NCBI GenBank assembly: GCA_025059535.1
Contig: JANXCX010000018.1
Coordinates: forward strand, 1-64,000
DNA length: 64,000 bases
Source: Bacteroidia bacterium
Lineage (GTDB): Bacteria > Bacteroidota > Bacteroidia > SpSt-205
Direction of reading: 5' to 3'
The notes beneath the pieces were generated by a model, which saw nothing but the letters and a program-made list of their open reading frames with translations, did no database searches and was not told where the DNA came from. A program made the translations under genes and the position numbers. Each line of letters starts with the position of its first letter. Position 1 is the stretch's first letter. Positions 1-64,000 of the stretch are shown in pieces.

Positions 1-231
1 ACCCGCATTTTGAAATGCAAGGCCATTGATAGCCTCCACATTAGCATTCAGATTTTGAATCTGAAGTCCAGCCAGAGAAGTAGCGTAATCGCTGGAACTG
101 TTATGGTGCGAGACTCGGAGGCGCCCATCATAGACATGAAGACGTTCAGCGGGTGTGCTTGTTCCGATCCCCACATTCTGGGCCGCTAGAAGCCCTATAA
201 AGCAAGCCAGAACTGCATGCCTCCGCAGCAT
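1..231 (-). CDS. Secreted protein with VGIGTSTP-type motif (N-terminal part, runs off the left edge)
   Basis: Reading leftward from an ATG at 231, 77 codons stay open to the window edge. Residues 1-18 form a short signal peptide (LRRH, then a hydrophobic stretch ending LLAAQ). It is followed at once by NVGIGTSTPAERLHV, a motif common in large Bacteroidota cell-surface or tail-fibre-like proteins. The rest (SNSDYATSLAGLQIQN-like, Asn/Gln rich) fits a repetitive beta-structured surface protein. A perfect -7 box ends 4 nt before the ATG, which supports this start. Function is not known; probably an exported adhesin or structural protein. The C-terminus lies outside the window. Confidence 0.75.
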   Translation of the reverse strand, partial: MLRRHAVLACFIGLLAAQNVGIGTSTPAERLHVYDGRLRVSHHNSSSDYATSLAGLQIQNLNANVEAINGLAFQNAG

Positions 232-235
232 TCGG

Positions 236-243
236 CAAATATA
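236..243 (-). promoter_or_regulatory. -7 promoter box TATATTTG
   Basis: Perfect match to the Bacteroidota -7 consensus TAnnTTTG. It ends 4 nt (CCGA) before the ATG at 231, so a leaderless transcript is expected. Confidence 0.7.
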
Positions 244-331
244 AGAAAAGTACGAGTCTACTCCATTTGTCCCATAAGATACATTATGTTAGATTTTGAA
301 AGTCCTCGTCCTCTTAGCCTTCTGAACTTCT

Positions 332-339
332 TAGCTTTG
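332..339 (+). promoter_or_regulatory. -7 promoter box TAGCTTTG
   Basis: Perfect TAnnTTTG, followed by AGCCT and then the ATG of the 46-codon ORF at 345. It is the only consensus promoter seen between 232 and the binding-protein gene at 492. Confidence 0.6.
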
Positions 340-344
340 AGCCT

Positions 345-485
345 ATGACCGCCCTACCGCTTCTCAGAGCTTTTCTTATAGGCAGGCAAGCCCTAACCCT
401 ATGGATGCAGCAAACTCCACTTGCCGCCGCTCAAAGCATTCTAGCGCAACGCCTTTTCCTTCCTTCAAAGGTAGTAAACAGGTAA
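345..485 (+). CDS. Possible 46-residue protein upstream of binding-protein-like gene
   Basis: An ATG lies 5 nt behind a perfect -7 box and opens 46 codons ending in TAA at 483-485. The peptide (begins MTALPLLRAFLIGRQ, ends PSKVVNR) is moderately hydrophobic and basic and resembles no family I recognise. It is not a classical signal peptide. The next gene starts at a TTG only 6 nt later and in the same reading frame, so the micro-ORF could couple translation onto it, be a leader, or be the detached N-terminus of a once longer gene. The promoter position is the main support; the coding potential is unproven. Confidence 0.4.
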   Translation: MTALPLLRAFLIGRQALTLWMQQTPLAAAQSILAQRLFLPSKVVNR

Positions 486-491
486 AATTCT

Positions 492-1352
492 TTGGAAGGC
501 CGGCGTAAAATTTACTGCCACATTACGGATCAGTGGCTTGACCTACCGCGCACCTGCCAAAGGGTAGTTAGTTTTAGCCCGGCCCTCTCCGATGCGCTTA
601 TCCAGATGGGATTAGGCGAAATCCTCAAAGGCCTCAGTGTCTATTGTGTCCACCCTAGCGTAGAGATACGCCAGGGCCGGGTCATTGTCGGCTCGTACGG
701 TTCCTATAAGAAGGAGGCCCTGGAGGTCCTTCAGCCAGAGGTGGTCTTCACTACCACAGGTTATCAGCTTGACTTTGCCCGAAAGCTAGCCGAAAGGTAC
801 CCTGTGTATGCCGTCCGATTGCCGCTCACCCTGTCTGACCTCATAGCTACCTGTGTAGAAGTCGGCGTAGTATGCGGCTATCCCGAAGCCGCTCAGACCC
901 TCCAGAAAAAGCTCTTATCAGAGCTGGCCAGCTATGCTTGGAAGGGAAAAACTAAGTTCAAAGCCTATATAGAGGTTCAGCTAGGGGAACCTATTACCTT
1001 TGGCGCTTATAGCTATATTACCGATGCCCTCTACTGGGTTGGAATGGAGAATATCTTCGGAAATCATCCTTGTGAGTGGCTGCGGCCTGACCCTGACTTC
1101 GTAAAAGCGCATCAGCCCGACCTTATTCTCTACGAACCAGAAATGTTTAGCAGACGCCGAGACCCCGAAGCCATAAAGGAGGCCCTTTTGGCCCGTTTCG
1201 GTGAGCTTGAAGCTATTAGAAAGGGCAGAATTTTTATCACGCCGGGCATTCATGACTTTTTTGCCCATCACGGCCCTTCGTTTATTAGAGAAGTGCTTCC
1301 TTTCCTTCTCCAAATCACAGAAAAGCTATCCGATAATACTGCTGTGGATTAG
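492..1352 (+). CDS. Periplasmic-binding-protein-like (BtuF/TroA-type) protein without signal peptide
   Basis: 286 residues with the helical-backbone metal/cobalamin-binding fold. RVVSFSPALSDALIQMGLGE is the usual N-terminal binding-lobe motif, PEVVFTTTGYQ follows, and the C-terminal GRIFITPG.HDFFAHHGPS segment is typical of BtuF-like proteins. The start is TTG at 492; an in-frame TAA at 483 rules out a longer N-terminus, and no hydrophobic leader is encoded, so the product should be cytoplasmic. Signal-less members of this family are annotated as cobalamin-binding proteins in many genomes. No permease or ATPase gene is adjacent. Ligand unknown; vitamin B12 or iron chelate are reasonable guesses. 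Confidence 0.75.
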   Translation: MEGRRKIYCHITDQWLDLPRTCQRVVSFSPALSDALIQMGLGEILKGLSVYCVHPSVEIRQGRVIVGSYGSYKKEALEVLQPEVVFTTTGYQLDFARKLAERYPVYAVRLPLTLSDLIATCVEVGVVCGYPEAAQTLQKKLLSELASYAWKGKTKFKAYIEVQLGEPITFGAYSYITDALYWVGMENIFGNHPCEWLRPDPDFVKAHQPDLILYEPEMFSRRRDPEAIKEALLARFGELEAIRKGRIFITPGIHDFFAHHGPSFIREVLPFLLQITEKLSDNTAVD

Positions 1353-1560
1353 CCTGTAGCTATCCCACAAAGCCCTAGGTGCCAATTGAGGGTATTTTCC
1401 TTCTGCCATAGGTAGCGCTAAACGCTTGGGTTAAGCCCAACCCCTCGTTTGTCTATCAGAGAAGCTAAAAAATTATGGCCTCAGAGAGATTTAGCTTTCT
1501 AGGAGAGCAGGGAAAGTCCAAAGTAGGTAGTTTGCCTAAGGGATGGAGGCAAAGCAGTCT

Positions 1561-1704
1561 TTAGTTCCGATTGCGCAGGGTTTTTTCCAAAATATGCATT
1601 CGCCAAGTGAGGTAGCTCATATACCCCAGCAGCGCTACCCATATAATGAGAATTACGGCGACGGTTGTCGGAAACTTCTCGTAAGCCGTAAGCCACTCCT
1701 TCAC
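1561..1704 (-). CDS. CcmD-like single-pass membrane protein (47 aa)
   Basis: A GTG at 1704 opens 47 codons ending in TAA at 1561-1563. Residues 1-13 (KEWLTAYEKFPTT) are followed by one membrane span (about 14-33, VAVILIIWVALLGYMSYLTW) and a charged tail with RMHILEKTLRNRN. The span-then-charged-coil layout with a helix like LEKxLR resembles the CcmD family (small subunit of the cytochrome c haem exporter) of Bacteroidota, but no other ccm gene is in the window. A one-mismatch -7 box ends 5 nt before the GTG, back to back with the promoter of the aminopeptidase gene. Assignment to CcmD is by resemblance only. Confidence 0.6.
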   Translation of the reverse strand: MKEWLTAYEKFPTTVAVILIIWVALLGYMSYLTWRMHILEKTLRNRN

Positions 1705-1709
1705 ATCTG

Positions 1710-1717
1710 TAAAGGTA
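1710..1717 (-). promoter_or_regulatory. -7 box TACCTTTA for the CcmD-like gene
   Basis: One mismatch to TAnnTTTG. It ends 5 nt before the GTG at 1704 and is separated by 1 nt from the opposing box at 1719-1726. Confidence 0.5.
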
Positions 1718-1718
1718 G

Positions 1719-1726
1719 TACTTTTG
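1719..1726 (+). promoter_or_regulatory. -7 box TACTTTTG for the M1 aminopeptidase operon
   Basis: Perfect consensus followed by CCAA and the ATG at 1731. Predicted leaderless. No convincing -33 TTTG is visible at the expected distance. Confidence 0.7.
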
Positions 1727-1730
1727 CCAA

Positions 1731-4316
1731 ATGCGCTTTCCTTTGAGTTGCGGTATAGGCCTTTTCCTTCTTGCCTGCTCTCACAAGGCCCGTACGAAGA
1801 AGGGGGCTGATCGCATGCCTACTCAGGATACGGCTTTTACTCAGGTAGTAGAGGCGTTGCGCCAAGAGACTAAGGCCACTGAAGATACCCTTCTGCGCCC
1901 TGCGCAGGCTCGGCGCTATCAGGGAAGCTATCCCATGCGCTGGCAGCTTATCCATACCGAACTGGATTTAAGTATTGACTGGGCGCGGCGGGAGCTGCCG
2001 GGTGAGGCGCGCCTTACCCTGCGTCCCTACTTTGCCCCTCAATCCGAGCTGGTACTGGACGCCAAATACATGGCCATAGAAAGCGTGCGTTTAGTGCGTC
2101 CTGCTACCGGCACCATTACAGCCCAGCGCTACGATAGCCTCAAGCTCTACCTTACCTTGGACCGACCTTATACGGCTCAGGAAACCGTAGTAGTAGCGAT
2201 TCGCTATCGGGCCCAGCCAGAGAAAATAGGTGAAGGGGGTACAGCAGCGATAGGCGGACGCAAAGGCGCTTACTTTATCAATCCCGACGGTCAGCAGCCT
2301 TGCGTCCCGCGCCAGCTTTGGACCCAAGGGGAGCCAGAAGCCGCCTCGGCCTGGTTTCCTACCTTAGATAGCCCCAATCAAAAATCCACCCAGCGCCTTT
2401 GCGTTACCTTGGAAGATTCCCTGGTTTCCCTCTCCAATGGGCTTTTGGTAAGCCAGAAGAAACTTCCTAAAGGCCTTCGGCAGGATTGCTGGGAGCTCAA
2501 ACAGCCGCACGCCCCCTATCTTTTTGCCCTCATAGTCGGACCTTTCCGCCTAGTAAAAGATACCTGGCGCGGGCGCGAAGTCTCCTATTACCTCGAGCCA
2601 GGATGGGAAAAGCATGCTAAGGCGATTTTTGGAAATACACCCAAAATGTTGGAATTCTTCTCCAATAAACTTGGCGTAGAGTTTCCTTGGCCTAAGTATA
2701 GCCAGGTAATTGTACGCAACTTTGTATCAGGGGCCATGGAAAATACTACTGCTGTGGTCCATGGCGATATGCTCCTCTATGACTCGGCCAAGGCCCTTAC
2801 AGAAGATCATGAGGATGTGATCGCCCATGAGCTCTTCCATCACTGGTTTGGCGACCTTGTAACCTGCGAGAGTTGGGCCCAGCTTCCGCTCAATGAAAGT
2901 TTTGCGGATTATGCGGAATATCTCTGGATAGAGTACAGCCGAGGTCAGGATGAAGCCGAGCGCCTTCGGCGTCAGTCCATGGCCACTTATCTGACCGAAG
3001 CCCGCCAGAAGCAAGTACCCCTCATTCGTTTTGATTATGGGGATCCTATGAATATGTTTGACGCCCATAGTTACCAAAAAGGCGGCTTGGTACTCCACCT
3101 CCTGCGCAACCTAACGGGCGACTCAGCCTTTTTCACAGCCCTGCGGGTTTACCTTCAGGAAAATGCCTATCAAGCGGCGGATATAGACCATCTGCGTCAT
3201 GCTTTTGAGAAGGTTACGGGCGAGGATTGGACGTGGTTTTTTGACCAGTACTTCCGACGACCCGACGAGGTGCGGCTGCTCATCCAAGGCTGGCAAAAGG
3301 ACGATACCTTAGGCCTGCGCATTCTTCAAAGAGGATATGATACACTGCGCGGTCCCTTTCAGTTTCCTACCACTATCGCTATATTTTCCGAGAGGGGATA
3401 CGAGGAACTGCCTTTAGTACTTGTAGGTGATACGCTGCTGACTTTGACTCGGCGCGGGGTTCGCTTTGTGGATGTAGACCCTAAGCGGCTGTGGGTCGGT
3501 TCGGCCCAGCGTACCTATCCCCGCCGATGGTGGGAGGGAATTCTTCAACAGGGGCGCTATTTTTGGGCTCGGGCCCAAGCGCTTACAGAGCTGCAGGCTT
3601 ACTTGACTAGCGATTCTGAAATCTTAGCCCAGGTACTTAGCACTTACTCTAGGGGTAGTCCTGTTTGGCGTCAGCAGGTGTGGGAGGCGCTGGAGTTTGT
3701 AGCCGACTCTGAAGCCTTGGGACCGGTCCTAGCGCTTGCCCGCACGGCTATCCGTGATAGTTCTGCAGCGGTGCGTTTGGCGGCGTGGCAATTCTTGCGG
3801 GCCATGAGCCAACAAGAGCTACTGTCTATGACTGAGTGGCGCTCTGAAATAGAACAGGCGCTCCGCGATCCTAGTAGCGAAGTGCAAAATGCGGCGCTCT
3901 TTGCCTTGTATGAAGCCGATACTATGGCCGCACTGGCCGAGGCGCAGGCCCGTCTCCAAGCGCTCTCAGAAGACATTTTTCTGGCGGCTGCGGCGCTTCT
4001 CCTAGAAGCTGAGAAACCCACAGTGGGTCAGGCGCTTCTTCAGCGTTACCCCTGCCTTCACAGCCTAGAGGCTCGAACGAATGGCCTTTTGCTTTTGGCC
4101 AGCTCTTACGAGCGCTTCCCTACCCTGCGTCCCCAGCTGCTACCCCTTATCCAGCAGGCAGCTCGTACCGAAAATCCCTGGTATCTGCGCCTTCAACTGG
4201 TATATTTCCTCAAGCTTCGCCTGGGGGGTGAAGCCGAGGTTAAGAAACTCCTCCGTGAGCTTAAAGAGGAGGAGACTCATCCCATACTCAAGTCTATTTA
4301 TCAGAAGCTTTTATGA
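1731..4316 (+). CDS. M1 family metallo-aminopeptidase, lipoprotein
   Basis: 861 residues. An N-terminal lipoprotein signal (lipobox LLAC, Cys16) places it at the cell envelope. The gluzincin core is complete: substrate-binding GAMEN near residue 334, zinc site HELFHHW near 366, and the third zinc ligand in NESFADY about 20 residues later. The C-terminal 250 residues look like HEAT-type helical repeats. It removes N-terminal amino acids from peptides, probably for nutrient peptide use. First gene of a rightward operon; its stop overlaps the rlmE start (ATGA). The start is fixed by the promoter 4 nt upstream. Confidence 0.93.
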   Translation: MRFPLSCGIGLFLLACSHKARTKKGADRMPTQDTAFTQVVEALRQETKATEDTLLRPAQARRYQGSYPMRWQLIHTELDLSIDWARRELPGEARLTLRPYFAPQSELVLDAKYMAIESVRLVRPATGTITAQRYDSLKLYLTLDRPYTAQETVVVAIRYRAQPEKIGEGGTAAIGGRKGAYFINPDGQQPCVPRQLWTQGEPEAASAWFPTLDSPNQKSTQRLCVTLEDSLVSLSNGLLVSQKKLPKGLRQDCWELKQPHAPYLFALIVGPFRLVKDTWRGREVSYYLEPGWEKHAKAIFGNTPKMLEFFSNKLGVEFPWPKYSQVIVRNFVSGAMENTTAVVHGDMLLYDSAKALTEDHEDVIAHELFHHWFGDLVTCESWAQLPLNESFADYAEYLWIEYSRGQDEAERLRRQSMATYLTEARQKQVPLIRFDYGDPMNMFDAHSYQKGGLVLHLLRNLTGDSAFFTALRVYLQENAYQAADIDHLRHAFEKVTGEDWTWFFDQYFRRPDEVRLLIQGWQKDDTLGLRILQRGYDTLRGPFQFPTTIAIFSERGYEELPLVLVGDTLLTLTRRGVRFVDVDPKRLWVGSAQRTYPRRWWEGILQQGRYFWARAQALTELQAYLTSDSEILAQVLSTYSRGSPVWRQQVWEALEFVADSEALGPVLALARTAIRDSSAAVRLAAWQFLRAMSQQELLSMTEWRSEIEQALRDPSSEVQNAALFALYEADTMAALAEAQARLQALSEDIFLAAAALLLEAEKPTVGQALLQRYPCLHSLEARTNGLLLLASSYERFPTLRPQLLPLIQQAARTENPWYLRLQLVYFLKLRLGGEAEVKKLLRELKEEETHPILKSIYQKLL

Positions 4317-4894
4317 CTTTTTCTCCGTATGACGCCTATTTCCGAAAAGCGAAACGGGAGGGCTTTTTGGCCCGGTCGGTTTATAAGCTTCAGGCGATTG
4401 ATGCGAAATATCATCTTTTTCGTCCTGGTCAGCGCATAGTGGATTTAGGGGCGGCGCCAGGCTCTTGGAGCCAGTATATTCTTCAGCGCTGCGCTGGTCG
4501 TGTAGAGATTTTAGCCGTAGATAGAATGCCGCTGCGCGTGGAAGCCCCAGGACTTCGCTTTTTAGAGGCCGATATTTTTTCCCCGATTGTAGAGGAAGCG
4601 GTACAAGAGCAGAGCTGGGATGGGGTGGTCTCCGATGCCGCGCCGGCTACAACGGGGGCTTCTCCTACGGATCAGGCCCGTTCGGCGGCCCTGGTAGAAC
4701 GCAGCCTGGACCTAGCGGCTAAAGGCTTACGTCCAGGCGGCTTCTGGGTAGCTAAGCTTTTAGAGGGCCCCGCCCGAAAGGATCTAGAGAAGGCCGCTAA
4801 AGCGCTCTTCCAAGAGGTACATACTTTCCGTCCCCCTGCTACACGCAAGGGTAGTACCGAATGCTTTCTAATAGGTCTGCGGCGTCGCCTTTAG
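4313..4894 (+). CDS. rlmE: 23S rRNA (uridine-2'-O-)methyltransferase RlmE (FtsJ/RrmJ)
   Basis: 193 residues, the normal length for RlmE, which methylates the 2'-O of U2552 in the 23S rRNA A-loop using S-adenosylmethionine. YFRKAKREGFLARSVYKLQAID is the family N-terminus with the first catalytic Lys. VDLGAAPGSWSQY is the SAM-binding motif I. DGVVSDAAPATTG carries the catalytic Asp. FWVAKLLEGP holds the second catalytic Lys, and THTFRPPATRKGSTECFLI-type sequence closes the fold. Its ATG overlaps the upstream stop codon by 4 nt, indicating translational coupling to the aminopeptidase gene. Confidence 0.95.
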   Translation: MTFSPYDAYFRKAKREGFLARSVYKLQAIDAKYHLFRPGQRIVDLGAAPGSWSQYILQRCAGRVEILAVDRMPLRVEAPGLRFLEADIFSPIVEEAVQEQSWDGVVSDAAPATTGASPTDQARSAALVERSLDLAAKGLRPGGFWVAKLLEGPARKDLEKAAKALFQEVHTFRPPATRKGSTECFLIGLRRRL

Positions 4895-6036
4895 ACCTTC
4901 TCTCTTCTACCCTCTCTCCGCTGAAGGATAGCCTTGGCCTTTACCTTCATATACCCTTCTGCCGGAAGGCTTGCCATTACTGCGACTTCTACTTTGTGGC
5001 CCGTCCAACTCTGGCCGAAGCTTACATAGAAGCCCTAACGCAAGAGATAGCCCTCTTGGCACCTTTACTTACCCAAGTCCCCATCAAGACTGTATTTCTC
5101 GGTGGTGGGACGCCTTCTCTGCTTCCTCTAAACCTTCTGAATAGGCTTTGGCGCAGCCTTGAGGCCCTCCCTACTTTCGCCCCTACCGAAGTCTCCCTTG
5201 AAGCTAATCCCGAAGATGTAAATAAGCCAAAACTAAATGGTTGGAAAGCCTTGGGCATTACGCGCCTTAGTCTAGGTATCCAAACATTTTCGGAAAAGTT
5301 CTTGGCTGTTTTAGGGCGCCACCATTCCCTCAAAGAGAGCTTAGAAGCCTTGACCTTGATTGCTCAAGATTCATTTTACTCGTGGAACCTTGATCTAATA
5401 TTTGGTATGCCAGAGCAAAGATTGGAAGATTTCTTGGAAGATCTAACCCAAGCCCTCCACTACAATCCGCCGCACCTGTCCCTTTATGGCCTTACCATAG
5501 AAGAGCGCACGGTGCTGCACAAAAAGCTTCAGCGAGGCCGCCTAAGGCCGATAGAGGATGAAGTGTATGCAGAAATGTACCTCCAGGCTTATGCGCATTT
5601 GAAAAGCCAAGGGTATGAGTGGTATGAGATTTCTAACTGGGCTTTACCTGGCCATGAATGCGCCCATAACTGGCGATATTGGGTAGGCCAACCCTATGTG
5701 GGCCTGGGTCCAAGCGCCCATAGTTATATTAGGCCTTATCGGTGGTTCAACAGCTACAACCTAAGGAAGTATTTAGAGAAGCTTCAGCGGAATGAACTTC
5801 CCATGGAGAGTTTTGACCGTCTCGGCGAAAGGGAAATAGTTATAGAGACCTGGCTTACGGGTTTCCGCACGCGCGCGGGCTTACCGCTAGAGTGGATAGA
5901 GAGGCACTTTCCTAAGGCTTATCCCTTTATAAAGAGCTGGCAAGAGAAAGGCTGGGTGATAGCCCAAGGAGGGGCCTTAGTCTTGTCGCCCGAAGGGGCG
6001 CTTTGGAGTGATTACATACTCCGAAGCTTACTTTAG
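4861..6036 (+). CDS. hemW: Radical SAM haem chaperone HemW-like protein
   Basis: 391 residues. The radical SAM cluster motif CRKACHYC (Cys34, Cys38, Cys41) is followed by DFYFV, then the glycine motif FLGGGTPS and LEANPED, the standard HemW order. RLSLGIQTFSEKFLAVLGRHH and DLIFGMPEQ are also family blocks, and the C-terminal HemW domain (ETWLTGFRTRAGL) is present. HemW is related to coproporphyrinogen dehydrogenase HemN but functions in haem delivery; true HemN activity is less likely because of the short N-terminus. The ATG used lies inside the rlmE 3' end (34-nt overlap); a start a few codons downstream is possible. Confidence 0.9.
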   Translation: MLSNRSAASPLDLLSSTLSPLKDSLGLYLHIPFCRKACHYCDFYFVARPTLAEAYIEALTQEIALLAPLLTQVPIKTVFLGGGTPSLLPLNLLNRLWRSLEALPTFAPTEVSLEANPEDVNKPKLNGWKALGITRLSLGIQTFSEKFLAVLGRHHSLKESLEALTLIAQDSFYSWNLDLIFGMPEQRLEDFLEDLTQALHYNPPHLSLYGLTIEERTVLHKKLQRGRLRPIEDEVYAEMYLQAYAHLKSQGYEWYEISNWALPGHECAHNWRYWVGQPYVGLGPSAHSYIRPYRWFNSYNLRKYLEKLQRNELPMESFDRLGEREIVIETWLTGFRTRAGLPLEWIERHFPKAYPFIKSWQEKGWVIAQGGALVLSPEGALWSDYILRSLL

Positions 6037-6038
6037 GG

Positions 6039-7448
6039 ATGATTCCGCAAAACATTTACTACAGCAGTCCATTTATAGTAGCACTAGACCTCTTACTAAC
6101 TCCCCTCTACTTAATCATGTGCTATGTCTTTATAATTTTGCCCTTTTCTGAAAGCCAGTGCAGAGATGCCGAGGAGAGGCGCGAACTCCTAACTGCTTGG
6201 CTAGTAAAAATAGTCTCTGGCATAGCTATTTATTACTTACTCTACAAGTTGTACTATGGTTCGGGCGATATAGTGGAATTTTTTGAAGGCTCTAGAATAC
6301 TTGCCGCCTCCTTCTATCTGAAGCCATTAGATACATTAGGTTACATAATTCATTCTATATCAAGCTTAGACTACACAAGCTATTTCCAAATAAACGCTGA
6401 CTTTGCTAGCTTGTGGAGGCAGAATAACTTAACATTATATTATCCTCACGACCCAGGCTCAATTACAACATATATATCAATTTTTCCTCTATTTGTCATG
6501 AGCATAAATACAATCACTCCTGCTATCGTATTGTTCAACTCTATTACCATGCCAACTTACTTCTACTTGTACCTAAGCATAAAAAACAGGTATAGGATAT
6601 CCAGCAAAGCTCTCTACTATTTGATATTCTACCTACCCTCTTACCTTTCATGGACATCGCTACCATTCAAAGAAGGTATATGTTTGCCAATGCTAGTTTA
6701 TATAGTAAATTCTATTCACTTTATGAGATTTTCTCGTATAAGATACGCAAAATCTGCCCTTTTCATATACTTGTTATTTGCAATAAAGCCCTATATACTA
6801 TTATCTTTTTCTATAGTACTCACTTTCTCTATTCTGGCACTGGTAAGAGACAGGATAAGGAATAAAATGCTAGTTTACCTTACATATTCTGGCAACATAC
6901 TCTTGCTTCCATTCATATTTTATGGCTTTATAACTTATCTGTCAAGTAAGAGTGGTAAGTACCAGCTAGAAAATATACCCAAGCAGATCGAGTTAGTCTA
7001 TACAGACCTCAAATACAATCCGGCCTATTATGGAGCGACTGGAGGTAGCGTGTATGACTTAGGGGAACTTGAACCCACTATTCAGGGAATAGCCTCCAAG
7101 TTTCCGTTAGGGTTATTTATAGCCCTTTTTCGCCCATTTCTTTGGGAAGCCAAAAAACCAATTCTACTTCTTGCCTCAATTGAGACCAGCTTTTTATTGA
7201 TTTACCTTTTATTATCTTTGTCAAGGTACGGAATAATTAACTCAGTAAAGGAGATATTTTCAGACGAGATTAGGGCTTCTTTTGTAATTTATGGGATAGT
7301 ATTTCTTGGGCTTGTGGGCATTGCTTCGGGGAACTTCGGCAATCTTATGCGCTACAAGGTACCCGGCCTATTCTTTTTTTGTTTGGCGCTAGGGATTACT
7401 TTTGCACGGCTTCGTGCCCAAACTGCTCATAATTGGGGCCGGCAGTAG
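6039..7448 (+). CDS. Polytopic membrane protein, AT-rich, unknown function
   Basis: 469 residues with roughly ten hydrophobic spans (for example around 10-35, 58-75, 150-175, 185-205, 230-260, 270-300, 345-390 and 410-460). Composition is unlike the neighbours: the DNA is clearly AT-rich, with many ATA isoleucine codons, lysines and tyrosines, suggesting recent acquisition. The topology and a C-terminal block GNFGNLMRYKVPG resemble unclassified membrane proteins of Bacteroidota polysaccharide loci (polymerase or flippase-like), but no catalytic motif is recognisable. It starts 2 nt after the hemW stop, and its 3' end contains the glpD promoter and start. Confidence 0.75.
   Translation: MIPQNIYYSSPFIVALDLLLTPLYLIMCYVFIILPFSESQCRDAEERRELLTAWLVKIVSGIAIYYLLYKLYYGSGDIVEFFEGSRILAASFYLKPLDTLGYIIHSISSLDYTSYFQINADFASLWRQNNLTLYYPHDPGSITTYISIFPLFVMSINTITPAIVLFNSITMPTYFYLYLSIKNRYRISSKALYYLIFYLPSYLSWTSLPFKEGICLPMLVYIVNSIHFMRFSRIRYAKSALFIYLLFAIKPYILLSFSIVLTFSILALVRDRIRNKMLVYLTYSGNILLLPFIFYGFITYLSSKSGKYQLENIPKQIELVYTDLKYNPAYYGATGGSVYDLGELEPTIQGIASKFPLGLFIALFRPFLWEAKKPILLLASIETSFLLIYLLLSLSRYGIINSVKEIFSDEIRASFVIYGIVFLGLVGIASGNFGNLMRYKVPGLFFFCLALGITFARLRAQTAHNWGRQ
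7397..7404 (+). promoter_or_regulatory. -7 box TACTTTTG for glpD
   Basis: Perfect consensus inside the 3' end of the upstream membrane-protein gene, 9 nt before the GTG at 7414. It overlaps the alternative TTG at 7402, which therefore cannot be the start of a transcript made here. Confidence 0.65.
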
Positions 7449-8811
7449 CGGCCTCGGCGTAGCTTTAGCAGCAGCTCGACGCGGCTGGCAAGTAATCGTA
7501 TATGAAGCCAAAGACATTGGAAGCGGCACTTCTACCACCTCTACTAAACTTATTCATGGGGGGCTGAGGTATTTAGAGCGCGCAATCCGGCACTTACGCT
7601 GGGCAGACTGGAAACTTGTGCGCGAAGCCCTTGCCGAGCGCGCCTGGATGCTTCAAAGCCATCCGCAGCTCTGTCGCCCGATTTCTATAGTCCTGCCCAT
7701 AGGCAACCTCTGGGAGAAATCCTATTACGGCCTTGGACTCTACCTCTACCATTGGCTCAGTAGGCCTTATCAACTCGCTCCGCCGAAGTGGGTGCCTGCG
7801 GCTCAGCTTCGCCCTCTCTTTCCTACTCTCTCCCCTCCCCTACAAGGGGGCTGGCGCTATTACGATGGCCAGTTTCAAGACCGGCTTTATCTTGTACACT
7901 TAGCCCTTTTTCTGCGTCAGCGCTTTGGGGTTGACATTCGGCCCTATCATAAGGTTACGGCTATCTACACTAGGCCTTCTTATGTAGGAGTGCGCGTAGA
8001 GACGGCGGAAGGGCACAGTTATGAGGAGGCTGGCGACTTTGTGGTAAATGCGGCAGGGCCTTGGGCTGACCTAATCCGTCAACAAGTATATCCTGAAGCC
8101 CTTCCGCGCCTGCGTCTGAGTCGCGGGAGCCATCTGGTATTTGCTCGGGCCGATTTACCCTTAGCAGAAGGCTTCCTCATACCGCGCACTCGTGATGGAC
8201 GTTTGCTTTTTGCTTTGCCCTGGCTGGAGGAGACCGTATTGGTAGGTACGACCGACATAGAGGTGGAAGCTCCGACTTGGGAGGTGTCTGTAGCTGAAGC
8301 CGAAGAGGCCTATCTGAGAACCCACTTAGCCTACTACTTTCCTGAGGCGCGCGAAGCCCCTATTTTAGCTCGGTTTGCGGGGCTACGCCCTCTTGTGAGC
8401 GGTGGAAGTCATTCTACCGCCCAGCTAAGCCGGGAACACGTGGTGGAAGTGTGGCCAGAAAAGCGCTTCGCTAGCCTTATGGGCGGAAAATGGACTACCT
8501 ACCGTGTGATGGGAGAAGCAGCCCTTAGGGAAGTCTGTCGCGCCCTTCGTATGCCCTTCACGCGTGGCGAATCGGTTGAGGAGATTACTCCGGATCTTTC
8601 CCAGCTACGGCAGCTTCAAGAAGCCTACCCTACCCCTATCGTAGAAGGGGAGCCTTTTACTGAAGGCGAGGTGCGTTTCTGGCGCCGCCTGGGGTGGGCT
8701 CAGAGGCCCGAAGACCTTGTTGCGGGACGCTGGCAGTTGGCTTTTATTCACAGCGAACGCGCGGCTAAAGTCCGTGCGGTACTTCAGGCTAAATGGGAGC
8801 AACTTATCTAA
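7414..8811 (+). CDS. glpD: FAD-dependent glycerol-3-phosphate dehydrogenase
   Basis: 465 residues from the GTG chosen. KLLIIGAGSSGLGVALAAARRG is the FAD-binding Rossmann motif at the very N-terminus. TSTTSTKLIHGGLRYLE is the GlpD signature, VVNAAGPWAD the second FAD contact, LPWLEETVLVGTTD the substrate-domain block, and FAGLRPLV...GGKWTTYRVMGE the C-terminal FAD/substrate motif. It oxidises glycerol-3-phosphate to dihydroxyacetone phosphate and passes electrons to quinone at the membrane. The C-terminal domain is shorter than in E. coli GlpD (about 500 aa). Despite overlapping the upstream gene it has its own promoter. Confidence 0.92.
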   Translation: MPKLLIIGAGSSGLGVALAAARRGWQVIVYEAKDIGSGTSTTSTKLIHGGLRYLERAIRHLRWADWKLVREALAERAWMLQSHPQLCRPISIVLPIGNLWEKSYYGLGLYLYHWLSRPYQLAPPKWVPAAQLRPLFPTLSPPLQGGWRYYDGQFQDRLYLVHLALFLRQRFGVDIRPYHKVTAIYTRPSYVGVRVETAEGHSYEEAGDFVVNAAGPWADLIRQQVYPEALPRLRLSRGSHLVFARADLPLAEGFLIPRTRDGRLLFALPWLEETVLVGTTDIEVEAPTWEVSVAEAEEAYLRTHLAYYFPEAREAPILARFAGLRPLVSGGSHSTAQLSREHVVEVWPEKRFASLMGGKWTTYRVMGEAALREVCRALRMPFTRGESVEEITPDLSQLRQLQEAYPTPIVEGEPFTEGEVRFWRRLGWAQRPEDLVAGRWQLAFIHSERAAKVRAVLQAKWEQLI

Positions 8812-8955
8812 AGTGCCTATTCCCTTTATTGATTTAGGCCCTACATGGACCCTTCTGCAGGCGTTGGACGAAGCTAATGCCCCCCCTTAATCTGACTGAG
8901 AAGCGTGTAGGGCCTCAGCCAGTCATGCCGATGGAGGGAAGGCGGAACAGATGCG
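8812..8955. other. Intergenic stretch with inverted repeats
   Basis: Between glpD and the serine hydrolase promoter. AGGCCCTACA at 8836-8845 is exactly repeated in inverted form at 8906-8915, and TGACTG at 8893-8898 pairs with CAGTCA at 8920-8925. The two pairings are alternatives that share the 3' half, which could be a terminator-like or attenuator-like fold. No T-run follows. A 25-codon open frame from a GTG at 8814 is probably not a gene. Confidence 0.35.
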
Positions 8956-8963
8956 TAACTTTG
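8956..8963 (+). promoter_or_regulatory. -7 box TAACTTTG for serine hydrolase-mutL
   Basis: Perfect consensus 33 nt before the ATG at 8997. This is one of the few genes here predicted to have a real 5' leader. Confidence 0.6.
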
Positions 8964-8996
8964 CCGATATAAGGAATACCTTTTCTGCCGTTATTT

Positions 8997-10232
8997 ATGA
9001 GGACCCTCAGGCTTGTTGGGTTTGCATGTATTTTGGGTTTCGCTGGCTTTTCTCCCGTGCCTCAAATTTATCGGCCACAGGTCAATACCTTAGCGGCTCC
9101 CGATACCCTATGGCTAAAAAATTTTATCCTCACGAAGGCTCCCCACCTGCTCCCATATTTGCAGGCGGCAGAAACCTATCACCTCCAAATCATTTATACC
9201 CAAGTAAATCGGGATGCGTACAATCGGCCTATCCTCAAGCATTATGCCTTTCGGTTAGATACGAATGAATATTTCTATCCTGCAAGCCTGGTAAAGCTGC
9301 CTTTGGCCGCCTTAGCCTTGGAGCGGATTGAGCGCCTGCGCGGTCAAGGGGTTACGGTGCGTACGCCATTTATCTTAGAGCCGCTGGCCAAGGGCTGCCT
9401 CCAGGAAGTGCCGCGTACGGCCTACTCAGTAGTTGATTGCCTTCGCCGTCAGATGGTATATAGCGATAATACCACTTTTGATTACCTTTATGCGCTGGTA
9501 GGCCCAGGGCAGGCTACACAGGCCCTTTGGCGCAAAGGTTATCATTCGGCCTATTTTGGCCATCGCTTAGGCCGTAGCTGCAGCCCTGAAGAAAACCGCT
9601 GTGCCGAAGGAATTGCCTTTCAGCACGAGGGTCGTGTAATCTATCGGCTACCCCCCTCTTGCACCTCCCAGCCCTTGCCTCATCCCTACGCTAATCATCC
9701 CTACCTTTTTCTATCCGACGGGAATGCCCTCAACCTCAAGGATGCCCATACCATCCTGATTAGTCTTATCTTTCCTCAGGCTGTACGGCCCGCCGAACGG
9801 TTCCAACTCAGCAGCGACGCCTATCATTTGCTGCGGCGCTACCTCTCCATGTACCCTTCCGAAGCACGCGAACCAGACTACGATCCCCGCGAGTATCACG
9901 ATGGGGTACGCAAATACTTCTTAGCTGGCGGCGATACTACTTTCATTCCACCCCGTATTCGGATTTTCAACAAAGTTGGGCTGGCCTATGGCTACCTGTC
10001 GGATGTGGCTTATATTGTAGATTTTGAGTTGGGCGTGGAATTTTTTCTTTCGGCCGTCCTTTATGTGGGGCGGCGCAAGCCTAATTACCCTCCTACGGGA
10101 ACCTACGCTTGGAAGGAAGGGTTGTACTTCTTTCGGGAGCTGGGATGGGCGTTGTACCGCTATGAGACTACCCGGCCGCGGCCACGCTTTCCCGACCTGA
10201 GCGCCTTGCGTTATGACTACCGTCGTCCATGA
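8997..10232 (+). CDS. Exported serine hydrolase of the class A beta-lactamase/PBP fold
   Basis: 411 residues with a hydrophobic N-terminal signal (about 1-20). The three active-site elements are recognisable: SxxK as SLVK (Ser97-Lys100), the SDN loop (156-158), and a KTG-like KVG in IFNKVGLAYGYL near the C-terminus. The protein is longer than classical class A beta-lactamases (about 290 aa) because of insertions, so it is more likely a cell-wall or peptide hydrolase than a resistance enzyme. It is translationally coupled to mutL (ATGA overlap). A perfect -7 box lies 33 nt upstream. Confidence 0.8.
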   Translation: MRTLRLVGFACILGFAGFSPVPQIYRPQVNTLAAPDTLWLKNFILTKAPHLLPYLQAAETYHLQIIYTQVNRDAYNRPILKHYAFRLDTNEYFYPASLVKLPLAALALERIERLRGQGVTVRTPFILEPLAKGCLQEVPRTAYSVVDCLRRQMVYSDNTTFDYLYALVGPGQATQALWRKGYHSAYFGHRLGRSCSPEENRCAEGIAFQHEGRVIYRLPPSCTSQPLPHPYANHPYLFLSDGNALNLKDAHTILISLIFPQAVRPAERFQLSSDAYHLLRRYLSMYPSEAREPDYDPREYHDGVRKYFLAGGDTTFIPPRIRIFNKVGLAYGYLSDVAYIVDFELGVEFFLSAVLYVGRRKPNYPPTGTYAWKEGLYFFRELGWALYRYETTRPRPRFPDLSALRYDYRRP

Positions 10233-11923
10233 GCGGCGAGCAGCGCATTCGGATCTTGCCCGAGTCAGTTATCAACCAGATTGCGGCGGGAGAAGTCATT
10301 CTGCGTCCAGCCTCCATCATAAAGGAACTGGGGGAAAATGCGCTGGACGCCGAAGCCTATCACATTACCTTCTGGACTAAAGAGGGCGGCAAGGCGTACA
10401 TCCAGGTGATGGACGATGGCATAGGCATGTCGGCCGTAGATGCGGAGTTATGCTTTGAGCGGTACGCTACCTCCAAAATCAGTTCGGTCCAAGATTTGTA
10501 TCGCCTCACTACTAAGGGCTTTCGTGGCGAAGCCTTAGCCAGTATTGCGGCTGTAGCTGAAGTAGAACTTTTCACCCGACGCCCGCAGGATCTGTTAGGC
10601 ACCCACGTACAAATAGCCTTTGGCAAAAAGGAGATCGTAGAGGCGGTGCGCTGCCCGCCTGGTACCACCCTCATAGTGCGGCGTCTTTTCCATAGGCTGC
10701 CCGTACGGCGCAAGTCCCTGCGCAGTGAAGCCACCGAGCACCGCCACAATTTGGAAGAATTTCTCCGACTGGCCCTACCCCACCCCGAACGCCATTTTGT
10801 GTTCTACCACGATGACATGCTCATTTATGACTTACCGCCCGAACCGCCTGAAAAGCGCCTTCTTCGGCTGTATCCCGAGCTGAGCTTGGAAGACCTTCTG
10901 CCCTTCCAAGAGGAATTGCCTACTTTCCGTATAAGGGGCTACCTCGTGCTGCCAGCCAAAATACCGCCGCGGAATAAGGAAAATTTTCTCTTTATCAATC
11001 GCCGTTACATACGCCATGGGGGTATCCAGCAGGGACTGGCCCAGCTGTACAAGCCGCTTTTAGCGGCTGAAACACGCCCATTGTATTGGCTCTTTCTGGA
11101 AGTGCCGCCCGCTGAAATGGATGTCAATATTACTCCCTCTAAAACCGAAGTGCGCCTACTTCATGAGATGGAGATTCGAGCGATGTTGGTGGGGCTTGTG
11201 CGACGTGTATTAGCGGTAGGCCGCCTCCAAGGCCCACTTAATTGGCTGGAAACCCCCACCGTAGCGCTGCCGGCGAGCCCTGAACTTCCCGTCCCCCCTC
11301 CACCTGATCCGCTGCAAGCGCCCGAACTCTTTGGCAGCTTGGAAAAATCCTCCCCCCTTCCAGGCAGTGTGGAGCGCTTCATGCTGCTTTACGAAAGGTA
11401 TCTTATACTTCAGATAGGGCGGGAATATTGGCTTCTGGATACATGGGGGGCCTATCAAAGAATCTTATACGAACGGTATTTGCGTGGCCTGCCTATCTCC
11501 CCGCAGGGCCTTCTTTTCCCCCCTCAGCGGCCTATTTCTCCGCGTCAGATGGCTTATCTTCAAGAGGTAAAGGAGGCTTTGAGCTTCTTAGGTATCCGTT
11601 TAGAACTGCGGGAGGGGCGAGAAGCCGTGCTGCATAGCCTACCCGCTGGGCTTCCACCATCCAAGGCCCGAGAGGTCTTAGAGGAAATTTTAGCCATGGC
11701 AGAGGAAGGCGGACCATTCTCGCAGTGGCGGCAGCGGCTGGCGCAGTACATAGCCCGCCAGACTGTTCCTACCCTAGCGGGCGTAAAGCTGGCCCCAGAG
11801 GCGGTGGATAGCCTATGGCAGGACCTTCAGCAGTGTCAAGAGCCTGATAGGGCCCCCGATGGACGCCCCATACGCTATCGCCTTACCCCCGAGCTACTCC
11901 AGCAGCTCTTTGGAAAGGAGTAG
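10229..11923 (+). CDS. mutL: DNA mismatch repair protein MutL with degenerate endonuclease motif
   Basis: 564 residues. The N-terminal GHKL ATPase is intact: IRILPESVINQIAAGEV, the Asn/Asp motif ELGENALDA, DDGIGM, and the lid block YATSKISS...KGFRGEALASIAAV. MutL couples mismatch recognition by MutS to strand removal. In the C-terminal dimerisation domain the metal-binding endonuclease motif DQHAxxExxxxE reads DTWGAYQRILYE (from Asp404), and the CPHGRP element reads APDGRP (542-547). Most metal ligands are therefore missing and nicking activity is doubtful. It starts in the stop codon of the serine hydrolase gene. Confidence 0.93.
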   Translation: MSGEQRIRILPESVINQIAAGEVILRPASIIKELGENALDAEAYHITFWTKEGGKAYIQVMDDGIGMSAVDAELCFERYATSKISSVQDLYRLTTKGFRGEALASIAAVAEVELFTRRPQDLLGTHVQIAFGKKEIVEAVRCPPGTTLIVRRLFHRLPVRRKSLRSEATEHRHNLEEFLRLALPHPERHFVFYHDDMLIYDLPPEPPEKRLLRLYPELSLEDLLPFQEELPTFRIRGYLVLPAKIPPRNKENFLFINRRYIRHGGIQQGLAQLYKPLLAAETRPLYWLFLEVPPAEMDVNITPSKTEVRLLHEMEIRAMLVGLVRRVLAVGRLQGPLNWLETPTVALPASPELPVPPPPDPLQAPELFGSLEKSSPLPGSVERFMLLYERYLILQIGREYWLLDTWGAYQRILYERYLRGLPISPQGLLFPPQRPISPRQMAYLQEVKEALSFLGIRLELREGREAVLHSLPAGLPPSKAREVLEEILAMAEEGGPFSQWRQRLAQYIARQTVPTLAGVKLAPEAVDSLWQDLQQCQEPDRAPDGRPIRYRLTPELLQQLFGKE

Positions 11924-11940
11924 CCTAACCGCTCCTTTCC
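11912..11940. terminator. Hairpin between convergent mutL and EVE genes
   Basis: Perfect 9-bp stem GGAAAGGAG (11912-11920) and CTCCTTTCC (11932-11940) with an 11-nt loop. It covers the last codons of both genes. No strong T-run on either side, so the terminator role is tentative. Confidence 0.4.
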
Positions 11941-12326
11941 CATTCTAATACCCATTCCCATAACGCTTCGGGTATGGGCATTACGGAGAGGCGCGGCTGA
12001 CGCAGGAGAGGAATACCTTGGAATTGAGGCTGGGTTCGGATAATCGCTAGAGTTACTGGCCGGCGCAGGGGTCGCACGCCTTCAAGTTCTACGGCCCAAT
12101 AGCCAGGGTAGCCTGGCTCGGGAAAAGCGGCCTGTCGGACCCGGGCCAAGCCTACGATTGCGCGCTCTCGCCCCGTGTGATAATATAGGACCGCCTCTCC
12201 CACTTGCATCTGGCGCAGGTAGCGCTGGGCCTGAGGGTTGCGCACCCCATCCCAAATCGCCTGCCCCTCGGCCAAAAGCTGCGCAAAGCTATAAACCTCC
12301 GGCTCGGATTTCACTAGCCAGTACAT
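11925..12326 (-). CDS. EVE domain protein (PUA-like fold)
   Basis: 133 residues from the ATG at 12326. MYWLVKSEPEVYSF is the classic EVE N-terminus (as in thymocyte nuclear protein 1 and bacterial homologues), followed by WDGVRNPQAQRYLRQMQVGEAVLYYHTG and IVGLARV. EVE domains bind modified nucleotides in DNA or RNA through a PUA-like pocket. The upstream ATG at 12347 is rejected because the perfect -7 box (12335-12342) lies between it and the conserved start. Divergent from the PP2C gene and convergent with mutL. Confidence 0.9.
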   Translation of the reverse strand: MYWLVKSEPEVYSFAQLLAEGQAIWDGVRNPQAQRYLRQMQVGEAVLYYHTGRERAIVGLARVRQAAFPEPGYPGYWAVELEGVRPLRRPVTLAIIRTQPQFQGIPLLRQPRLSVMPIPEALWEWVLEWERSG

Positions 12327-12334
12327 AATCCCCA

Positions 12335-12342
12335 CAAATGTA
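12335..12342 (-). promoter_or_regulatory. -7 box TACATTTG for the EVE gene
   Basis: Perfect consensus 8 nt before the ATG at 12326; 9 nt from the opposing box at 12352-12359. Confidence 0.65.
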
Positions 12343-12351
12343 GGCAAGCCT

Positions 12352-12359
12352 TATGTTTG
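12352..12359 (+). promoter_or_regulatory. -7 box TATGTTTG for the TPR/PP2C gene
   Basis: Perfect consensus 6 nt (CCCTAA) before the ATG at 12366. Predicted leaderless. Confidence 0.65.
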
Positions 12360-12365
12360 CCCTAA

Positions 12366-14474
12366 ATGAAGGGGCTACTAGTCCAGTGGAGCCTATCATT
12401 AGGTTTTTTAGGGCTAAGAGCTTTTGCCGCTTCACCCTGTGAAGCCTGCCGCGAGGATGCTACCTGCCTCGGTGCCTGCGCCTACCGTCAGCTAGCTGAA
12501 GCCCATACGCCAGAGGCCACGCGAAGGGCCTACCTCCTTTTGGCCGAGGCTTGGCTTAAAGGTGACTTAGCCGAAGGGGTGCCCCGCCTGATTTATCAGA
12601 TCCTAAAGGGTTCAAAGGACTCCATATACTACCATGCCCTCATTCTATTAGCCCAGAGCTACTATAAGTTAGGGCAGGCGGACTCCGCTATTCTGATTTA
12701 CGAGCGGATACGCACGGAGGCCCTATCCTATCCTTTCCTGCGCTGCCAGGCTAATTTAGCCCTGGGTAGTATTTATGCGTTCCGAAAGGACCTGCGGGCG
12801 ATAGGTTATTCAGGTGAAGCCTTAGACCTTGCGCAGAAGCTCAACCATCCCCTCCTTTTGGCTTTAGCCTATAGCCAAGTAGCCTATGAGTACGCCGAGC
12901 AGAAAAACCTTGAGCAGGCGCTAGCTCTAACCCATAAGGCTATAGAAGCCGCTGAGCAAAGCTATACCGCCCGCTTATACCATCCCCTTTTAGGGGGAGC
13001 GGAGAAGGTATATACGGCCGTACTGGCTAATGCCGCCTCTTTATATGGGGAACTCAGACGGCCCCAAGAAGCCCTTGCCCTCTATCAGAAAGCCCGTGAG
13101 CAGGCCCTCAAAGAACGGGATACCCTTTCGCTGGCTCAGATACTTTTGGGTTTAGCGGTGCTCCAGTATGAGGCGGGGGCGCTCCAGGCGGCTCAGGCCC
13201 TTATCCAGGAAGGCCAGAGCCTAACCAAGGCCCTTCCTTCAGCTCTTCTTCGGGAATTTTGGCGACTCCAGGCGCAGATCTATGCGGCGCAGCGTAAATA
13301 TGTAGCCGCATTAGAGACCTACGAGCAGCTTCTGGCGGAGGTAGAGCGGCAAGCCGCACTTACCTACTCGCAGCGGCTAGAGCAATTGCGCCTCCTTGCG
13401 GGGATAGAACAGCGCGAAACGGCTTACCAGCAACTGGTAGCCCGTCGGGCTCAAGAGCGGCTCTTCTACGGCTTGAGCGCCGGTCTCCTACTTTTGGCAA
13501 TTGGCGGCCTTATTTATGCCGTTTGGCAGGCGCGCCGACGCACCGCCGAAGAGCGCCATTTTCGCGAGGTTATCGCTCAACAAGCCACCCAAATCCAACA
13601 ACAGGCTGAAGCCCTAGAGCAGGGTAATAAAATGCTAGCAGAGCTTACGACGGAGCTTTCCCAAGCCCTAAGCACGCTCCAAGAATCTAACATCGCCGCA
13701 CGACGCCTCCAGCGAGCCATGCTGCCTGCCTTAGAAAAAATCCTTCCCGGTAGCTATGTTTACTACCAACCCTTGGAAGAGATCGGTGGGGATTTTTACT
13801 TATTTGTGCCTGACCCTTTTACGCAACGCCTACTTATCGCGGTGGGAGACTGTACGGGTCATGGGGTAAGCGGCGCTCTCCTAACAGCCCTTTTCAGCGC
13901 AACCATTCAGGGAATTTTCCTGCAAAATCCCTCTCAACAACCCCAAACGCTTCTCCAGCGAACTCTCCAAGCGACGGCTTCCTTCTTTCGCACCGAAGAG
14001 GCCGAAGTCAAGCAGCTCTTGGGCGTCAAAGAGGGGGCGGATGTAGCCCTTCTGATAGCCGACCTGCGCGCCCAGGAGCTCCACTTTGGCCTTGCGGGGC
14101 GACCCGTGTGGATTTACGATCCTCAAAAGGGCCTATATGAGCTGGAAGGCGGCCGTCGGGGTATAGATAGCCTAACGCCAGCCGACTACACCTTTCCTAC
14201 CTATACCGAAACGCTGCGAGAAGATCTGACGCTCTATCTTTTCACCGATGGGCTTACGGATGTCCTCAGTCCCCGACATAAGCGCCTGGGTACTCGCGCC
14301 TTGCGGGAATTTCTGCTCTCTTCGGGTATTCTACGCTTGCCCAGTCGGGTGCAGGCTCAGCATATTTTGGAATTTGTCCGCTCCTGGCGGGATCAAGCCC
14401 CCCAAAATGATGATATCACCTTCTTAATCCTTCCTACCAGCGGGTTGATAGCTTACGCTAGTCGCCTCGCCTAA
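12366..14474 (+). CDS. TPR-containing membrane PP2C (SpoIIE/RsbU-type) phosphatase
   Basis: 702 residues. A signal peptide (1-22) precedes a periplasmic region of TPR helices (about 45-360; ALALYQKAREQALKERDTL is a typical repeat). One membrane span follows near 370-390 (FYGLSAGLLLLAIGGLIYAV), then a Gln-rich coiled coil (395-450). The cytoplasmic PP2C phosphatase domain (about 450-690) has motifs RRLQRAMLP, EIGGDFYLFV, VGDCTGHGVSGAL and NDDITFLIL with the metal-binding aspartates present. Such enzymes dephosphorylate STAS-type anti-anti-sigma partners in partner-switching systems; none is adjacent. Monocistronic with its own promoter. Confidence 0.88.
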   Translation: MKGLLVQWSLSLGFLGLRAFAASPCEACREDATCLGACAYRQLAEAHTPEATRRAYLLLAEAWLKGDLAEGVPRLIYQILKGSKDSIYYHALILLAQSYYKLGQADSAILIYERIRTEALSYPFLRCQANLALGSIYAFRKDLRAIGYSGEALDLAQKLNHPLLLALAYSQVAYEYAEQKNLEQALALTHKAIEAAEQSYTARLYHPLLGGAEKVYTAVLANAASLYGELRRPQEALALYQKAREQALKERDTLSLAQILLGLAVLQYEAGALQAAQALIQEGQSLTKALPSALLREFWRLQAQIYAAQRKYVAALETYEQLLAEVERQAALTYSQRLEQLRLLAGIEQRETAYQQLVARRAQERLFYGLSAGLLLLAIGGLIYAVWQARRRTAEERHFREVIAQQATQIQQQAEALEQGNKMLAELTTELSQALSTLQESNIAARRLQRAMLPALEKILPGSYVYYQPLEEIGGDFYLFVPDPFTQRLLIAVGDCTGHGVSGALLTALFSATIQGIFLQNPSQQPQTLLQRTLQATASFFRTEEAEVKQLLGVKEGADVALLIADLRAQELHFGLAGRPVWIYDPQKGLYELEGGRRGIDSLTPADYTFPTYTETLREDLTLYLFTDGLTDVLSPRHKRLGTRALREFLLSSGILRLPSRVQAQHILEFVRSWRDQAPQNDDITFLILPTSGLIAYASRLA

Positions 14475-15133
14475 ACTTGTAGTGAAATAAAGTCCGAAGT
14501 ATCTTGAAGAAGTCCTTGACCTTTATCTTTTTGCCTTCGCGGTAGCTGCGCGCGCGAGAGGTTATGGGTACTTCATAAATTGTGTAGCCTTTTTGCACGA
14601 GCTTTACATTTATTTCGGTTTCTATCTCAAAGCTTGCGACTCTGTATGGGCCAAAGGTCAGATAGAGCATGACGGGGTAGCAATCTATAGCATACCAGAG
14701 CATCACTGAAGCGGGCGCCATAGAGCCAATTCGTGAGAGTGGTGATGAGCCTATTTGCGAGGTAGGCAGGCAACCAAACTTTTTCGGGCTTTTTTTAGGA
14801 AGCGTGAACCGTAGACAGCGAATCTTTCGTGGCCTTCACGCTGTAGCTTTTCGCCCAGCGCTAGTAGTCGTAATCGGTATCTACCTCTTGGGGTATAATC
14901 TATTGGCCTTGCGCCTGGGCAAAACCTGTAGCCAGGGCTGCCCCCTTTCCTTGATTGAAAGGGTGAAAAAGAATAACTAAACCGGCCCTGTTAGCTTGTT
15001 TAGCGAGCCATTCGCGCGTGCCGTCCGAGGAACCATCATCCATTACGATCACCTCTTTATCCATATTGAGGGTCAAAACTCGTGCGAGCGTTTGCGGGAG
15101 GTAGGGTAGCTCATTATACACGGGGATTATCAC
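14458..15133 (-). pseudogene. Decayed family 2 glycosyltransferase (dolichyl-phosphate-mannose synthase-like)
   Basis: Homology runs through at least three frames. Frame 1 (15133 to 14902) gives VIIPVYNE, VIVMDDGSSDGTREWL and GKGAALATGFAQAQG, the GT2 donor-binding motifs, then stops at TAG 14900-14902 and reads on as IIPQEVDTDYD. Frame 2 (about 14870-14800) gives RLLALGEKLQ and AVYGSRFL. Frame 3 (about 14783-14640) gives YLANRLITTLTNWLYG and ALVCYRLLPRHAL. The last frame ends FEIETEINVKLVQKGYTIYEVPI and a Lys/Arg-rich tail. One in-frame stop plus about three frameshifts, one near a 7-A run, make a functional product unlikely. It follows the Nfu gene in the same direction and overlaps the PP2C gene end. 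Confidence 0.85.
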
Positions 15134-15181
15134 GGAGAGAAGTGGCGGGCATGCCTGCGGCTGGCTAAGCCAAGCGTAGGC

Positions 15182-15724
15182 TTATAGCCCTTCCGCTTCC
15201 ACCGCGCGCACTTCGGGAATAAGGCGGGTGAGGAGCGCTTCTATACCCGCTCGCAGGGTAAAGAGGCTGGAGGGACAGCCGGCACAGCTGCCCCGCAGAC
15301 GTAGCCGTACCACCCCATCCGAAAATCCCACTAGCTCTACATCGCCGCCATCCATGGCTATACCGGGACGCACATATTCTTCTAAAATCTGCCGAATTTG
15401 CGCTTCTATACTTTCAGACTCCTCTACGGGGGGTGAGTGGGGGTTAGTGAGCCTGCCTTGAGGAAGGTGCTGCTCTAAGACGCTCTTGATAAGGGGTATA
15501 AGGTCGGTCCAATCGGCCTGCTCGGACTTAGTAACCGTTACGAAGGCGCGCGTGAAAAAAAGCCGCTCTACACCGGGTATGTTCCACAAAGCCTGTACTA
15601 GAGGCGGATCACTGGGGGAAGGGGTAGAAAATTCCCACGTCCCTCGGTCTATAGCGGGACTATCCGGTGGGAGCAGAAACTTGAGGCTGTGAGGATTCGG
15701 TGTGAGTTCTGTATAGATGGCCAT
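15182..15724 (-). CDS. Nfu-type iron-sulfur cluster scaffold/carrier
   Basis: 180 residues. The N-terminal Nfu_N domain (1-90; TPNPHSLKFLL and GVERLFFTRAFVTVTK) is followed by a linker and a C-terminal NifU domain (about 105-178) with AMDGGDVELV and the cluster-binding CxxC in GSCAGCPSS. Such proteins carry 4Fe-4S clusters to target apoproteins in the cytoplasm. It lies 16 nt behind the fadB-like gene in the same operon, and the broken glycosyltransferase follows directly. Confidence 0.92.
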   Translation of the reverse strand: MAIYTELTPNPHSLKFLLPPDSPAIDRGTWEFSTPSPSDPPLVQALWNIPGVERLFFTRAFVTVTKSEQADWTDLIPLIKSVLEQHLPQGRLTNPHSPPVEESESIEAQIRQILEEYVRPGIAMDGGDVELVGFSDGVVRLRLRGSCAGCPSSLFTLRAGIEALLTRLIPEVRAVEAEGL

Positions 15725-15740
15725 ACCTCTTCAACAATTT

Positions 15741-17825
15741 TCACTTGGCTATTTCAAAACGTGGGCCATACCGCTCGGCTAGGTAGGCGGCGCGCTGGTA
15801 GAAAGCCTCCTCCCCCATCCAGCGAACGAAATGGAATACCCCGCCTGAATATGGTGCGAAACCCCAGCCTAAGATGGACCCCACGTCCCCGTCCGCCTGT
15901 GCCAGAAGGATACCCTCCTGCCAAGTGCGGTAAGCCTCCGCCACCTGTACATAGAGGAGCCTATCTTGGAGGTCGGCATAATCCGCTGGCTGAACGGTAC
16001 GGGGTGGAAAGTAATGAACTAAGCCTTCCCATAAATATTTCTTTTGGCCTGGAGGGTATTCGTAGAATCCTTTGCCTACTTTGCGGCCGACCCGCCCAAG
16101 TTCTTCTACAAAAAGGCGCCCTATTTCGCGTACAGGGTCATCCACTAAGGCGATTTGAAGGTCTTTTTCTGTCTGGCGGAGAATGCTATAAAGGAGGGAA
16201 AGGCTTACCTCATCGGCTAAGGCCAGTGGGCCTACGGGCATCCCAGCCTGCCGACCTAAGTTTTCTATGAGCGCTGGGGGTATGCCCTCTTGAAGCAGGC
16301 GTAGCCCTTCTCGCACATACGTAGCGAAAACCCGAGAGGTGAAAAAGCCGCGGCTATCCCGCACTACGATAGGTACTTTGCCGATTTGCGCAGCGAAATC
16401 CAGCGCCCAAGCAAGGGTTTCTGGGGCAGTTTCCTTTCCTAAAATTACCTCTACTAAGGGCATCCGTTCGGCCGGGGAGAAAAAGTGTAGGCCTATGAAG
16501 CGCTCTGGAATGCCTGCAGCCTCCGCTAACCCCGTGATAGGAAGCGTAGAGGTATTAGAGGCTAAAATCCCCTGCGGCGAAAGGTAGGGAAGCATTTCTT
16601 GATACACCGTGCCTTTCACCGTGCGATCCTCAAATACCGCTTCTATGGCCAAATCGGTCCCCTCTAAATCGGGATAGTTTAGGGTGTAGTGGAGATTGGC
16701 GCGCGTGCGCTGGGCCTGGGCGGGGGAGAGGCGCCCCTGTCGCACGGCTTTTTGGAGGAGGTCTTCGGCGAATTTCTCTGCCGTTTGTAGCGCGGCGGGG
16801 TCAGTGTCCTTTATCCAGGTGGGAAAGCCGGCTAGCGCGCATACATACCCGATGGCGCGCCCCATCATGCCCGCACCCAGAATGGCTACTTTTCGGATAG
16901 CGGCGGGGGGCACCTCACGGGGACGATGGGGTAGGTTGAGGAGCCGCTGGCGCTCGTAAAAGAGCGTGCGTACCATCGCCCGCGCCGTACGGGTGGTAAG
17001 GGTCTTGGCAAAATACTTGCTTTCTATGCGTAAGGCTTCTGGTAAGGGCAATTGTAGGCCTTCGTATATGGCTTGGAGGGCATATAGAGGGCCTGGGTAG
17101 TGGCCGTAGGTTTTTTCCCGCAGCCGGGCGATGGCCGCAGCAAAGATTTGCCGCACGGCCTCATCCGTGAAGCTGCCCTCGGGTAGGCGATAGCGCGGTT
17201 CATGCCAGGGATTGACCGCTGGGGGCGATTTGGCCAGCCAAGCAAGAGCTTTTTCTAAGAGAGCGTCAGGGGTGTCGGCTAGTTCCTCTATCAGGCCCTC
17301 TTGGAGGGCTTGGGCCGGACGCAGGCGCTTTCCTTCTAAAATAATTTCCAACGCCCGCATTAGGCCGATTTTGCGTGGCAGGCGCTGGGTGCCCCCTGCT
17401 CCAGGCATGAGGCCCAGGGTGGTCTCGGGCAGGCCGATTTCAATTTCGGGTTCGGCTAAGGTAACCCGGTAGTGGCAGGCCAGGGCTAGCTCATACCCGC
17501 CGCCTAAAGCCGTACCATTGATAGCCGCTACTACGGGTTTTCCCCCTGTCTCCAAGCGTAGAAAGGTCTCTTGCACGGTCCATACCGCCTGGTAAATCCC
17601 GAGTGCATCCCCCGACTCCATCAGATGTTGAATAGTGCCTAAGTCAGCGCCCGCCACGAATTCTTTCCGCTTGGAGCTGATTACTAGGCCTTCCACGGTC
17701 TTATCCGTAAGGAAGTGCTCAAGGGCTTCGCGGAAGGCCGCTATACTTTCGGCATTTAGCACATTCACGCGGGGCATGTTCCAAAAAATGAGGGCATGCC
17801 GACCTGAGCGTTCTACTTCTATCAT
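15741..17825 (-). CDS. FadB/FadJ-like enoyl-CoA hydratase / 3-hydroxyacyl-CoA dehydrogenase
   Basis: 694 residues from the ATG at 17825. N-terminal crotonase domain (1-190): KEFVAGADLGTI and oxyanion block NGTALGGGYELALACHYRV, with the catalytic Glu segment GLPETTLGLMPGAGGTQRLPR. Middle and C-terminal NAD-dependent dehydrogenase: VAILGAGMMGRAIGYVCALAG (Rossmann), EAVFEDRTVKG, SNTSTLPIT and GLHFFSPAERMPLVEVI. It catalyses two successive steps of fatty-acid beta-oxidation. An upstream in-frame ATG at 17999 would run through bamD and is rejected. Its product works with the acyl-CoA dehydrogenase at 21563. Confidence 0.93.
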   Translation of the reverse strand: MIEVERSGRHALIFWNMPRVNVLNAESIAAFREALEHFLTDKTVEGLVISSKRKEFVAGADLGTIQHLMESGDALGIYQAVWTVQETFLRLETGGKPVVAAINGTALGGGYELALACHYRVTLAEPEIEIGLPETTLGLMPGAGGTQRLPRKIGLMRALEIILEGKRLRPAQALQEGLIEELADTPDALLEKALAWLAKSPPAVNPWHEPRYRLPEGSFTDEAVRQIFAAAIARLREKTYGHYPGPLYALQAIYEGLQLPLPEALRIESKYFAKTLTTRTARAMVRTLFYERQRLLNLPHRPREVPPAAIRKVAILGAGMMGRAIGYVCALAGFPTWIKDTDPAALQTAEKFAEDLLQKAVRQGRLSPAQAQRTRANLHYTLNYPDLEGTDLAIEAVFEDRTVKGTVYQEMLPYLSPQGILASNTSTLPITGLAEAAGIPERFIGLHFFSPAERMPLVEVILGKETAPETLAWALDFAAQIGKVPIVVRDSRGFFTSRVFATYVREGLRLLQEGIPPALIENLGRQAGMPVGPLALADEVSLSLLYSILRQTEKDLQIALVDDPVREIGRLFVEELGRVGRKVGKGFYEYPPGQKKYLWEGLVHYFPPRTVQPADYADLQDRLLYVQVAEAYRTWQEGILLAQADGDVGSILGWGFAPYSGGVFHFVRWMGEEAFYQRAAYLAERYGPRFEIAK

Positions 17826-17830
17826 ATTGG

Positions 17831-17838
17831 CGAAGGTA
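17831..17838 (-). promoter_or_regulatory. -7 box TACCTTCG for the fadB-like operon
   Basis: One mismatch (TTCG). It ends 5 nt before the ATG at 17825 and is 2 nt from the opposing bamD box. Confidence 0.5.
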
Positions 17839-17840
17839 AG

Positions 17841-17848
17841 TATATTTA
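17841..17848 (+). promoter_or_regulatory. -7 box TATATTTA for bamD operon
   Basis: One mismatch to TAnnTTTG; ends 5 nt before the GTG at 17854. Together with 17831-17838 it forms a back-to-back pair. Confidence 0.5.
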
Positions 17849-17853
17849 CGCGG

Positions 17854-18672
17854 GTGGGGCGCTGGATGGGTTGGGGTAGTTTGCTGCTGCTCTTAGCTGG
17901 CTGCGATCCGTACCGCAAGCTGGCGAAGAGCCGCCATTTGGCCGATCGCGATTCGGCCGCCTTTGGGTATTTTCGCCGCAAGCAGTATGAGAGCGCCACG
18001 CCGCTTTTTGAAGAGCTTGTGGGGCTTTACCGCGGCAGTGCCCGAGCAGCGGAGGTGCTGTACCACCTAGCCTGGGCACGCTTCTATGTGCGGGACTACT
18101 ATGCGGCGGAGCGCTACTTTGGGCAGCTCGCCGAGGAATACCCCCTCAGCCCGCGCGCCGAGGAGGCCCTTTTCCTTCAGGCTAAAATGAATTACCTTCT
18201 CTCCGCCGACTATGATTTTGATCAGAAGGAAACCCGCAAAGCCATAGACCGGCTGCAGGTGTATCTTACGCTCTATCCGGAGGGACGTTATAGCGCAGAG
18301 GCGGAGCGCTTGCTTCGGGAAATGGAGCGCAAACTAGAACTAAAAGCCTTCCATACCGCTGAGGTATTCTACCGTATTGGGCGTTATAGGGCGGCTGTGG
18401 TGCTGTATGGGGACTACCTCAGGCAGGGCAGTTTGCCCGAATTGCGCGAGGAAGCCGCTTATAAGCGTGCGGCAGCCGCCCTTCAAATGGCGGAGCAAAG
18501 CGTGCAGGAGAAGCAGCTGCCTCGCTTCGCCGAAGCCGAAGCTCATTACCAGACCTTTCTCCAAGAATACCCAAAAAGCCGATTTTTGCCTATCTTGAAA
18601 AGCCAATATGAGCACACGCAGAGAGTACTACGTATCCCTAGCCGAGAAGCTGGGGGTGCCACAGGAAATTGA
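17854..18672 (+). CDS. bamD: Outer-membrane assembly lipoprotein BamD
   Basis: 272 residues from GTG 17854 (ATG 17866 is the alternative). A short signal with lipobox LLAGC is followed by a TPR-rich body: FGYFRRKQYESATPLFEELV, YLAWARFYVRDYYAAERYFGQLAEEYPLS and AKMNYLLSADYDFDQKETRKAIDRLQVYL, the last being a BamD/YfiO signature. BamD is the essential lipoprotein of the BAM complex, which inserts beta-barrels into the outer membrane. First gene of bamD-rpoZ-coaBC-porD-aroK, an order widespread in Bacteroidota. The longer open frame upstream of 17854 is antisense to the fadB-like gene. Confidence 0.92.
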   Translation: MGRWMGWGSLLLLLAGCDPYRKLAKSRHLADRDSAAFGYFRRKQYESATPLFEELVGLYRGSARAAEVLYHLAWARFYVRDYYAAERYFGQLAEEYPLSPRAEEALFLQAKMNYLLSADYDFDQKETRKAIDRLQVYLTLYPEGRYSAEAERLLREMERKLELKAFHTAEVFYRIGRYRAAVVLYGDYLRQGSLPELREEAAYKRAAAALQMAEQSVQEKQLPRFAEAEAHYQTFLQEYPKSRFLPILKSQYEHTQRVLRIPSREAGGATGN

Positions 18673-18970
18673 AGCTGTTTCCATCCAGGCGCTGATTGAG
18701 CGCTCACCGCGACGCAATCTCTATGAGGTGGTGGTGGCCATGAGCCGTCGCGCCGAGCAGATTCTCACTGAGCTTACGCAAGAACTGCGCGATAAGCTGA
18801 ATGAGCTGAATAAGTATGAAGAGGTAGCCATAAGAGATCCCAAGCAAGTTGAGATGCTGCGGGAGGAGACGCAGAATTGGGTACGGCTCTATCGGAGTCT
18901 GCCCAAGCCTTCGTTGATTGCCTTGTGGGAAAAGCTGGAGGAGCCACCTGTACCACCAGCAACGCCTTGA
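18608..18970 (+). CDS. rpoZ: RNA polymerase omega subunit (Bacteroidota type)
   Basis: 120 residues. NLYEVVVAMSRRAEQIL is the Rpb6/omega core helix pair and YRSLPKPSLIALWEKLEE the Bacteroidota-specific C-terminal block. Omega binds the beta-prime subunit and helps RNA polymerase assembly. The ATG overlaps the bamD 3' end by 65 nt; a GTG at 18653 is a possible shorter start, and the conserved region begins after both. Placement between bamD and coaBC supports the call. Confidence 0.88.
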   Translation: MSTRREYYVSLAEKLGVPQEIEAVSIQALIERSPRRNLYEVVVAMSRRAEQILTELTQELRDKLNELNKYEEVAIRDPKQVEMLREETQNWVRLYRSLPKPSLIALWEKLEEPPVPPATP

Positions 18971-18973
18971 GCG

Positions 18974-20185
18974 GTGGCGCACCTTCTCCTTGGGGTAACA
19001 GGTAGTATCGCCGCTTACAAAGCGCCGCTTTTAGTTCGCCGCCTCCAGAAAGCTGGGTATACGGTGCGCGTCGTGCTTACGCGCGGCGCTGAGGCATTTG
19101 TGTCGCCTTTAGTTCTGGAGACCCTGACCCAAGGAGGAGTTTATAAGGACCTTTGGACGGCTTCGGCTATCGGCGAAGAGGCCGGTACGTGGACCCAGCA
19201 TACGGCTTTAGCCCAGTGGGCCGATGCCATTCTAATAGCTCCTGCTACGGCCCATACCCTCGCCAAACTGGCGCAGGGTTATTGTGATGACCTTCTGAGC
19301 GCTTTGGCCTTGACGGCACGCAAGCCCCTTCTTATCGCTCCCGCTATGGAGGGCCATATGTACCGCCACCCTTTCGTCCAGGCGAATCTGCGTCGGCTAG
19401 CGCGCCTACCTTGGGTAACTCTTATCCCGCCTGGGCGAGGCTTTTTAGCGAGCGGGCAGTCGGATATAGGCCGACTGGCAGCACCGGCCCGCATCCAGGC
19501 AGCAATAGCGCGCGCCTTAGCCCCCCCACTTCTGCGCGGAAAAAAAATTCTCCTTACCGCGGGGGCTACGCGCGAGCCTTGGGATGCGGTACGCTTCCTT
19601 TCTAATGGCTCTACGGGCCGAATGGCCCTTGCGCTTGCCCAGGCCGCCTATGCCTTCCACGCCAAGGAAGTCCACGTCTTAGCTGGCCATTTGGAAGTAC
19701 CCTTTCCCCCTAACCTTTTCCGTATTACCCGCGCCTATACAGCCCAAGCCATGCTGGAGGCTTTCCAAAGGCTCTATGCAGACTATGATTGGCTTATCTT
19801 TGCCGCCGCCGTAAGTGACTATACTTTCGCCGAAAAGCTTCCCACTAAGCATAAAAAGACCGATACGCTTACTCTTACCTTAAAGGCTACGCCGGACATT
19901 CTGGAGTGGGCGGGCGTCCACCGCCGGCCCGGCCAGCTTCTTATTGGATTTGCCTTAGAGCCTCCGGGTGAAGAGCAAACCGCCTTAGCGAAACTTCACC
20001 GCAAAAACGCTGACTGGATAGCTTACAACCCTATTTCGGATCAAACGGGCATGGGCAGTGCCACCAACGCGCTTACCCTCCTAAGCCGCTGGAATCATCG
20101 CCACCCTTTACCCCTGGCGCCTAAGCCCACCTTAGCCTACGAAATGCTTAAATTTATTGCCCATGCGACCCCTCCTTTGGCTTAG
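18974..20185 (+). CDS. coaBC: Bifunctional phosphopantothenoylcysteine decarboxylase / phosphopantothenate-cysteine ligase
   Basis: 403 residues, GTG start 3 nt after rpoZ. N-terminal flavin-dependent CoaC half: LLGVTGSIAAYKAPLLVRRL, active-site His in QHTALAQWAD, APATAHTLAKLA and APAMEGHMYRHP. C-terminal CoaB half: KKILLTAGATREPWDAVRFLSNGSTGRM, AAVSDYTF and KTDTLTLTLKATPDIL. The two activities make 4'-phosphopantetheine on the route to coenzyme A. The CoaC motif usually read as PAMNxxMW has Glu in place of Asn, as related variation is seen in this phylum. Confidence 0.94.
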   Translation: MAHLLLGVTGSIAAYKAPLLVRRLQKAGYTVRVVLTRGAEAFVSPLVLETLTQGGVYKDLWTASAIGEEAGTWTQHTALAQWADAILIAPATAHTLAKLAQGYCDDLLSALALTARKPLLIAPAMEGHMYRHPFVQANLRRLARLPWVTLIPPGRGFLASGQSDIGRLAAPARIQAAIARALAPPLLRGKKILLTAGATREPWDAVRFLSNGSTGRMALALAQAAYAFHAKEVHVLAGHLEVPFPPNLFRITRAYTAQAMLEAFQRLYADYDWLIFAAAVSDYTFAEKLPTKHKKTDTLTLTLKATPDILEWAGVHRRPGQLLIGFALEPPGEEQTALAKLHRKNADWIAYNPISDQTGMGSATNALTLLSRWNHRHPLPLAPKPTLAYEMLKFIAHATPPLA

Positions 20186-21053
20186 CCTGGGCCTTGCTCA
20201 GGAGCTTCTGCCAATTGTGAATATTCAAGCGCCTGGAATCCAGGGCATAGACCGCAGTATCCTCCAGCAGCTTCAGCGCGATATGGCGCAGTACCTTAGC
20301 ACAAACCGCTTCTCCGAAGATGTGTTTGCGCCCAACGAGCGCATCAAGTGCCTCTTCAATATTATCCTCACGGCCCTTCCTGACCCTACCCGCTTTGAGG
20401 GTACCATGCAGGTTCAGGCCATTCGTCCGGTCTATGGCAGCACCTACGAAACGCTTACCCTAAACTTCAACGACCCCGACTTCCGCATCAACTACTCTGC
20501 CACCCAAACCCTGCAATTCTCCGATAACACCTATGTAGATAACCTTACGGCGCTGCTCAACTTTTATGCCTATCTCATTTTGGGCATGGATTACGACAGT
20601 TTTGGACCGGAGGCGGGGATGCCCTTTTTTCAAAAGGCCCTGCAAGTACTTAATTTAGCCGCGGCTAATAGCAATGAGCCTGGCTGGCAGCCCTCAAGTA
20701 ATTTTCTCCGTTCCCGCTACTGGCTCCTAGAAAACCTTCTCAACGGAAGCTACAAGACTTTCCATCAGCTTTTCTACCGTTACCATCGGGAGGGCTTAGA
20801 CAAAATGCACAAGGATCCGGCGGCGGCGCGCGAAGTGCTTCTTAGCGTCCTTCAAGACATGGTGCGATTCAGTCAGGAAAACCCTAATAGCGTTCTTATT
20901 CGGGCTTTTGTAGATATGAAAGGAACGGAGCTTATGCAGGCTTTTGGCAAGGCCCTTCCGGAGCAGAAGCAGCGCTTCGTGGCCTGTATGCGCCAGTTGG
21001 ACCCAAATAATCTAAGCGTCTATGAAAACCTTCTCCAGCAGAGTGGTCCTTAG
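20163..21053 (+). CDS. porD: PorD-like protein (DUF4835), type IX secretion-associated
   Basis: 296 residues from ATG 20163 (a TTG lies two codons earlier). Signal peptide LLWLSLGLAQELLP, then the DUF4835 body: QAPGIQGIDRSILQQLQRDM, FLSTNRFSEDVFAPNERIKC-like block, LNFNDPDFRINY, FYAYLILGMDYDSFGPEAG and the C-terminal VYENLL. PorD is needed for T9SS function in Porphyromonas, though its exact step is unclear. It overlaps coaBC by 23 nt, matching the conserved coaBC-porD pairing in Bacteroidota. Two T9SS cargo genes lie elsewhere in the window. Confidence 0.9.
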   Translation: MRPLLWLSLGLAQELLPIVNIQAPGIQGIDRSILQQLQRDMAQYLSTNRFSEDVFAPNERIKCLFNIILTALPDPTRFEGTMQVQAIRPVYGSTYETLTLNFNDPDFRINYSATQTLQFSDNTYVDNLTALLNFYAYLILGMDYDSFGPEAGMPFFQKALQVLNLAAANSNEPGWQPSSNFLRSRYWLLENLLNGSYKTFHQLFYRYHREGLDKMHKDPAAAREVLLSVLQDMVRFSQENPNSVLIRAFVDMKGTELMQAFGKALPEQKQRFVACMRQLDPNNLSVYENLLQQSGP

Positions 21054-21056
21054 GGG

Positions 21057-21566
21057 TTGAAGCGCAGGGTTTTTCTCGTAGGTCCGCCAGCAGCAGGCAA
21101 AACGACGCTAGGGAAGCGATGGGCGAAGGAATTGGGCGTACCTTTCTACGATACGGACGAAGAGGTGGAGCGGCGTACGGGCCTTACACCTGCAGCTTGG
21201 CTATTGAGAGGGGAAGAAGCCTTCCGTGCTGTAGAGCGATCGGTGGTAGAAGCGCTTTTAGCCGAGGGGGCTTGGGGCCTTTGGGCTACCGGGGGCGGGA
21301 CTCTAACCCAAGCCAAGCTGGCCGAACGGCTCTGGCGGGAAGGGTATATCGTTTGGATTGATCCCCCCTCCGAGTGGTTATACGAGCGACTAGAGCAGGG
21401 GGCCGCTGGGCGGCCACTTCTCGCCCAACAGCCCCCAGAAAAGTGGCTGGCTTTTTTAGAAGCGCGTCGGCCTTTCTATCGGCAGGCGCACCTCCACTGG
21501 AATCCCGCTCGTATCCCAGAGGAGCGCCTGCTCTACTGGCTCAGACGGCTTTTTGCGCGCCTTTAG
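21057..21566 (+). CDS. aroK: Shikimate kinase
   Basis: 169 residues, the usual length, with TTG start 3 nt after porD. Walker A GPPAAGKTTLGKRWA at 9-22, shikimate-binding YDTDEEVERRTG, EEAFRAVERSVV, and ATGGGTLTQ. It phosphorylates shikimate with ATP in aromatic amino-acid synthesis. Last gene of the bamD operon. Its TAG interlocks with the TAA of the convergent acyl-CoA dehydrogenase gene at 21563-21566. Confidence 0.93.
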   Translation: MKRRVFLVGPPAAGKTTLGKRWAKELGVPFYDTDEEVERRTGLTPAAWLLRGEEAFRAVERSVVEALLAEGAWGLWATGGGTLTQAKLAERLWREGYIVWIDPPSEWLYERLEQGAAGRPLLAQQPPEKWLAFLEARRPFYRQAHLHWNPARIPEERLLYWLRRLFARL

Positions 21567-23353
21567 AAGCAGTATTTCCCCGCCTCTAAGAGCCGGGCGG
21601 CGATAGCGCGGCGCAGGCCTATGGCATCTATTTCTAATGGCTTGGTAAAGCGCTTGAGCCCCATAAGGAGCATCCGCCTTTCATCCCCAGCCGCCGCATG
21701 CAGAATGGCTCGGCGCCCAGCTACCCAAGCCCGCTCTTGAGCCTCCGCCAGGAATACCTGTGTCATTCGTAGGGCATCGGCCGCCGCAACCTCGCCACCC
21801 TTCTGCGCAAGCTTAGCCGTACGCAGAACAATAGATTCACTGACATAGGTATCTATGAGCATGTCTGCTATGACTAAGAGGATCTCCTGCTCCTCCGCGA
21901 GTTTCTGCATGTACTTTTGCGCCGCATAGCCAGCAACAAGGAGTACGGCCTTTTTGAGGTTTTCCACGGCTTTCCACTCAGCCGCTAAGAAGGCCCCATT
22001 TCCATCCCCAAACTCCGGAATGCTCATGAGCTCATTCTGAACCTTCATAGCGGCGCTGAGAAGGTCTAATTCGCCCTTCATGGCCTTACGCAGAAGGTAC
22101 TCCACGCTAAGCATGCGGTTAATCTCATTCGTTCCCTCATAGATGCGGTTGATGCGGCTGTCCCTATAGGCGCGCTCTACGGGGTATTCGGCCGAGTAGC
22201 CGTAGCCGCCGTGGATTTGTACCGCTTCATCCACCACGTAGTCTAGGACTTCGGAGCCAAAGACTTTCAGGATAGCGCATTCGGCGGCATACTCCTGAGC
22301 TGCGCCTAAGAGGGCTTTTTCATAAGGCTGCCCCTGAGCTAAAAGGTGCTTTTCGTAGGCTTGGATATCCGCTGAGGCCCGGTAGGTAGCGGTCTCGCAG
22401 GCCCAGGTGTAAATCGCCATATCGGCTAGCTTATGCTGAATAGCGCCGAAGCTGGCAATAGGCCGGCCAAACTGGTGCCTTTCCTGTGCATACCGCACAC
22501 AGATGTCTATAAGACGCTTGGCGGAGCCTACCGTAGCCGCCGCTAGCTTGATGCGCCCAATATTGAGGATATTGAAGGCTATTACATGGCCTTTACCGAT
22601 TTCTCCTAATACATTTTCAGCGGGAACGGGCGTATCTTGGAAAAACACCTGCCGAGTTGAGGAACCTTTTATGCCCATCTTCTTTTCTTCGGCGCCTACA
22701 GAGACGCCTGGGAAGCTGCGCTCCACAAGGAAGGCGGTGAAGTGCTCGCCATTTACCTTAGCGAACACGGTGAAGAGGTCGGCGAACCCCCCATTGGTAA
22801 TCCACATCTTTTGGCCGGTGAGGGTATAGCCCTTCCCGTCTGGCGTCGGGATGGCTTTACTCCGCGCGCCTAAGGCATCGGATCCCGAGCCAGGCTCCGT
22901 AAGGCAGTAGGCCGCAAAGTACTCCCCTTTCACAATCCGGGGGAGGTATTTGGCCTTCTGCTCCGGCGTCCCAAAGTAAAGAATGGGCAACGTGCCAATC
23001 CCCGTATGAGCGAGAAGAGCTACCGCAAAGGAATGGGAGGGACCCATCTTTTCCGTAAAGAGCATGCCTGTGAGGAAGTCCGCCCCTAAACCACCATAAG
23101 CCTCGGGTACATTAAGGCCCAGAAAGCCCAAATCCGCCGCTTTACGCAGCAGCTCCGGCATAATCTTGGTAGGGTCCCCGTAATCTATCTCATCCAGACG
23201 GGGATATATTTCCTTTTCCAGAAACTCTTCGCAAAGCTGAGCGAGCTGGCGCTGCTCTTCATTCCACTCCTCTGGGATAAATACGGCTTCAGCTGGGGTG
23301 GTGCTAATCAGAAAAGCCCCCCCACGCGTAACGGCTACCGTTTGCTGTGCCAT
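21563..23353 (-). CDS. Acyl-CoA dehydrogenase family protein
   Basis: 596 residues. Flavin fold blocks are complete: LGLNVPEAYGGLGADF, AYCLTEPGSGSDALGARSKA, GQKMWITNGGFADLFTVFAK, the catalytic region IYEGTNEINRMLSVEYLL, and HGGYGYSAEYPVERAYRDSRI. The protein is about 200 residues longer than short-chain enzymes, with the extra C-terminal helical domain found in VLCAD-like members. It catalyses the first oxidation of acyl-CoA in beta-oxidation, complementing the fused enzyme at 15741. Monocistronic, with a perfect promoter 4 nt before its ATG. Confidence 0.94.
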   Translation of the reverse strand: MAQQTVAVTRGGAFLISTTPAEAVFIPEEWNEEQRQLAQLCEEFLEKEIYPRLDEIDYGDPTKIMPELLRKAADLGFLGLNVPEAYGGLGADFLTGMLFTEKMGPSHSFAVALLAHTGIGTLPILYFGTPEQKAKYLPRIVKGEYFAAYCLTEPGSGSDALGARSKAIPTPDGKGYTLTGQKMWITNGGFADLFTVFAKVNGEHFTAFLVERSFPGVSVGAEEKKMGIKGSSTRQVFFQDTPVPAENVLGEIGKGHVIAFNILNIGRIKLAAATVGSAKRLIDICVRYAQERHQFGRPIASFGAIQHKLADMAIYTWACETATYRASADIQAYEKHLLAQGQPYEKALLGAAQEYAAECAILKVFGSEVLDYVVDEAVQIHGGYGYSAEYPVERAYRDSRINRIYEGTNEINRMLSVEYLLRKAMKGELDLLSAAMKVQNELMSIPEFGDGNGAFLAAEWKAVENLKKAVLLVAGYAAQKYMQKLAEEQEILLVIADMLIDTYVSESIVLRTAKLAQKGGEVAAADALRMTQVFLAEAQERAWVAGRRAILHAAAGDERRMLLMGLKRFTKPLEIDAIGLRRAIAARLLEAGKYCF

Positions 23354-23357
23354 AGGA

Positions 23358-23365
23358 CAAAGGTA
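23358..23365 (-). promoter_or_regulatory. -7 box TACCTTTG for acyl-CoA dehydrogenase
   Basis: Perfect consensus, TCCT, then ATG at 23353. Predicted leaderless. Confidence 0.7.
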
Positions 23366-23400
23366 ACAAATCTACTCTTTACCATGCGTTACATTTTTTC

Positions 23401-23408
23401 CAACTTTG
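23401..23408 (+). promoter_or_regulatory. -7 box CAACTTTG for efp-accBC
   Basis: One mismatch (first T to C); CCGT separates it from the ATG at 23413. Confidence 0.55.
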
Positions 23409-23412
23409 CCGT

Positions 23413-23979
23413 ATGGCTCAAGCAGTGGATATCACCAACGGGATGATTTTGCGCTTGGAGGGCGAGCTTTACGAAGTCTTAGAATTCCTCCACATAAAGC
23501 CTGGCAAAGGGAACCCCTATGTGGCTACCCGACTGAAAAATGTCGTTACAGGGCGCGTATTTGAGCGGAATTTCCCCTCTAATATGCGCATAGAGCCTGT
23601 GCGCGTGGAGCGGCGGCCCTGTCAGTACCTCTATACCGATGGCAGCCTCTACCACTTTATGGATACAGAGACCTTTGAGCAGTTTTCAGCCTCCGCTGAG
23701 CAGGTGCGCGGCGTGGAGTTTCTCACCGAAAATCAAAACTGCGAAGCCTTATGGGAGGCCGATACGGAGCAGCTCCTATTTGTAGAACTGCCGCAATTTG
23801 TGATCCTAGAAGTCATAGAGGCCGAGATGGCCATCAAAGGAGATAGCGTAACAAATATTATGAAAAATGCTGTGGTAGCCTCTGGCGCGCGCCTGCGCGT
23901 ACCGCTTTTCGTGGAAAAGGGCGATAAGGTCAAAATAGATACCCGCAAAAAGGAATATGTAGAGCGTGTAAAAACCTAG
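23413..23979 (+). CDS. efp: Elongation factor P
   Basis: 188 residues with the three-barrel EF-P layout: N-terminal KOW-like domain with the modification-loop lysine in [15 protein letters not shown], then [16 protein letters not shown], and the C-terminal OB domain [39 protein letters not shown] relieves ribosome stalling at polyproline stretches. It leads an operon with accB and accC, an arrangement common in bacteria. Confidence 0.96.
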
Positions 23980-23986
23980 TTGCATT

Positions 23987-24451
23987 ATGGATACCAAGCC
24001 TATACTAGAAATCCTTCGCTTTGTAAGCCGTACCGATTTTAGTGAAGTGATTATAGAGGAGGGGAATCTCAAGCTTACGATTCGGCGTGGGGTTACAGGG
24101 GTAAATGTGCCGGCGGTGCCGGCGCCCGTAGGGCCCCCGTTAGCGCCTGTAGCGGCGCCTCCACCGCAAGCTGAACCGCCCCAACCGCCTCCAGCTCCGG
24201 CCAAACCCGTAGAGTACATTCGCTCGCCCATGGTAGGCACTTTCTACCGCCGCCCTAGCCCTGACAAAGAACCCTATGTAAAAGTAGGCGACATAATCCA
24301 GAAAGGCCAAGTCGTATGCATAATAGAAGCCATGAAACTCTTCAATGAAATTCAGTCGGAGATTAGCGGGCGCATAGTGAAGATTCTGGTAGAAGATGGG
24401 CAAGCAGTAAGCTATGACCAGCCGCTTTTTGAAGTAGAGCCCTTAGAATAG
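23987..24451 (+). CDS. accB: Acetyl-CoA carboxylase biotin carboxyl carrier protein
   Basis: 154 residues. An N-terminal helical part is followed by a Pro/Ala-rich linker (about 45-77) and the biotinyl domain: [23 protein letters not shown] and EAMKLFNEI, with the biotinylated lysine at 117. It shuttles carboxybiotin between biotin carboxylase and carboxyltransferase for malonyl-CoA synthesis. 7 nt after efp and 5 nt before accC. Confidence 0.96.
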
Positions 24452-24456
24452 GCGGT

Positions 24457-25803
24457 ATGTTCCGCAAGATTCTTATTGCGAATAGGGGGGAGATCGCCCT
24501 ACGAGTAATCCGCACGTGCAAGGAAATGGGCATACCTACCGTAGCGGTGTATTCTACGGCAGACCGTGAAAGCCTTCATGTGCGTTTTGCGGATGAGGCG
24601 GTGTGTATCGGGCCACCCCCCAGTAAGGACAGCTACCTCAACATCCCTGCCATTATCTCTGCCGTAGAGGTAACGGCGGCTGACGCTATCCATCCAGGCT
24701 ATGGGTTTCTCTCAGAAAATGAGCGCTTTGCCAGCATTTGCGCGGAGTATGGGGTCAAATTCATTGGCCCTTCGCCAGAGGCCATTGCGCTTATGGGCGA
24801 CAAGGCTACGGCGCGGGCGACAGCCCAGAAAGCCGGCGTGCCCGTAGTACCCGGGTCGGAAGGCGTCCTGAGTAACCTAAGTGAAGCCCGTCGCGTGGCT
24901 CAGGAGATAGGGTATCCTGTACTCCTTAAGGCCACCGCTGGCGGGGGCGGAAAAGGCATGCGTGTCGTATGGAAGCCCAGTGACTTAGAAGATGCCTGGA
25001 ATATTGCGCGGGCTGAAGCCAAGGCCGCCTTCGGTAATGAAGGCCTCTACATGGAGAAGTACATTCAAAATCCGCGCCACATTGAAATTCAGGTAGTAGG
25101 GGACCAGTATGGTAACGTATCGCACCTCTCCGAGCGGGATTGTACGATTCAGCGCCGCCATCAGAAGCTTATAGAAGAAGCCCCTAGCCCGATTCTCACA
25201 CCGGAACTACGCCGTGCCATTGGGGAGGCCGCCGTACGCCTGGCTAAGTTCATCCGCTATGAAAGCGCCGGCACCGTGGAATTCATCCTTGACCAGGATA
25301 CGGGCGAATACTACTTTATGGAAATGAACACCCGCATCCAAGTAGAGCACCCCGTTACAGAGGAAATCTTCTTCTTTGACCTTGTCAAAGAGCAGATCAA
25401 GGTAGCGGCGGGCGTCCCAGTGTCGGGCCGGCACTACTTTCCGGAAAATCGCTGGGCGATGGAGGTGCGTATCAACGCCGAAGACCCGTATAACGACTTT
25501 CGGCCTAGCCCTGGCCGCATTGAACACTATCACAAGCCCGGCGGCCACGGGGTGCGCGTAGATACGCACGCCTATGCTGGCTATACCATTCCACCTTATT
25601 ACGATTCGCTTATAGCTAAGCTAATCGTGGCCGACTTTTCCCGCGAAGAAGTAATCAATAAAATGCTGCGTGCCTTGGATGAGTTTATCATTGAAGGGCC
25701 AGGCCTCAAAACTACAATCCCGATTCTAAAAGAGATTTTGCGCACGGAGCAATTTCGTAAGGGCACCTATAATACGCGCTTTTTGGAGATGTGGAAGCAT
25801 TAG
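24457..25803 (+). CDS. accC: Biotin carboxylase subunit of acetyl-CoA carboxylase
   Basis: 448 residues, the standard length. [20 protein letters not shown] is the family N-terminus. The ATP-grasp glycine loop [48 protein letters not shown] and [16 protein letters not shown] contain the ATP and bicarbonate/biotin sites. It carboxylates biotin on AccB. The carboxyltransferase subunits are not in the window. Its stop codon lies directly in front of the next gene's promoter. Confidence 0.97.
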
Positions 25804-25804
25804 A

Positions 25805-25812
25805 TATCTTTG
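25805..25812 (+). promoter_or_regulatory. -7 box TATCTTTG for the T9SS type B cargo gene
   Basis: Perfect consensus, one base after the accC stop; CAGAG separates it from the ATG at 25818. It decides against the upstream GTG 25791 as start. Confidence 0.65.
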
Positions 25813-25817
25813 CAGAG

Positions 25818-27683
25818 ATGCCGTGGTGGGTACTTGGGCTAGGGGGGGTGTGGGCGATGGCTCAGACGCTGAGCAATTGGGGCGAACGGATTCGGACCGT
25901 GCCCGGTACTTTGGTAAGCGTCGTGGGCAGTGTAACAAATCGGCAGGGGGGCAGTTGGTACCATTCCGGGGCGCTTTATGTTACGGACACGCTGGATAAT
26001 CGGGCCGGCAACGAGATGTTTCGGGCGACCTTCCCCGATAATCGCCCCGTAAGCCCCGGGAAAGTACAACTGCGCGGCGGCTATCAGTGGATTACGGGCA
26101 CTGATCCGATTCACTTTGACACGCTAGAGCTGCGTGGTACCTCCAGTAAAAATCTCGCGCTGGCGGCCTACGTGCGCCACTGGCTGGATTTGGGCGACCG
26201 CATGCTGAATACCCACGCTTTTGTACTTTACCACCAAAATCCTGAGCCGGCCTCCATAGTGCGTGGGGAAGGCTTTGTGCGGTCGGCGCTGGGAGGAGCT
26301 CTGGCGCGCTACTGCCACACTGGTGCGCGCTACCTCTACCCTGTAGGTGATTCAGTACCCGTTCTGCGCTATCGCCCTGTTTATATTACCCCTACCCAGC
26401 CGGGGCTTTATCCTGTGCGGTTTGCGGCGGTAGATGCCACCCTTGAGGGGTATGACCGCAGCCGGCGACCTCCCACTTTTTGCCTTATCAACCCCGACTT
26501 CTTCCATCATGTGGGCGGCCCAGCTGGAGGCGTACTGGAAATTGCCTTTGACCCTATACAGGATGGTGCCTATGACGCTACGGCCCACTGGCGCGGCACT
26601 CGCTGGGATAGCATAGGCGGCGCCGTCCAAAATGGTGCGCCGCTCGTCTTTCTGGTTCAAACGGTAGCTACCTTCTCCCCTACTCCGTTTGCTTTAGCGG
26701 TACGCCAGCCTTATGCCCAACTCGTAGTGCGCGGGGATACGGCGCTATGCCCTGGCGACTCCGTCCAACTTACGGTAGAACCCTACAACCCCAGCTGGAC
26801 CTACATCTGGAATACCGGTAGCACAGGGCCTACCTTATGGGTGCGCACTCCGGGGACCTATTTTGTCACGGTACGCGCGGCTCTTGGGTGCCAGTATACC
26901 AGCGCACCCGTAACTATTCGCGGCCTACCCGCTCCTTCTATTACTTTGCATCCCCCCTCACCTCAGGCGCTCTGTCCGGGCCAGAGTCTCCGGCTTGTAG
27001 CCTCGCCGGCTCAAAGCTACCGCTGGTTCTATGAAGGCCAGCTTGTGCCGGGAGCTACAGACTCAGTATTAGTGGTCTCCCAACCAGGACGCTATGTGGT
27101 GGAGGGTTTACAGGTTTGCGGTTGGGCGCGTAGTGAGCCCTTTGTGCTTAGCCATTATCCTAAGCCGCGGGCCTTCTTTACCGTCCAGCCGCCTGATACG
27201 GTGGAGTTTGGACAGCCTGTTACTTTCCTGGACGCAAGCCAAGGCGGCACCCCTCTCCAGTGGATCATCGGCGGACAGAGCTTTCCTGGAAGTCCCACCC
27301 TAACCTACGCTTTTGGCCGAGACTCTACGCACCTTGTTATCCTCATCGTCCAAAACGAGCACGGCTGCCGTGACACCTTCACCCGCTCTATCTATGTGCG
27401 GCCTTTCTCGGGCATATTTATCCCTACGGCTTTTTCGCCAAATGGGGACGGGATAAACGACGAATTTCTGATTGTCTCCCCGCCTTTAGAGTGGAGCCGG
27501 CTGCGTATCTACTCGCGATGGGGGCATCTCATTCGGGAGATTGTGGGCTATCCTCTCCGCTGGGACGGCCGCACACAGAGTGGGGAGCCTGTCCCTGAAG
27601 ACGCCTACACCTTCATATTTGAGGGACGCCTATTTTCTGGCCAAACCTTTCTACGGACGGGTACTATTACCCTTCTGCGCTAG
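25818..27683 (+). CDS. Secreted protein with type IX secretion type B (gliding-associated) C-terminal domain
   Basis: 621 residues. The signal peptide WVLGLGGVWAMAQ is followed by an unassigned N-terminal region (30-300) and Ig/PKD-like modules (about 320-530) with paired Cys in LCPGDSVQL, LCPGQSLRL and a PKD-like AFFTVQPPDTVEFGQPVTFLDAS. The C-terminal CHU_C-type domain is unmistakable: IFIPTAFSPNGDGINDEF...RIYSRWGHLI...WDGRTQSGEPVPEDAYTF. Such proteins cross the outer membrane through T9SS and stay on the surface. Function of the passenger unknown. Its TAG interlocks with the hflX stop. Confidence 0.92.
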   Translation: MPWWVLGLGGVWAMAQTLSNWGERIRTVPGTLVSVVGSVTNRQGGSWYHSGALYVTDTLDNRAGNEMFRATFPDNRPVSPGKVQLRGGYQWITGTDPIHFDTLELRGTSSKNLALAAYVRHWLDLGDRMLNTHAFVLYHQNPEPASIVRGEGFVRSALGGALARYCHTGARYLYPVGDSVPVLRYRPVYITPTQPGLYPVRFAAVDATLEGYDRSRRPPTFCLINPDFFHHVGGPAGGVLEIAFDPIQDGAYDATAHWRGTRWDSIGGAVQNGAPLVFLVQTVATFSPTPFALAVRQPYAQLVVRGDTALCPGDSVQLTVEPYNPSWTYIWNTGSTGPTLWVRTPGTYFVTVRAALGCQYTSAPVTIRGLPAPSITLHPPSPQALCPGQSLRLVASPAQSYRWFYEGQLVPGATDSVLVVSQPGRYVVEGLQVCGWARSEPFVLSHYPKPRAFFTVQPPDTVEFGQPVTFLDASQGGTPLQWIIGGQSFPGSPTLTYAFGRDSTHLVILIVQNEHGCRDTFTRSIYVRPFSGIFIPTAFSPNGDGINDEFLIVSPPLEWSRLRIYSRWGHLIREIVGYPLRWDGRTQSGEPVPEDAYTFIFEGRLFSGQTFLRTGTITLLR

Positions 27684-28837
27684 GCCTGAGCCCTTTCTTG
27701 GACCTTAGGCAGCGCCCGCAGAAGCCGGACAAGCTCCTGATGAAGCACCTCAATATTCTCTCGCTGCGTAACGGATACAAAGACTGTGGGATAAGGGCTC
27801 TGGGCACGCCAGCTTACCTCCACCAGTTCCCGTTGGGCTGGGGAGAGGCGATCTATTTTATTCATTACCACCAGAATCGGAATGTGCGCCGCGCCAATCC
27901 GCTCAAGGGTACGTTCTACCGTACGCAGCTGCTCTAAATACCCCGGGGAGCTGGCATCTACCACTAAAAGGAGCAGGTCAGCCTCGCGCACCTCCTCAAG
28001 AGTAGTGTAGAAAGCCTCAAGAAGCCGAGGCGGCAGCTTACGAATAAACCCAACGGTATCCGAAAGAAGGAAGGTAAGGCCCTCCAGCATTACGCGCCGA
28101 GTGGTAGTGTCCAAGGTGGCAAAAAGCCTATCGGCCACGAGTACAGGGGCTTTGGTAATAAGGCGCATGAGGGAGGACTTTCCGACATTAGTGTAGCCGA
28201 CCAGCGCCACGCGCGGCAGAGCCGACCGCCCCGCGCGCCGAACCTGAGCCTGACGCTGAATATGAGCCAGCTGGTGGCGGAGGCGCTTTATCTGCTCCCG
28301 CACCTTTCGCCGATCTATTTCTAGCTGCTGCTCACCGCCGCCGGCCCGCAGCCCTATCCCACCACGTTCGCGCGAGAGGTGCGTCCAACGATGGGCCAGA
28401 CGCGGCAGCTCATACTCTAAGCGGGCCAGAGCCACCTGAGCTTTAGCCTGTGCCGTACGCGCATTGCGGGCAAAAATGTCCAAAATGAGACCCTCGCGGT
28501 CAGTTACAGGTTTATTCCACCGCTCCTCCAGGTTGCGCACTTGGACGGGCGAAAGGTCGGCATCCACCAGCACAAAATCTACGCTCCCTCCCTGCGCCTC
28601 TAAAAACCGTTGCACTTCTTCCACGCGGCCCTTTGTAAGGAACGTAGCGGGGTCAGGCGAGCGCCAGGAGTAGGTGAAGACGTGCGTAATCGTGTGGCCT
28701 GCACTGCGCACTAAAAAGAGAAGCTCTTCTAGGTATTCTTCTTTTTGCTCGGGGCTTTCGTTTGCCCCCTCTATGCGTACCACGAGGGCTCTGAGAGCTG
28801 GGAGGGAGTTAGCCTGAGGAGAAGAAGAAGGGGTCAT
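27680..28837 (-). CDS. hflX: GTPase HflX
   Basis: 385 residues. N-terminal HflX domain with VDFVLVDADLSPVQVRNLEE, then the glycine-rich hinge RERGGIGLRAGGGEQQLEIDRR. The G domain contains VALVGYTNVGKSSL (P-loop), DTTTRRV, LLSDTVGFIRKLP (G3) and VMNKID (G4). HflX is a ribosome-associated GTPase that splits stalled or heat-damaged ribosomes. Its ATG overlaps the stop of the PQQ-repeat gene (ATGA). Confidence 0.95.
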   Translation of the reverse strand: MTPSSSPQANSLPALRALVVRIEGANESPEQKEEYLEELLFLVRSAGHTITHVFTYSWRSPDPATFLTKGRVEEVQRFLEAQGGSVDFVLVDADLSPVQVRNLEERWNKPVTDREGLILDIFARNARTAQAKAQVALARLEYELPRLAHRWTHLSRERGGIGLRAGGGEQQLEIDRRKVREQIKRLRHQLAHIQRQAQVRRAGRSALPRVALVGYTNVGKSSLMRLITKAPVLVADRLFATLDTTTRRVMLEGLTFLLSDTVGFIRKLPPRLLEAFYTTLEEVREADLLLLVVDASSPGYLEQLRTVERTLERIGAAHIPILVVMNKIDRLSPAQRELVEVSWRAQSPYPTVFVSVTQRENIEVLHQELVRLLRALPKVQERAQA

Positions 28838-30843
28838 TCACTCAGCGCATAGGCTCGGAGAGTGCGCCCTTCTCGGGCAAATACGCGCCGCTCCAGCGGG
28901 TCTACCTCATACAGGTCATAGGCGCTCAGCGCAGGCCGGCCAAGCGGCACTTCCATAAGGGGGGCACAACGGCTTCGATCAAAGGTGTAGAGGAACAAAC
29001 GGTCCTCTTTGAGGCCTGCTAGGAAAAGCAGAGGGCCGAGGCTATCGGCTTGGGCGCGGCGCCGCTTGACAATTCCTTCCCATAGCACGTCCCCGAGCAG
29101 AGCTGTGCCGAATGCTCCCAGACCCAAAGCAGCCGACTGGAGGTTACGTCGGAGCGAAATGGCGGTATTCCGTTGGGAAGTGGAACTCTCTTCAAGCCCA
29201 AGGAGAGCGAGGCTCATTTGAGTCAAACACGCAGAGGTAGCGTAAGCTCCTAAGGCCGCCGCTGCACCTAATAGCCGGATAGCTGCTGGCTGCGCAGGCA
29301 CGGCGCGCTCAAATTGACATTTCAATTCTCCTGCTGGGGTCAGGCCATAGACCGCTGAGCCACCCCACACCCAAAGAAGCCCCTGAGCGTTATCGTAAAG
29401 AAGACCTTGAGGGGGATCCTGGACGAGGTTTCGCAGAGGGCTTCCAATAGGCTGTGGGGTAGAAGCGCCTGCATCCCAACGATAAACCTGACCCGTTTCA
29501 TCTACTATAAAGGCCTGGGCTATGCCCCCTTCTTCGCGCAGGGCAAATGGCACTTCAGCGGGACGCCGAATAGGCTTCTCCCATAAGATATCACCCGACT
29601 CTGAGAGGCCTTGCAGGCGCGCCGAAGTTTGTACCAGTATCCCGCCAGCGAAACTTGCCGCATGTAGAAGCGATCCAGGGAGCGAAAGGGCCTGTCGAAA
29701 AAGAAAGCGCCCTTGAGGAATGTCTAAGATATTGACTACGGTTTGCCAGCGGTCGCGCGGCTCATTCCTTAGGCCACGCCAGCTGCGCTCACGCACAAAG
29801 AGGCAAAACAGCCGATCTTCCGAAAGCGGAATATAGCCTACAAGGAGCCCCGGCACTTGAAGGGGCTCTGGCCACGCTAATCCGCCGTCCGTATAACGGA
29901 TGAGCAGGGCCTGAGGCGGAAAGAAGAGATTACGCCCGGTAGACGCCTCTTGGGAGCCCGGTTGTACATCATCCGTGAAGACCAACAGCCCTGCTTCACT
30001 GCTAAAGGCGCCTACAAGATTGTTTCGGCGTATTTCGGGTAAGCGGTTCCACACCGCTACTCCATCCTTTCGCCGTACAGCTATCAGACGCCCACGCGTA
30101 AAGCCTATCACATAGTCGCGCGCTTCATCTATAAAGAGGTAAGTGCCTGTGATGGCACGCAGCGTAAAGCCCTCTACTACGGGGGCCCGCCATCGCACCG
30201 TCCCTGTACGAGCTTCTACGGCATAGAGGGCCTGCTGAGTCAAGTAGTACAGGTCGCCGCCGTAGGCGATAAGCTCCCCTAAGAGGTATTCGCTCCCAGG
30301 TTTCTTCCCCGCTGGCTGGCGCCAAAGCAGCGCCCCTGTGCGAGCATCATAGGCCGCTAAAATGGAAGTCTGTGAACTGATAAACTTCTTAGGATTATCC
30401 GCTCCAGCACTATGAATTACTAGAATGCCCTGCTCGGGAATGAATCGACGCCCAATTACCCATGTGAAACCCTCTTTTTGGGCACGCAGAGAAAAGATTT
30501 CTCTACCTGTGAGCGCATTTATGACCTGGTAGGGTTCTAGGCGCCAGGAGGGGTAGGCCCTATCTACTGAGTCGGGCGGTGTATTGGGGCTGAGGGGAAT
30601 AATCTGCCCGGCTTCTACCAGAGGATATCCATCCAAAAGACGCCAGCCCGAGCGGAAGGTTTGACAGGCGCCACAGCGCCAAATGATCTGCCCATCCTTG
30701 GCAGAGAGCACATACAGCTCCCGATTGGTCCAAATAAGTAAATTCCCATCCGGCAAAAGCTGCATATCGGCCTGAGCGGGGAGCGTATGTTCCCAGAGAA
30801 GGGTTTGAAGCCAGATGAATAGGCTAGCGGCGAGGTATCCCAT
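28834..30843 (-). CDS. PQQ-type beta-propeller protein, exported
   Basis: 669 residues. A signal-like hydrophobic N-terminus (4-16) precedes several propeller blades of the PQQ/quinoprotein type: VLSAKDGQIIWRCGAC, AYDARTGALLWRQPAG, AVEARTGTVRWRAPV, AVRRKDGVAVWNR and SESGDILWEKPI. Two hydrophobic segments near the C-terminus (about 525-555 and 570-595) could be membrane spans, which is unusual for a soluble propeller. No cofactor-binding or enzyme motif is clear; it may be a structural or protein-binding propeller like BamB. Middle gene of DUF4139-PQQ-hflX. Confidence 0.8.
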   Translation of the reverse strand: MGYLAASLFIWLQTLLWEHTLPAQADMQLLPDGNLLIWTNRELYVLSAKDGQIIWRCGACQTFRSGWRLLDGYPLVEAGQIIPLSPNTPPDSVDRAYPSWRLEPYQVINALTGREIFSLRAQKEGFTWVIGRRFIPEQGILVIHSAGADNPKKFISSQTSILAAYDARTGALLWRQPAGKKPGSEYLLGELIAYGGDLYYLTQQALYAVEARTGTVRWRAPVVEGFTLRAITGTYLFIDEARDYVIGFTRGRLIAVRRKDGVAVWNRLPEIRRNNLVGAFSSEAGLLVFTDDVQPGSQEASTGRNLFFPPQALLIRYTDGGLAWPEPLQVPGLLVGYIPLSEDRLFCLFVRERSWRGLRNEPRDRWQTVVNILDIPQGRFLFRQALSLPGSLLHAASFAGGILVQTSARLQGLSESGDILWEKPIRRPAEVPFALREEGGIAQAFIVDETGQVYRWDAGASTPQPIGSPLRNLVQDPPQGLLYDNAQGLLWVWGGSAVYGLTPAGELKCQFERAVPAQPAAIRLLGAAAALGAYATSACLTQMSLALLGLEESSTSQRNTAISLRRNLQSAALGLGAFGTALLGDVLWEGIVKRRRAQADSLGPLLFLAGLKEDRLFLYTFDRSRCAPLMEVPLGRPALSAYDLYEVDPLERRVFAREGRTLRAYALSE

Positions 30844-30846
30844 ACC

Positions 30847-32172
30847 CTATCGCGAAGGTAGGAAAATCTCATAAGCATACTCCAGCGTTTCTACGCTCCC
30901 TGGTCGTAAGAGAATTTCCCAAGATAAAAGGTGGCAGAGGTTTGTGCCGCGCCGCTCAGGAAGCCGGGTAGCGCGCGCAAAACCCAAACGCTCAGATAAA
31001 GGTACGCCAGTTATACGCTTTTCTAAGATAAGGCGAATCTCTCTATTAGTACCATTCTGTATGCGTAGGCTACCTGCAAGCCATACCTTATGGCCTAATA
31101 AGGGTTCTTTGACTTTTTCGCGGCGTACCTCGCTCTCTTGTGCCCGTATTTGCAGATTTGGCGTGGAGGCCAAGGGTAAGTAGCCCGAAGCCAGTGGAGG
31201 TACTGTAGGGAGGTAGGATTGCGTCAGAATATTCCCTGCTTCGTCCAAAATATCCACTGCCCCTGAGGGTAAGGTGATTTTTTCGGTATTTAGGACTTGA
31301 AGGGAGCGCTCGGCTGTGCCCTTCCATGAAGTAAGCTGGAAAGGCTCTAAACTCTCCACTAAATCAGGAAGAGATACGCGATACACTTCCGTGTAGGGCA
31401 GTTCGGCTTGCAGAAGGGTAAGGCGCTTCGCTGCGCCTATTACAAAGCGCTGCATGGGCAGATGCCAACTAAAGCCTACACTGCTATCACTTTCAGTTTG
31501 TATGATGTAAAGCTCTACTGGATAGGCATTTTCGTTTAGAGGGGGTAGCTCTATCCATGTCGTGAGAGCTAGGCGGGTAGGGCCTATCAAACGCATGAGA
31601 TGGCGCGCCCGCCACGGGGCTAGGGAATCCCAGCCCATCACGCTCAACCGCCCTAAAGAGAGCGCGGTATCCGTTTCTACTGTGAGGCGCCAGGCCGGAT
31701 AAACGCACTGAGCGGGCGCATTCCCTTCTACCCGCGCCAGGCGCAGCAGTTCCCCTGGTACCCACAGCCGTTCTTGGTTGGGCCGGCGCAGAAGCACATC
31801 GCCCCGAGTATTTACCATCTCCAAAGTGCCATTTGTTTCTTCCCACTCCTTGCCCGCTTCATAAAGCAGCCACACGGGCCCCCCAATGTGAGCCCGTAGA
31901 AAATCGCTAAGCGTGGTAGGCAGCTCAATTGGAGGCCCTTGAAGGGTATCCGGCACATAATGCCAGTTCCGAATCCGATACTCCGGTTGCGGCAAGGGGT
32001 AGAAAGGATACCTTGTGGCCGGTAGGCGTGCCACGGCTACCGCGTGAGGCATCGGTAGCATCGCCTCCCGCAACCATACCACCCGCCCAGAACTATAATA
32101 GGTAAGGCGTGTCAGGGGCAGGAGCATCTGAGCCCAGCCCCAAGCTATGACGCCACCCCATAGCTTTGCCAT
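30847..32172 (-). CDS. DUF4139-like exported protein
   Basis: 441 residues with a short hydrophobic leader. The C-terminal half has DUF4139 character: ITLPSGAVDILDEAGNIL, a hinge with PLASTPNLQIRAQES, then RIQNGTNREIRLILEKRI and SWEILLRPGSVETLEYAYEI, matching the beta-rich pattern of that domain. Family members occur in mucoidy inhibitor-A-type proteins, with no known enzymatic activity. The perfect -7 box is 7 nt upstream of the ATG. Starts the operon with the propeller protein and hflX; divergent from priA. Confidence 0.65.
   Translation of the reverse strand: MAKLWGGVIAWGWAQMLLPLTRLTYYSSGRVVWLREAMLPMPHAVAVARLPATRYPFYPLPQPEYRIRNWHYVPDTLQGPPIELPTTLSDFLRAHIGGPVWLLYEAGKEWEETNGTLEMVNTRGDVLLRRPNQERLWVPGELLRLARVEGNAPAQCVYPAWRLTVETDTALSLGRLSVMGWDSLAPWRARHLMRLIGPTRLALTTWIELPPLNENAYPVELYIIQTESDSSVGFSWHLPMQRFVIGAAKRLTLLQAELPYTEVYRVSLPDLVESLEPFQLTSWKGTAERSLQVLNTEKITLPSGAVDILDEAGNILTQSYLPTVPPLASGYLPLASTPNLQIRAQESEVRREKVKEPLLGHKVWLAGSLRIQNGTNREIRLILEKRITGVPLSERLGFARATRLPERRGTNLCHLLSWEILLRPGSVETLEYAYEIFLPSR
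32161..32168 (+). promoter_or_regulatory. -7 box TAGCTTTG for priA
   Basis: Perfect consensus located inside the first codons of the divergent DUF4139 gene, 19 nt before the priA ATG at 32188. Confidence 0.6.
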
Positions 32173-32179
32173 GCAAAGG

Positions 32180-32187
32180 CAAAAATA
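32180..32187 (-). promoter_or_regulatory. -7 box TATTTTTG for the DUF4139-PQQ-hflX operon
   Basis: Perfect consensus directly abutting the priA ATG; 7 nt (CCTTTGC) before the ATG at 32172. Confidence 0.65.
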
Positions 32188-34596
32188 ATGTGGGGCTTAG
32201 TTTGGGTTCGGAAGTCTGGGCTGAAGGCACTCACCTATATCTTACCTGACCTGTGGGGCCCTTACCAGCGGGGGCTGCGCGTATTAGTACCGCTGGGAAA
32301 GCACAATTTTCCCCATATCGGCCTGATTATGGGCGTCTATGAGACCCCCCCACCTTTTCCCAACCTAAAACCTATCCTCCAGAAGTTGGATACCGAGCCC
32401 CTTTACGATGAGGCCGCTTTACAGTTTTTTGAATGGTTGGCCTCTTACTACATGGCTTTACCGGGGGATGTGGCTTGCACTATTCTGCCGGGGCGGGTGG
32501 GTGGTATAGCGGATTGGAAGGTTTCTTGGGTAGCGGAGCTTGATGCCCCTGTCTTAGCGCCCAAGAAGCTGTACCTGAAGCTGCGCAATCAGCCTACCTT
32601 TTCGGTACGGCGGGTGGCAGCCCAGCTAGGTTTGAGGCCTTCCCAGGTTTTTCGGGCCGTGCGCCAGTGGTTCAAAGCCGGCCAGGTACGGCTAGAAGCC
32701 TTGGTGCGTCAAAGCGCGCGCCTTCCGCCTTCCTTCTTAGAAATAGATCCTGCTTATCAAAACTCCGCCGCCTTCAAAGCGGTGTGGGAAAACTTACCTG
32801 AGGCGCAGCAGGCCTTGGCCATGCGGATTCTGCAGGCTACCTTACGGCAAGAGCCCCTGGCTTATGCGCACCTGCGGCGTACGCAAGGAAAAGCGCTCAG
32901 GCCCCTTCTGCGCCTGGGCTTAGTGCGCTGTGTGCCAGCAAGCCGCTACTATGAAAAGCTCTACGCCCGCCCCCTTCAGGCTTACACCCTTACCCCAGCC
33001 CAGCAGGCCGCTCTAACGGAGATTAAGCAGGCTCTGGCTGATCAGCCTACCCGCCCCGTGCTCCTTTACGGCGTTACAGCCAGCGGCAAAACCTTCATTT
33101 TCATGGAGCTGATGCGGAGCTACCTTCAGGCCGGCAAGCAGGTGCTCTACCTCCTTCCCGAAATAGCCCTTACTAAGCAGACGCTAGATCGGCTGCGGGC
33201 TACATTTGGTGAGGCGCTAGCCCTTTATCACAGCGGCCTTAGCGAAGCCGAGCGCTTCCGCCTCTGGAAAGCCGTCCGAGAAGATGTGGTGGATGTAATT
33301 GTGGGGACGCGCTCCGCTCTCTTCCTACCTTTCCTTCGGCTGGGACTTATTTTGGTAGATGAGGAACATGATCCCGCCTATGGTCAAGAGGGACGCGCCC
33401 CGCTCTATCAGGCGCGCGATGCGGCTATCTACTATGCCCGACTGCGCCAAATCCCCATAGTCCTTGGCTCGGCTACCCCTGCGTTAGAGAGTTATTTCAA
33501 CGCGCAGCAAGGTAAATACGCCTGGGTAACTCTCACGGAAAAAGCCCTTCCTACCCTTCCACCCGAGCTATATACCGTAGATATGCGCACTGAACTGCGC
33601 GCACACCTAAGCATGGGGGTCTTTTCGTCCACTCTGGTAGAACTTTTGGAAGAGATGCTCCAGCAGGGGCGTCAGGCTATTCTTTTTCGCAATCGGCGCG
33701 GGTATGCCTCCTTGCTCCTATGTTCCGTGTGCGGCCATCTGTGGGAATGCCCAAATTGTGCGGTAAGCCTGACTTACCACAAATCCCATGAAGTCCTTAT
33801 ATGCCACTACTGTGGCCATCGGGCTGTAGTGCCAGCACACTGCCCTGTATGCGGTAGTCAAAAGACTAATCTTCTAGGCGTAGGCACGCAGCGTATAGAA
33901 GAGCAGCTCAAGCAGTTTTTCCCTCATGCGCGCGTGCTGCGAATGGACCGCGATACCACGCGCGGCTCGGGCTATAGTGCCATCATAGCTGCCTTTGAGC
34001 GGGGTGAGGCCGATATCCTAATAGGTACGCAGATGGTTACCAAAGGTCTAGACTTTGAGCGGGTGGGACTGGTAGGCGTTTTGTACGCTGATGCGCTTTT
34101 GGCGCGGCAAGATTTTCGGGCCGAAGAGCGCGCCTATCAGCTGCTTGTTCAGCTTATGGGCCGCGCCGGCCGGTACGGCAGCCAAAGCTACATAGTTATT
34201 CAGACTTTTCGGCCGCAACACCCGATTTTCCAGCAGCTTACCTTACCTTTTCCCGTCTATGCGGAGGCAGCCTTGGAGAAGCGCCGCACCTATGGCTACC
34301 CGCCTTACCGACGGCTTATTCAAGTATATCTTCACCACCCGCATACAGCTACCCTAGAAACTCAAGCGCATCAGTGGGGGGACCTCCTGCGACGGGCCCG
34401 ACTGGGGGAGGTACTTGGGCCAGTTTATGCGGAGCCGACACGGATACGCCGACATTACCGCATGCAGCTGTTATGGAAACTTCCTCTTATCTATGATATT
34501 CGCGGCGTGCGTCAGTACTTAGAACGCCTGGGGGAGGCGCACTATCGGCGGTGGGGTCGTACGGCCGCACGCCTAACCTTCCGCGTAGATCCCTAA
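32188..34596 (+). CDS. priA: Primosomal helicase PriA
   Basis: 802 residues. N-terminal 3'-DNA-binding region (1-100), winged helix, then superfamily 2 helicase: Walker A GVTASGKT, LLPEIALTKQ, DEEHD, LGSATPALES. The zinc-binding insertion CSVCGHLWECPNC...CHYCGH...CPVCG carries the expected eight Cys, and GTQMVTKGLDFERV and LMGRAGR complete the helicase motifs. PriA reloads the replisome at stalled forks. Stop TAA interlocks with the S9 peptidase TAG at 34593-34596. Confidence 0.96.
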   Translation: MWGLVWVRKSGLKALTYILPDLWGPYQRGLRVLVPLGKHNFPHIGLIMGVYETPPPFPNLKPILQKLDTEPLYDEAALQFFEWLASYYMALPGDVACTILPGRVGGIADWKVSWVAELDAPVLAPKKLYLKLRNQPTFSVRRVAAQLGLRPSQVFRAVRQWFKAGQVRLEALVRQSARLPPSFLEIDPAYQNSAAFKAVWENLPEAQQALAMRILQATLRQEPLAYAHLRRTQGKALRPLLRLGLVRCVPASRYYEKLYARPLQAYTLTPAQQAALTEIKQALADQPTRPVLLYGVTASGKTFIFMELMRSYLQAGKQVLYLLPEIALTKQTLDRLRATFGEALALYHSGLSEAERFRLWKAVREDVVDVIVGTRSALFLPFLRLGLILVDEEHDPAYGQEGRAPLYQARDAAIYYARLRQIPIVLGSATPALESYFNAQQGKYAWVTLTEKALPTLPPELYTVDMRTELRAHLSMGVFSSTLVELLEEMLQQGRQAILFRNRRGYASLLLCSVCGHLWECPNCAVSLTYHKSHEVLICHYCGHRAVVPAHCPVCGSQKTNLLGVGTQRIEEQLKQFFPHARVLRMDRDTTRGSGYSAIIAAFERGEADILIGTQMVTKGLDFERVGLVGVLYADALLARQDFRAEERAYQLLVQLMGRAGRYGSQSYIVIQTFRPQHPIFQQLTLPFPVYAEAALEKRRTYGYPPYRRLIQVYLHHPHTATLETQAHQWGDLLRRARLGEVLGPVYAEPTRIRRHYRMQLLWKLPLIYDIRGVRQYLERLGEAHYRRWGRTAARLTFRVDP

Positions 34597-37244
34597 TCGG
34601 CGCGCTCGCCCACTAGTTCCATCCCCTGCCCTTTTACCTGTAGCCGTAGGGGCCAGCGCGTGGCTTTGTCAAGCCATACTTCTTGCTGTTTATTCCCCTG
34701 AGTTAGGCGCACTTTCCACGCCACCCGCTCCTGCCCGCCTAAAGTAACTTTCTCTTCCCTCTCCACGCTTATTTCTACCTCCTCAAAATTCTGCGTAAGG
34801 GGCGAGAAAAGCTCCACAGTCGCCCTGTACCCCTGCTCAAGGGGCAATGCTCCAAGGTAATAGAGTATCGCTTCATTGGGCGGATACACGGGCTTACCGC
34901 CTAGAAGAAGGTCAAGCTTAGTTGGCTGGCCCATTAGTTCGTAAGTTCCGTGAAGCCGGTCCCCTTCCCGCTGGATGGCGATTGTAAGGCCCTGCTGAGT
35001 CCGCCTATAGGTGGCTAAAAGGCCGCTGGCATCTACTTCCACCGTATCTTTACCGCTAAGCATAGGAAGCTGAGGCGCCTCAGTGATACGGGTAAAGCGC
35101 CAGCCGGTCGGCAGAGCTTCCCATCGCTCCACGGCCTGAAGGCTGATTTCCTTACCCTGCAGACGAAAGGTAAAATTCCACCGAAAGAGCTGGGGTTCCC
35201 GTACTATCAATTCCAGTTTGGCTTTAGCGGCTGAGGCGTCGCTCGGTGCAGGGGGACGCACCTGAGCAGGATCTTTGGTGATTTCTAAAAGGCGCTTAGC
35301 TATCGCTTCGGGTACCTCGGCCTGAAGGCGCCCCCCAAGCCTTTCGCTGAGAAACTGCTCAATAGCCACTATCATGGCCATGCGGTTGTCGTAGTTCTGG
35401 AAGCCATGCCCTTCATCTGGGGCTAAAAGGTAGCGTACGGGGTACCCCTTAGCGTGCAGGGCGGCTACGATTTGATCGGACTCCTGCTGTTTGACGCGAG
35501 GGTCGTTGGCCCCCTGCACAATCAGCAGCGGCACGCGAATGCGCTCTATGTGGTACAGGGGCGATTGCGCCTTAAGCCGTTCTAGGTCCTGCGGATCATT
35601 CGGGTTGCCGACCCGGTGATAGAAAGTCTTGATAAGCGGCTTCCAGTAGGGCGGTACAGAGCGGATAAGCGTGATAATGCTGGAGGGACCTACGATGGAA
35701 ATACCACAGGCGTAGAGGTCAGGGGTAAAGGTTACTCCTGCTAGGGTAGCATAGCCGCCATACGAGCCTCCCATGATGGCGATGCGCTTAGGGTCAAAGA
35801 GGCCCTCTCGCACCATTTGCTGCACGGCATCGGTAAGGTCGTGCTGCATGCGGCCCGTCCCCCATTCTTTATTACCTGCATTGAGGAAGGCCTTACCATA
35901 ACCAGTAGAGGCGCGAAAATTGACCTGAAGCACGGCGTAGCCGCGATTGGCAAGAAACTGGGCCATAGCGTCGTAGCCCCAGTAGTCACGGGCCCAAGGC
36001 CCGCCATGCACATAGAGTACAGCAGGGAGGTTTTTGGGCGTTAGGCCCTTGGGAAGGGTAAGGTAGGCGGGTATCTCTGCCCCATCGCGCGTGCGAATGC
36101 GTATAGGCCGCATTTCCGCTAAGTGCTCGGAGGGTAGATCCGGCCGCGCCCGCGCAATCTCCCTAAGCTGCTGCCGCTGAGCATCCCAGAGATAGTAGCG
36201 CGCAGGCTCCCGATCGCTACTAAATACCACCACCGCATACCGCTCATCCTCCGAAAGGCTCGCTAGGCCCACCTCGCCCCCCGGCAGCCTTTCCTGCCAG
36301 ATTTGAAACCAGCTGCGAAGCTTGTCATCAAAGAAATACCGCCGACGCCGATCATCCGTATAGGATACCAGGCGTAGCTTGTCGGTTTTTTCATCAAATA
36401 GCACAGACCCAATATCCACCCTATCCTCTGGATCCTTGTGAATTTCTTTCTCTACACCAGTTTTGGGGTTGAAAAGCACTAAACGGGTCTTGTCTACGCC
36501 CCGATTGGTAAGGAGATAGACCTCTGAACCCTTGCGCGGCAGATACACGATTCCAGCTGATTCGTCCCAGGCTACCTCATATACCTTGCGAAAGCTGAAC
36601 GCACTACCTTTCCGGTTGACCTCGTAAATCTGGGTCTCGCCTTCTGGGCCTACTTTCGTAGCGAAGCGAATCCGCCCCTCCTCATCAACCTCCCAGCCGA
36701 GAATGTTTTCACTATTTGTGTAAAGGAGCGTAAGGCGGCCGCTGGGCAGATGAAGCTCATAAAGGTCATGGAGACTAGGATCGCGGTCGTTTAGGCCAAT
36801 ATAAGCGATTTCAGGCTTGAACTTAGGAAAGGCGTACGGATATACGCGAATCCCCGGCCGCGGCGTAAGGTCGGTCGCTATCGGCACCGTGCCCGGCTTA
36901 GCCTCAGCTATAGTGATCCGATAGAGATGGTAATTCTCATCCCCATCCTTGTCCTGCACGTATAGGATAAAGCGGCTATCGGGACTCCAGAAATACTGCG
37001 TGATGGGGCGGCGATTGCTAGCCGTTATAGGGAAAGCCTCCCCTAATTCCCCATCCCGGATGGGTTGAATCCAGATATTAAGCGTGCCATTGTAGGGCTT
37101 GAGAAAAGCCAGCCATTTGCCATCTGGGGAAATTTCCAAGTTAGCGATCTGAGGGTCGCCGAAGAAAAGCTCGCGATTCAGCAGGGGTGGAAGCTGGGCT
37201 GTGGTCATGCCCAAAAGTAGAAGGTATCGGACAGCCAGGGGCAT
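34593..37244 (-). CDS. S9 family serine peptidase (prolyl oligopeptidase type), exported
   Basis: 883 residues from ATG 37244; the longer frame to 37322 overlaps recN and lies upstream of the promoter, so it is rejected. Signal peptide [18 protein letters not shown]40-like propeller (about 30-380; [44 protein letters not shown]) precedes the alpha/beta hydrolase domain with the nucleophile in GGSYGGYAT (Ser near 493), Asp in GANDPRV and His in DEGHGF. A further 250-residue C-terminal domain, beta-rich and unrelated to the catalytic part, makes it longer than typical family members. Likely a periplasmic oligopeptidase. Confidence 0.92.
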
Positions 37245-37247
37245 GTG

Positions 37248-37255
37248 CAAAGATA
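37248..37255 (-). promoter_or_regulatory. -7 box TATCTTTG for the S9 peptidase
   Basis: Perfect consensus just 3 nt (CAC) before the ATG at 37244, the shortest spacing seen. It lies between the recN stop and this gene. Confidence 0.65.
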
Positions 37256-37257
37256 TA

Positions 37258-38919
37258 TCATGAGGCTGCTTGGAGGAGGGCGCGCGCCGCCGCCTGGGCA
37301 GCTTCCCCAGCGCTTTCCCCACCTAAGAGGCGAGCGATTTCCTCCACCCGCTGGCTTGCCGAAAGCCGCACGATTTGGGTCAGATCGCCTTCTCGCCAAA
37401 CCCTAAAATGGGCGCCGCGTTGGGCCGCTATCGCTGGCAGGTGCGTAATAAGGATGATCTGTACGCGGTCGGCTAATTTGGCTAAAAACTCGCCCATGCG
37501 CCGAGCGCCCTCCCCGCTCAGGCCGGTATCAATCTCGTCGAGCACGAGCGTTGGCAGACGAATGCGCTCGGCTAAGGCCGCCTTGAGCGCCAGCATAATT
37601 CGGGAAAGTTCGCCTCCGGAAGCCACCCCGCTCAACGGCTGAAAGGGGAAGTCAGGCTGCGTGCGCAAGAGAAACTGCACCGCCGAAAAGCCATACGGCG
37701 TAAGCTGTACGCCTTCTTCCGCCCAGCGGTAGGGGCTCTGCGGGTCGCGCAGGCGCTCTACCGCAATATGAAACGCCGCATAGTCCAGGCCAAGCTCAGC
37801 TAAATAGGCCTGCACCCGATCGGCTAGAGCCTGCGCCGCCCCCAGCCGCGCAAGCTCTAGCCTATACGCCTGCTCCAAAAGACGCCCCGTAAGCGCCTCG
37901 TACTGGTGACGTAACGGTTCTAAACTTTCTACCTCCCTCTGGAGGGCCTCTCGTTCTGTCCGATACTTCTCATATAGCTCTATTAGTTGGCTGACCTCCA
38001 CCGCCTGGTACTTGAGCAAAAGCGTGTTGTAAAGGTCATACCGCTGACGCGCCTTTTCTACGGCGTACGGATCAAGCGTGAGATGAGACAGGAGGCTTTC
38101 CATGTGAGCGGTGGCTTCCTGGAGCGAACTGCGGGCGCTTTCCAGGTGAGCCGTGATGGCGGCTATTTCGTCTAGCGGGAAACGCTGAAGGGCTCTGACC
38201 GCTTCCTTAAGGAGGCGCAGAGGGGCCTGCGGACTTTCACTGAGGTAGCGTTGCCAGTGAAGGAGCGTCTGCGCCGCCTGCTCTTGGTACTCCAGCCGGC
38301 GAATCAGACCCTCCAGTTGCGCATATTCCTCTGGGGAAAGGCGGGCTTTCTCCAGTTCATCTACCTGAGCTGTAAGCCACTCTAGCCGCTGTGCTACGGC
38401 CTGCTGACGGCCTTCCAGCGCTTCAAGCTGCGCCTGAAGCTCTTTCCACTCCCGATAGGTGGCTTGATAGGCGCGCAATTCAGGCTCTAGTTCCGCATAG
38501 CTATCCAGAAGCTCCCGCTGAAAGCCGCTCTGAAAAAGCTGCTGGGTTTCGTGTTGGCTGTGGATTTCCACTAAGTAGTACGCTATTTCGCGAAGGGTAG
38601 AAGCAGAGATAGGGCTATCGTTGAGAAAATGGCGGCGCCGCCCGGTTGGTAGGAGTTCGCAGCGTAGCCAGAGCATCTCGGCTGGCTCCTCTAAAAGGGC
38701 CTGCACGGCAGGTGGTACCGGAGCAAACTCGGCTTCCACAATCGCCTTCTCCCGCAGCGGAGGTAGCTCCACGCGAAAGCCTAAAAGCGCGCCCAAAGCT
38801 TCTATAAGGAGCGATTTGCCGGCCCCCGTTTCGCCAGTAATGAGGTTCAGATGCGCTTCCCACCTAATTTCCACCGCCCGCAGGAAAGCCAGGTTATGAA
38901 TACGAAGGGATTGTAGCAT
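37258..38919 (-). CDS. recN: DNA repair protein RecN
   Basis: 553 residues. SMC-like layout: N-terminal LRIHNLAFLRAVEI and Walker A GETGAGKSLL (about 29-38), long coiled coils (150-370), then the ABC signature LSGVASGGELSRIMLALKAAL and Walker B LVLDEIDTGLSGEGARRMGEFL. RecN acts at double-strand breaks. In many Bacteroidota it follows porD; here it is separate and divergent from a sensor kinase. A one-mismatch -7 box (38928-38935) is 8 nt before the ATG. Confidence 0.95.
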   Translation of the reverse strand: MLQSLRIHNLAFLRAVEIRWEAHLNLITGETGAGKSLLIEALGALLGFRVELPPLREKAIVEAEFAPVPPAVQALLEEPAEMLWLRCELLPTGRRRHFLNDSPISASTLREIAYYLVEIHSQHETQQLFQSGFQRELLDSYAELEPELRAYQATYREWKELQAQLEALEGRQQAVAQRLEWLTAQVDELEKARLSPEEYAQLEGLIRRLEYQEQAAQTLLHWQRYLSESPQAPLRLLKEAVRALQRFPLDEIAAITAHLESARSSLQEATAHMESLLSHLTLDPYAVEKARQRYDLYNTLLLKYQAVEVSQLIELYEKYRTEREALQREVESLEPLRHQYEALTGRLLEQAYRLELARLGAAQALADRVQAYLAELGLDYAAFHIAVERLRDPQSPYRWAEEGVQLTPYGFSAVQFLLRTQPDFPFQPLSGVASGGELSRIMLALKAALAERIRLPTLVLDEIDTGLSGEGARRMGEFLAKLADRVQIILITHLPAIAAQRGAHFRVWREGDLTQIVRLSASQRVEEIARLLGGESAGEAAQAAARALLQAAS

Positions 38920-38927
38920 GTTTCAGG

Positions 38928-38935
38928 CAAAGTTC
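38928..38935 (-). promoter_or_regulatory. -7 box GAACTTTG for recN
   Basis: One mismatch to TAnnTTTG; 8 nt before the ATG at 38919 and 1 nt from the opposing box. Confidence 0.45.
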
Positions 38936-38936
38936 G

Positions 38937-38944
38937 TAATATTG
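38937..38944 (+). promoter_or_regulatory. -7 box TAATATTG for the sensor kinase operon
   Basis: One mismatch to TAnnTTTG; 7 nt before the ATG at 38952. Confidence 0.45.
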
Positions 38945-38951
38945 CACCTTG

Positions 38952-41900
38952 ATGGGTCGGCTTTTACTTGCCTTTCTGCTGAGCTTAGGGGTGGTATGGG
39001 GGCAAGGGCGTCCCTTATGGCGCACTTTTACCGAGGATAACTACGGCGCCTACACGCAAGTACGCACCATCGTGCAGGATAAGGAAACCGGTCTTCTTTA
39101 CATCGGTACGAATCAGGGTATTTCAGAGTATGATGGTCAGCGTTGGCGGTTCTATCCCACCCCGAGCTTAGTGCGGGGCTTGGAAATTTCGCCCAATCAC
39201 CGAATTTGGGTAGGTGGGCGCGGCGACTTCGGCGAGCTGCGCAGCGATGCCGCCGGAAGGCTTCAATATACCTCCTACCGAAACTTCCTACCCGCCCAGC
39301 AGCAAAATTTCGGCGAAATTGACCGGGTATTCGCCACCAGCGATAATCAGGTATACTTTATAGGCCAACGGGGAATTATTCAGGTAGATGGCTCCTCCCT
39401 AGCGGTAGCGCCGCGCTTCCTATCGCCTAAAGAAGGCATAGGTATAGGGGGGGCTGGCAAAGTAGGAGAAGAGATATGGGTTAACCTTCAAAGAGGTGGC
39501 GGACTCCATAAACTTACCCCTAACGGCTTTCAACCCATACCCGGCGGTCAGCTTTTTGAGGACAAATTCGTAATTATACTAGCCATAGATCGCACCGTGT
39601 ATGTGCTTACAGAAGATGGAGCGATCTATGAAGGCCCTCGCGGCGGCGGAACCTTTCTTCCCCTCAAACTTCAAGACGAAGCTTATTTACGCGAAAACCG
39701 AATTTACCGAGCCAGTATCTTACGAGGCAACCTTCTCATAGGGACGCTGAACGGAGGGGTTTTGCTCGTAAGTCCCAAGGGTCGCACTTTAGAGCGCTGG
39801 AGCCGCGCCCAAGGCTTCCCTGATGATGACATTTACGACCTGTATGTGGATCACGCCGAAAATGTGTGGATTTCGCACGGAAAAGGGCTTACGCAGGTAC
39901 TTTATTCCCTTCCGCTGCGTACTTTCGGCGAAGATTCCATTATAGAAGGCAAAATAACAGACCTCCTCCTTGTAAAAGGCGACCTGTACATCACCACTAT
40001 ACAGGGGGTTTTTCGCCTGCGCGGACGCGAGGGTAGGATTGAGCGGTTAGGCGACCTCAAGACGGAGTGCTGGCGGCTGGCTTATCTGCAGAATCGCCTT
40101 CTCGTGGCGACTTCCGCGGGGCTTTATGATATTACGGGAGGGGGACTGATGCCTGTCCTTAGAGAGCGGGCGGTGGTCGGTATCGTAGGCTCTCAGAGCA
40201 ATGCGCGCCAGGCCTACGCTTATGGCCGCGATGGGCTCATGCTCCTTGAATATGACGGAAGTCGCTGGCGTGAAGGAGCTCTTCTCTTTCAACGCGACGT
40301 CCAGAGCCTCGTGGAAAAAGGGGAGTACCTCTGGCTCGGTACCTCTACAGGGTTAGTACGCCTCCACCTCCCCTCACGCAAGGAAGAAGCTATAGAAAAA
40401 GGATTAGGCTTAGAGAAAGCCAGCTACTATGTAGGTGAGATAGGGGGTAGGCTCATAGCGCAAAGCGGTCAAACGGCCTTCGTGTATGATGAGCGCTCAG
40501 GGCAATTTATCAAGGAGCCAAATTTAGGCCGATTGCTAGCGGCTGATAGAGTGGACCGGCTGCTACAGCATGAAGGCTGGTGGCTGGTAAAAGTACCCGA
40601 GGGCATTCGGCGTCTGCAAGTAGAAGCCGAAAAGGGATATGAGCTTTCTCCTACCCTAAACCAGAGCTTCTTCACCCTGAATGCCTTAGGCCGAAGGCCA
40701 GACGTAGTGCATGTGCAGGATAATACCGTATGGGCGGCTTACAAGACTGAGCTGATTGTAGGCCAGCTTACCTTTACGCCGCAGTGGATTCCGCCTACCC
40801 TCATCCGCGCCGTTATAATAGGGCAGGATTCGCTGATATCGGGTGGGCGTTATTACGACCCTGAAGGCATGCGTGTAGCGCTAGCCCAGCCAGGGAAAGC
40901 TATCCCGGAAATACCGATTACGCTGGCATATGGGCGTGTTCTAGTAGGCTGGTGTGATCCGTATGGAGGACTCGGGGCTACACGCTTTCGCTACCGCTTC
41001 CGCACCCCTACCTCGCGGCTAGGCGGGCTTTTGCGTTCTCAGAGTGGCGACCGCGAGTGGTCTTTTCTAGAATCAGGCGCCGTCATTCCCTTCGCCGACC
41101 TTTTCGAAGGTACCTACACAGTGGAGGTGCAGGCAATTGCGCCCTACGGCTTAGAAGTGACCTCTCATGAATATACTTTCCGAGTACTACCGCCCTGGTG
41201 GCGAACCTGGTGGGCCTTCATTACGGGTATTTTGCTGATGCTGCTGGGAATTTTCGCCATAGTCCGATGGAACGCCGCACGTCTAGAAAAGCGCAACCGC
41301 GAGCTGGAAGCCATCGTCAATGCACGCACAGCTGAGCTTCAACAAAGCTACGCCCAGCTAGCTACGGCTAAGAAAAATCTAGAGCGTGCCTACGAAGACC
41401 TCAAGAATACCCAAGAGCAGCTGGTCCAATCCGAAAAGATGGCTGCGCTAGGTCAATTGATAGCTGGGGTGGCTCATGAAATCAACACTCCTATCGGTGC
41501 GATCAGTGCAGCTGCCACAAATATCTCCAAAGCCCTTCCCCAAACGCTTCAGCAGTACCCAGAGCTTTTAGCCGCTATAGGTGATCAAGCCCCTCTCTTT
41601 CATCAAATGGTAGAGCGCACGCTAGGTTTCACGGGCTCCCTTACCTCCCGCGAGGAACGCCAGTACCGCCGCCAGGTAACCGAGTGGCTAGAACAAAACG
41701 GCGTACCCAACGCTAGCGCCATCGCCCAGTCTCTCATCAAGATTGGCCTATTTGATAACTTAGAGCCTTTTCTGCCCCTCATCAAGCACCCCAAAGCTCC
41801 TTTCATTATAGAAATGGTAGGTAACATCGGGAAGTTGCGCCTAAATATAGACAACATAGAGCTGGCGGTAAGTAAGACCCAAAAGATTGTTTTTGCTCTG

Positions 41901-42422
41901 AAGGCTTACTCACGCAAGGGTACAGAAGAACGGCCAGAATATACCAACATCGTTGAGACCATAGAGACCGTGCTTATAATTTACCACAATCAGCTCAAAT
42001 ATGGCATAGAGGTAACTAAGGAATATGAGCCAGATCTGCCAGCTATTTTAGGCCTACCTGATCAGTTGTCTCAGGTTTGGACGAATATTATATCCAATGC
42101 TATTCATGCTATGCAAGGCAAAGGCTCTCTAAAAATTAAAGTCTGGCGAGAAGGGAGCGATATAGTTGCAAGCTTTACAGATTCTGGTCCAGGTATACCT
42201 AAGGAGATTCAACATCGCATTTTTGAAGCTTTCTTCACCACTAAGCCGGCGGGTGAGGGCACGGGGCTAGGCTTAGATATCTCTCGCAAAATCGTGGAAA
42301 AGCATGGAGGGCGCATTTACTTTGAAAGTGAGCCCGGTAAGACAACCTTTTATGTACGGATACCCGTTAAAACGCCTTTTGAGGCTGTAGCCGTATCCCA
42401 ACCCGCCGTACAATCCACTTAA
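38952..42422 (+). CDS. Propeller-sensing membrane histidine kinase
   Basis: 1156 residues. Signal peptide (1-19), two-component propeller repeats (about 25-650; IVQDKETGLLYIGTNQGISEYDGQRW, VDHAENVWISHGKGL), a Y_Y_Y-like domain (about 650-745), one membrane span (about 749-775), and a coiled coil (RNRELEAIVNARTAEL). The kinase follows: H box AALGQLIAGVAHEINTPIG (His near 841), N box QVWTNIISNAIHAM (about 1044), G boxes DSGPGIPKEI and GEGTGLGLDISRKI. About 200 residues separate the H and N boxes, nearly double the usual. It should phosphorylate the receiver proteins encoded just downstream. TTG 38949 is rejected in favour of ATG 38952. Confidence 0.92.
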   Translation: MGRLLLAFLLSLGVVWGQGRPLWRTFTEDNYGAYTQVRTIVQDKETGLLYIGTNQGISEYDGQRWRFYPTPSLVRGLEISPNHRIWVGGRGDFGELRSDAAGRLQYTSYRNFLPAQQQNFGEIDRVFATSDNQVYFIGQRGIIQVDGSSLAVAPRFLSPKEGIGIGGAGKVGEEIWVNLQRGGGLHKLTPNGFQPIPGGQLFEDKFVIILAIDRTVYVLTEDGAIYEGPRGGGTFLPLKLQDEAYLRENRIYRASILRGNLLIGTLNGGVLLVSPKGRTLERWSRAQGFPDDDIYDLYVDHAENVWISHGKGLTQVLYSLPLRTFGEDSIIEGKITDLLLVKGDLYITTIQGVFRLRGREGRIERLGDLKTECWRLAYLQNRLLVATSAGLYDITGGGLMPVLRERAVVGIVGSQSNARQAYAYGRDGLMLLEYDGSRWREGALLFQRDVQSLVEKGEYLWLGTSTGLVRLHLPSRKEEAIEKGLGLEKASYYVGEIGGRLIAQSGQTAFVYDERSGQFIKEPNLGRLLAADRVDRLLQHEGWWLVKVPEGIRRLQVEAEKGYELSPTLNQSFFTLNALGRRPDVVHVQDNTVWAAYKTELIVGQLTFTPQWIPPTLIRAVIIGQDSLISGGRYYDPEGMRVALAQPGKAIPEIPITLAYGRVLVGWCDPYGGLGATRFRYRFRTPTSRLGGLLRSQSGDREWSFLESGAVIPFADLFEGTYTVEVQAIAPYGLEVTSHEYTFRVLPPWWRTWWAFITGILLMLLGIFAIVRWNAARLEKRNRELEAIVNARTAELQQSYAQLATAKKNLERAYEDLKNTQEQLVQSEKMAALGQLIAGVAHEINTPIGAISAAATNISKALPQTLQQYPELLAAIGDQAPLFHQMVERTLGFTGSLTSREERQYRRQVTEWLEQNGVPNASAIAQSLIKIGLFDNLEPFLPLIKHPKAPFIIEMVGNIGKLRLNIDNIELAVSKTQKIVFALKAYSRKGTEERPEYTNIVETIETVLIIYHNQLKYGIEVTKEYEPDLPAILGLPDQLSQVWTNIISNAIHAMQGKGSLKIKVWREGSDIVASFTDSGPGIPKEIQHRIFEAFFTTKPAGEGTGLGLDISRKIVEKHGGRIYFESEPGKTTFYVRIPVKTPFEAVAVSQPAVQST

Positions 42423-42434
42423 GATTAGAGACCT

Positions 42435-42851
42435 ATGGAAGAGAAGAAACCAAAAAGGGCTATCCTTTGCGTAGATGACGAGAAGATCGTCCTGGATAGC
42501 CTGCAAGAGCAGCTGCGTGCTACCTTCGGAGATAAGTTTGAGTATGAGATTGCGGAAAGCGTAGATGAGGCCTGGGAGGTGATAGAGGACCTAGTATCGC
42601 AGGGCTATGAGATGGTTCTGGTGATTTCCGATTGGCTAATGCCGCGGGTAAAAGGCGATACCTTCCTCATAGAACTACATCAGAAATACCCAGACACCGT
42701 CACTATTATGCTCACAGGCCAAGCTGATCCTGAGGCAGTGGAAAACGCCTTCCAAAACGCTAATCTCTATGCGTATATCCGCAAACCCTGGCGTGAAGAA
42801 GACCTAATTAACTATGTAAATAGTGCTCTGAAGAAGCTCGGTCTTTCTTAG
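42435..42851 (+). CDS. Single-domain response regulator
   Basis: 138 residues, one receiver domain and nothing else. The acidic pair lies in CVDDEKIVLDSL, the phosphorylated Asp in ISDWLMP, the switch Thr in MLTGQAD and the conserved Lys in IRKPW. Without an output domain it probably acts by protein interaction, for example as a phosphate sink or shuttle. 12 nt after the kinase gene and 7 nt before a paralogue with the same opening block (ILCVDDEKI-LDSLQEQ). Confidence 0.93.
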   Translation: MEEKKPKRAILCVDDEKIVLDSLQEQLRATFGDKFEYEIAESVDEAWEVIEDLVSQGYEMVLVISDWLMPRVKGDTFLIELHQKYPDTVTIMLTGQADPEAVENAFQNANLYAYIRKPWREEDLINYVNSALKKLGLS

Positions 42852-42858
42852 CTTTCCC

Positions 42859-44556
42859 ATGACGGCCAAAAAGCCTATTATTCTGTGTGTAGATGATGAG
42901 AAAATCATCCTAGATAGCCTTCAGGAGCAGATTCTCAATCGGCTGGGCGAGCGGTTTGAGTGTGAAGTAGCTCAGGGCGGCGAAGAGGCACTAGAGCTTA
43001 TCGACGAGCTACGCCAGGATAACTATGACATAGCGGTCATCATCTCAGATCAGCTTATGCCAGGCATGAAAGGAGACAGGTTTCTTATCGCCGCTCATCA
43101 AAAAGTGCCTGAGGCTTACAAAATTCTCCTTACGGGTCAGGCTACGCTGGATGCGGTGCGTAACGCTATCAATCATGCGCGCCTGTATCGCTATGTCATG
43201 AAGCCCTGGCAGGAAGACGACCTCATGCTCACCATAGAAGAGGCCGCCGAGGCCTACTTACAGAAAATACGACTTCAGCTCTACACACGCCTTTTGCGTG
43301 ATATCAATCACCTCACTCAGAAGCTTTCCGGCGAACGCGAAATCAATAGGCTCATTGAAAAGTACTTCGAAAGTTTAGCCGATACGGTAGGTTTTGCCTC
43401 GGCTAAAATTACCGTAGAATACCCGCAGCAGCGTATCAGCCTCCAAGCTGTAGCCAATGCCATAACCGCTTATACAAAGAAGGTTCAGGTGCAAATGGTG
43501 GATGCCTATGCAGACCCCGAGCGGGCTGAAAGCATACGCCAAGAAATTATGGAGGCCATAAATCGGGCTCTTTTGGAGGAATCCCCTACTCTGCTGGTGG
43601 CCCCTATACGCCTACAGCATGGGGGTAAGGAACTCGGACACGTGGTGCTAGAGCGTAGCGAAGCGGGCGATTTTCTGCGTGAGCAGCGTGAAGTACAAAA
43701 TACCCTTCAAACCCTTACCAGCCAACTAGCCATATCGCTTGAAAATGCGGTACTTTACCGAACTATTTTAGAGCAAAAGAAAGAGCTAGAGGATAGCATT
43801 GTATATGCGCAGCGCATTCAACGCGCCCTCATGCCGAATATTGAGCTCGTCCAATACCATTTTCCCGAAAGCTTTATCCTCTACCTCCCCAAGGCCGTAG
43901 TAAGCGGAGACTTTTACTGGTTTGCCGAGCAATTCGTAGGCGAGGAAAATTATCTGTATTTGGCTGCCGTAGACTGTACGGGCCACGGGGTGCCCGGCGC
44001 CTTCATGAGCGTTCTGGTAAGCAATGCCCTGAGTTATGCCGTCAATACTTTGGAAATTACCGATGCGGTGGCTATCCTTGAGACGGTAGATTTAGAGGTG
44101 CGTAACCGCCTGCAAAGGCAAGCGCAAGGCGAAGCCATCAAAGACGGCGCCGAACTTGTCCTGGTGCAGCTGAATAAGCCGCAGGGCACCCTAACCGTAG
44201 CCAGTGCTAAGCGGCCCTTTATCTACTACTCTGAGGGTCAACGGTATGAGATTGCCGCCACTCCTCGAGCTATAGCCGATGACCCAGCCCTCTTTGGTAA
44301 TGTAACCTTCAAAGGGCACGTACTTACCCCGAAACCGGGCGATACCTTTTATCTTTTCTCCGATGGATATGCGGACCAAGAAGGGGCTGTACGCCGCCGC
44401 TTCGGAACCCGGCGCTTTTATGAGCTTTTGGACGAGATTCATAAGCTGCCGCTAGCCCAGCAGCAGCGCATCCTTGAGCAGCGCTTCCGAGAATGGAAGC
44501 AGGATGCCGAGCAAACGGACGACATCCTAGTTATAGGCCTGCGTTATACCCCTTGA
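42859..44556 (+). CDS. Response regulator with GAF-like region and PP2C phosphatase output
   Basis: 565 residues. Receiver domain 1-130 (CVDDEKIILDSL; Asp in IISDQLMPGMKG; Thr in LLTGQA; Lys in VMKPW). A GAF-like sensor region follows (about 150-300; SLADTVGFASAKITVEY, LVAPIRLQHGGKELGHVVLER), then a short coiled coil and a SpoIIE/RsbU-type PP2C domain (about 325-560; QRIQRALMPN, SGDFYWFAE, AVDCTGHGVPGAFMSVL, FSDGYADQEG, TDDILVIGL). Phosphorylation by the upstream kinase likely controls phosphatase activity. Its STAS-type target is not in the window. Confidence 0.93.
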   Translation: MTAKKPIILCVDDEKIILDSLQEQILNRLGERFECEVAQGGEEALELIDELRQDNYDIAVIISDQLMPGMKGDRFLIAAHQKVPEAYKILLTGQATLDAVRNAINHARLYRYVMKPWQEDDLMLTIEEAAEAYLQKIRLQLYTRLLRDINHLTQKLSGEREINRLIEKYFESLADTVGFASAKITVEYPQQRISLQAVANAITAYTKKVQVQMVDAYADPERAESIRQEIMEAINRALLEESPTLLVAPIRLQHGGKELGHVVLERSEAGDFLREQREVQNTLQTLTSQLAISLENAVLYRTILEQKKELEDSIVYAQRIQRALMPNIELVQYHFPESFILYLPKAVVSGDFYWFAEQFVGEENYLYLAAVDCTGHGVPGAFMSVLVSNALSYAVNTLEITDAVAILETVDLEVRNRLQRQAQGEAIKDGAELVLVQLNKPQGTLTVASAKRPFIYYSEGQRYEIAATPRAIADDPALFGNVTFKGHVLTPKPGDTFYLFSDGYADQEGAVRRRFGTRRFYELLDEIHKLPLAQQQRILEQRFREWKQDAEQTDDILVIGLRYTP

Positions 44557-44563
44557 GGGTGGC

Positions 44564-46288
44564 ATGCGCCTCTTTCAAGGCCTTTTAGCCATCTGGGAGC
44601 TCCATCCCAAAGCGCTCTCTTTCGCTCCCCGTGACCCTATCCCGGCACCTATCCAGGCCGCTCTTGCTAACCGCGGCATTACCAGTCAAGCCGAGTTAGA
44701 GGCTTTCCTCCACCCAGATTGGAATCTTCTAGCGGATCCCTACCAGCTTCCTGACCTCCCGAAAGGTCTATTCTACTTTCACCGGGCGATTCAACAAAAA
44801 GATTTTATTTACGCTGTCGCCGATTACGATGTGGATGGAACGGCTGCCGCTGCGCTTTTAGGCCGCTTCCTGAAAGGCATTGGCCACCCAACTAACCGTT
44901 TCTGGCTACACATACCCAATCGGCACCGGGAAGGCTATGGGATTTCCCAAAGCGCCCTACAGGACGCGTATCGTCGAGGGACAGGGCTTTTTATCGCGCT
45001 GGACTGCGGCACTAAAGAAAACGAAAAGATCCGTCAGCTCCAAGAAAAAGGGATTCCTACGCTCGTTCTGGACCATCATGCGGTAGAGCTTGTTCAGGTT
45101 GGGCCGAAGGCTGACGCATTTATCAATCCTCAGCGACCCGACTCGGCCTACCCTAACCGCTATCTCTCCGCTACAGCGGTTACCTATCAGTTTCTTCGGG
45201 CCTATCAAGCTTCCTACGGTGCCGAGTTTCCCCTTGAACAGGAGATTGATTTAGTGGCGCTTAGCCTGCTGGCGGATATCATGCCTATCCAAGGGGAAAA
45301 TCGGACACTTATTCAGCTAGGGCTTAGGTATTTTCCGCAGGCTTTGCGGCCTGGCCTGCATGCGCTTATGGAGAAAGCCGGAGTCCCCCTTGATCGGCCG
45401 CCCCGTTCGCGTGAGGTAGTTTTCCAGATTATCCCCCGGCTCAATTCTGCTGGCCGCTTGAAAAGCGCCCGCTACGCCCTTTATCTACTCTACCACTCCA
45501 ATTGGGTACAGGACATCCCCAAAGTAGCCCATTATTTAGACGAGCTGAATAGGAAGCGCCAGCGTCTGCAAGAAGCGGCCCTCCAAGCGGCCCTAGACCA
45601 GCTAGGCTTACCTACACTTGAAGCTTTGCCTCCGGCCCTAGTTGCAGCAAGCCCCTTATGGGAAAAGGGCGTTATAGGCCTTGTAGCCGCTAAACTCGTA
45701 GAACGGTTCTATAGGCCGGCCGTGGTCTTTACGCAAAATTCCGATGGAAGCTGGACTGGCTCGGCCCGAAGCCCGCAAGGCATCCCCCTGCCAGAGGTCT
45801 TTGCGCAGGTGCGTCGTATGGCTTCCTTTAGCTACTTTAAGGTAGGTGGCCACGAACGCGCTGCCGGCCTAACTATAGGCCCCCAAGATCTAGAGGCTTT
45901 CCGAATGGCTTTCAGCCAAGCCTGCGCCAACTATCCAACCCCCATTCGCCGCGAGGTTATAGATGCAGTGGTTGAGCCCGATCAGCTGGCCAATGCCGAA
46001 ATAGTGGAATGGTGCGAGCGCTTTGAGCCCATAGGCCAAGGCAGCGAAGCCCCGCGCTTTCTGGTTCAAGGCCTTACGCCAGACTTCTTGAGTGGGCAGC
46101 TCTGCCTACGGCGCGCTACCTCCCTCTTCTTTCCTCTTCAATGGGACCGACTGGAGCGGGAACAGCTGGAACCTTTCCTAAAGCAGCAGGTAGGGAAGCC
46201 AATTAGCGCCATAGTTACTCCCCGCCGAGGCTCAGGTCGTCGCATTGAACTGCGCCTGCGCGACATTCTGCCAAACCTACTCCCTTAG
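44564..46288 (+). CDS. recJ: Single-stranded-DNA-specific exonuclease RecJ
   Basis: 574 residues. DHH phosphoesterase motifs are in order: YAVADYDVDGTAAAALL (motif I), FIALDCGTKENEKI, LVLDHHAVEL (DHH), FINPQRPDS, ALSLLADIMP, and the DHHA1 part with SGSARSPQGIPLPEVF-type and KVGGHERAAGLTI. RecJ degrades single-stranded DNA 5' to 3' in repair and recombination. It follows the phosphatase gene by 7 nt, so it is probably transcribed with the signalling genes. Confidence 0.95.
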   Translation: MRLFQGLLAIWELHPKALSFAPRDPIPAPIQAALANRGITSQAELEAFLHPDWNLLADPYQLPDLPKGLFYFHRAIQQKDFIYAVADYDVDGTAAAALLGRFLKGIGHPTNRFWLHIPNRHREGYGISQSALQDAYRRGTGLFIALDCGTKENEKIRQLQEKGIPTLVLDHHAVELVQVGPKADAFINPQRPDSAYPNRYLSATAVTYQFLRAYQASYGAEFPLEQEIDLVALSLLADIMPIQGENRTLIQLGLRYFPQALRPGLHALMEKAGVPLDRPPRSREVVFQIIPRLNSAGRLKSARYALYLLYHSNWVQDIPKVAHYLDELNRKRQRLQEAALQAALDQLGLPTLEALPPALVAASPLWEKGVIGLVAAKLVERFYRPAVVFTQNSDGSWTGSARSPQGIPLPEVFAQVRRMASFSYFKVGGHERAAGLTIGPQDLEAFRMAFSQACANYPTPIRREVIDAVVEPDQLANAEIVEWCERFEPIGQGSEAPRFLVQGLTPDFLSGQLCLRRATSLFFPLQWDRLEREQLEPFLKQQVGKPISAIVTPRRGSGRRIELRLRDILPNLLP

Positions 46289-46332
46289 GGCAGAATGGGA
46301 GTCTCTTAGCGCCTCATCGCTGGCGGGAGGCT

Positions 46333-46340
46333 TACTTTTG
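46333..46340 (+). promoter_or_regulatory. -7 box TACTTTTG for the GH1 gene
   Basis: Perfect consensus, TGGC, then ATG at 46345. Predicted leaderless. Confidence 0.7.
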
Positions 46341-46344
46341 TGGC

Positions 46345-47691
46345 ATGCCTATTTATGCTAGGGATTTTGGAGAGGGTTTCCACTGGGGCGTTTCCGTCTC
46401 AGCCTACCAAATAGAGGGCGGATGGAATGCTGACGGAAAAGGCCCTTCTATCTGGGATGCCTTTGTACGCCGGCCGGGTAAAATTTACCGCCGACAGACG
46501 GGGGATGTAGCCTGCGACTTTTACCACCGCTACCTGGAGGATATTCAGCTAATGCGCATGCTCCACATCCCCGCTTTCCGTTTTTCTATCTCGTGGCCAC
46601 GCATTCTGCCAGAAGGTCGCGGAAGCCCCAATCCCGCTGGCATCCGTTTTTATCACCAAGTCATAGACGCCTGCCTAGCCGCAGGCATAGAACCTTGGGT
46701 AACGCTTTACCACTGGGATTTGCCTTTAGCCTTAGAAGAAGCCTATGGTGGTTGGCTGAATCGGCGCATCGTAGAAGATTTTCTGAATTACACGCGCCTG
46801 TGTGCGCAAGAGTATGGCAACAAAGTCAAGTACTGGATGATTCTCAATGAGCCTTTGGCCTTTACGGCGGCGGGGTACCTATTTGGCATACATGCGCCTG
46901 GCCGGCGCGGTCTGCGCCCCTTCCTAAAGGCTGTACATCATGCCGCTCTCGTGCAAGGAGAAGCCCTGCGCCTTCTCAAAAGCCTCCTCCCAAAAGCCCA
47001 AGTAGGCACCACCTTTTCTACCTCACCTACTTTTCCCTATCGTCCTAAGAATCCTCGTGACAGGGCGGCCGCTGCCCGATACGATGCTGTCCTCAATCGC
47101 CTTTTTGTAGAGCCTTTGCTGGGCAAAGGCTACCCCACCGATGTACTACCCCAGCTAAACCGACTCAGTAAGTACATGCAGCCTGGCGACCTAGAGCGCC
47201 TACAAGCCCGTCCCGACTTTATCGGTATCCAAAATTATACCCGCGAGGTTATTCGGTATCACGCTCTTATTCCCTGGGTGCGTGGCCGACCTATACCTCC
47301 CCGGCGGCGTAAAGCTCCCTACCAAGCTATGGGCTGGGAAATCTACCCCGAAAGCCTCTACCTAGCGATCCGTCAGTTTGCCCAGTATGACCCTAACATC
47401 CCTATCATCGTCACCGAAAACGGTTTCGCCGCCGAGAATGAAACTACCGACGATCCAGCCCGCACCCGCTACCTACAAGCCGCCATCAAACAGGTCTACC
47501 GGGCCATACAAGAAGGCCTCAACGTCAAAGGCTACTTTATCTGGACGCTTCTAGATAACTTTGAGTGGGCCGAAGGGTACCGCCCCCAGTTTGGGATTGT
47601 ATATGTAGACCGAGCCACCTTAGAGCGTCGCCCCAAAGCCTCTGCCTACTGGTATAGCCGCTTCCTCCAGAATCAGGAGCCCATAGAGTAA
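46345..47691 (+). CDS. Family 1 glycoside hydrolase (beta-glucosidase-like)
   Basis: 448 residues, normal for GH1. FHWGVSVSAYQIEGGWNADGKGPSIWD is the family N-terminal signature. FRFSISWPRILPEG, the acid/base Glu in MILNEPLAF, and the nucleophile Glu in IIVTENGFA are present, as is the C-terminal GYFIWTLLDNFEWAEGY. There is no signal peptide, so it acts in the cytoplasm on short beta-linked sugars. Substrate (glucose or galactose linkage) cannot be told from motifs alone. Confidence 0.95.
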   Translation: MPIYARDFGEGFHWGVSVSAYQIEGGWNADGKGPSIWDAFVRRPGKIYRRQTGDVACDFYHRYLEDIQLMRMLHIPAFRFSISWPRILPEGRGSPNPAGIRFYHQVIDACLAAGIEPWVTLYHWDLPLALEEAYGGWLNRRIVEDFLNYTRLCAQEYGNKVKYWMILNEPLAFTAAGYLFGIHAPGRRGLRPFLKAVHHAALVQGEALRLLKSLLPKAQVGTTFSTSPTFPYRPKNPRDRAAAARYDAVLNRLFVEPLLGKGYPTDVLPQLNRLSKYMQPGDLERLQARPDFIGIQNYTREVIRYHALIPWVRGRPIPPRRRKAPYQAMGWEIYPESLYLAIRQFAQYDPNIPIIVTENGFAAENETTDDPARTRYLQAAIKQVYRAIQEGLNVKGYFIWTLLDNFEWAEGYRPQFGIVYVDRATLERRPKASAYWYSRFLQNQEPIE

Positions 47692-47696
47692 AAAAA

Positions 47697-47704
47697 AATC
47701 TTTG
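47697..47704 (+). promoter_or_regulatory. -7 box AATCTTTG for dapA operon
   Basis: One mismatch, within an A-rich tract just after the GH1 stop codon; 14 nt before the ATG at 47719. Confidence 0.45.
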
Positions 47705-47718
47705 TACCTTAACAATAT

Positions 47719-48618
47719 ATGGATTGCTCAGGCCTAGGCGTAGCTCTGGCCACCCCTTTTCAAGCGGGAGGGGACTTAGACGAGTCAGCCCTTAGACGGC
47801 TTTTAGCCTATCTGATGGAAAATGCGATAGATTACTTGGTAGTCCTAGGTACCACGGGTGAGGCAGTTACGCAGAGTCTGCGGGAGCGGATGCACCTGCT
47901 GGAGGTAGTCTTTGAGGCCACAGGGGGGCGCATACCTGTAGTAGTAGGCGCTGGGGGATATAACACCCGCCAAGTTTGCCGCGAAATGCAGCTTTATGCG
48001 CGCCACTTTCCCGTTCGGGCCTTTCTTTCCGTGACGCCCTACTACATTAAGCCGACAGCCGAAGGGCTGTACGCCCACTACGCTTATCTAGCCGATCGCA
48101 GCCCGCAGCCTATTATACTTTATAATGTGCCTATCCGTACGGGCGTCAATCTCAGCGCCGAGCTTGCGCTCCGATTGGCCCGCAGCTACCCCAGTCAAAT
48201 TATAGGCATTAAAGATGCGGCTTTGGATTGGAACCAAAGCCTTCAGCTTCTGACGGAAGCGCCAGCGGGCTTTCAGCTTATCTCTGGAGATGATGCGCTA
48301 GCAGCCCCCCTCATCCTAATGGGATATAAGGGGGTGATTTCAGTGTTAGGAAATGCGTTACCCCATCTTATGAAGCGCCTAGTACAAGCAGCTCAGCAGG
48401 GCGAGGTCGCAATAGTTCAACGACTCCAGCGTCAGCTCTTCCCCCTCATGCGCCTATGTTTTGCCGAAGGGAATCCTACAAGCATTAAGGGCCTACTGGC
48501 GGAAATAGGGCTTGCTCCCCCCTGGACGCGCCTACCGCTTCTGCCAGCTTCGGAGAGCCTGAGGGCTAAATTTCGGGAGGCCTTATCGCTCCTTCCTTCC
48601 CCAGCGGAGGCGACATGA
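47719..48618 (+). CDS. dapA: 4-hydroxy-tetrahydrodipicolinate synthase
   Basis: 299 residues, the usual length. GLGVALATPFQAGGDLD at the N-terminus, VLGTTGEAVTQS, the Tyr of YNVPIRTGVNLS, and the Schiff-base Lys in IIGIKDAALD are all placed as in DapA. It condenses pyruvate with aspartate semialdehyde in lysine and diaminopimelate synthesis. Other members of the aldolase family exist, but the GTTGE and YNVP motifs favour DapA. Coupled to the cytochrome gene by an ATGA overlap. Confidence 0.92.
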   Translation: MDCSGLGVALATPFQAGGDLDESALRRLLAYLMENAIDYLVVLGTTGEAVTQSLRERMHLLEVVFEATGGRIPVVVGAGGYNTRQVCREMQLYARHFPVRAFLSVTPYYIKPTAEGLYAHYAYLADRSPQPIILYNVPIRTGVNLSAELALRLARSYPSQIIGIKDAALDWNQSLQLLTEAPAGFQLISGDDALAAPLILMGYKGVISVLGNALPHLMKRLVQAAQQGEVAIVQRLQRQLFPLMRLCFAEGNPTSIKGLLAEIGLAPPWTRLPLLPASESLRAKFREALSLLPSPAEAT

Positions 48619-48947
48619 AGCGCTTCCTTGCTTTGAGCCTCCTTACTCTAAGCGGCTGCAAGCAGGAAAAGCCTTCTTCTTCTCCCTGCCCTGAGCTAGA
48701 CACGCTGCGAGCTACGTACGCGGCGTATGTGGAACGGGTAATGCGCCTCCACTGCCTTAGCTGTCATCAGGGTCAGAATCCTGCGGCAGGTGTAGCTTTG
48801 GATTCTTACACCGCTGTCCGGCAAGCAGCCGAACGCCGCCGGTGGTACGAGGTCATGGCTAATGGCACCATGCCGCCTTCGGGTAAGTTAGATGACTGCA
48901 CCCTAGCCGCCCTGCGCAAATGGATAGAAGCTGGTTATCCGCCTTGA
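48615..48947 (+). CDS. Small lipoprotein cytochrome c-like protein
   Basis: 110 residues. Lipoprotein signal with lipobox LSGC (Cys15). One haem-binding CxxCH in RLHCLSCHQGQN, and a possible distal Met in MANGTMPPSGKL, ending with RKWIEAGYPP, typical of small mono-haem domains in planctomycete-type and Bacteroidota cytochromes. Probably an outer-surface or periplasmic electron carrier. Cluster with DUF5777 and YceI genes, a recurrent trio in Bacteroidota. Confidence 0.85.
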   Translation: MKRFLALSLLTLSGCKQEKPSSSPCPELDTLRATYAAYVERVMRLHCLSCHQGQNPAAGVALDSYTAVRQAAERRRWYEVMANGTMPPSGKLDDCTLAALRKWIEAGYPP

Positions 48948-49747
48948 GCCAGATTGCGCTCTGCGGCCTAGTAGCTGCTCAGCCCTCTGAACCCGTTATA
49001 GCTACCTTCAAGGGTACTAGGCTTTTCCAATTCCACACCACTGAAGCCCTCCCTAAAAAACACTTAGAATTCCGTGTGGCCCATCGCTTCGGTAATGCTT
49101 TAGAGGGCTACCGTAATTTCTTCGGTTTGGATGCAGGGGCTATGGTGCGCCTTTCCTTAGGGTATGGGGTGCTCTCGTGGCTGGAGCTAGGGGTAGAGCG
49201 CAGTAGCGCAGGCAAATGGTGGAATATTTATACTAAAATACGGCTTTTGCGGCAAAGTACGCCAAAGGGCTCCCCTCTTTCGCTCACTTGGCTCAGCGCA
49301 GCTTTCGTAACCGAAGCTTCGGATCAGACGCGGTATAGAGAGCCCCTTCACCGTGTGGAATACCTGCACCAGCTCCTGGTAGCGCATAAGCTAAACTGGC
49401 GCCTTTCGGGGCTTGTGGGATTGAGTGTGCTTCACCAGAATATGGCCCTCAGTCCGACAACGCCCAATACGTGGTTGAGCGGGTGGGCCGGCCTACGCTT
49501 TAAGGTCCTAAATCGCCTTTGCCTTTTTGCCGAAGCGGCCTTTCCCTTCTGGCGAAATCAAAGCCTTCCCCACTACCAGCTGCCCTGGAGTGCAGGTTTA
49601 GAAATAGAAACTGGCGGCCATGTATTTCAGTTAGGCTTTACTAATAGTGAAGGGATTAGCGAAAATGCCATCCTTCTCAACCGTTGGCGTGGCCTGCGCG
49701 CCGGTTTCAATATTTCCCGCATTTTCTCTGGTGAAGCCTCCTGGTAA
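48920..49747 (+). CDS. DUF5777-type beta-barrel-like protein
   Basis: 275 residues; the first ~21 form a signal peptide ending LVAAQ. KHLEFRVAHRFGNALEGYRNFFGLDAGAMVRLSLGYGV is the family hallmark, followed by alternating hydrophobic beta-strand patterns to an aromatic C-terminus (SGEASW), consistent with an outer-membrane barrel. Function not established. ATG 48920 overlaps the cytochrome gene by 28 nt; a TTG at 48941 would give a shorter leader. Confidence 0.8.
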   Translation: MDRSWLSALSQIALCGLVAAQPSEPVIATFKGTRLFQFHTTEALPKKHLEFRVAHRFGNALEGYRNFFGLDAGAMVRLSLGYGVLSWLELGVERSSAGKWWNIYTKIRLLRQSTPKGSPLSLTWLSAAFVTEASDQTRYREPLHRVEYLHQLLVAHKLNWRLSGLVGLSVLHQNMALSPTTPNTWLSGWAGLRFKVLNRLCLFAEAAFPFWRNQSLPHYQLPWSAGLEIETGGHVFQLGFTNSEGISENAILLNRWRGLRAGFNISRIFSGEASW

Positions 49748-50282
49748 GGGTATTCTGGGGCTTCTCTTGAGCCTAATCTTTGCACAGCGCTATCAGAGCG
49801 ACTCTCTTATCATACGCTTTTACTCGGATGCCCCCTTAGAAAAAATCACAGCTATCAATTCTACAGGTTGCCAAAGCTGGATAGATTTTAGCACTGATTC
49901 TGTCTTCGTTCAGGTCAAAATTCGGGCCTTTAGATTTCCAAATAAACTCATGGAAGAGCACTTCAACGAAAACTATTTAGAAAGTGAGCGTTACCCTTAT
50001 GCCTATTTTAGGGGAAAGTTGGTGACCCCTTTTCCTTACACTACCTCTGGCACTTATGCGGTAAGTGCGCAGGGCTTTCTAGAGATCCACGGGGTAGCTC
50101 ACCAGCGGGTAGTTACGGGTACTTTTGAGGTTCAACCTGACGGTGTTCTCCGCTTAGAGGGAAAGTGCTGGGTGCGTCCCGCTGACCATAAGATAAAAGT
50201 GCCTCGTTTTCTCTGGCAGAAAATCGCAGAAGTAATAGAGGTAACCTATCAGGGTTTCTATTCGCCCATATCGGCTAAGTAA
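49731..50282 (+). CDS. YceI-like lipocalin-fold protein, exported
   Basis: 183 residues from GTG 49731, which yields a clean signal peptide (KGILGLLLSLIFAQ). Further-upstream in-frame codons would run inside the DUF5777 gene. The YceI-like body has VFVQVKIRAFRFPNKLMEEHFNENYLESERYPYAYFRGKL and GFLEIHGVAHQRVVTGTFEV, the characteristic strand pattern of polyisoprenoid-binding YceI proteins. Here the usual opening strand is short. Ligand and role unknown. Overlaps DUF5777 by 17 nt. Confidence 0.88.
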   Translation: MKPPGKGILGLLLSLIFAQRYQSDSLIIRFYSDAPLEKITAINSTGCQSWIDFSTDSVFVQVKIRAFRFPNKLMEEHFNENYLESERYPYAYFRGKLVTPFPYTTSGTYAVSAQGFLEIHGVAHQRVVTGTFEVQPDGVLRLEGKCWVRPADHKIKVPRFLWQKIAEVIEVTYQGFYSPISAK

Positions 50283-50396
50283 GCTCGGCTGCTTTGGGAC
50301 CTCTGACTTAGGGCGTCTATACCTCGGACTGATTTGGAGGACGGTAACGCACTTATTTTGAGTAGGCTACTCCCCGATTTTTACCCGACTTTTCTT

Positions 50397-50404
50397 TATC
50401 TTTG
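50397..50404 (+). promoter_or_regulatory. -7 box TATCTTTG for the DUF3137 gene
   Basis: Perfect consensus 64 nt before the ATG at 50469, the longest predicted leader in the window. Confidence 0.5.
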
Positions 50405-50468
50405 CGAAGTAGCAAGGTTATATGCTTTGTGGCATGATACTTGCAAGGAAAACCAAAAACTAAGGCAT

Positions 50469-51446
50469 ATGAAAAGCTTAGACGAATTTAGGCAATTTTT
50501 TGCCTCAACCTTGAGGCGCAAATTGGAAGCCGCTGAGTCGGCGCGTAAGCAAACTATTCTGCGGGCGGTTTTAGCAGGACTAATTACCCTCCTCGTTATG
50601 GTGCTAGTACCGTATGCGATTACGCAGGCTTTCGGTACAGAGTATGCGGTTGGGGTTATTGTACTCAGTGTATTGGTATTTAGTGCTTTGGGGTATATGG
50701 TGATGCGTGAGATTCTTTCCAGTCGCGGCTTTTATAACCTCTTCAAAGCCCGGGTGATAGAAGGGATTATCCAGTTTATAGACAATCGCTTGCGTTATAT
50801 CCCCCACCGGCACCTCACTCCTACCATACTAGTGAAAAGTCGGCTTTTTTCTAAAAACATACATGAGTTTGAGGGTGATGATTATTGCTTCATGCAGCTC
50901 AGTAATGGTACTTTTGTAGAATTTTCAGAAGTACATGCCAAAACTAAAATCCGAGACCAAGCAGGAAAGGACATGGAGCCAATTTTTGACGGTCTTTTTG
51001 CCCACATCCACTGTACTGAAGGGCGGATTGGCGACCTTTATATCGTCCCCAAAGGCATGGATGAATCCCACCTATCTCCCCATCAGTCCGGCAAACTCCA
51101 ACGCTTCAACACTGAAAATAGCGAGTTTGAAGAGTACTTTACTGTATATGGTACTTCCAGTGTAGCGGCTCGCCGCTACATTACCCCAGCCCTCATGAGC
51201 GCCCTTGTAGAGTTTCGCCGTTCTCATCCCGATCGCTTAGTGTACTACGCCAGCCACGGAAGTGAAGTATATATAGGCATGACCTCGGAGTCCCACTTAT
51301 TTGAGCCAAATGTATGGAAGCCTCTTACCGATGTGAAGAGCCTTGAGAGGTTCTTTGAGGATTTCAACGATTTCTTTGGCCTTCTGCATGCAGCGGCCGA
51401 TCTTTCGGGCGAGCCTATTCGGTCCGAGGCTCAGCCAACGACCTAA
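50469..51446 (+). CDS. DUF3137 family membrane protein
   Basis: 325 residues from ATG 50469; upstream in-frame sequence to 50334 contains the promoter and is not coding. Two adjacent membrane spans (about 36-58 and 62-80; VLAGLITLLVMVLVPYAI and GVIVLSVLVFSALGYMVM) are followed by a cytoplasmic beta-rich domain with FVEFSEVHAKTKI, FDGLFAHIH and VYYASHGSEVYIGM, matching the DUF3137 pattern. Function unknown. Convergent with prfA, overlapping it by 32 nt. Confidence 0.85.
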   Translation: MKSLDEFRQFFASTLRRKLEAAESARKQTILRAVLAGLITLLVMVLVPYAITQAFGTEYAVGVIVLSVLVFSALGYMVMREILSSRGFYNLFKARVIEGIIQFIDNRLRYIPHRHLTPTILVKSRLFSKNIHEFEGDDYCFMQLSNGTFVEFSEVHAKTKIRDQAGKDMEPIFDGLFAHIHCTEGRIGDLYIVPKGMDESHLSPHQSGKLQRFNTENSEFEEYFTVYGTSSVAARRYITPALMSALVEFRRSHPDRLVYYASHGSEVYIGMTSESHLFEPNVWKPLTDVKSLERFFEDFNDFFGLLHAAADLSGEPIRSEAQPTT

Positions 51447-52512
51447 TAGGGCTTTCTAGCTTAGCTAGGCGCTGCGTCTTGTCGGCCAGACGCAGCGCCT
51501 CTATGATTTCTTGCAGTTCACCTTCCATCACCTGATCCAAATTATAGAGCGTCAAGCCAATCCGATGATCGGTCACGCGATTTTGGGGAAAGTTATAGGT
51601 TCTAATCTTAACGCTTCTATCACCAGTAGAGATAAAGGAACGACGCAGGGAATCCTCTGCTGCCCGCTTCTTTTGAAGCTCTAACTCATACAAACGCGCC
51701 CGCAAAATCCGAAGGGCAATTTCATAATTCTTGATTTGCGAGCGCTCATTCTGAATAGCCACAGTAATGCCTGTAGGTATATGCACGAGTCGGACAGCCG
51801 AATAGGTGGTATTTACAGACTGCCCCCCATGCCCAGAAGAACAGTAAGTGTCTTTGCGGATATCGCTCTCTTTGAGTTCAATTTCTATTTCTTCTGGCTC
51901 GGGTAGCACCGCTACGCTGGCGGCCGAAGTGTGTATGCGCCCTTGGCTCTCGGTACGAGGGACACGCTGCACCCGATGGACTCCTCCTTCATACTTAAGC
52001 CACCCATAGGCGCCTTCACCTCGTACTTGTACGATAAGCTCTTTGTATCCTCCTGCATTCCCTTCCGTGAAGTCCGAAACCTCCCACTTCCACCCTTGCT
52101 TCTCGCAATAGCGTTGATACATTCGGGCCAGGTCCCCAGCAAATAAAGCCGCTTCATCGCCCCCTGTACCAGCCCGAATTTCCAAAATAACATTCTTATC
52201 ATCGTCTGGATCGGGCGGAAGGAGGGCTAACTTGAGCTGCTCTTCTATTTGGGTGGCTTCGGCGGTAAGGCGCTCTAGCTCTTCCAGCACAAGAGTGCGC
52301 CACTCGGCCTCACGGCTTGTCTCTAACTCCTGTCGTGCCGCTTCCAGAGCAGCTTGCACTCGCTGCCATTTCTGATAAAGCGAAACTATGGGCGCTAAGT
52401 ATTTATGCTCTTTTCCCAAATTGCGCAGGCGGACGGGGTCTGCTATTTCTTGGCTAAGCTCGGCTTCAACCGTACGAAAGCGCTGAACTACTTGCTCCAA
52501 ACGCTCCCACAT
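51415..52512 (-). CDS. prfA: Peptide chain release factor 1
   Basis: 365 residues from ATG 52512. NVILEIRAGTGGDEAALFAGDLARMY, YEGGVHRVQRVPRTESQGRIHTSAASVAVLPE and the peptidyl-hydrolysis motif GHGGQSVNTTYSAVRLVHIPTG are diagnostic, and RTYNFPQNRVTDHRI is the C-terminal block. It reads UAA and UAG and releases the peptide. The longer N-terminus to 52575 is excluded because the promoter lies between. The box uses the queF stop codon as its first bases. Confidence 0.96.
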   Translation of the reverse strand: MWERLEQVVQRFRTVEAELSQEIADPVRLRNLGKEHKYLAPIVSLYQKWQRVQAALEAARQELETSREAEWRTLVLEELERLTAEATQIEEQLKLALLPPDPDDDKNVILEIRAGTGGDEAALFAGDLARMYQRYCEKQGWKWEVSDFTEGNAGGYKELIVQVRGEGAYGWLKYEGGVHRVQRVPRTESQGRIHTSAASVAVLPEPEEIEIELKESDIRKDTYCSSGHGGQSVNTTYSAVRLVHIPTGITVAIQNERSQIKNYEIALRILRARLYELELQKKRAAEDSLRRSFISTGDRSVKIRTYNFPQNRVTDHRIGLTLYNLDQVMEGELQEIIEALRLADKTQRLAKLESPIRSLAEPRTE

Positions 52513-52517
52513 ACTCG

Positions 52518-52525
52518 CAAAATTA
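52518..52525 (-). promoter_or_regulatory. -7 box TAATTTTG for prfA, sharing the queF stop codon
   Basis: Perfect consensus 5 nt (CGAGT) before the ATG at 52512. The first three bases (TAA, 52523-52525) are the queF stop codon. Confidence 0.65.
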
Positions 52526-52954
52526 GCCGCAGAAAAGCAGGCGCCGGGTTTCCAGAGGCAGCTTACGCGTATCACCGCGCGCCAAATGTACCGTAGTCCG
52601 GATACCCCCCCGTACGTTGTACCGCAACGAAAGGCGCAGGTAGCGCGGCTCTAAAACGCTCCATAAATCCTCAAAAATCAGGTCTGCCACAGGTTCTTGA
52701 AAGATCTCTTCGTTGCGATAGCTGAAGAGGTACATTTTGAAGGATTTCAGTTCTAAGCACCGATCGGAGGGTAGATACCATACATCTAGCGTACCAATGT
52801 CGGGTAGGCCTGTACCAGGGCACACAGCACTGAATTCCTTCGTATGCAGGTGGATAATTTGGGGTTGCTCAGTTACAAAGCTAAACGTCTGAAGTAGCGC
52901 CCGGCGCTCGGGCTTGCGTACCTCGGCCCGCGTATCAGCGATGCGTATCGGCAT
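52523..52954 (-). CDS. queF: NADPH-dependent 7-cyano-7-deazaguanine reductase QueF
   Basis: 143 residues, the short (unimodular) type. The catalytic Cys is in SAVCPGTGLPDIGTLDVWYLP, substrate Glu/Lys region in CLELKSFKMYLFSYRNEEIFQEPVADLIF (EXKS motif). It reduces preQ0 to preQ1 in queuosine synthesis for tRNA wobble positions. Overlaps the upstream pseudouridine synthase gene by 20 nt. Interestingly the tRNA editing gene tadA is a few kb away but unlinked. Confidence 0.95.
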   Translation of the reverse strand: MPIRIADTRAEVRKPERRALLQTFSFVTEQPQIIHLHTKEFSAVCPGTGLPDIGTLDVWYLPSDRCLELKSFKMYLFSYRNEEIFQEPVADLIFEDLWSVLEPRYLRLSLRYNVRGGIRTTVHLARGDTRKLPLETRRLLFCG

Positions 52955-53714
52955 CTTTTTTGAAGTTAGGCAGCATCTTAAGCCAGGCGACTTCCTGGGG
53001 GGTCAGGAAGCGCCATTTACCGCGCGGCACTCCCTTGCGGGTAATAGGCCCAAAAGCAATCCTATCCAGACTCTTCACCCTATACCCTACCGCTTCCATC
53101 ATGCGTCTTACAATATGCTTGCGGCCTAGGTGAAGGGTGATAATTAGGGTGTAGGGGTCCTCTAGGTAGGCTTCATCGGCCTGGGCTACCCCATCCTGCA
53201 AAGGAATGCCCCGTCGCAACCGCTCCAAAGCCTCTGGCGTAATAGGCTTCACCGTCGTTGCCCGGTAAGTGCGCGGTACCTGCGCGGCCGGATGCAAGAG
53301 CTTCTGCGCAAGCTCCCCATCGTTGGTAAGAAGTAAAATCCCCGTAGTATTTCGGTCTAAGCGGCCAACGGGATATAGGCGCACGGGGGGCGCCCCTTCC
53401 AGAAGGTCCATCACGGTCCGGCGGCCTTTCTCATCCCGAACGGTACAAAGCGTATTCTTGGGCTTATTTAGGAGGATATATACTGGCCGTTCAGGCTTTA
53501 TGGGACGACCTTTGTAGGTAACCGTATCTTTGCCCAGTTCCACCATGACCCAGGGCTCCCGCACAATCTGGCCATTTACCGCCACTTGACCATTCTGGAT
53601 AAGCTGGACAGCCTTTCGCCGGGAAGCTACCCCAGCTAAGCTCACATACCGTACCAGCCGCAGGCGCTCAGGCAAAGCCGTAAAGGCCGGAGGCTTTGAA
53701 GGCCTACTTGGCAT
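52935..53714 (-). CDS. rRNA pseudouridine synthase, RsuA/RluB family
   Basis: 259 residues. N-terminal S4 RNA-binding domain (RLVRYVSLAGVASRRKAVQLIQNGQVAVNG), then the catalytic domain with PVYILLNKPKNTLCTV and the catalytic Asp in VGRLDRNTTGILLLTNDGEL. Modifies uridine in 16S or 23S rRNA; RluB is the likelier subtype but cannot be separated here. First of a leftward set with queF. A weak box TAAATTCG (53729-53736) lies 14 nt upstream. Confidence 0.92.
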   Translation of the reverse strand: MPSRPSKPPAFTALPERLRLVRYVSLAGVASRRKAVQLIQNGQVAVNGQIVREPWVMVELGKDTVTYKGRPIKPERPVYILLNKPKNTLCTVRDEKGRRTVMDLLEGAPPVRLYPVGRLDRNTTGILLLTNDGELAQKLLHPAAQVPRTYRATTVKPITPEALERLRRGIPLQDGVAQADEAYLEDPYTLIITLHLGRKHIVRRMMEAVGYRVKSLDRIAFGPITRKGVPRGKWRFLTPQEVAWLKMLPNFKKDADTHR

Positions 53715-53757
53715 AGAGGCAGGGCCTACGAATTTAGTAAAATCTCAGATATTTGGG

Positions 53758-54648
53758 GTGTGGCGGACGTGGATCGGTCTCTCCATAGGTCTGTGGGCCT
53801 GCCAGCGCGCTCCTTCCTGGCTAGCAGAGGCGCCCCTGATAGGGCATCGGGTGCGAGATGATGCAGGACGAATAATTTACCTCTCGCAGCCCCCTCGGCG
53901 CGTAGGCCTAGCCACGCCCGAAGCTACTCCCCTATGGACCAGTCATCCCCTCCTCCAACGCTATCTCACCGTCGCCTGCGCGGGCGAAGGCGAAGACAGC
54001 CGGCGCTTCTTCCTTCCCTGCGAGGATACCCTCGCGCTAAGAGACGCTCTCACCCAAAGCCCCCTTGACTGGGTATGGGTGCCCGAAACTCTCCCTGGAC
54101 CACCCAAAGAAAAACAGTACATCTTTGCCCCGAAAACCCTCTGGCAGTGGCTGCAGCACCGCCAAGTTTTAGCCGAGATTTACGACCTTGCTGACCTCAG
54201 GCAAGAAACCGAAAGTCTTCAGACCGAAATCGCCCGCCTCACCCACCAAGCGCAGGCCGAACGCCTCTTTCGGGTATTGGTTGTAAGCAGTAAGGATTCA
54301 GGCTATGTACCCCCCTCTACTCATCCCATAAACGAACTGATAAAAATGGCTGGCGGTATCCCCCTACCACGTGAATCCCTTCAAATTATGGAGCGCCTGC
54401 CCCCCGAAGTCCTTATCCTTCCCGCTGGCAAAACAGACTTAGTAAATGCCCTCCTTTATCAGTATCCTCACCTATATATCTCGCCCGCTTTGCAGCACCA
54501 GCGAGTATTTGGCTTAGAGCGATGGATGATAGAGGAACCCATGCGGAATCCCATCGCCGTATTTCTAGGACTTCTAAAGATTATACACCCAGAGGTAGGT
54601 TCGCACTTAGCTGGTACGGCGCAGGAGGTAGAAAAGCCCACTGAGTAG
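53758..54648 (+). CDS. Lipoprotein solute-binding protein (TroA/BtuF type)
   Basis: 296 residues, GTG start. Lipobox LWAC (Cys15). RDDAGRIIYLSQPPRRVGLATPEATPLW is the typical N-terminal lobe of haem/siderophore/B12-binding proteins. WVWVPETL, an interlobe helix (LRQETESLQTEIARLTHQ), INELIKMAGG and LERWMIEEPMRNP follow. Ligand unknown. No ABC permease or ATPase lies beside it. A one-mismatch box GATATTTG (53748-53755) ends 2 nt before the GTG. Confidence 0.82.
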   Translation: MWRTWIGLSIGLWACQRAPSWLAEAPLIGHRVRDDAGRIIYLSQPPRRVGLATPEATPLWTSHPLLQRYLTVACAGEGEDSRRFFLPCEDTLALRDALTQSPLDWVWVPETLPGPPKEKQYIFAPKTLWQWLQHRQVLAEIYDLADLRQETESLQTEIARLTHQAQAERLFRVLVVSSKDSGYVPPSTHPINELIKMAGGIPLPRESLQIMERLPPEVLILPAGKTDLVNALLYQYPHLYISPALQHQRVFGLERWMIEEPMRNPIAVFLGLLKIIHPEVGSHLAGTAQEVEKPTE

Positions 54649-54819
54649 AAGACTCACAATCAGGCTCGTACCTAGCGGCAGGTAAATGCGGAAGTTATTG
54701 CGCTCAATAACTATGTCCCCTGGTAGTCGTGGAAGAGCGAAACCTTTGGTTTCCCATAGCCAAACGAAAAGGCCGATTCCTGCCAGGAGAAGGCCCGTAG
54801 TTAAGAGAAATTTACCCAT
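54607..54819 (-). CDS. DUF2905 family small membrane protein
   Basis: 70 residues, two membrane spans (about 4-22 and 47-65). The central LPGDIVIERNNFRIYLPLGTS is the DUF2905 signature. Function unknown. Its ATG shares a base with the stop of the upstream T9SS cargo gene (TAATG), and its 3' end overlaps the convergent binding-protein gene by 42 nt. Confidence 0.92.
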   Translation of the reverse strand: MGKFLLTTGLLLAGIGLFVWLWETKGFALPRLPGDIVIERNNFRIYLPLGTSLIVSLLLSGLFYLLRRTS

Positions 54820-55886
54820 TACTCGGAGTTCAGGAATACGAACCGCTGCCAGTTTTCTCGGCCTTCGTAAAAGAGTTGAAGATAATAAACTCCGCTAGGC
54901 AGCGTAGAGCTGAGTAGGATTTTGCCCTCTGGTGGGATTTCCCCTTCTCCGATCACTTGGCCGATCACATTGCGTAGGATGTAGCGAGCCCCTGGTAGAG
55001 GTATATAGAGCACGCCGCGGGTAGGATTAGGCTGGAGGGTGGGAAAAGTAAACGGCGCCGCCGTGGCTGTGGGAGAACGTGTAGAACGTAGCGTATCCTT
55101 GTATTGTACGAGCGTAGGAAAGAAGCGGTTCATCTGAAAGGTGCCTTGGACGCGCACCAGTGGGACCCCTTGCTCGCGTCCAAGCCATTCCAGAAGGGTA
55201 TAGCTGGTGTCCCGCCGTTGCATGGGGAGGCCATTGAAGAAGAGGGTGTCCCACTGGCGCACATCTTGCCTTAGACGCAGGCAAGAAAAAGTACCTAAAG
55301 GGGTGGTAACTGTCCCATAACCATCCACCTGGTGAATTCGGTAGCCACGCTGAGAGAGGGTAATTTGAGAGCCCCCCGGTGCGGCGAAATCAAACCGTAC
55401 CCAAAAGGTAGTACTATCCCGCCGGCCATACTGCATAGGCAAGACATAAACCTCATCGGGGTCTCTGTAGCAGGAAGTTATCGGAAGGCCATTTAGGGTA
55501 ACGCCAATGCCATTTACCGCAAACTCACTAGAGCTTTTTCGTAAAAACGCATATAAATCCCGTGCTTGAATCGTACCAGAGCCAGGTATTGAAAAAGAGC
55601 CTAAGCTATCGGCTAGCTTGAGTAGAAGAGCCTGAAAGCTGAGATTACCACAGTTGAAGATATACCGTGGCACTTCTGTAGGACGCTTCCATTCTACTCT
55701 CAGCTGGGTATCTGGGCTAAGTTGGGCGAAGTTCCACGAGTAGCCAGCCCCTGTAGCCAGGTAGTCCACCTGCAAGGTAGCGCGGGCTTGGCTAACTATG
55801 TGCTGCTCGCCTGCATTGGGCAGGTCAGCCTGAGTAAGCTGAAGCTGCGCCCACCCGAGCCCCAAGAAAAAGGCAAGTACCCACAT
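54819..55886 (-). CDS. Secreted protein with C-terminal T9SS sorting domain
   Basis: 355 residues from ATG 55886, which starts the signal peptide WVLAFFLGLGWAQ. The central part is beta-rich with paired Cys and no recognisable enzyme motif. The C-terminal ~70 residues are the Por-type sorting tail: LQPNPTRGVLYIPLPG, LRNVIGQVIGEGEI and LPSGVYYLQLFYEGRENWQRFVF. It is therefore cargo of the type IX system. A longer frame to 55958 is ignored: a box TACCTTTA (55895-55902) lies 8 nt before this ATG. Confidence 0.9.
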   Translation of the reverse strand: MWVLAFFLGLGWAQLQLTQADLPNAGEQHIVSQARATLQVDYLATGAGYSWNFAQLSPDTQLRVEWKRPTEVPRYIFNCGNLSFQALLLKLADSLGSFSIPGSGTIQARDLYAFLRKSSSEFAVNGIGVTLNGLPITSCYRDPDEVYVLPMQYGRRDSTTFWVRFDFAAPGGSQITLSQRGYRIHQVDGYGTVTTPLGTFSCLRLRQDVRQWDTLFFNGLPMQRRDTSYTLLEWLGREQGVPLVRVQGTFQMNRFFPTLVQYKDTLRSTRSPTATAAPFTFPTLQPNPTRGVLYIPLPGARYILRNVIGQVIGEGEIPPEGKILLSSTLPSGVYYLQLFYEGRENWQRFVFLNSE

Positions 55887-55894
55887 AAGTGGTT

Positions 55895-55902
55895 TAAAGG
55901 TA
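55895..55902 (-). promoter_or_regulatory. -7 box TACCTTTA for the T9SS cargo gene
   Basis: One mismatch to TAnnTTTG, 8 nt before the ATG at 55886. Confidence 0.5.
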
Positions 55903-55929
55903 CAAAAAATGGAGTATGTAGAAAAGTAA

Positions 55930-55955
55930 GGAGGGGCAGTAAGGTCTGCCCCTCC
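55930..55955 (-). terminator. Probable terminator hairpin after the small exported protein gene
   Basis: Perfect 10-bp stem GGAGGGGCAG/CTGCCCCTCC with a 6-nt loop. On the minus strand it is followed by TTACTTTTCT. It sits between the 55980 gene end and the next promoter. Confidence 0.7.
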
Positions 55956-55979
55956 CAAGACCCTGAGCGAAAGAGCCTC

Positions 55980-56192
55980 TCAACGTTCACAGAACCGGCT
56001 CCAGCGTCGGCACTTTCCGCCCCGTCCAAAGTACTGCTGCGCTAACTTAGCTCGGCTTCTTTTTTTGCGGGGATCCGCCGACACCACCGAGTAGGTCTCT
56101 GAATAAGTTTTTACCTCTGAAAAGCTGACCATCTTGGCTTCGGCCAGCGCTAGGCCCATCAGGGCCCCTACTATGACGCCTATCTTCCGCAT
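55980..56192 (-). CDS. Small exported basic protein, unknown
   Basis: 70 residues. A plausible signal peptide (RKIGVIVGALMGLALAEA) leaves a mature peptide of about 52 residues rich in Arg and Lys (DPRKKRSRAKLAQQYFGRGGKCRRWSRFCER) with two Cys near the end. No family recognised. A strong hairpin follows the stop codon, which supports a real transcript. No consensus -7 box is seen; it may be the last gene after tadA, 51 nt upstream. Confidence 0.55.
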   Translation of the reverse strand: MRKIGVIVGALMGLALAEAKMVSFSEVKTYSETYSVVSADPRKKRSRAKLAQQYFGRGGKCRRWSRFCER

Positions 56193-56243
56193 AACGCTAT
56201 TAATACGAAGAAAGCCTCTGAGGAGGTTGCATCGTCAGCTAGC

Positions 56244-56678
56244 CTAACGACGACTGCGGAAAAACTCTTGAAGTAGGTACTGAGCGGCTTCGGCCAATAG
56301 GCCCTGGCGGACGCGGGTCCGTGGATGAAGCAGAGCGGGCGTATAGCGGGTGAAGCCCTTTTGCGGGTCTGAAGCGCCATATACTAAACCTCCTATCTGG
56401 GCCCACCCCAAAGCCGCCGCACACATGGCGCAGGGCTCTAAAGTAACGTACAGGGTAGCGTGAGCTAAGTATTTGCTCTGAAGCGCCGTGCAGGCAGCTG
56501 TAAGGCAGAGCATCTCCGCATGGGCCGTCGGATCGCAGAGCTGCTCTGTACGATTGTGATCTCTAGCAATAATGCGCTCTTCCACCACTAAGACGGCGCC
56601 CACGGGCACTTCGCCTGAGGCCCGAGCCCGCTCAGCTTCCTCCAGGGCAAGTCGCATGTAATACTCATCGCCCTTCAT
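56244..56678 (-). CDS. tadA: tRNA adenosine(34) deaminase TadA-like
   Basis: 144 residues. Zinc and catalytic site HAEMLCLTAAC and PCAMCAAALGWA, plus VPVGAVLVVEERIIARDHN. It converts A34 to inosine in tRNA-Arg(ACG). Cytosine or guanine deaminases share the motifs, but length and N-terminal YYMRLALEEAERARASGEVPVGAV fit TadA. Its ATG overlaps the EamA transporter gene by 14 nt. Confidence 0.93.
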   Translation of the reverse strand: MKGDEYYMRLALEEAERARASGEVPVGAVLVVEERIIARDHNRTEQLCDPTAHAEMLCLTAACTALQSKYLAHATLYVTLEPCAMCAAALGWAQIGGLVYGASDPQKGFTRYTPALLHPRTRVRQGLLAEAAQYLLQEFFRSRR

Positions 56679-57594
56679 CGGTGAAAAGAAAAAGGCCCAC
56701 CGTTGTGAGAAGGGTGGCTGAAGCCAACTGCCAGGAAAGCGGCTCCTGACCCAAAGCCGCCGCCAGGATTAGAGTACCAATAGGCTGAAGGTTTATATAG
56801 AGGGCGGTTCGGGTAGGTGTCAGGTAGCGTAAGCCTAGACTTAAGAGAAGGTAGGCTACTACGGACATACCTACCACCAGATAGGCTAAGCTAGTCCAGG
56901 CAGCTACTGATAATGCCTCCCATTCTTGACGCCAGAGGCCTAAAAGAAGCGTAGGCAGGTGCAGGAAAGCCCCTAAAATCATCACAAGGGCTGTAGTGCC
57001 TAAAGGACCGATGGTCTGTACAACTGGGGGAGAAACTTGTAGGTACCAGGCCCAAAATCCCACGGCGGCCAGAATAGCCAGCCAACCCCATCCGTGGGCC
57101 GCATGCAGAAGATTGTGCCATAGCGCCAGCACTACGCCGGCATAGGCCGCTATCAGGCCAGCCACTTTCCGCCAGTGGAAGCGCTCGCGTCGAAATACCC
57201 ACACACCCAGCCCAAACACCACCGAAGGTGTAAGCGCATATATAAGAGCCGTCGTCGCAGCTGTAGTGTAGCGCAAGCCTGTATTGAAGAGAAACTGGTT
57301 GAAAAATATGCCCAGTAGGGCTAGCCGCCATAACTTTTGGCGCCAGATAGGTTCTAGCGCCGTCCAAGAAGTTGTAAAGGCTCCCCACCGCCTCAAAAAG
57401 GGGAGGAGTGTCAGGTAAATAAGTCCGCTAAGGACGGCCCGCAAACCCGTAAGGAAGAAAGGATCAAAATGCTGAGCGGCTTTTCGCCCAAAGACATAGC
57501 CCCCACATATGATTGCCGTCTGTCCTAAGAGAGCTAAATGGCCTTTCCAGGGCGCAAGCCGCTGCTTATCCTTTAGGAGCTGAGGCGATCGCAT
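56665..57594 (-). CDS. EamA/DMT superfamily transporter
   Basis: 309 residues with about ten membrane spans in two homologous halves. The N-terminal half begins LALLGQTAIICGGYVFGRKA and the second has LSLGLRYLTPTRTALYINLQPIGTLILAAALGQE, the EamA second-domain signature. Members export amino acids or metabolites; substrate cannot be inferred. ATG 57594 gives a compact N-terminus; ATG 57621 is an alternative. Overlaps the nuclease gene by 22 nt. Confidence 0.88.
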   Translation of the reverse strand: MRSPQLLKDKQRLAPWKGHLALLGQTAIICGGYVFGRKAAQHFDPFFLTGLRAVLSGLIYLTLLPFLRRWGAFTTSWTALEPIWRQKLWRLALLGIFFNQFLFNTGLRYTTAATTALIYALTPSVVFGLGVWVFRRERFHWRKVAGLIAAYAGVVLALWHNLLHAAHGWGWLAILAAVGFWAWYLQVSPPVVQTIGPLGTTALVMILGAFLHLPTLLLGLWRQEWEALSVAAWTSLAYLVVGMSVVAYLLLSLGLRYLTPTRTALYINLQPIGTLILAAALGQEPLSWQLASATLLTTVGLFLFTDEGR

Positions 57595-60194
57595 AGCAGG
57601 GCGTAGTCGCAGTAGGTACATAGCGTCCCGCGTGGGCGCATAGGGAAGGCTTCCATTCCTTGGGGCAGCTTAGCCTGAAGCCCCTCTACGAGGCCCTTCC
57701 AAAAGGCTAAAATTCGCTGCTCCCAGTCCGGCGGCAGTTCGGCGCGTACTACTTTTATATAGGGTGGATTTGGCTTCGCCTTTTTACGGCTGGGGCGCCA
57801 CCAGAGCGAAACGATCACCGCCTCCTCCACTTCTATCCGCCTCTGCCTCAGAAGCGCTAAGTACAAAAGTAGCTGCGCCCATGCCTCCTGCCAAAGAGAC
57901 AATTCCAGAAACCCTCCTTCCCTCCAAACCTCTAAGCCTTCTAAGGCTTCATCGATGAAATCTTTCAGATCTTCATCCCTTTTATTTTTTATAGGATCAG
58001 GCAGGGTGCTTTTGAAGTCTAAGAGAATCCATCGGCTGGAAGGCTGTTTTGAGCGCACTAAAAGATCAAGGCGCGCAGTAGCCTGAAATGGGTGGGAGAC
58101 TAGCCAGAGTTCAGGGAGAAGGTAGAAATCCTCTTTTTCGTTTTTCAGGTGATGCCAACGAAGCGCCTCTGTGAAGGAATCCTGCTCCATAGCGGGAATA
58201 GGCTTGAGAAGGGCATAGAAGGTATGAAGGATGGGCTGGCCTACCCCAGCTAAAAGCGGCCGGAGGAGAAGGCGACTCTGACGCGGCAGAAGCCTGCGCC
58301 ACCTTAACTTGTCCGACCTTATCGCAACCTCCAGATGGCCAATACGATAAAATAGACGCCGCGGACTGAGCCCATAGCCCAGCCGACGCAGCGTAAAGGC
58401 ATATGAAGCCCCTGGCAGGGAAGTAGCAGAGGCTTCAGAGGAGCGCTTTGGTCTCTGAAAAGCCTTTTCTAAAAGCAGATGGAGAAGCTGGCCTAGTCGG
58501 GCCGGTTCAGCATACGTCTGAGCGGGAAGAACCCTAGACCAATAATAGCGACGCGGACAGCTCATCAATTTGAGGCTTTCCGTGATGGAGAAGCTTGATT
58601 GGTTTTTTAGTGAGGCTATTTCCTGACCATTAGGCATCAAAGTAAGTGGTGCTGCGGGTGGGAAGACTACTTGCTTGCGTTCGGCAGCAGGGCGCGCCAG
58701 ATCTCGCACTTCGACTTTGAAAAGGTTTTTTATACCGATTTCTTCGGCATGAAGTAGGAGTTCTTCTATAGGCGTTTGAGAGGCTGGGCTGGCTTCTCGC
58801 CAGAGGTAAATCTCCTTACTGGCCCACAAAAGGAGGGAAAGGAGCTGCCAGGCGATGCGCTGGTGCTGCAAACGGCTGGCGAATTGCTGTCGCACCTTAG
58901 CTAGCCAGAAGGTGGGTCGTTCCCATTGGCCCAGTGGCTCGGCCGAGGGCAAAACTAGGAAGAGCTTATCATAAGCGCCGCCAGCCAGTTGGGCTAAACG
59001 CCCTATGAAAATCCTTACACTAGGCGAAAAGTCCGCCTTTGGGCTGCGGGCCTGCTGGAGAAGGTGGAGAAGGAGCCGCCAGTTTTCTGGACGATTCGGT
59101 GCAGCTTCCGTTGTAAAAAGTTTATAGAGGGCCTCGGCGTACTGCTCAAAAGGCGTAGGGTCAGCTGGCTTGAAAGGCGGCCATGTCCGACACTGGCCCT
59201 GAAGGCCAGCGGTAACAAAAGGACTGAGCTGCGCCCCAATCGTACTACCCTCCCAAAGGCTCTTCGGTGCGGGGGAAAGAGGTAGAGCCTCTCCTAAAAA
59301 TTGCCGAAGAAGCGGTTCATACATCGGCTCGCAAAGTACCCCTATAATGGCTGTCGGATTAGCCTTTGCGGCTTCCTGGATGGCTTGGGCAGCCCTTTCC
59401 ACGGCCTCCACAGGTGAAAAGACCCGATATAGAAAGGTAGGCTTAGGCTCATGAGGCAAGGGAACAGCCAGGTCGGTAGGTGCAATCCTATCGCCCCAGA
59501 TTTCTGGCAAGGCCTGCTTGAGGGGCCTTAGGTCCCATCCCCAAGCCGCTGCCCGGCGCGCCTGAGCCAACTTAAGAAGCTCCGTAAAGAGCGAATAGGT
59601 ATCATAGAGGTGAAGGAAAACCACCCCCTCCCAAGCCGCCTCCTCCTCAAGGAGCTGATGCAAAAGCGCCTCCGCGAAAGCTCGCTTGTTTCTTGAAAGA
59701 AAATCCGAGTATTTCTCTATATCTTTGGTAAAATTTTCCCAAAAATTCGTTTTCTTTTGGTCATAAGCAAGCGGCAAAAAAATAAAGCTCTCCCACTTGC
59801 GCACCTCCTGGGTATCGGGGGCATACCGAAGGATGAGCCGCATCTCGTGGGCCAGCTGCTTCCAGAATGTACTCGCTAAGCTGAACCGCGGGACACCCTT
59901 TAGGAGTTCCTCCCAATCTTTACCCAACTTTTGAGCCTCTTCCCAAATCAAGGGAAAGTCCGCTAGTTCTGATAGCTTAGAGCCAAAAGCCGCTTTAAAG
60001 GCCCGGTAAAGGTCTATGGGATCAGGGAGAGCTACCCCTTTCTGAATGCTGGCCCATGTATAGAGATCGTAAAACTCTATATTGGGCCAGTAGGCGCTAA
60101 GCGCTTGAGCTAAGAAAGGATCAGGCAAGAGATAGGTTTTCTTAGGCTGGACCTCTATGGCCTCCTGCAAGGGCGCAGGTAGGAGGGTATTCAT
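57573..60194 (-). CDS. AddB-like PD-(D/E)XK nuclease with Fe-S cysteine staple
   Basis: 873 residues. The N-terminal ~500 residues resemble the inactive helicase-like part of AddB/RexB. The C-terminal nuclease domain has FSITESLKLMSCPRRYYW (first Cys near 545), GQLLHLLLEKAF, the catalytic WILLDFKS (Asp near 725) and the closing cysteines C859-x2-C862-x5-C868, exactly the AddB iron-sulfur spacing. It is shorter than AddB of Bacillus (about 1160 aa). AddAB processes double-strand breaks; an AddA helicase gene is not nearby. Coupled to the coiled-coil gene by ATGA. Confidence 0.83.
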   Translation of the reverse strand: MNTLLPAPLQEAIEVQPKKTYLLPDPFLAQALSAYWPNIEFYDLYTWASIQKGVALPDPIDLYRAFKAAFGSKLSELADFPLIWEEAQKLGKDWEELLKGVPRFSLASTFWKQLAHEMRLILRYAPDTQEVRKWESFIFLPLAYDQKKTNFWENFTKDIEKYSDFLSRNKRAFAEALLHQLLEEEAAWEGVVFLHLYDTYSLFTELLKLAQARRAAAWGWDLRPLKQALPEIWGDRIAPTDLAVPLPHEPKPTFLYRVFSPVEAVERAAQAIQEAAKANPTAIIGVLCEPMYEPLLRQFLGEALPLSPAPKSLWEGSTIGAQLSPFVTAGLQGQCRTWPPFKPADPTPFEQYAEALYKLFTTEAAPNRPENWRLLLHLLQQARSPKADFSPSVRIFIGRLAQLAGGAYDKLFLVLPSAEPLGQWERPTFWLAKVRQQFASRLQHQRIAWQLLSLLLWASKEIYLWREASPASQTPIEELLLHAEEIGIKNLFKVEVRDLARPAAERKQVVFPPAAPLTLMPNGQEIASLKNQSSFSITESLKLMSCPRRYYWSRVLPAQTYAEPARLGQLLHLLLEKAFQRPKRSSEASATSLPGASYAFTLRRLGYGLSPRRLFYRIGHLEVAIRSDKLRWRRLLPRQSRLLLRPLLAGVGQPILHTFYALLKPIPAMEQDSFTEALRWHHLKNEKEDFYLLPELWLVSHPFQATARLDLLVRSKQPSSRWILLDFKSTLPDPIKNKRDEDLKDFIDEALEGLEVWREGGFLELSLWQEAWAQLLLYLALLRQRRIEVEEAVIVSLWWRPSRKKAKPNPPYIKVVRAELPPDWEQRILAFWKGLVEGLQAKLPQGMEAFPMRPRGTLCTYCDYALLCDRLSS

Positions 60195-61111
60195 CGCAGT
60201 TCAAATCGCCCGCGCCCAATCTCTATACCCTCGCAAAATACGGCTACCTGATAAGTGCCCTTGACCCATTCATGGTCGGGCGCCTTTTCATAGAGGCTAC
60301 AGACTTCTTGACGGGCTTTTTGATAATTGAAGGTCACTTTGGCCGAGAAGGGCTGCTCGGTATCCATGACGGTAAAGTAACCGCTCCCTTCGGTGGCCTT
60401 ACCGAAATTGGTAACTACCTTACCATTAGGATCGGATATCACGAGGTAGGCGGTACGCTCACCGGGCTCAGCGATTTCATTTTCTAGCACCGTGAAGCAA
60501 ATTTTTAGCCGGTGTAGCCGGCGCGCCCGAAAATCCGTATCCCAATCCTCTTTTCCATTATCTCTCACAAGGGCGAAGCGAAAATCGGTAGCCTTGAGGT
60601 AGGAGGCGGCTTTGACCTTGATTTCTAAACGCTCCTTTTCCTGAATAACCTGCTGGGTCTGCAGCTCTTTTTGCTGAATTTGCTTCTCCAATTCGGCCGC
60701 ACGTGCGCGCAATTGGGCATTTTCCTCCTGCAGCTTGCTAATGCGCCCCTGATACTCCTGAATATAATAGCTCATCTGTTCAAGCTTGAATCGCATTTCT
60801 TCGGCTTCCCGGGCTGATATCTTACCCTGCTCCTCGTACTTGCGCAGGCGCATGCGGGCTTGGGCTAATTCACGAGAGAGCTCATCTACCTTTTTAGATT
60901 TTTCGGCCAATTCTAAATCCTTGCGGTTAATCTCCGCCTCCATGGCCTTAATTTTTTCATTTAAGCTCTGAATCTCTGCCTCTAGCTCTAATTTCTCTTC
61001 GGTGAGCTGTATCCGTTGGCTTTCGGATTTACGCAGCTTCCAGTATAAGAAACCCGCTGTGGCTGAGATAACCACGAGAAGTAGGCCTAAGAGTAAGCCA
61101 GTGCGAAACAC
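60191..61111 (-). CDS. Membrane-anchored coiled-coil protein
   Basis: 306 residues, GTG start. One N-terminal membrane span (4-24, LLLGLLLVVISATAGFLYW) is followed by a long coiled coil (about 28-170; heptads rich in Glu, Lys, Gln) and a beta-rich C-terminal domain with DPNGKVVTNFG and VKGTYQVAVFCEGIEIGRGRFEL, which looks like a small Ig-like or C2-like fold. Function unknown. A perfect -7 box ends 4 nt before the GTG. Leads an operon with the AddB-like gene. Confidence 0.8.
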   Translation of the reverse strand: MFRTGLLLGLLLVVISATAGFLYWKLRKSESQRIQLTEEKLELEAEIQSLNEKIKAMEAEINRKDLELAEKSKKVDELSRELAQARMRLRKYEEQGKISAREAEEMRFKLEQMSYYIQEYQGRISKLQEENAQLRARAAELEKQIQQKELQTQQVIQEKERLEIKVKAASYLKATDFRFALVRDNGKEDWDTDFRARRLHRLKICFTVLENEIAEPGERTAYLVISDPNGKVVTNFGKATEGSGYFTVMDTEQPFSAKVTFNYQKARQEVCSLYEKAPDHEWVKGTYQVAVFCEGIEIGRGRFELR

Positions 61112-61115
61112 GGCA

Positions 61116-61123
61116 CAAAGTTA
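61116..61123 (-). promoter_or_regulatory. -7 box TAACTTTG for the coiled-coil/AddB-like operon
   Basis: Perfect consensus, TGCC, then GTG at 61111. A leaderless GTG start is predicted. Confidence 0.7.
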
Positions 61124-61149
61124 GGAAGCGGCTTTTTGTTTCTTAAGGT

Positions 61150-61692
61150 ATGGGCCTCGTCGTGCTTTCCTGTACCCACCGTCCAGCGAGCTATACCCGG
61201 CGTGTAGCTCTCTACTTATTGCGCCGTTTAGAAGCGCGTGGGGTAAGAGCACAATTCTTGGATTTTCAGTATCTACCGCGTGAGTTTTTATTTTCCGACC
61301 TTTTTGGCGCGCGTTCGGAGGAGTTTATGCCGTTTATAGAGGTGCTGTATGAGGCTACTAAATGGCTGTGGGTAGTGCCTGAGTATAATGGGAGCTATCC
61401 GGGTGTGGTGAAGGTGTTTATAGATGCGCTTCCGCGCGAGGTCTTTCGGGGGCGGTGGGCTGGGTTGGTGGGCCTATCGGACGGGCGATTCGGAAACCTG
61501 CGCGGCTTAGAACACCTGAATGGCGTACTGAATTACTGCGGCATGCAGGTATTACCCTACCGGGCCCATCTGATGTATATTAGCGAGCGGTGGCAGGAAA
61601 GCGAGGGGCGCCCTATCTCCGCTTACATCCAAGAGCTGGACCAGCTTTTGGATACCCTTCTTCAGGCCCCTGAGCTAGCTAAAGCAACCTAA
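61150..61692 (+). CDS. NAD(P)H-dependent FMN reductase family protein
   Basis: 180 residues with a flavodoxin-like fold: [21 protein letters not shown] (phosphate-binding loop region), [22 protein letters not shown] (the family's flavin-binding motif) and [19 protein letters not shown]. Reduces flavins or quinones with NAD(P)H in the cytoplasm. No clean -7 box; the closest run is GCTTTTTG about 11 nt upstream of the ATG. tRNA-Leu follows by 23 nt. Confidence 0.88.
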
Positions 61693-61700
61693 ATATTTCT

Positions 61701-61708
61701 TAGCTTTG
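61701..61708 (+). promoter_or_regulatory. -7 box TAGCTTTG for tRNA-Leu
   Basis: Perfect consensus ending 7 nt before the mature tRNA 5' end. Because transcription must begin at or before 61716, it bounds the box-to-start distance to 7 nt or less. Confidence 0.7.
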
Positions 61709-61715
61709 CAGTGGG

Positions 61716-61797
61716 GCCGAAGTGGCGGAATTGGTAGACGCGCACGTCTCAGGAGCGTGTGGGGAAACCCGTGTGGGTTCGAGTCCCACCTTCGGCA
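61716..61797 (+). tRNA. tRNA-Leu (anticodon CAG)
   Basis: 82 nt without encoded CCA. Acceptor GCCGAAG pairs with CTTCGGC (61790-61796), discriminator A at 61797. D-arm GTGGCGGAATTGGTAGACGC is class II Leu-like. The anticodon stem CACGT/GCGTG encloses CTCAGGA with anticodon CAG at 61750-61752, reading CUG. A long variable arm (GTGGGGAAACCC) and T-arm GTGGGTTCGAGTCCCAC complete it. Confidence 0.95.
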
Positions 61798-61814
61798 CGG
61801 CCAGGCCTTCTTCG

Positions 61815-61822
61815 TAGATTTC
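61815..61822 (+). promoter_or_regulatory. -7 box TAGATTTC for the penicillin acylase-family gene
   Basis: One mismatch (final G to C); CCTT separates it from the ATG at 61827. Confidence 0.4.
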
Positions 61823-61826
61823 CCTT

Positions 61827-63944
61827 ATGCAGCGGCTTCTCCTCCTGGGTTTGAGCGGTCTGATCCTGGCCCAGCGTGTGGAAATTCGGCGCGATAGTTT
61901 CGGGACGCCTTACATTTTTGGGGTACGGGATGCGGATTGTGCGTATGGGCTAGCTTGGGCACACGCCGAGGATGATTTCGGCCGCATCCAGTACCTTATG
62001 GCCCTAGCCCAAGGCCGCCTAGGCCGACTTTTAGGCAAGAGGGGGGCTATCGGCGACTACTTTGCCCACTTTACAGGGGCCTTTCACCTAGCGCGACAGC
62101 AGTATGACAGCCTCTCCCCTGCCCTACGCGCCATTTTGGAGAGTTACGCCGAGGGTCTCAACGCCTACGCCCAAGCTCACCCCCAAGAAGTAGTAGATAA
62201 GGCCCTCTTTCCGGTAAAAGGCGAAGACATCCTGCGCGGCTACATTATCGTACTGGCTGGGATGGTTGGCGTAGGTCAGGCCCTCCAAGCCGTTTTTCAA
62301 GGAAGGGCGGAAAGTTATGCGTTTGAAGTACAGGCAGGGTCTAACGGGATAGCGGTGAGTTCAGCCCGCAGCGCGGATGGCCATACCTATCTGGTAATCA
62401 ATCCCCATGTGCCTTTGGAAGGTCTTTTGCGCTGGTATGAGGCTTTCTTACACAGCGAGGAGGGATGGCACATTCTGGGAGGGTTCTTTCCGGGAGCGGT
62501 GGTGCCCGGCCTCGGTACTAACCCGTACTTAGGCTGGGCCATGACCTTCAATTGGCCCGACTTCGTAGACATCTATCGGCTGCGAATGCACCCTAAAAAC
62601 CCCCGCCTGTACTGGGTGGATGGAAAGTGGGATACGCTGCAGGCGGAGCGCGTCTGGCTACATGTGCGCTTGATTGGACGCCGCTTGGAGTTTGTCCACG
62701 GCTGGCCTGTAGGAGGTCTCAAGCGCGCCCGCGGCCCCGTGATTCCAATTCGGCAGAAGATAGAGCGCAGCCGTTTCGGCCCTATTGTGCGCACAAAGAA
62801 AGGCGTATATGCCTTACGCTTTGCGGCTGAGCGGTTCTTCCGCGCGCCGCAGCAATGGTACGAAATGGGTAAGGCGCGCTCCTTTGCGGAGTTTTACCAA
62901 GCTCTCCGTCTGCAGGGCATACCTCTCTTCAACATCGTATATGCTGACCGTCAGGACACGATTTACTACCTCTTCAATGCCCTCTTACCTGAGCGCAGCC
63001 CCGGGTATAACTGGCAAAGTGTTCTACCGGGCGACACTACGGCCACTCTCTGGAAGCGCTACCTGACAATTGAGGAGCTTCCCCAGGTTCTGGCCCCTAA
63101 GTGCGGCGTGGTATTTAGCGTGAATAACAGCCCTTTTGGTACGACTTGCCCCGAGGAGGCGCCGCGCCAAGCGGATTTCCCCCCCTACCATGGGTGGGAA
63201 TGGAATAGACATAATAACCGTGAGCGCCGTCTGCATGAGCTAATTTTTGCTAAGGAGCGGATTTCCTGGGAGGATTTTAAGGCGATAAAGTATGACCGGC
63301 AATATCCGCGCGAAGGACCTATAGGGAAAATATGGATTTCGTATGCAACTCTGCCTGATACGGGTGCCCCGCCTTTGCGAGAAGCGCTGGGGGTTATTCG
63401 TAATTGGGACCTTTCGGGGAGCGGACGCAGCCGAGCTGCCTCCCTTCTAAGCCTTGCTATAGCCTACGCCCTCAAGAAGGCCGGCCTTCCAGCCTATAAC
63501 TGGCTGGAAGAAGGCAAAGCCACTTTCCCTGCTCAACTGCTCTGGGAGTCCCTGCGCTACGCCACGCAGCAGCTCTACCGCTACTACCGAGATATTGCAC
63601 CACCCCTAGAGAAAGTGCAGGCCCTAGAAATAAAAGGCAAACGCTATCCCTTTGACGGCTTACCTGAGCAGCTTGCACCTACTTATGCCATTTGGGATGA
63701 GAAAAGGGGATTTTTGCGGGTCATAGCGGGGGACACCTATATTCAATTTGTACGTTTTTTGCGTGAGGCGCGCTACCCACAGGTGGAGTCGGTGCTACCC
63801 TTAGGTATCTCGGGCAAACCGAATAGCCCGCACTATGATGACCAGCTGCCGCTTTACCTCAAGCGCCAGTGCAAACCGATGACCCTCAATCCGGAGGAAA
63901 TTCGGGCACGTACGGTATGTACCCACGTCTTCATGCGGCCATAA
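61827..63944 (+). CDS. Penicillin acylase (S45) family N-terminal-nucleophile hydrolase
   Basis: 705 residues. Signal peptide [13 protein letters not shown], then the alpha subunit region (20-165; [33 protein letters not shown] is family-typical). The autocatalytic site is [12 protein letters not shown] with the predicted nucleophile Ser172, followed by [10 protein letters not shown]. Processing there would free the beta-chain N-terminus. Members hydrolyse amides such as acyl-homoserine lactones, penicillins or other N-acyl compounds; substrate unknown. Confidence 0.9.
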
Positions 63945-64000
63945 AGTGCGGGGCCCAGAAACGCCGAAGCGCTTGGACCACGTAGGTGGGGCTATCTACG
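63931..64000 (-). CDS. Possible C-terminal end of a leftward gene (partial)
   Basis: On the minus strand 22 sense codons stay open from the window edge to TGA at 63931-63933 (reads [21 protein letters not shown]). It would overlap the acylase gene end by 14 nt, like other convergent pairs here. Too short to name. Confidence 0.4.
   Translation of the reverse strand, partial: VDSPTYVVQALRRFWAPHFMAA

Follow-up and report, generated by a model that had tools for sequence, protein, structure and literature searches.

Promoters recognized by Bacteroidota sigma-A consist of a TTTG element at -33 and a TAnnTTTG box at -7 (PMC6847099, PMC9723704), and in Flavobacterium psychrophilum the box spans positions -12 to -5 (PMC9723704). 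Measured Flavobacterium transcriptomes are mostly leadered; leaderless mRNAs make up only 5.5% in F. psychrophilum (PMC9723704), and 87% of predicted F. johnsoniae transcripts carry leaders longer than 10 nt (PMC6847099). Leaderless genes in Bacteroidetes were already suggested by sequence-based surveys (PMC5397173), and leaderless genes have been described with a TA-like signal ~10–12 bp upstream (PMC3160421). In E. coli and other prokaryotes, bidirectional promoters (Warman et al.; PMC12825309) are pseudo-symmetric DNA from which transcription starts in either direction. In E. coli the two directions share one common -10 element, the distance between starts is most often 18, 10 or 23 bp, and promoters at basal activity do not compete; competition arises on strong activation of one direction (PMC12825309).

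We examined a divergent gene pair in a 64,000-nt stretch of DNA (the window) from a 1.92 Mb assembly of 25 contigs, of which stretches totalling 0.76 Mb were analysed. The best named protein relatives were metagenome-assembled Bacteroidia isolates (SKYG57, SKYG92, SKYB95, SKYB7), therefore the Bacteroidota -7 consensus TAnnTTTG was the right yardstick. Family comparisons covered 12 genomes, the source genome (G000) and eleven relatives (G001–G011). The divergent starts, GTG 1704 (minus strand) and ATG 1731 (plus strand), are separated by 26 nt, and two opposite promoter boxes are the only content of this gap:

1561..1704, minus strand, gene for a CcmD-like membrane protein of 47 aa (TIGR04391 and CcmD_alt matches)
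1710..1717, minus strand, -7 box TACCTTTA of the CcmD-like gene (TAnnTTTA mildly enriched before starts; exact boxes in 6/8 relatives)
1719..1726, plus strand, -7 box TACTTTTG of the aminopeptidase gene (exact TAnnTTTG; found in 12/12 orthologues; predicted leaderless)
1731..4316, plus strand, gene for an M1-family aminopeptidase of 861 aa (PF01433, E = 7e-49)

Read directly from the sequence, the plus box is an exact TAnnTTTG lying 4 nt upstream of ATG 1731, and the minus box (1717–1710) deviates once, at the last G, and lies 5 nt upstream of GTG 1704. In plus-strand order the core is TAAAGGTA (1710–1717), G (1718) and TACTTTTG (1719–1726), so the boxes are 1 nt apart, exactly as originally predicted. 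By chance, an exact box at 4 nt combined with a box of at most one mismatch at 3–7 nt is expected at ~8e-6 per start pair. GTG 1704 as the start is backed by alignment to MKEWL/VKEWL starts in eight relatives; ATG 1706 was ruled out, as TGA directly follows it. We call the 47-aa product CcmD-like because this copy matches TIGR04391 weakly (E = 0.007; 16.3 bits, below the 24-bit cutoff) and a relative's copy scores just above the cutoff for Pfam CcmD_alt (23.6 bits; cutoff 23.5).

To place these spacings, 588 genes were called in the 0.76 Mb by a simple codon-usage gene finder, and distances from TAnnTTTG to the in-frame start were measured. Boxes at spacings of 3, 4, 5, 6 and 7 nt numbered 13, 64, 28, 19 and 18, over a background of ~5 beyond 10 nt from the start; scrambled boxes gave 0–4 at any spacing and single-substitution boxes such as TAnnTTCG up to 9. 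An exact box at 3–7 nt preceded 138/588 genes (~23%) and 93/252 likely first genes (scrambled boxes, 0–1), and the start codon was GTG in 42/142 box-coupled cases. Among deviant forms, TAnnTTTA was mildly enriched 4–6 nt before starts (4, 4 and 3 genes) and TAnnTTCG at a spacing of 4 before ATG (9 genes). G was rare at both variable positions of the box, as reported for F. johnsoniae. The string TAnnTTTG-N4-ATG occurred 152 times in the source genome vs 6 for the reversed control (~25x), a signal common to the whole family; other Bacteroidia families mostly showed ~1–5x control, and one reached ~10x on small counts. Since the box occupies -12 to -5 in Flavobacterium, a spacer of 4 nt makes +1 coincide with the start codon, so that many genes of this family seem to be transcribed from their first codon. 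With boxes at such fixed distances (4 and 5 nt), both genes of the locus are predicted to be leaderless, a property that the original prediction overlooked. While the measured Flavobacterium transcriptomes are mostly leadered, the spacing in the source genome is instead predicted to put the start on the first codon. The arrangement resembles the TA-like signal of other leaderless genes (PMC3160421) in being a -10/-7-type box at a fixed short distance from the start; here it is the Bacteroidota TAnnTTTG box, occurs in about a quarter of genes and is often doubled back to back.

We found no counterpart of the -33 element. In 154 aligned leaderless boxes, information was strong solely in the box and the start codon, with a faint A/T preference 5–10 nt upstream, and no -33 motif (TTTG, TTG or GTTTG) rose above background. 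At the ccmD/aminopeptidase site itself, the -33 place expected of a sigma-A promoter, with TTTG ~19–21 nt upstream, contained neither TTTG nor TTG in either direction. The leaderless set of the source genome is thus unlike the described Bacteroidota sigma-A promoter in having no detectable -33 element, and we class the site as -7-box promoters with sigma-A-like action rather than as complete promoters with two elements. It had been claimed that each upstream promoter half must lie inside the opposite coding sequence; this is geometrically true of the DNA, but no -33 motif is present there, at this site or in the 154 boxes.

We consider it likely that the 26 nt between the starts act as a compact bidirectional promoter, in which two Bacteroidota sigma-A -7 boxes face opposite ways. 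Either box would set the transcription start at, or at most one base from, its start codon, leaving both mRNAs leaderless and without a separate 5′ UTR. Polymerase would occupy the site in one orientation or the other, and successive binding events would give modest expression of both genes. Because leaderless genes need no intergenic room, their promoters could come to lie back to back, and the 1-nt spacing would be an accident of compaction, in the low tail of a broad distribution of gaps, rather than a selected switch. The minus promoter, in which the final G is missing and which serves a GTG start, may be weak. The footprint of polymerase far exceeds 27 nt, therefore a single polymerase should be bound at a time; from this size we infer that the opposed elements are close enough for mutual exclusion. 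The earlier claim that two polymerases could not bind at once stands insofar as simultaneous binding is very likely impossible, but this is not special to the site and holds for all compact pairs: exclusion is equally true at gaps of 13–17 nt, so that exclusive occupancy would be a by-product of compaction. As in the bidirectional promoters of E. coli, the DNA is pseudo-symmetric and would allow starts in either direction, one binding event would exclude the other, and the start sites would be close together. Unlike E. coli pairs with their common -10 element, the locus has two separate, abutting -7 boxes with ~27 nt between the predicted starts, and the transcripts expected in both directions are leaderless and coding.

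The boxes were well conserved among relatives. In 12/12 family genomes the aminopeptidase box was exact and lay 4–6 nt upstream of the ATG of the orthologue. The divergent ccmD-like gene lay beside the aminopeptidase gene in 9/12 genomes including the source, and three had no ccmD there. Exact ccmD boxes were present in 6/8 relatives with the same gene pair (five at 4–5 nt, one at 11 nt); G003 and G006 had no clear box upstream of ccmD. It is possible, though we think it unlikely, that the aminopeptidase box alone works and that the minus box is a degenerate relic, ccmD being weakly expressed or transcribed by antisense or read-through. The deviation in the minus box, the GTG start and the orthologues in G003 and G006 lacking a recognisable ccmD box would all fit such decay, but TAnnTTTA is itself somewhat enriched before starts, and the exact boxes in most relatives with the pair, nearly all at leaderless spacing, point to a working ccmD promoter. 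In G005, the aminopeptidase match (G005:C1:2028314-2030891) falls into two reading frames that overlap, and a single in-frame TGA is reported, which suggests a frameshift or an assembly error.

The spacing between the boxes was not conserved. Inter-box gaps at ccmD/aminopeptidase were 1 nt in the source and 13, 13, 15, 17, 17 and 71 nt in orthologues; boxes are kept and the 1-nt spacing is not, so that judged by these alignments the site is not a conserved switch. Other tight pairs behaved similarly between G000 and G005, with gaps going from 1 to 25, 2 to 21 and 5 to 25 nt, and one pair staying at 9.

Back-to-back boxes were common. Exact leaderless boxes stood on both sides of 18/82 divergent pairs in the source genome (in one of the 18 the boxes were crossed instead of back to back) and on one side of 37/82, and 1.2 Mb of G005 contained 45 exact start-coupled pairs, with at most 69 nt between the boxes. 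A search for CAAAnnTA-N(0-3)-TAnnTTTG, as had been proposed, returned 6 exact sites vs 0 for the reversed control in the source genome and 46 vs 2 in the 12 family genomes. The original prediction of divergent sigma-A-type -7 boxes is thereby borne out, as these are strongly enriched genome-wide and conserved in orthologues. Across the 12 genomes, back-to-back boxes with gaps of 0–3, 4–7, 8–15 and 16–31 nt numbered 46, 76, 182 and 277 (controls 2, 4, 4 and 6), or 11.5, 19, 22.8 and 17.3 per nt of gap (controls 0.4–1). Per nt, gaps of 0–3 nt thus occurred at about half the rate of gaps of 8–15 nt (p = 1.6e-5), and a preferred fused geometry was rejected on these frequencies. In 48 other Bacteroidia, gaps of 0–3 nt were near chance (270 vs 212). 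Overlapping boxes sharing TA (CAAAnnTAnnTTTG) showed a modest excess (39 vs 12 control). Single-gap counts were uneven in six family genomes (gap 8, 1; gap 9, 20; gap 14, 18), probably because orthologues were counted repeatedly; G005 did not show this pattern. The back-to-back layout thus recurs throughout the genome and the family, and a gap of 1 nt marks one extreme of a wide range.

These distributions also bear on the idea that the fused geometry is a selected switch, in which exclusive occupancy would cause ccmD and the aminopeptidase gene to be expressed in anticorrelation or in a random direction. Tight pairs do occur far above chance, and with boxes 1 nt apart simultaneous binding is sterically implausible, but we regard a switch here as improbable: the orthologous gaps are wide, 3/12 genomes have no ccmD beside the gene, the shortest gaps are underrepresented per nt, and no functional link between the CcmD-like and aminopeptidase genes is apparent. 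The two directions of an E. coli bidirectional promoter do not compete at basal activity (PMC12825309), therefore mutually exclusive expression is not expected without strong activation; the claim that expression should be mutually exclusive or randomly directional is thus not supported as something inherent in the layout, nor do orthologues keep the 1-nt gap. That the near-palindrome TAAAGGTA-G-TACTTTTG, symmetric at 6/8 positions, is instead the operator of a dimeric transcription factor is highly improbable, since the orthologous half-sites lie 13–71 nt apart yet mostly 4–6 nt from their own starts, which is promoter-like and not operator-like, and their sequence is the known -7 consensus. 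With the compact bidirectional promoter as the favoured reading, what is new is a predicted leaderless, -33-free and pervasive back-to-back arrangement, and possibly also the conserved recN site, but not a ccmD/aminopeptidase switch.

The same layout had been predicted at two further places in the window, between starts 17825 and 17854 and between 38919 and 38952:

17831..17838, minus strand, box TACCTTCG upstream of an enoyl-CoA hydratase/3-hydroxyacyl-CoA dehydrogenase gene (start ATG 17825, spacing 5 nt; TAnnTTCG enriched at spacing 4 before ATG)
17841..17848, plus strand, box TATATTTA upstream of a YfiO-like lipoprotein gene (start GTG 17854, spacing 5 nt; PF13525)
38928..38945, no strand assigned, 18-nt element CAAAGTTCGTAATATTGC between recN (minus strand) and a sensor kinase gene (plus strand) (15/18 positions invariant in 12 genomes)

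Opposed boxes were present at both, with one deviation in each box and gaps of 2 nt (TACCTTCG / TATATTTA) and 1 nt (GAACTTTG on the minus and TAATATTG on the plus strand, inside CAAAGTTCGTAATATTGC). The first gene pair is not conserved, and the second is a different case, non-canonical in its boxes and near-invariant. By eye, the lipoprotein gene of relatives has other upstream neighbours, and one of these reads as a tRNA gene.

At the third site, recN was assigned by TIGR00634 and its divergent neighbour is a two-component sensor kinase. The invariant 15/18 positions of CAAAGTTCGTAATATTGC in 12/12 family genomes compare with an average column identity of 59% over the aligned region, and the element is an imperfect palindrome, CAA-nn-TT-nnn-AA-nn-TTG. 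It matched neither known Bacteroidetes SOS motif (CTAA-N5-TTAG or GGA-N5-TCC; PMC8565304), and is not a widespread repeat, as no second copy at ≤2 mismatches occurred in 0.76 Mb of the source genome. Its pattern was also matched outside the family and once more in G006, with no recN start adjoining those matches. So strong a constraint, which the ccmD site lacks, implies that a pair of -7 boxes is not the whole explanation; a regulator may bind here, for example, or the fused promoter may itself be selected.

A second persistently tight spacing was seen at a bshB1-like PIG-L deacetylase gene (named by eye from sequence) divergent from a secreted protein of ~482 aa (in the middle of loci L277, L280–L286 and L166). 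Its fused promoter, CAAAnCTAC-n-TAGCTTTG, was seen in ten family genomes, and its gap is 3–6 nt in each. The tight gaps kept here and at recN (1 nt in all twelve) indicate that spacing can be constrained at particular sites. At the bshB1-like pair, one variable position of the box is a G, a base seldom used there in TAnnTTTG boxes. A bolder family-wide reading, which we hold to be less likely than not, is that leaderless initiation made a lone -7 box self-sufficient, that divergent pairs are in general driven by closely opposed boxes, with hardly any further DNA between the genes, and are coupled through polymerase occupancy, and that in a few cases (recN/sensor kinase, bshB1-like/secreted protein) strong selection has acted on the fused arrangement itself as a regulatory device. 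On the favoured reading, the family would be a lineage whose promoters, start sites and start codons are compressed into ~12 nt and whose divergent genes share one polymerase-sized piece of DNA. It would let one ask directly if Bacteroidota can transcribe and translate without a -33 element and a 5′ leader, and if coupling of occupancy between neighbours has consequences.
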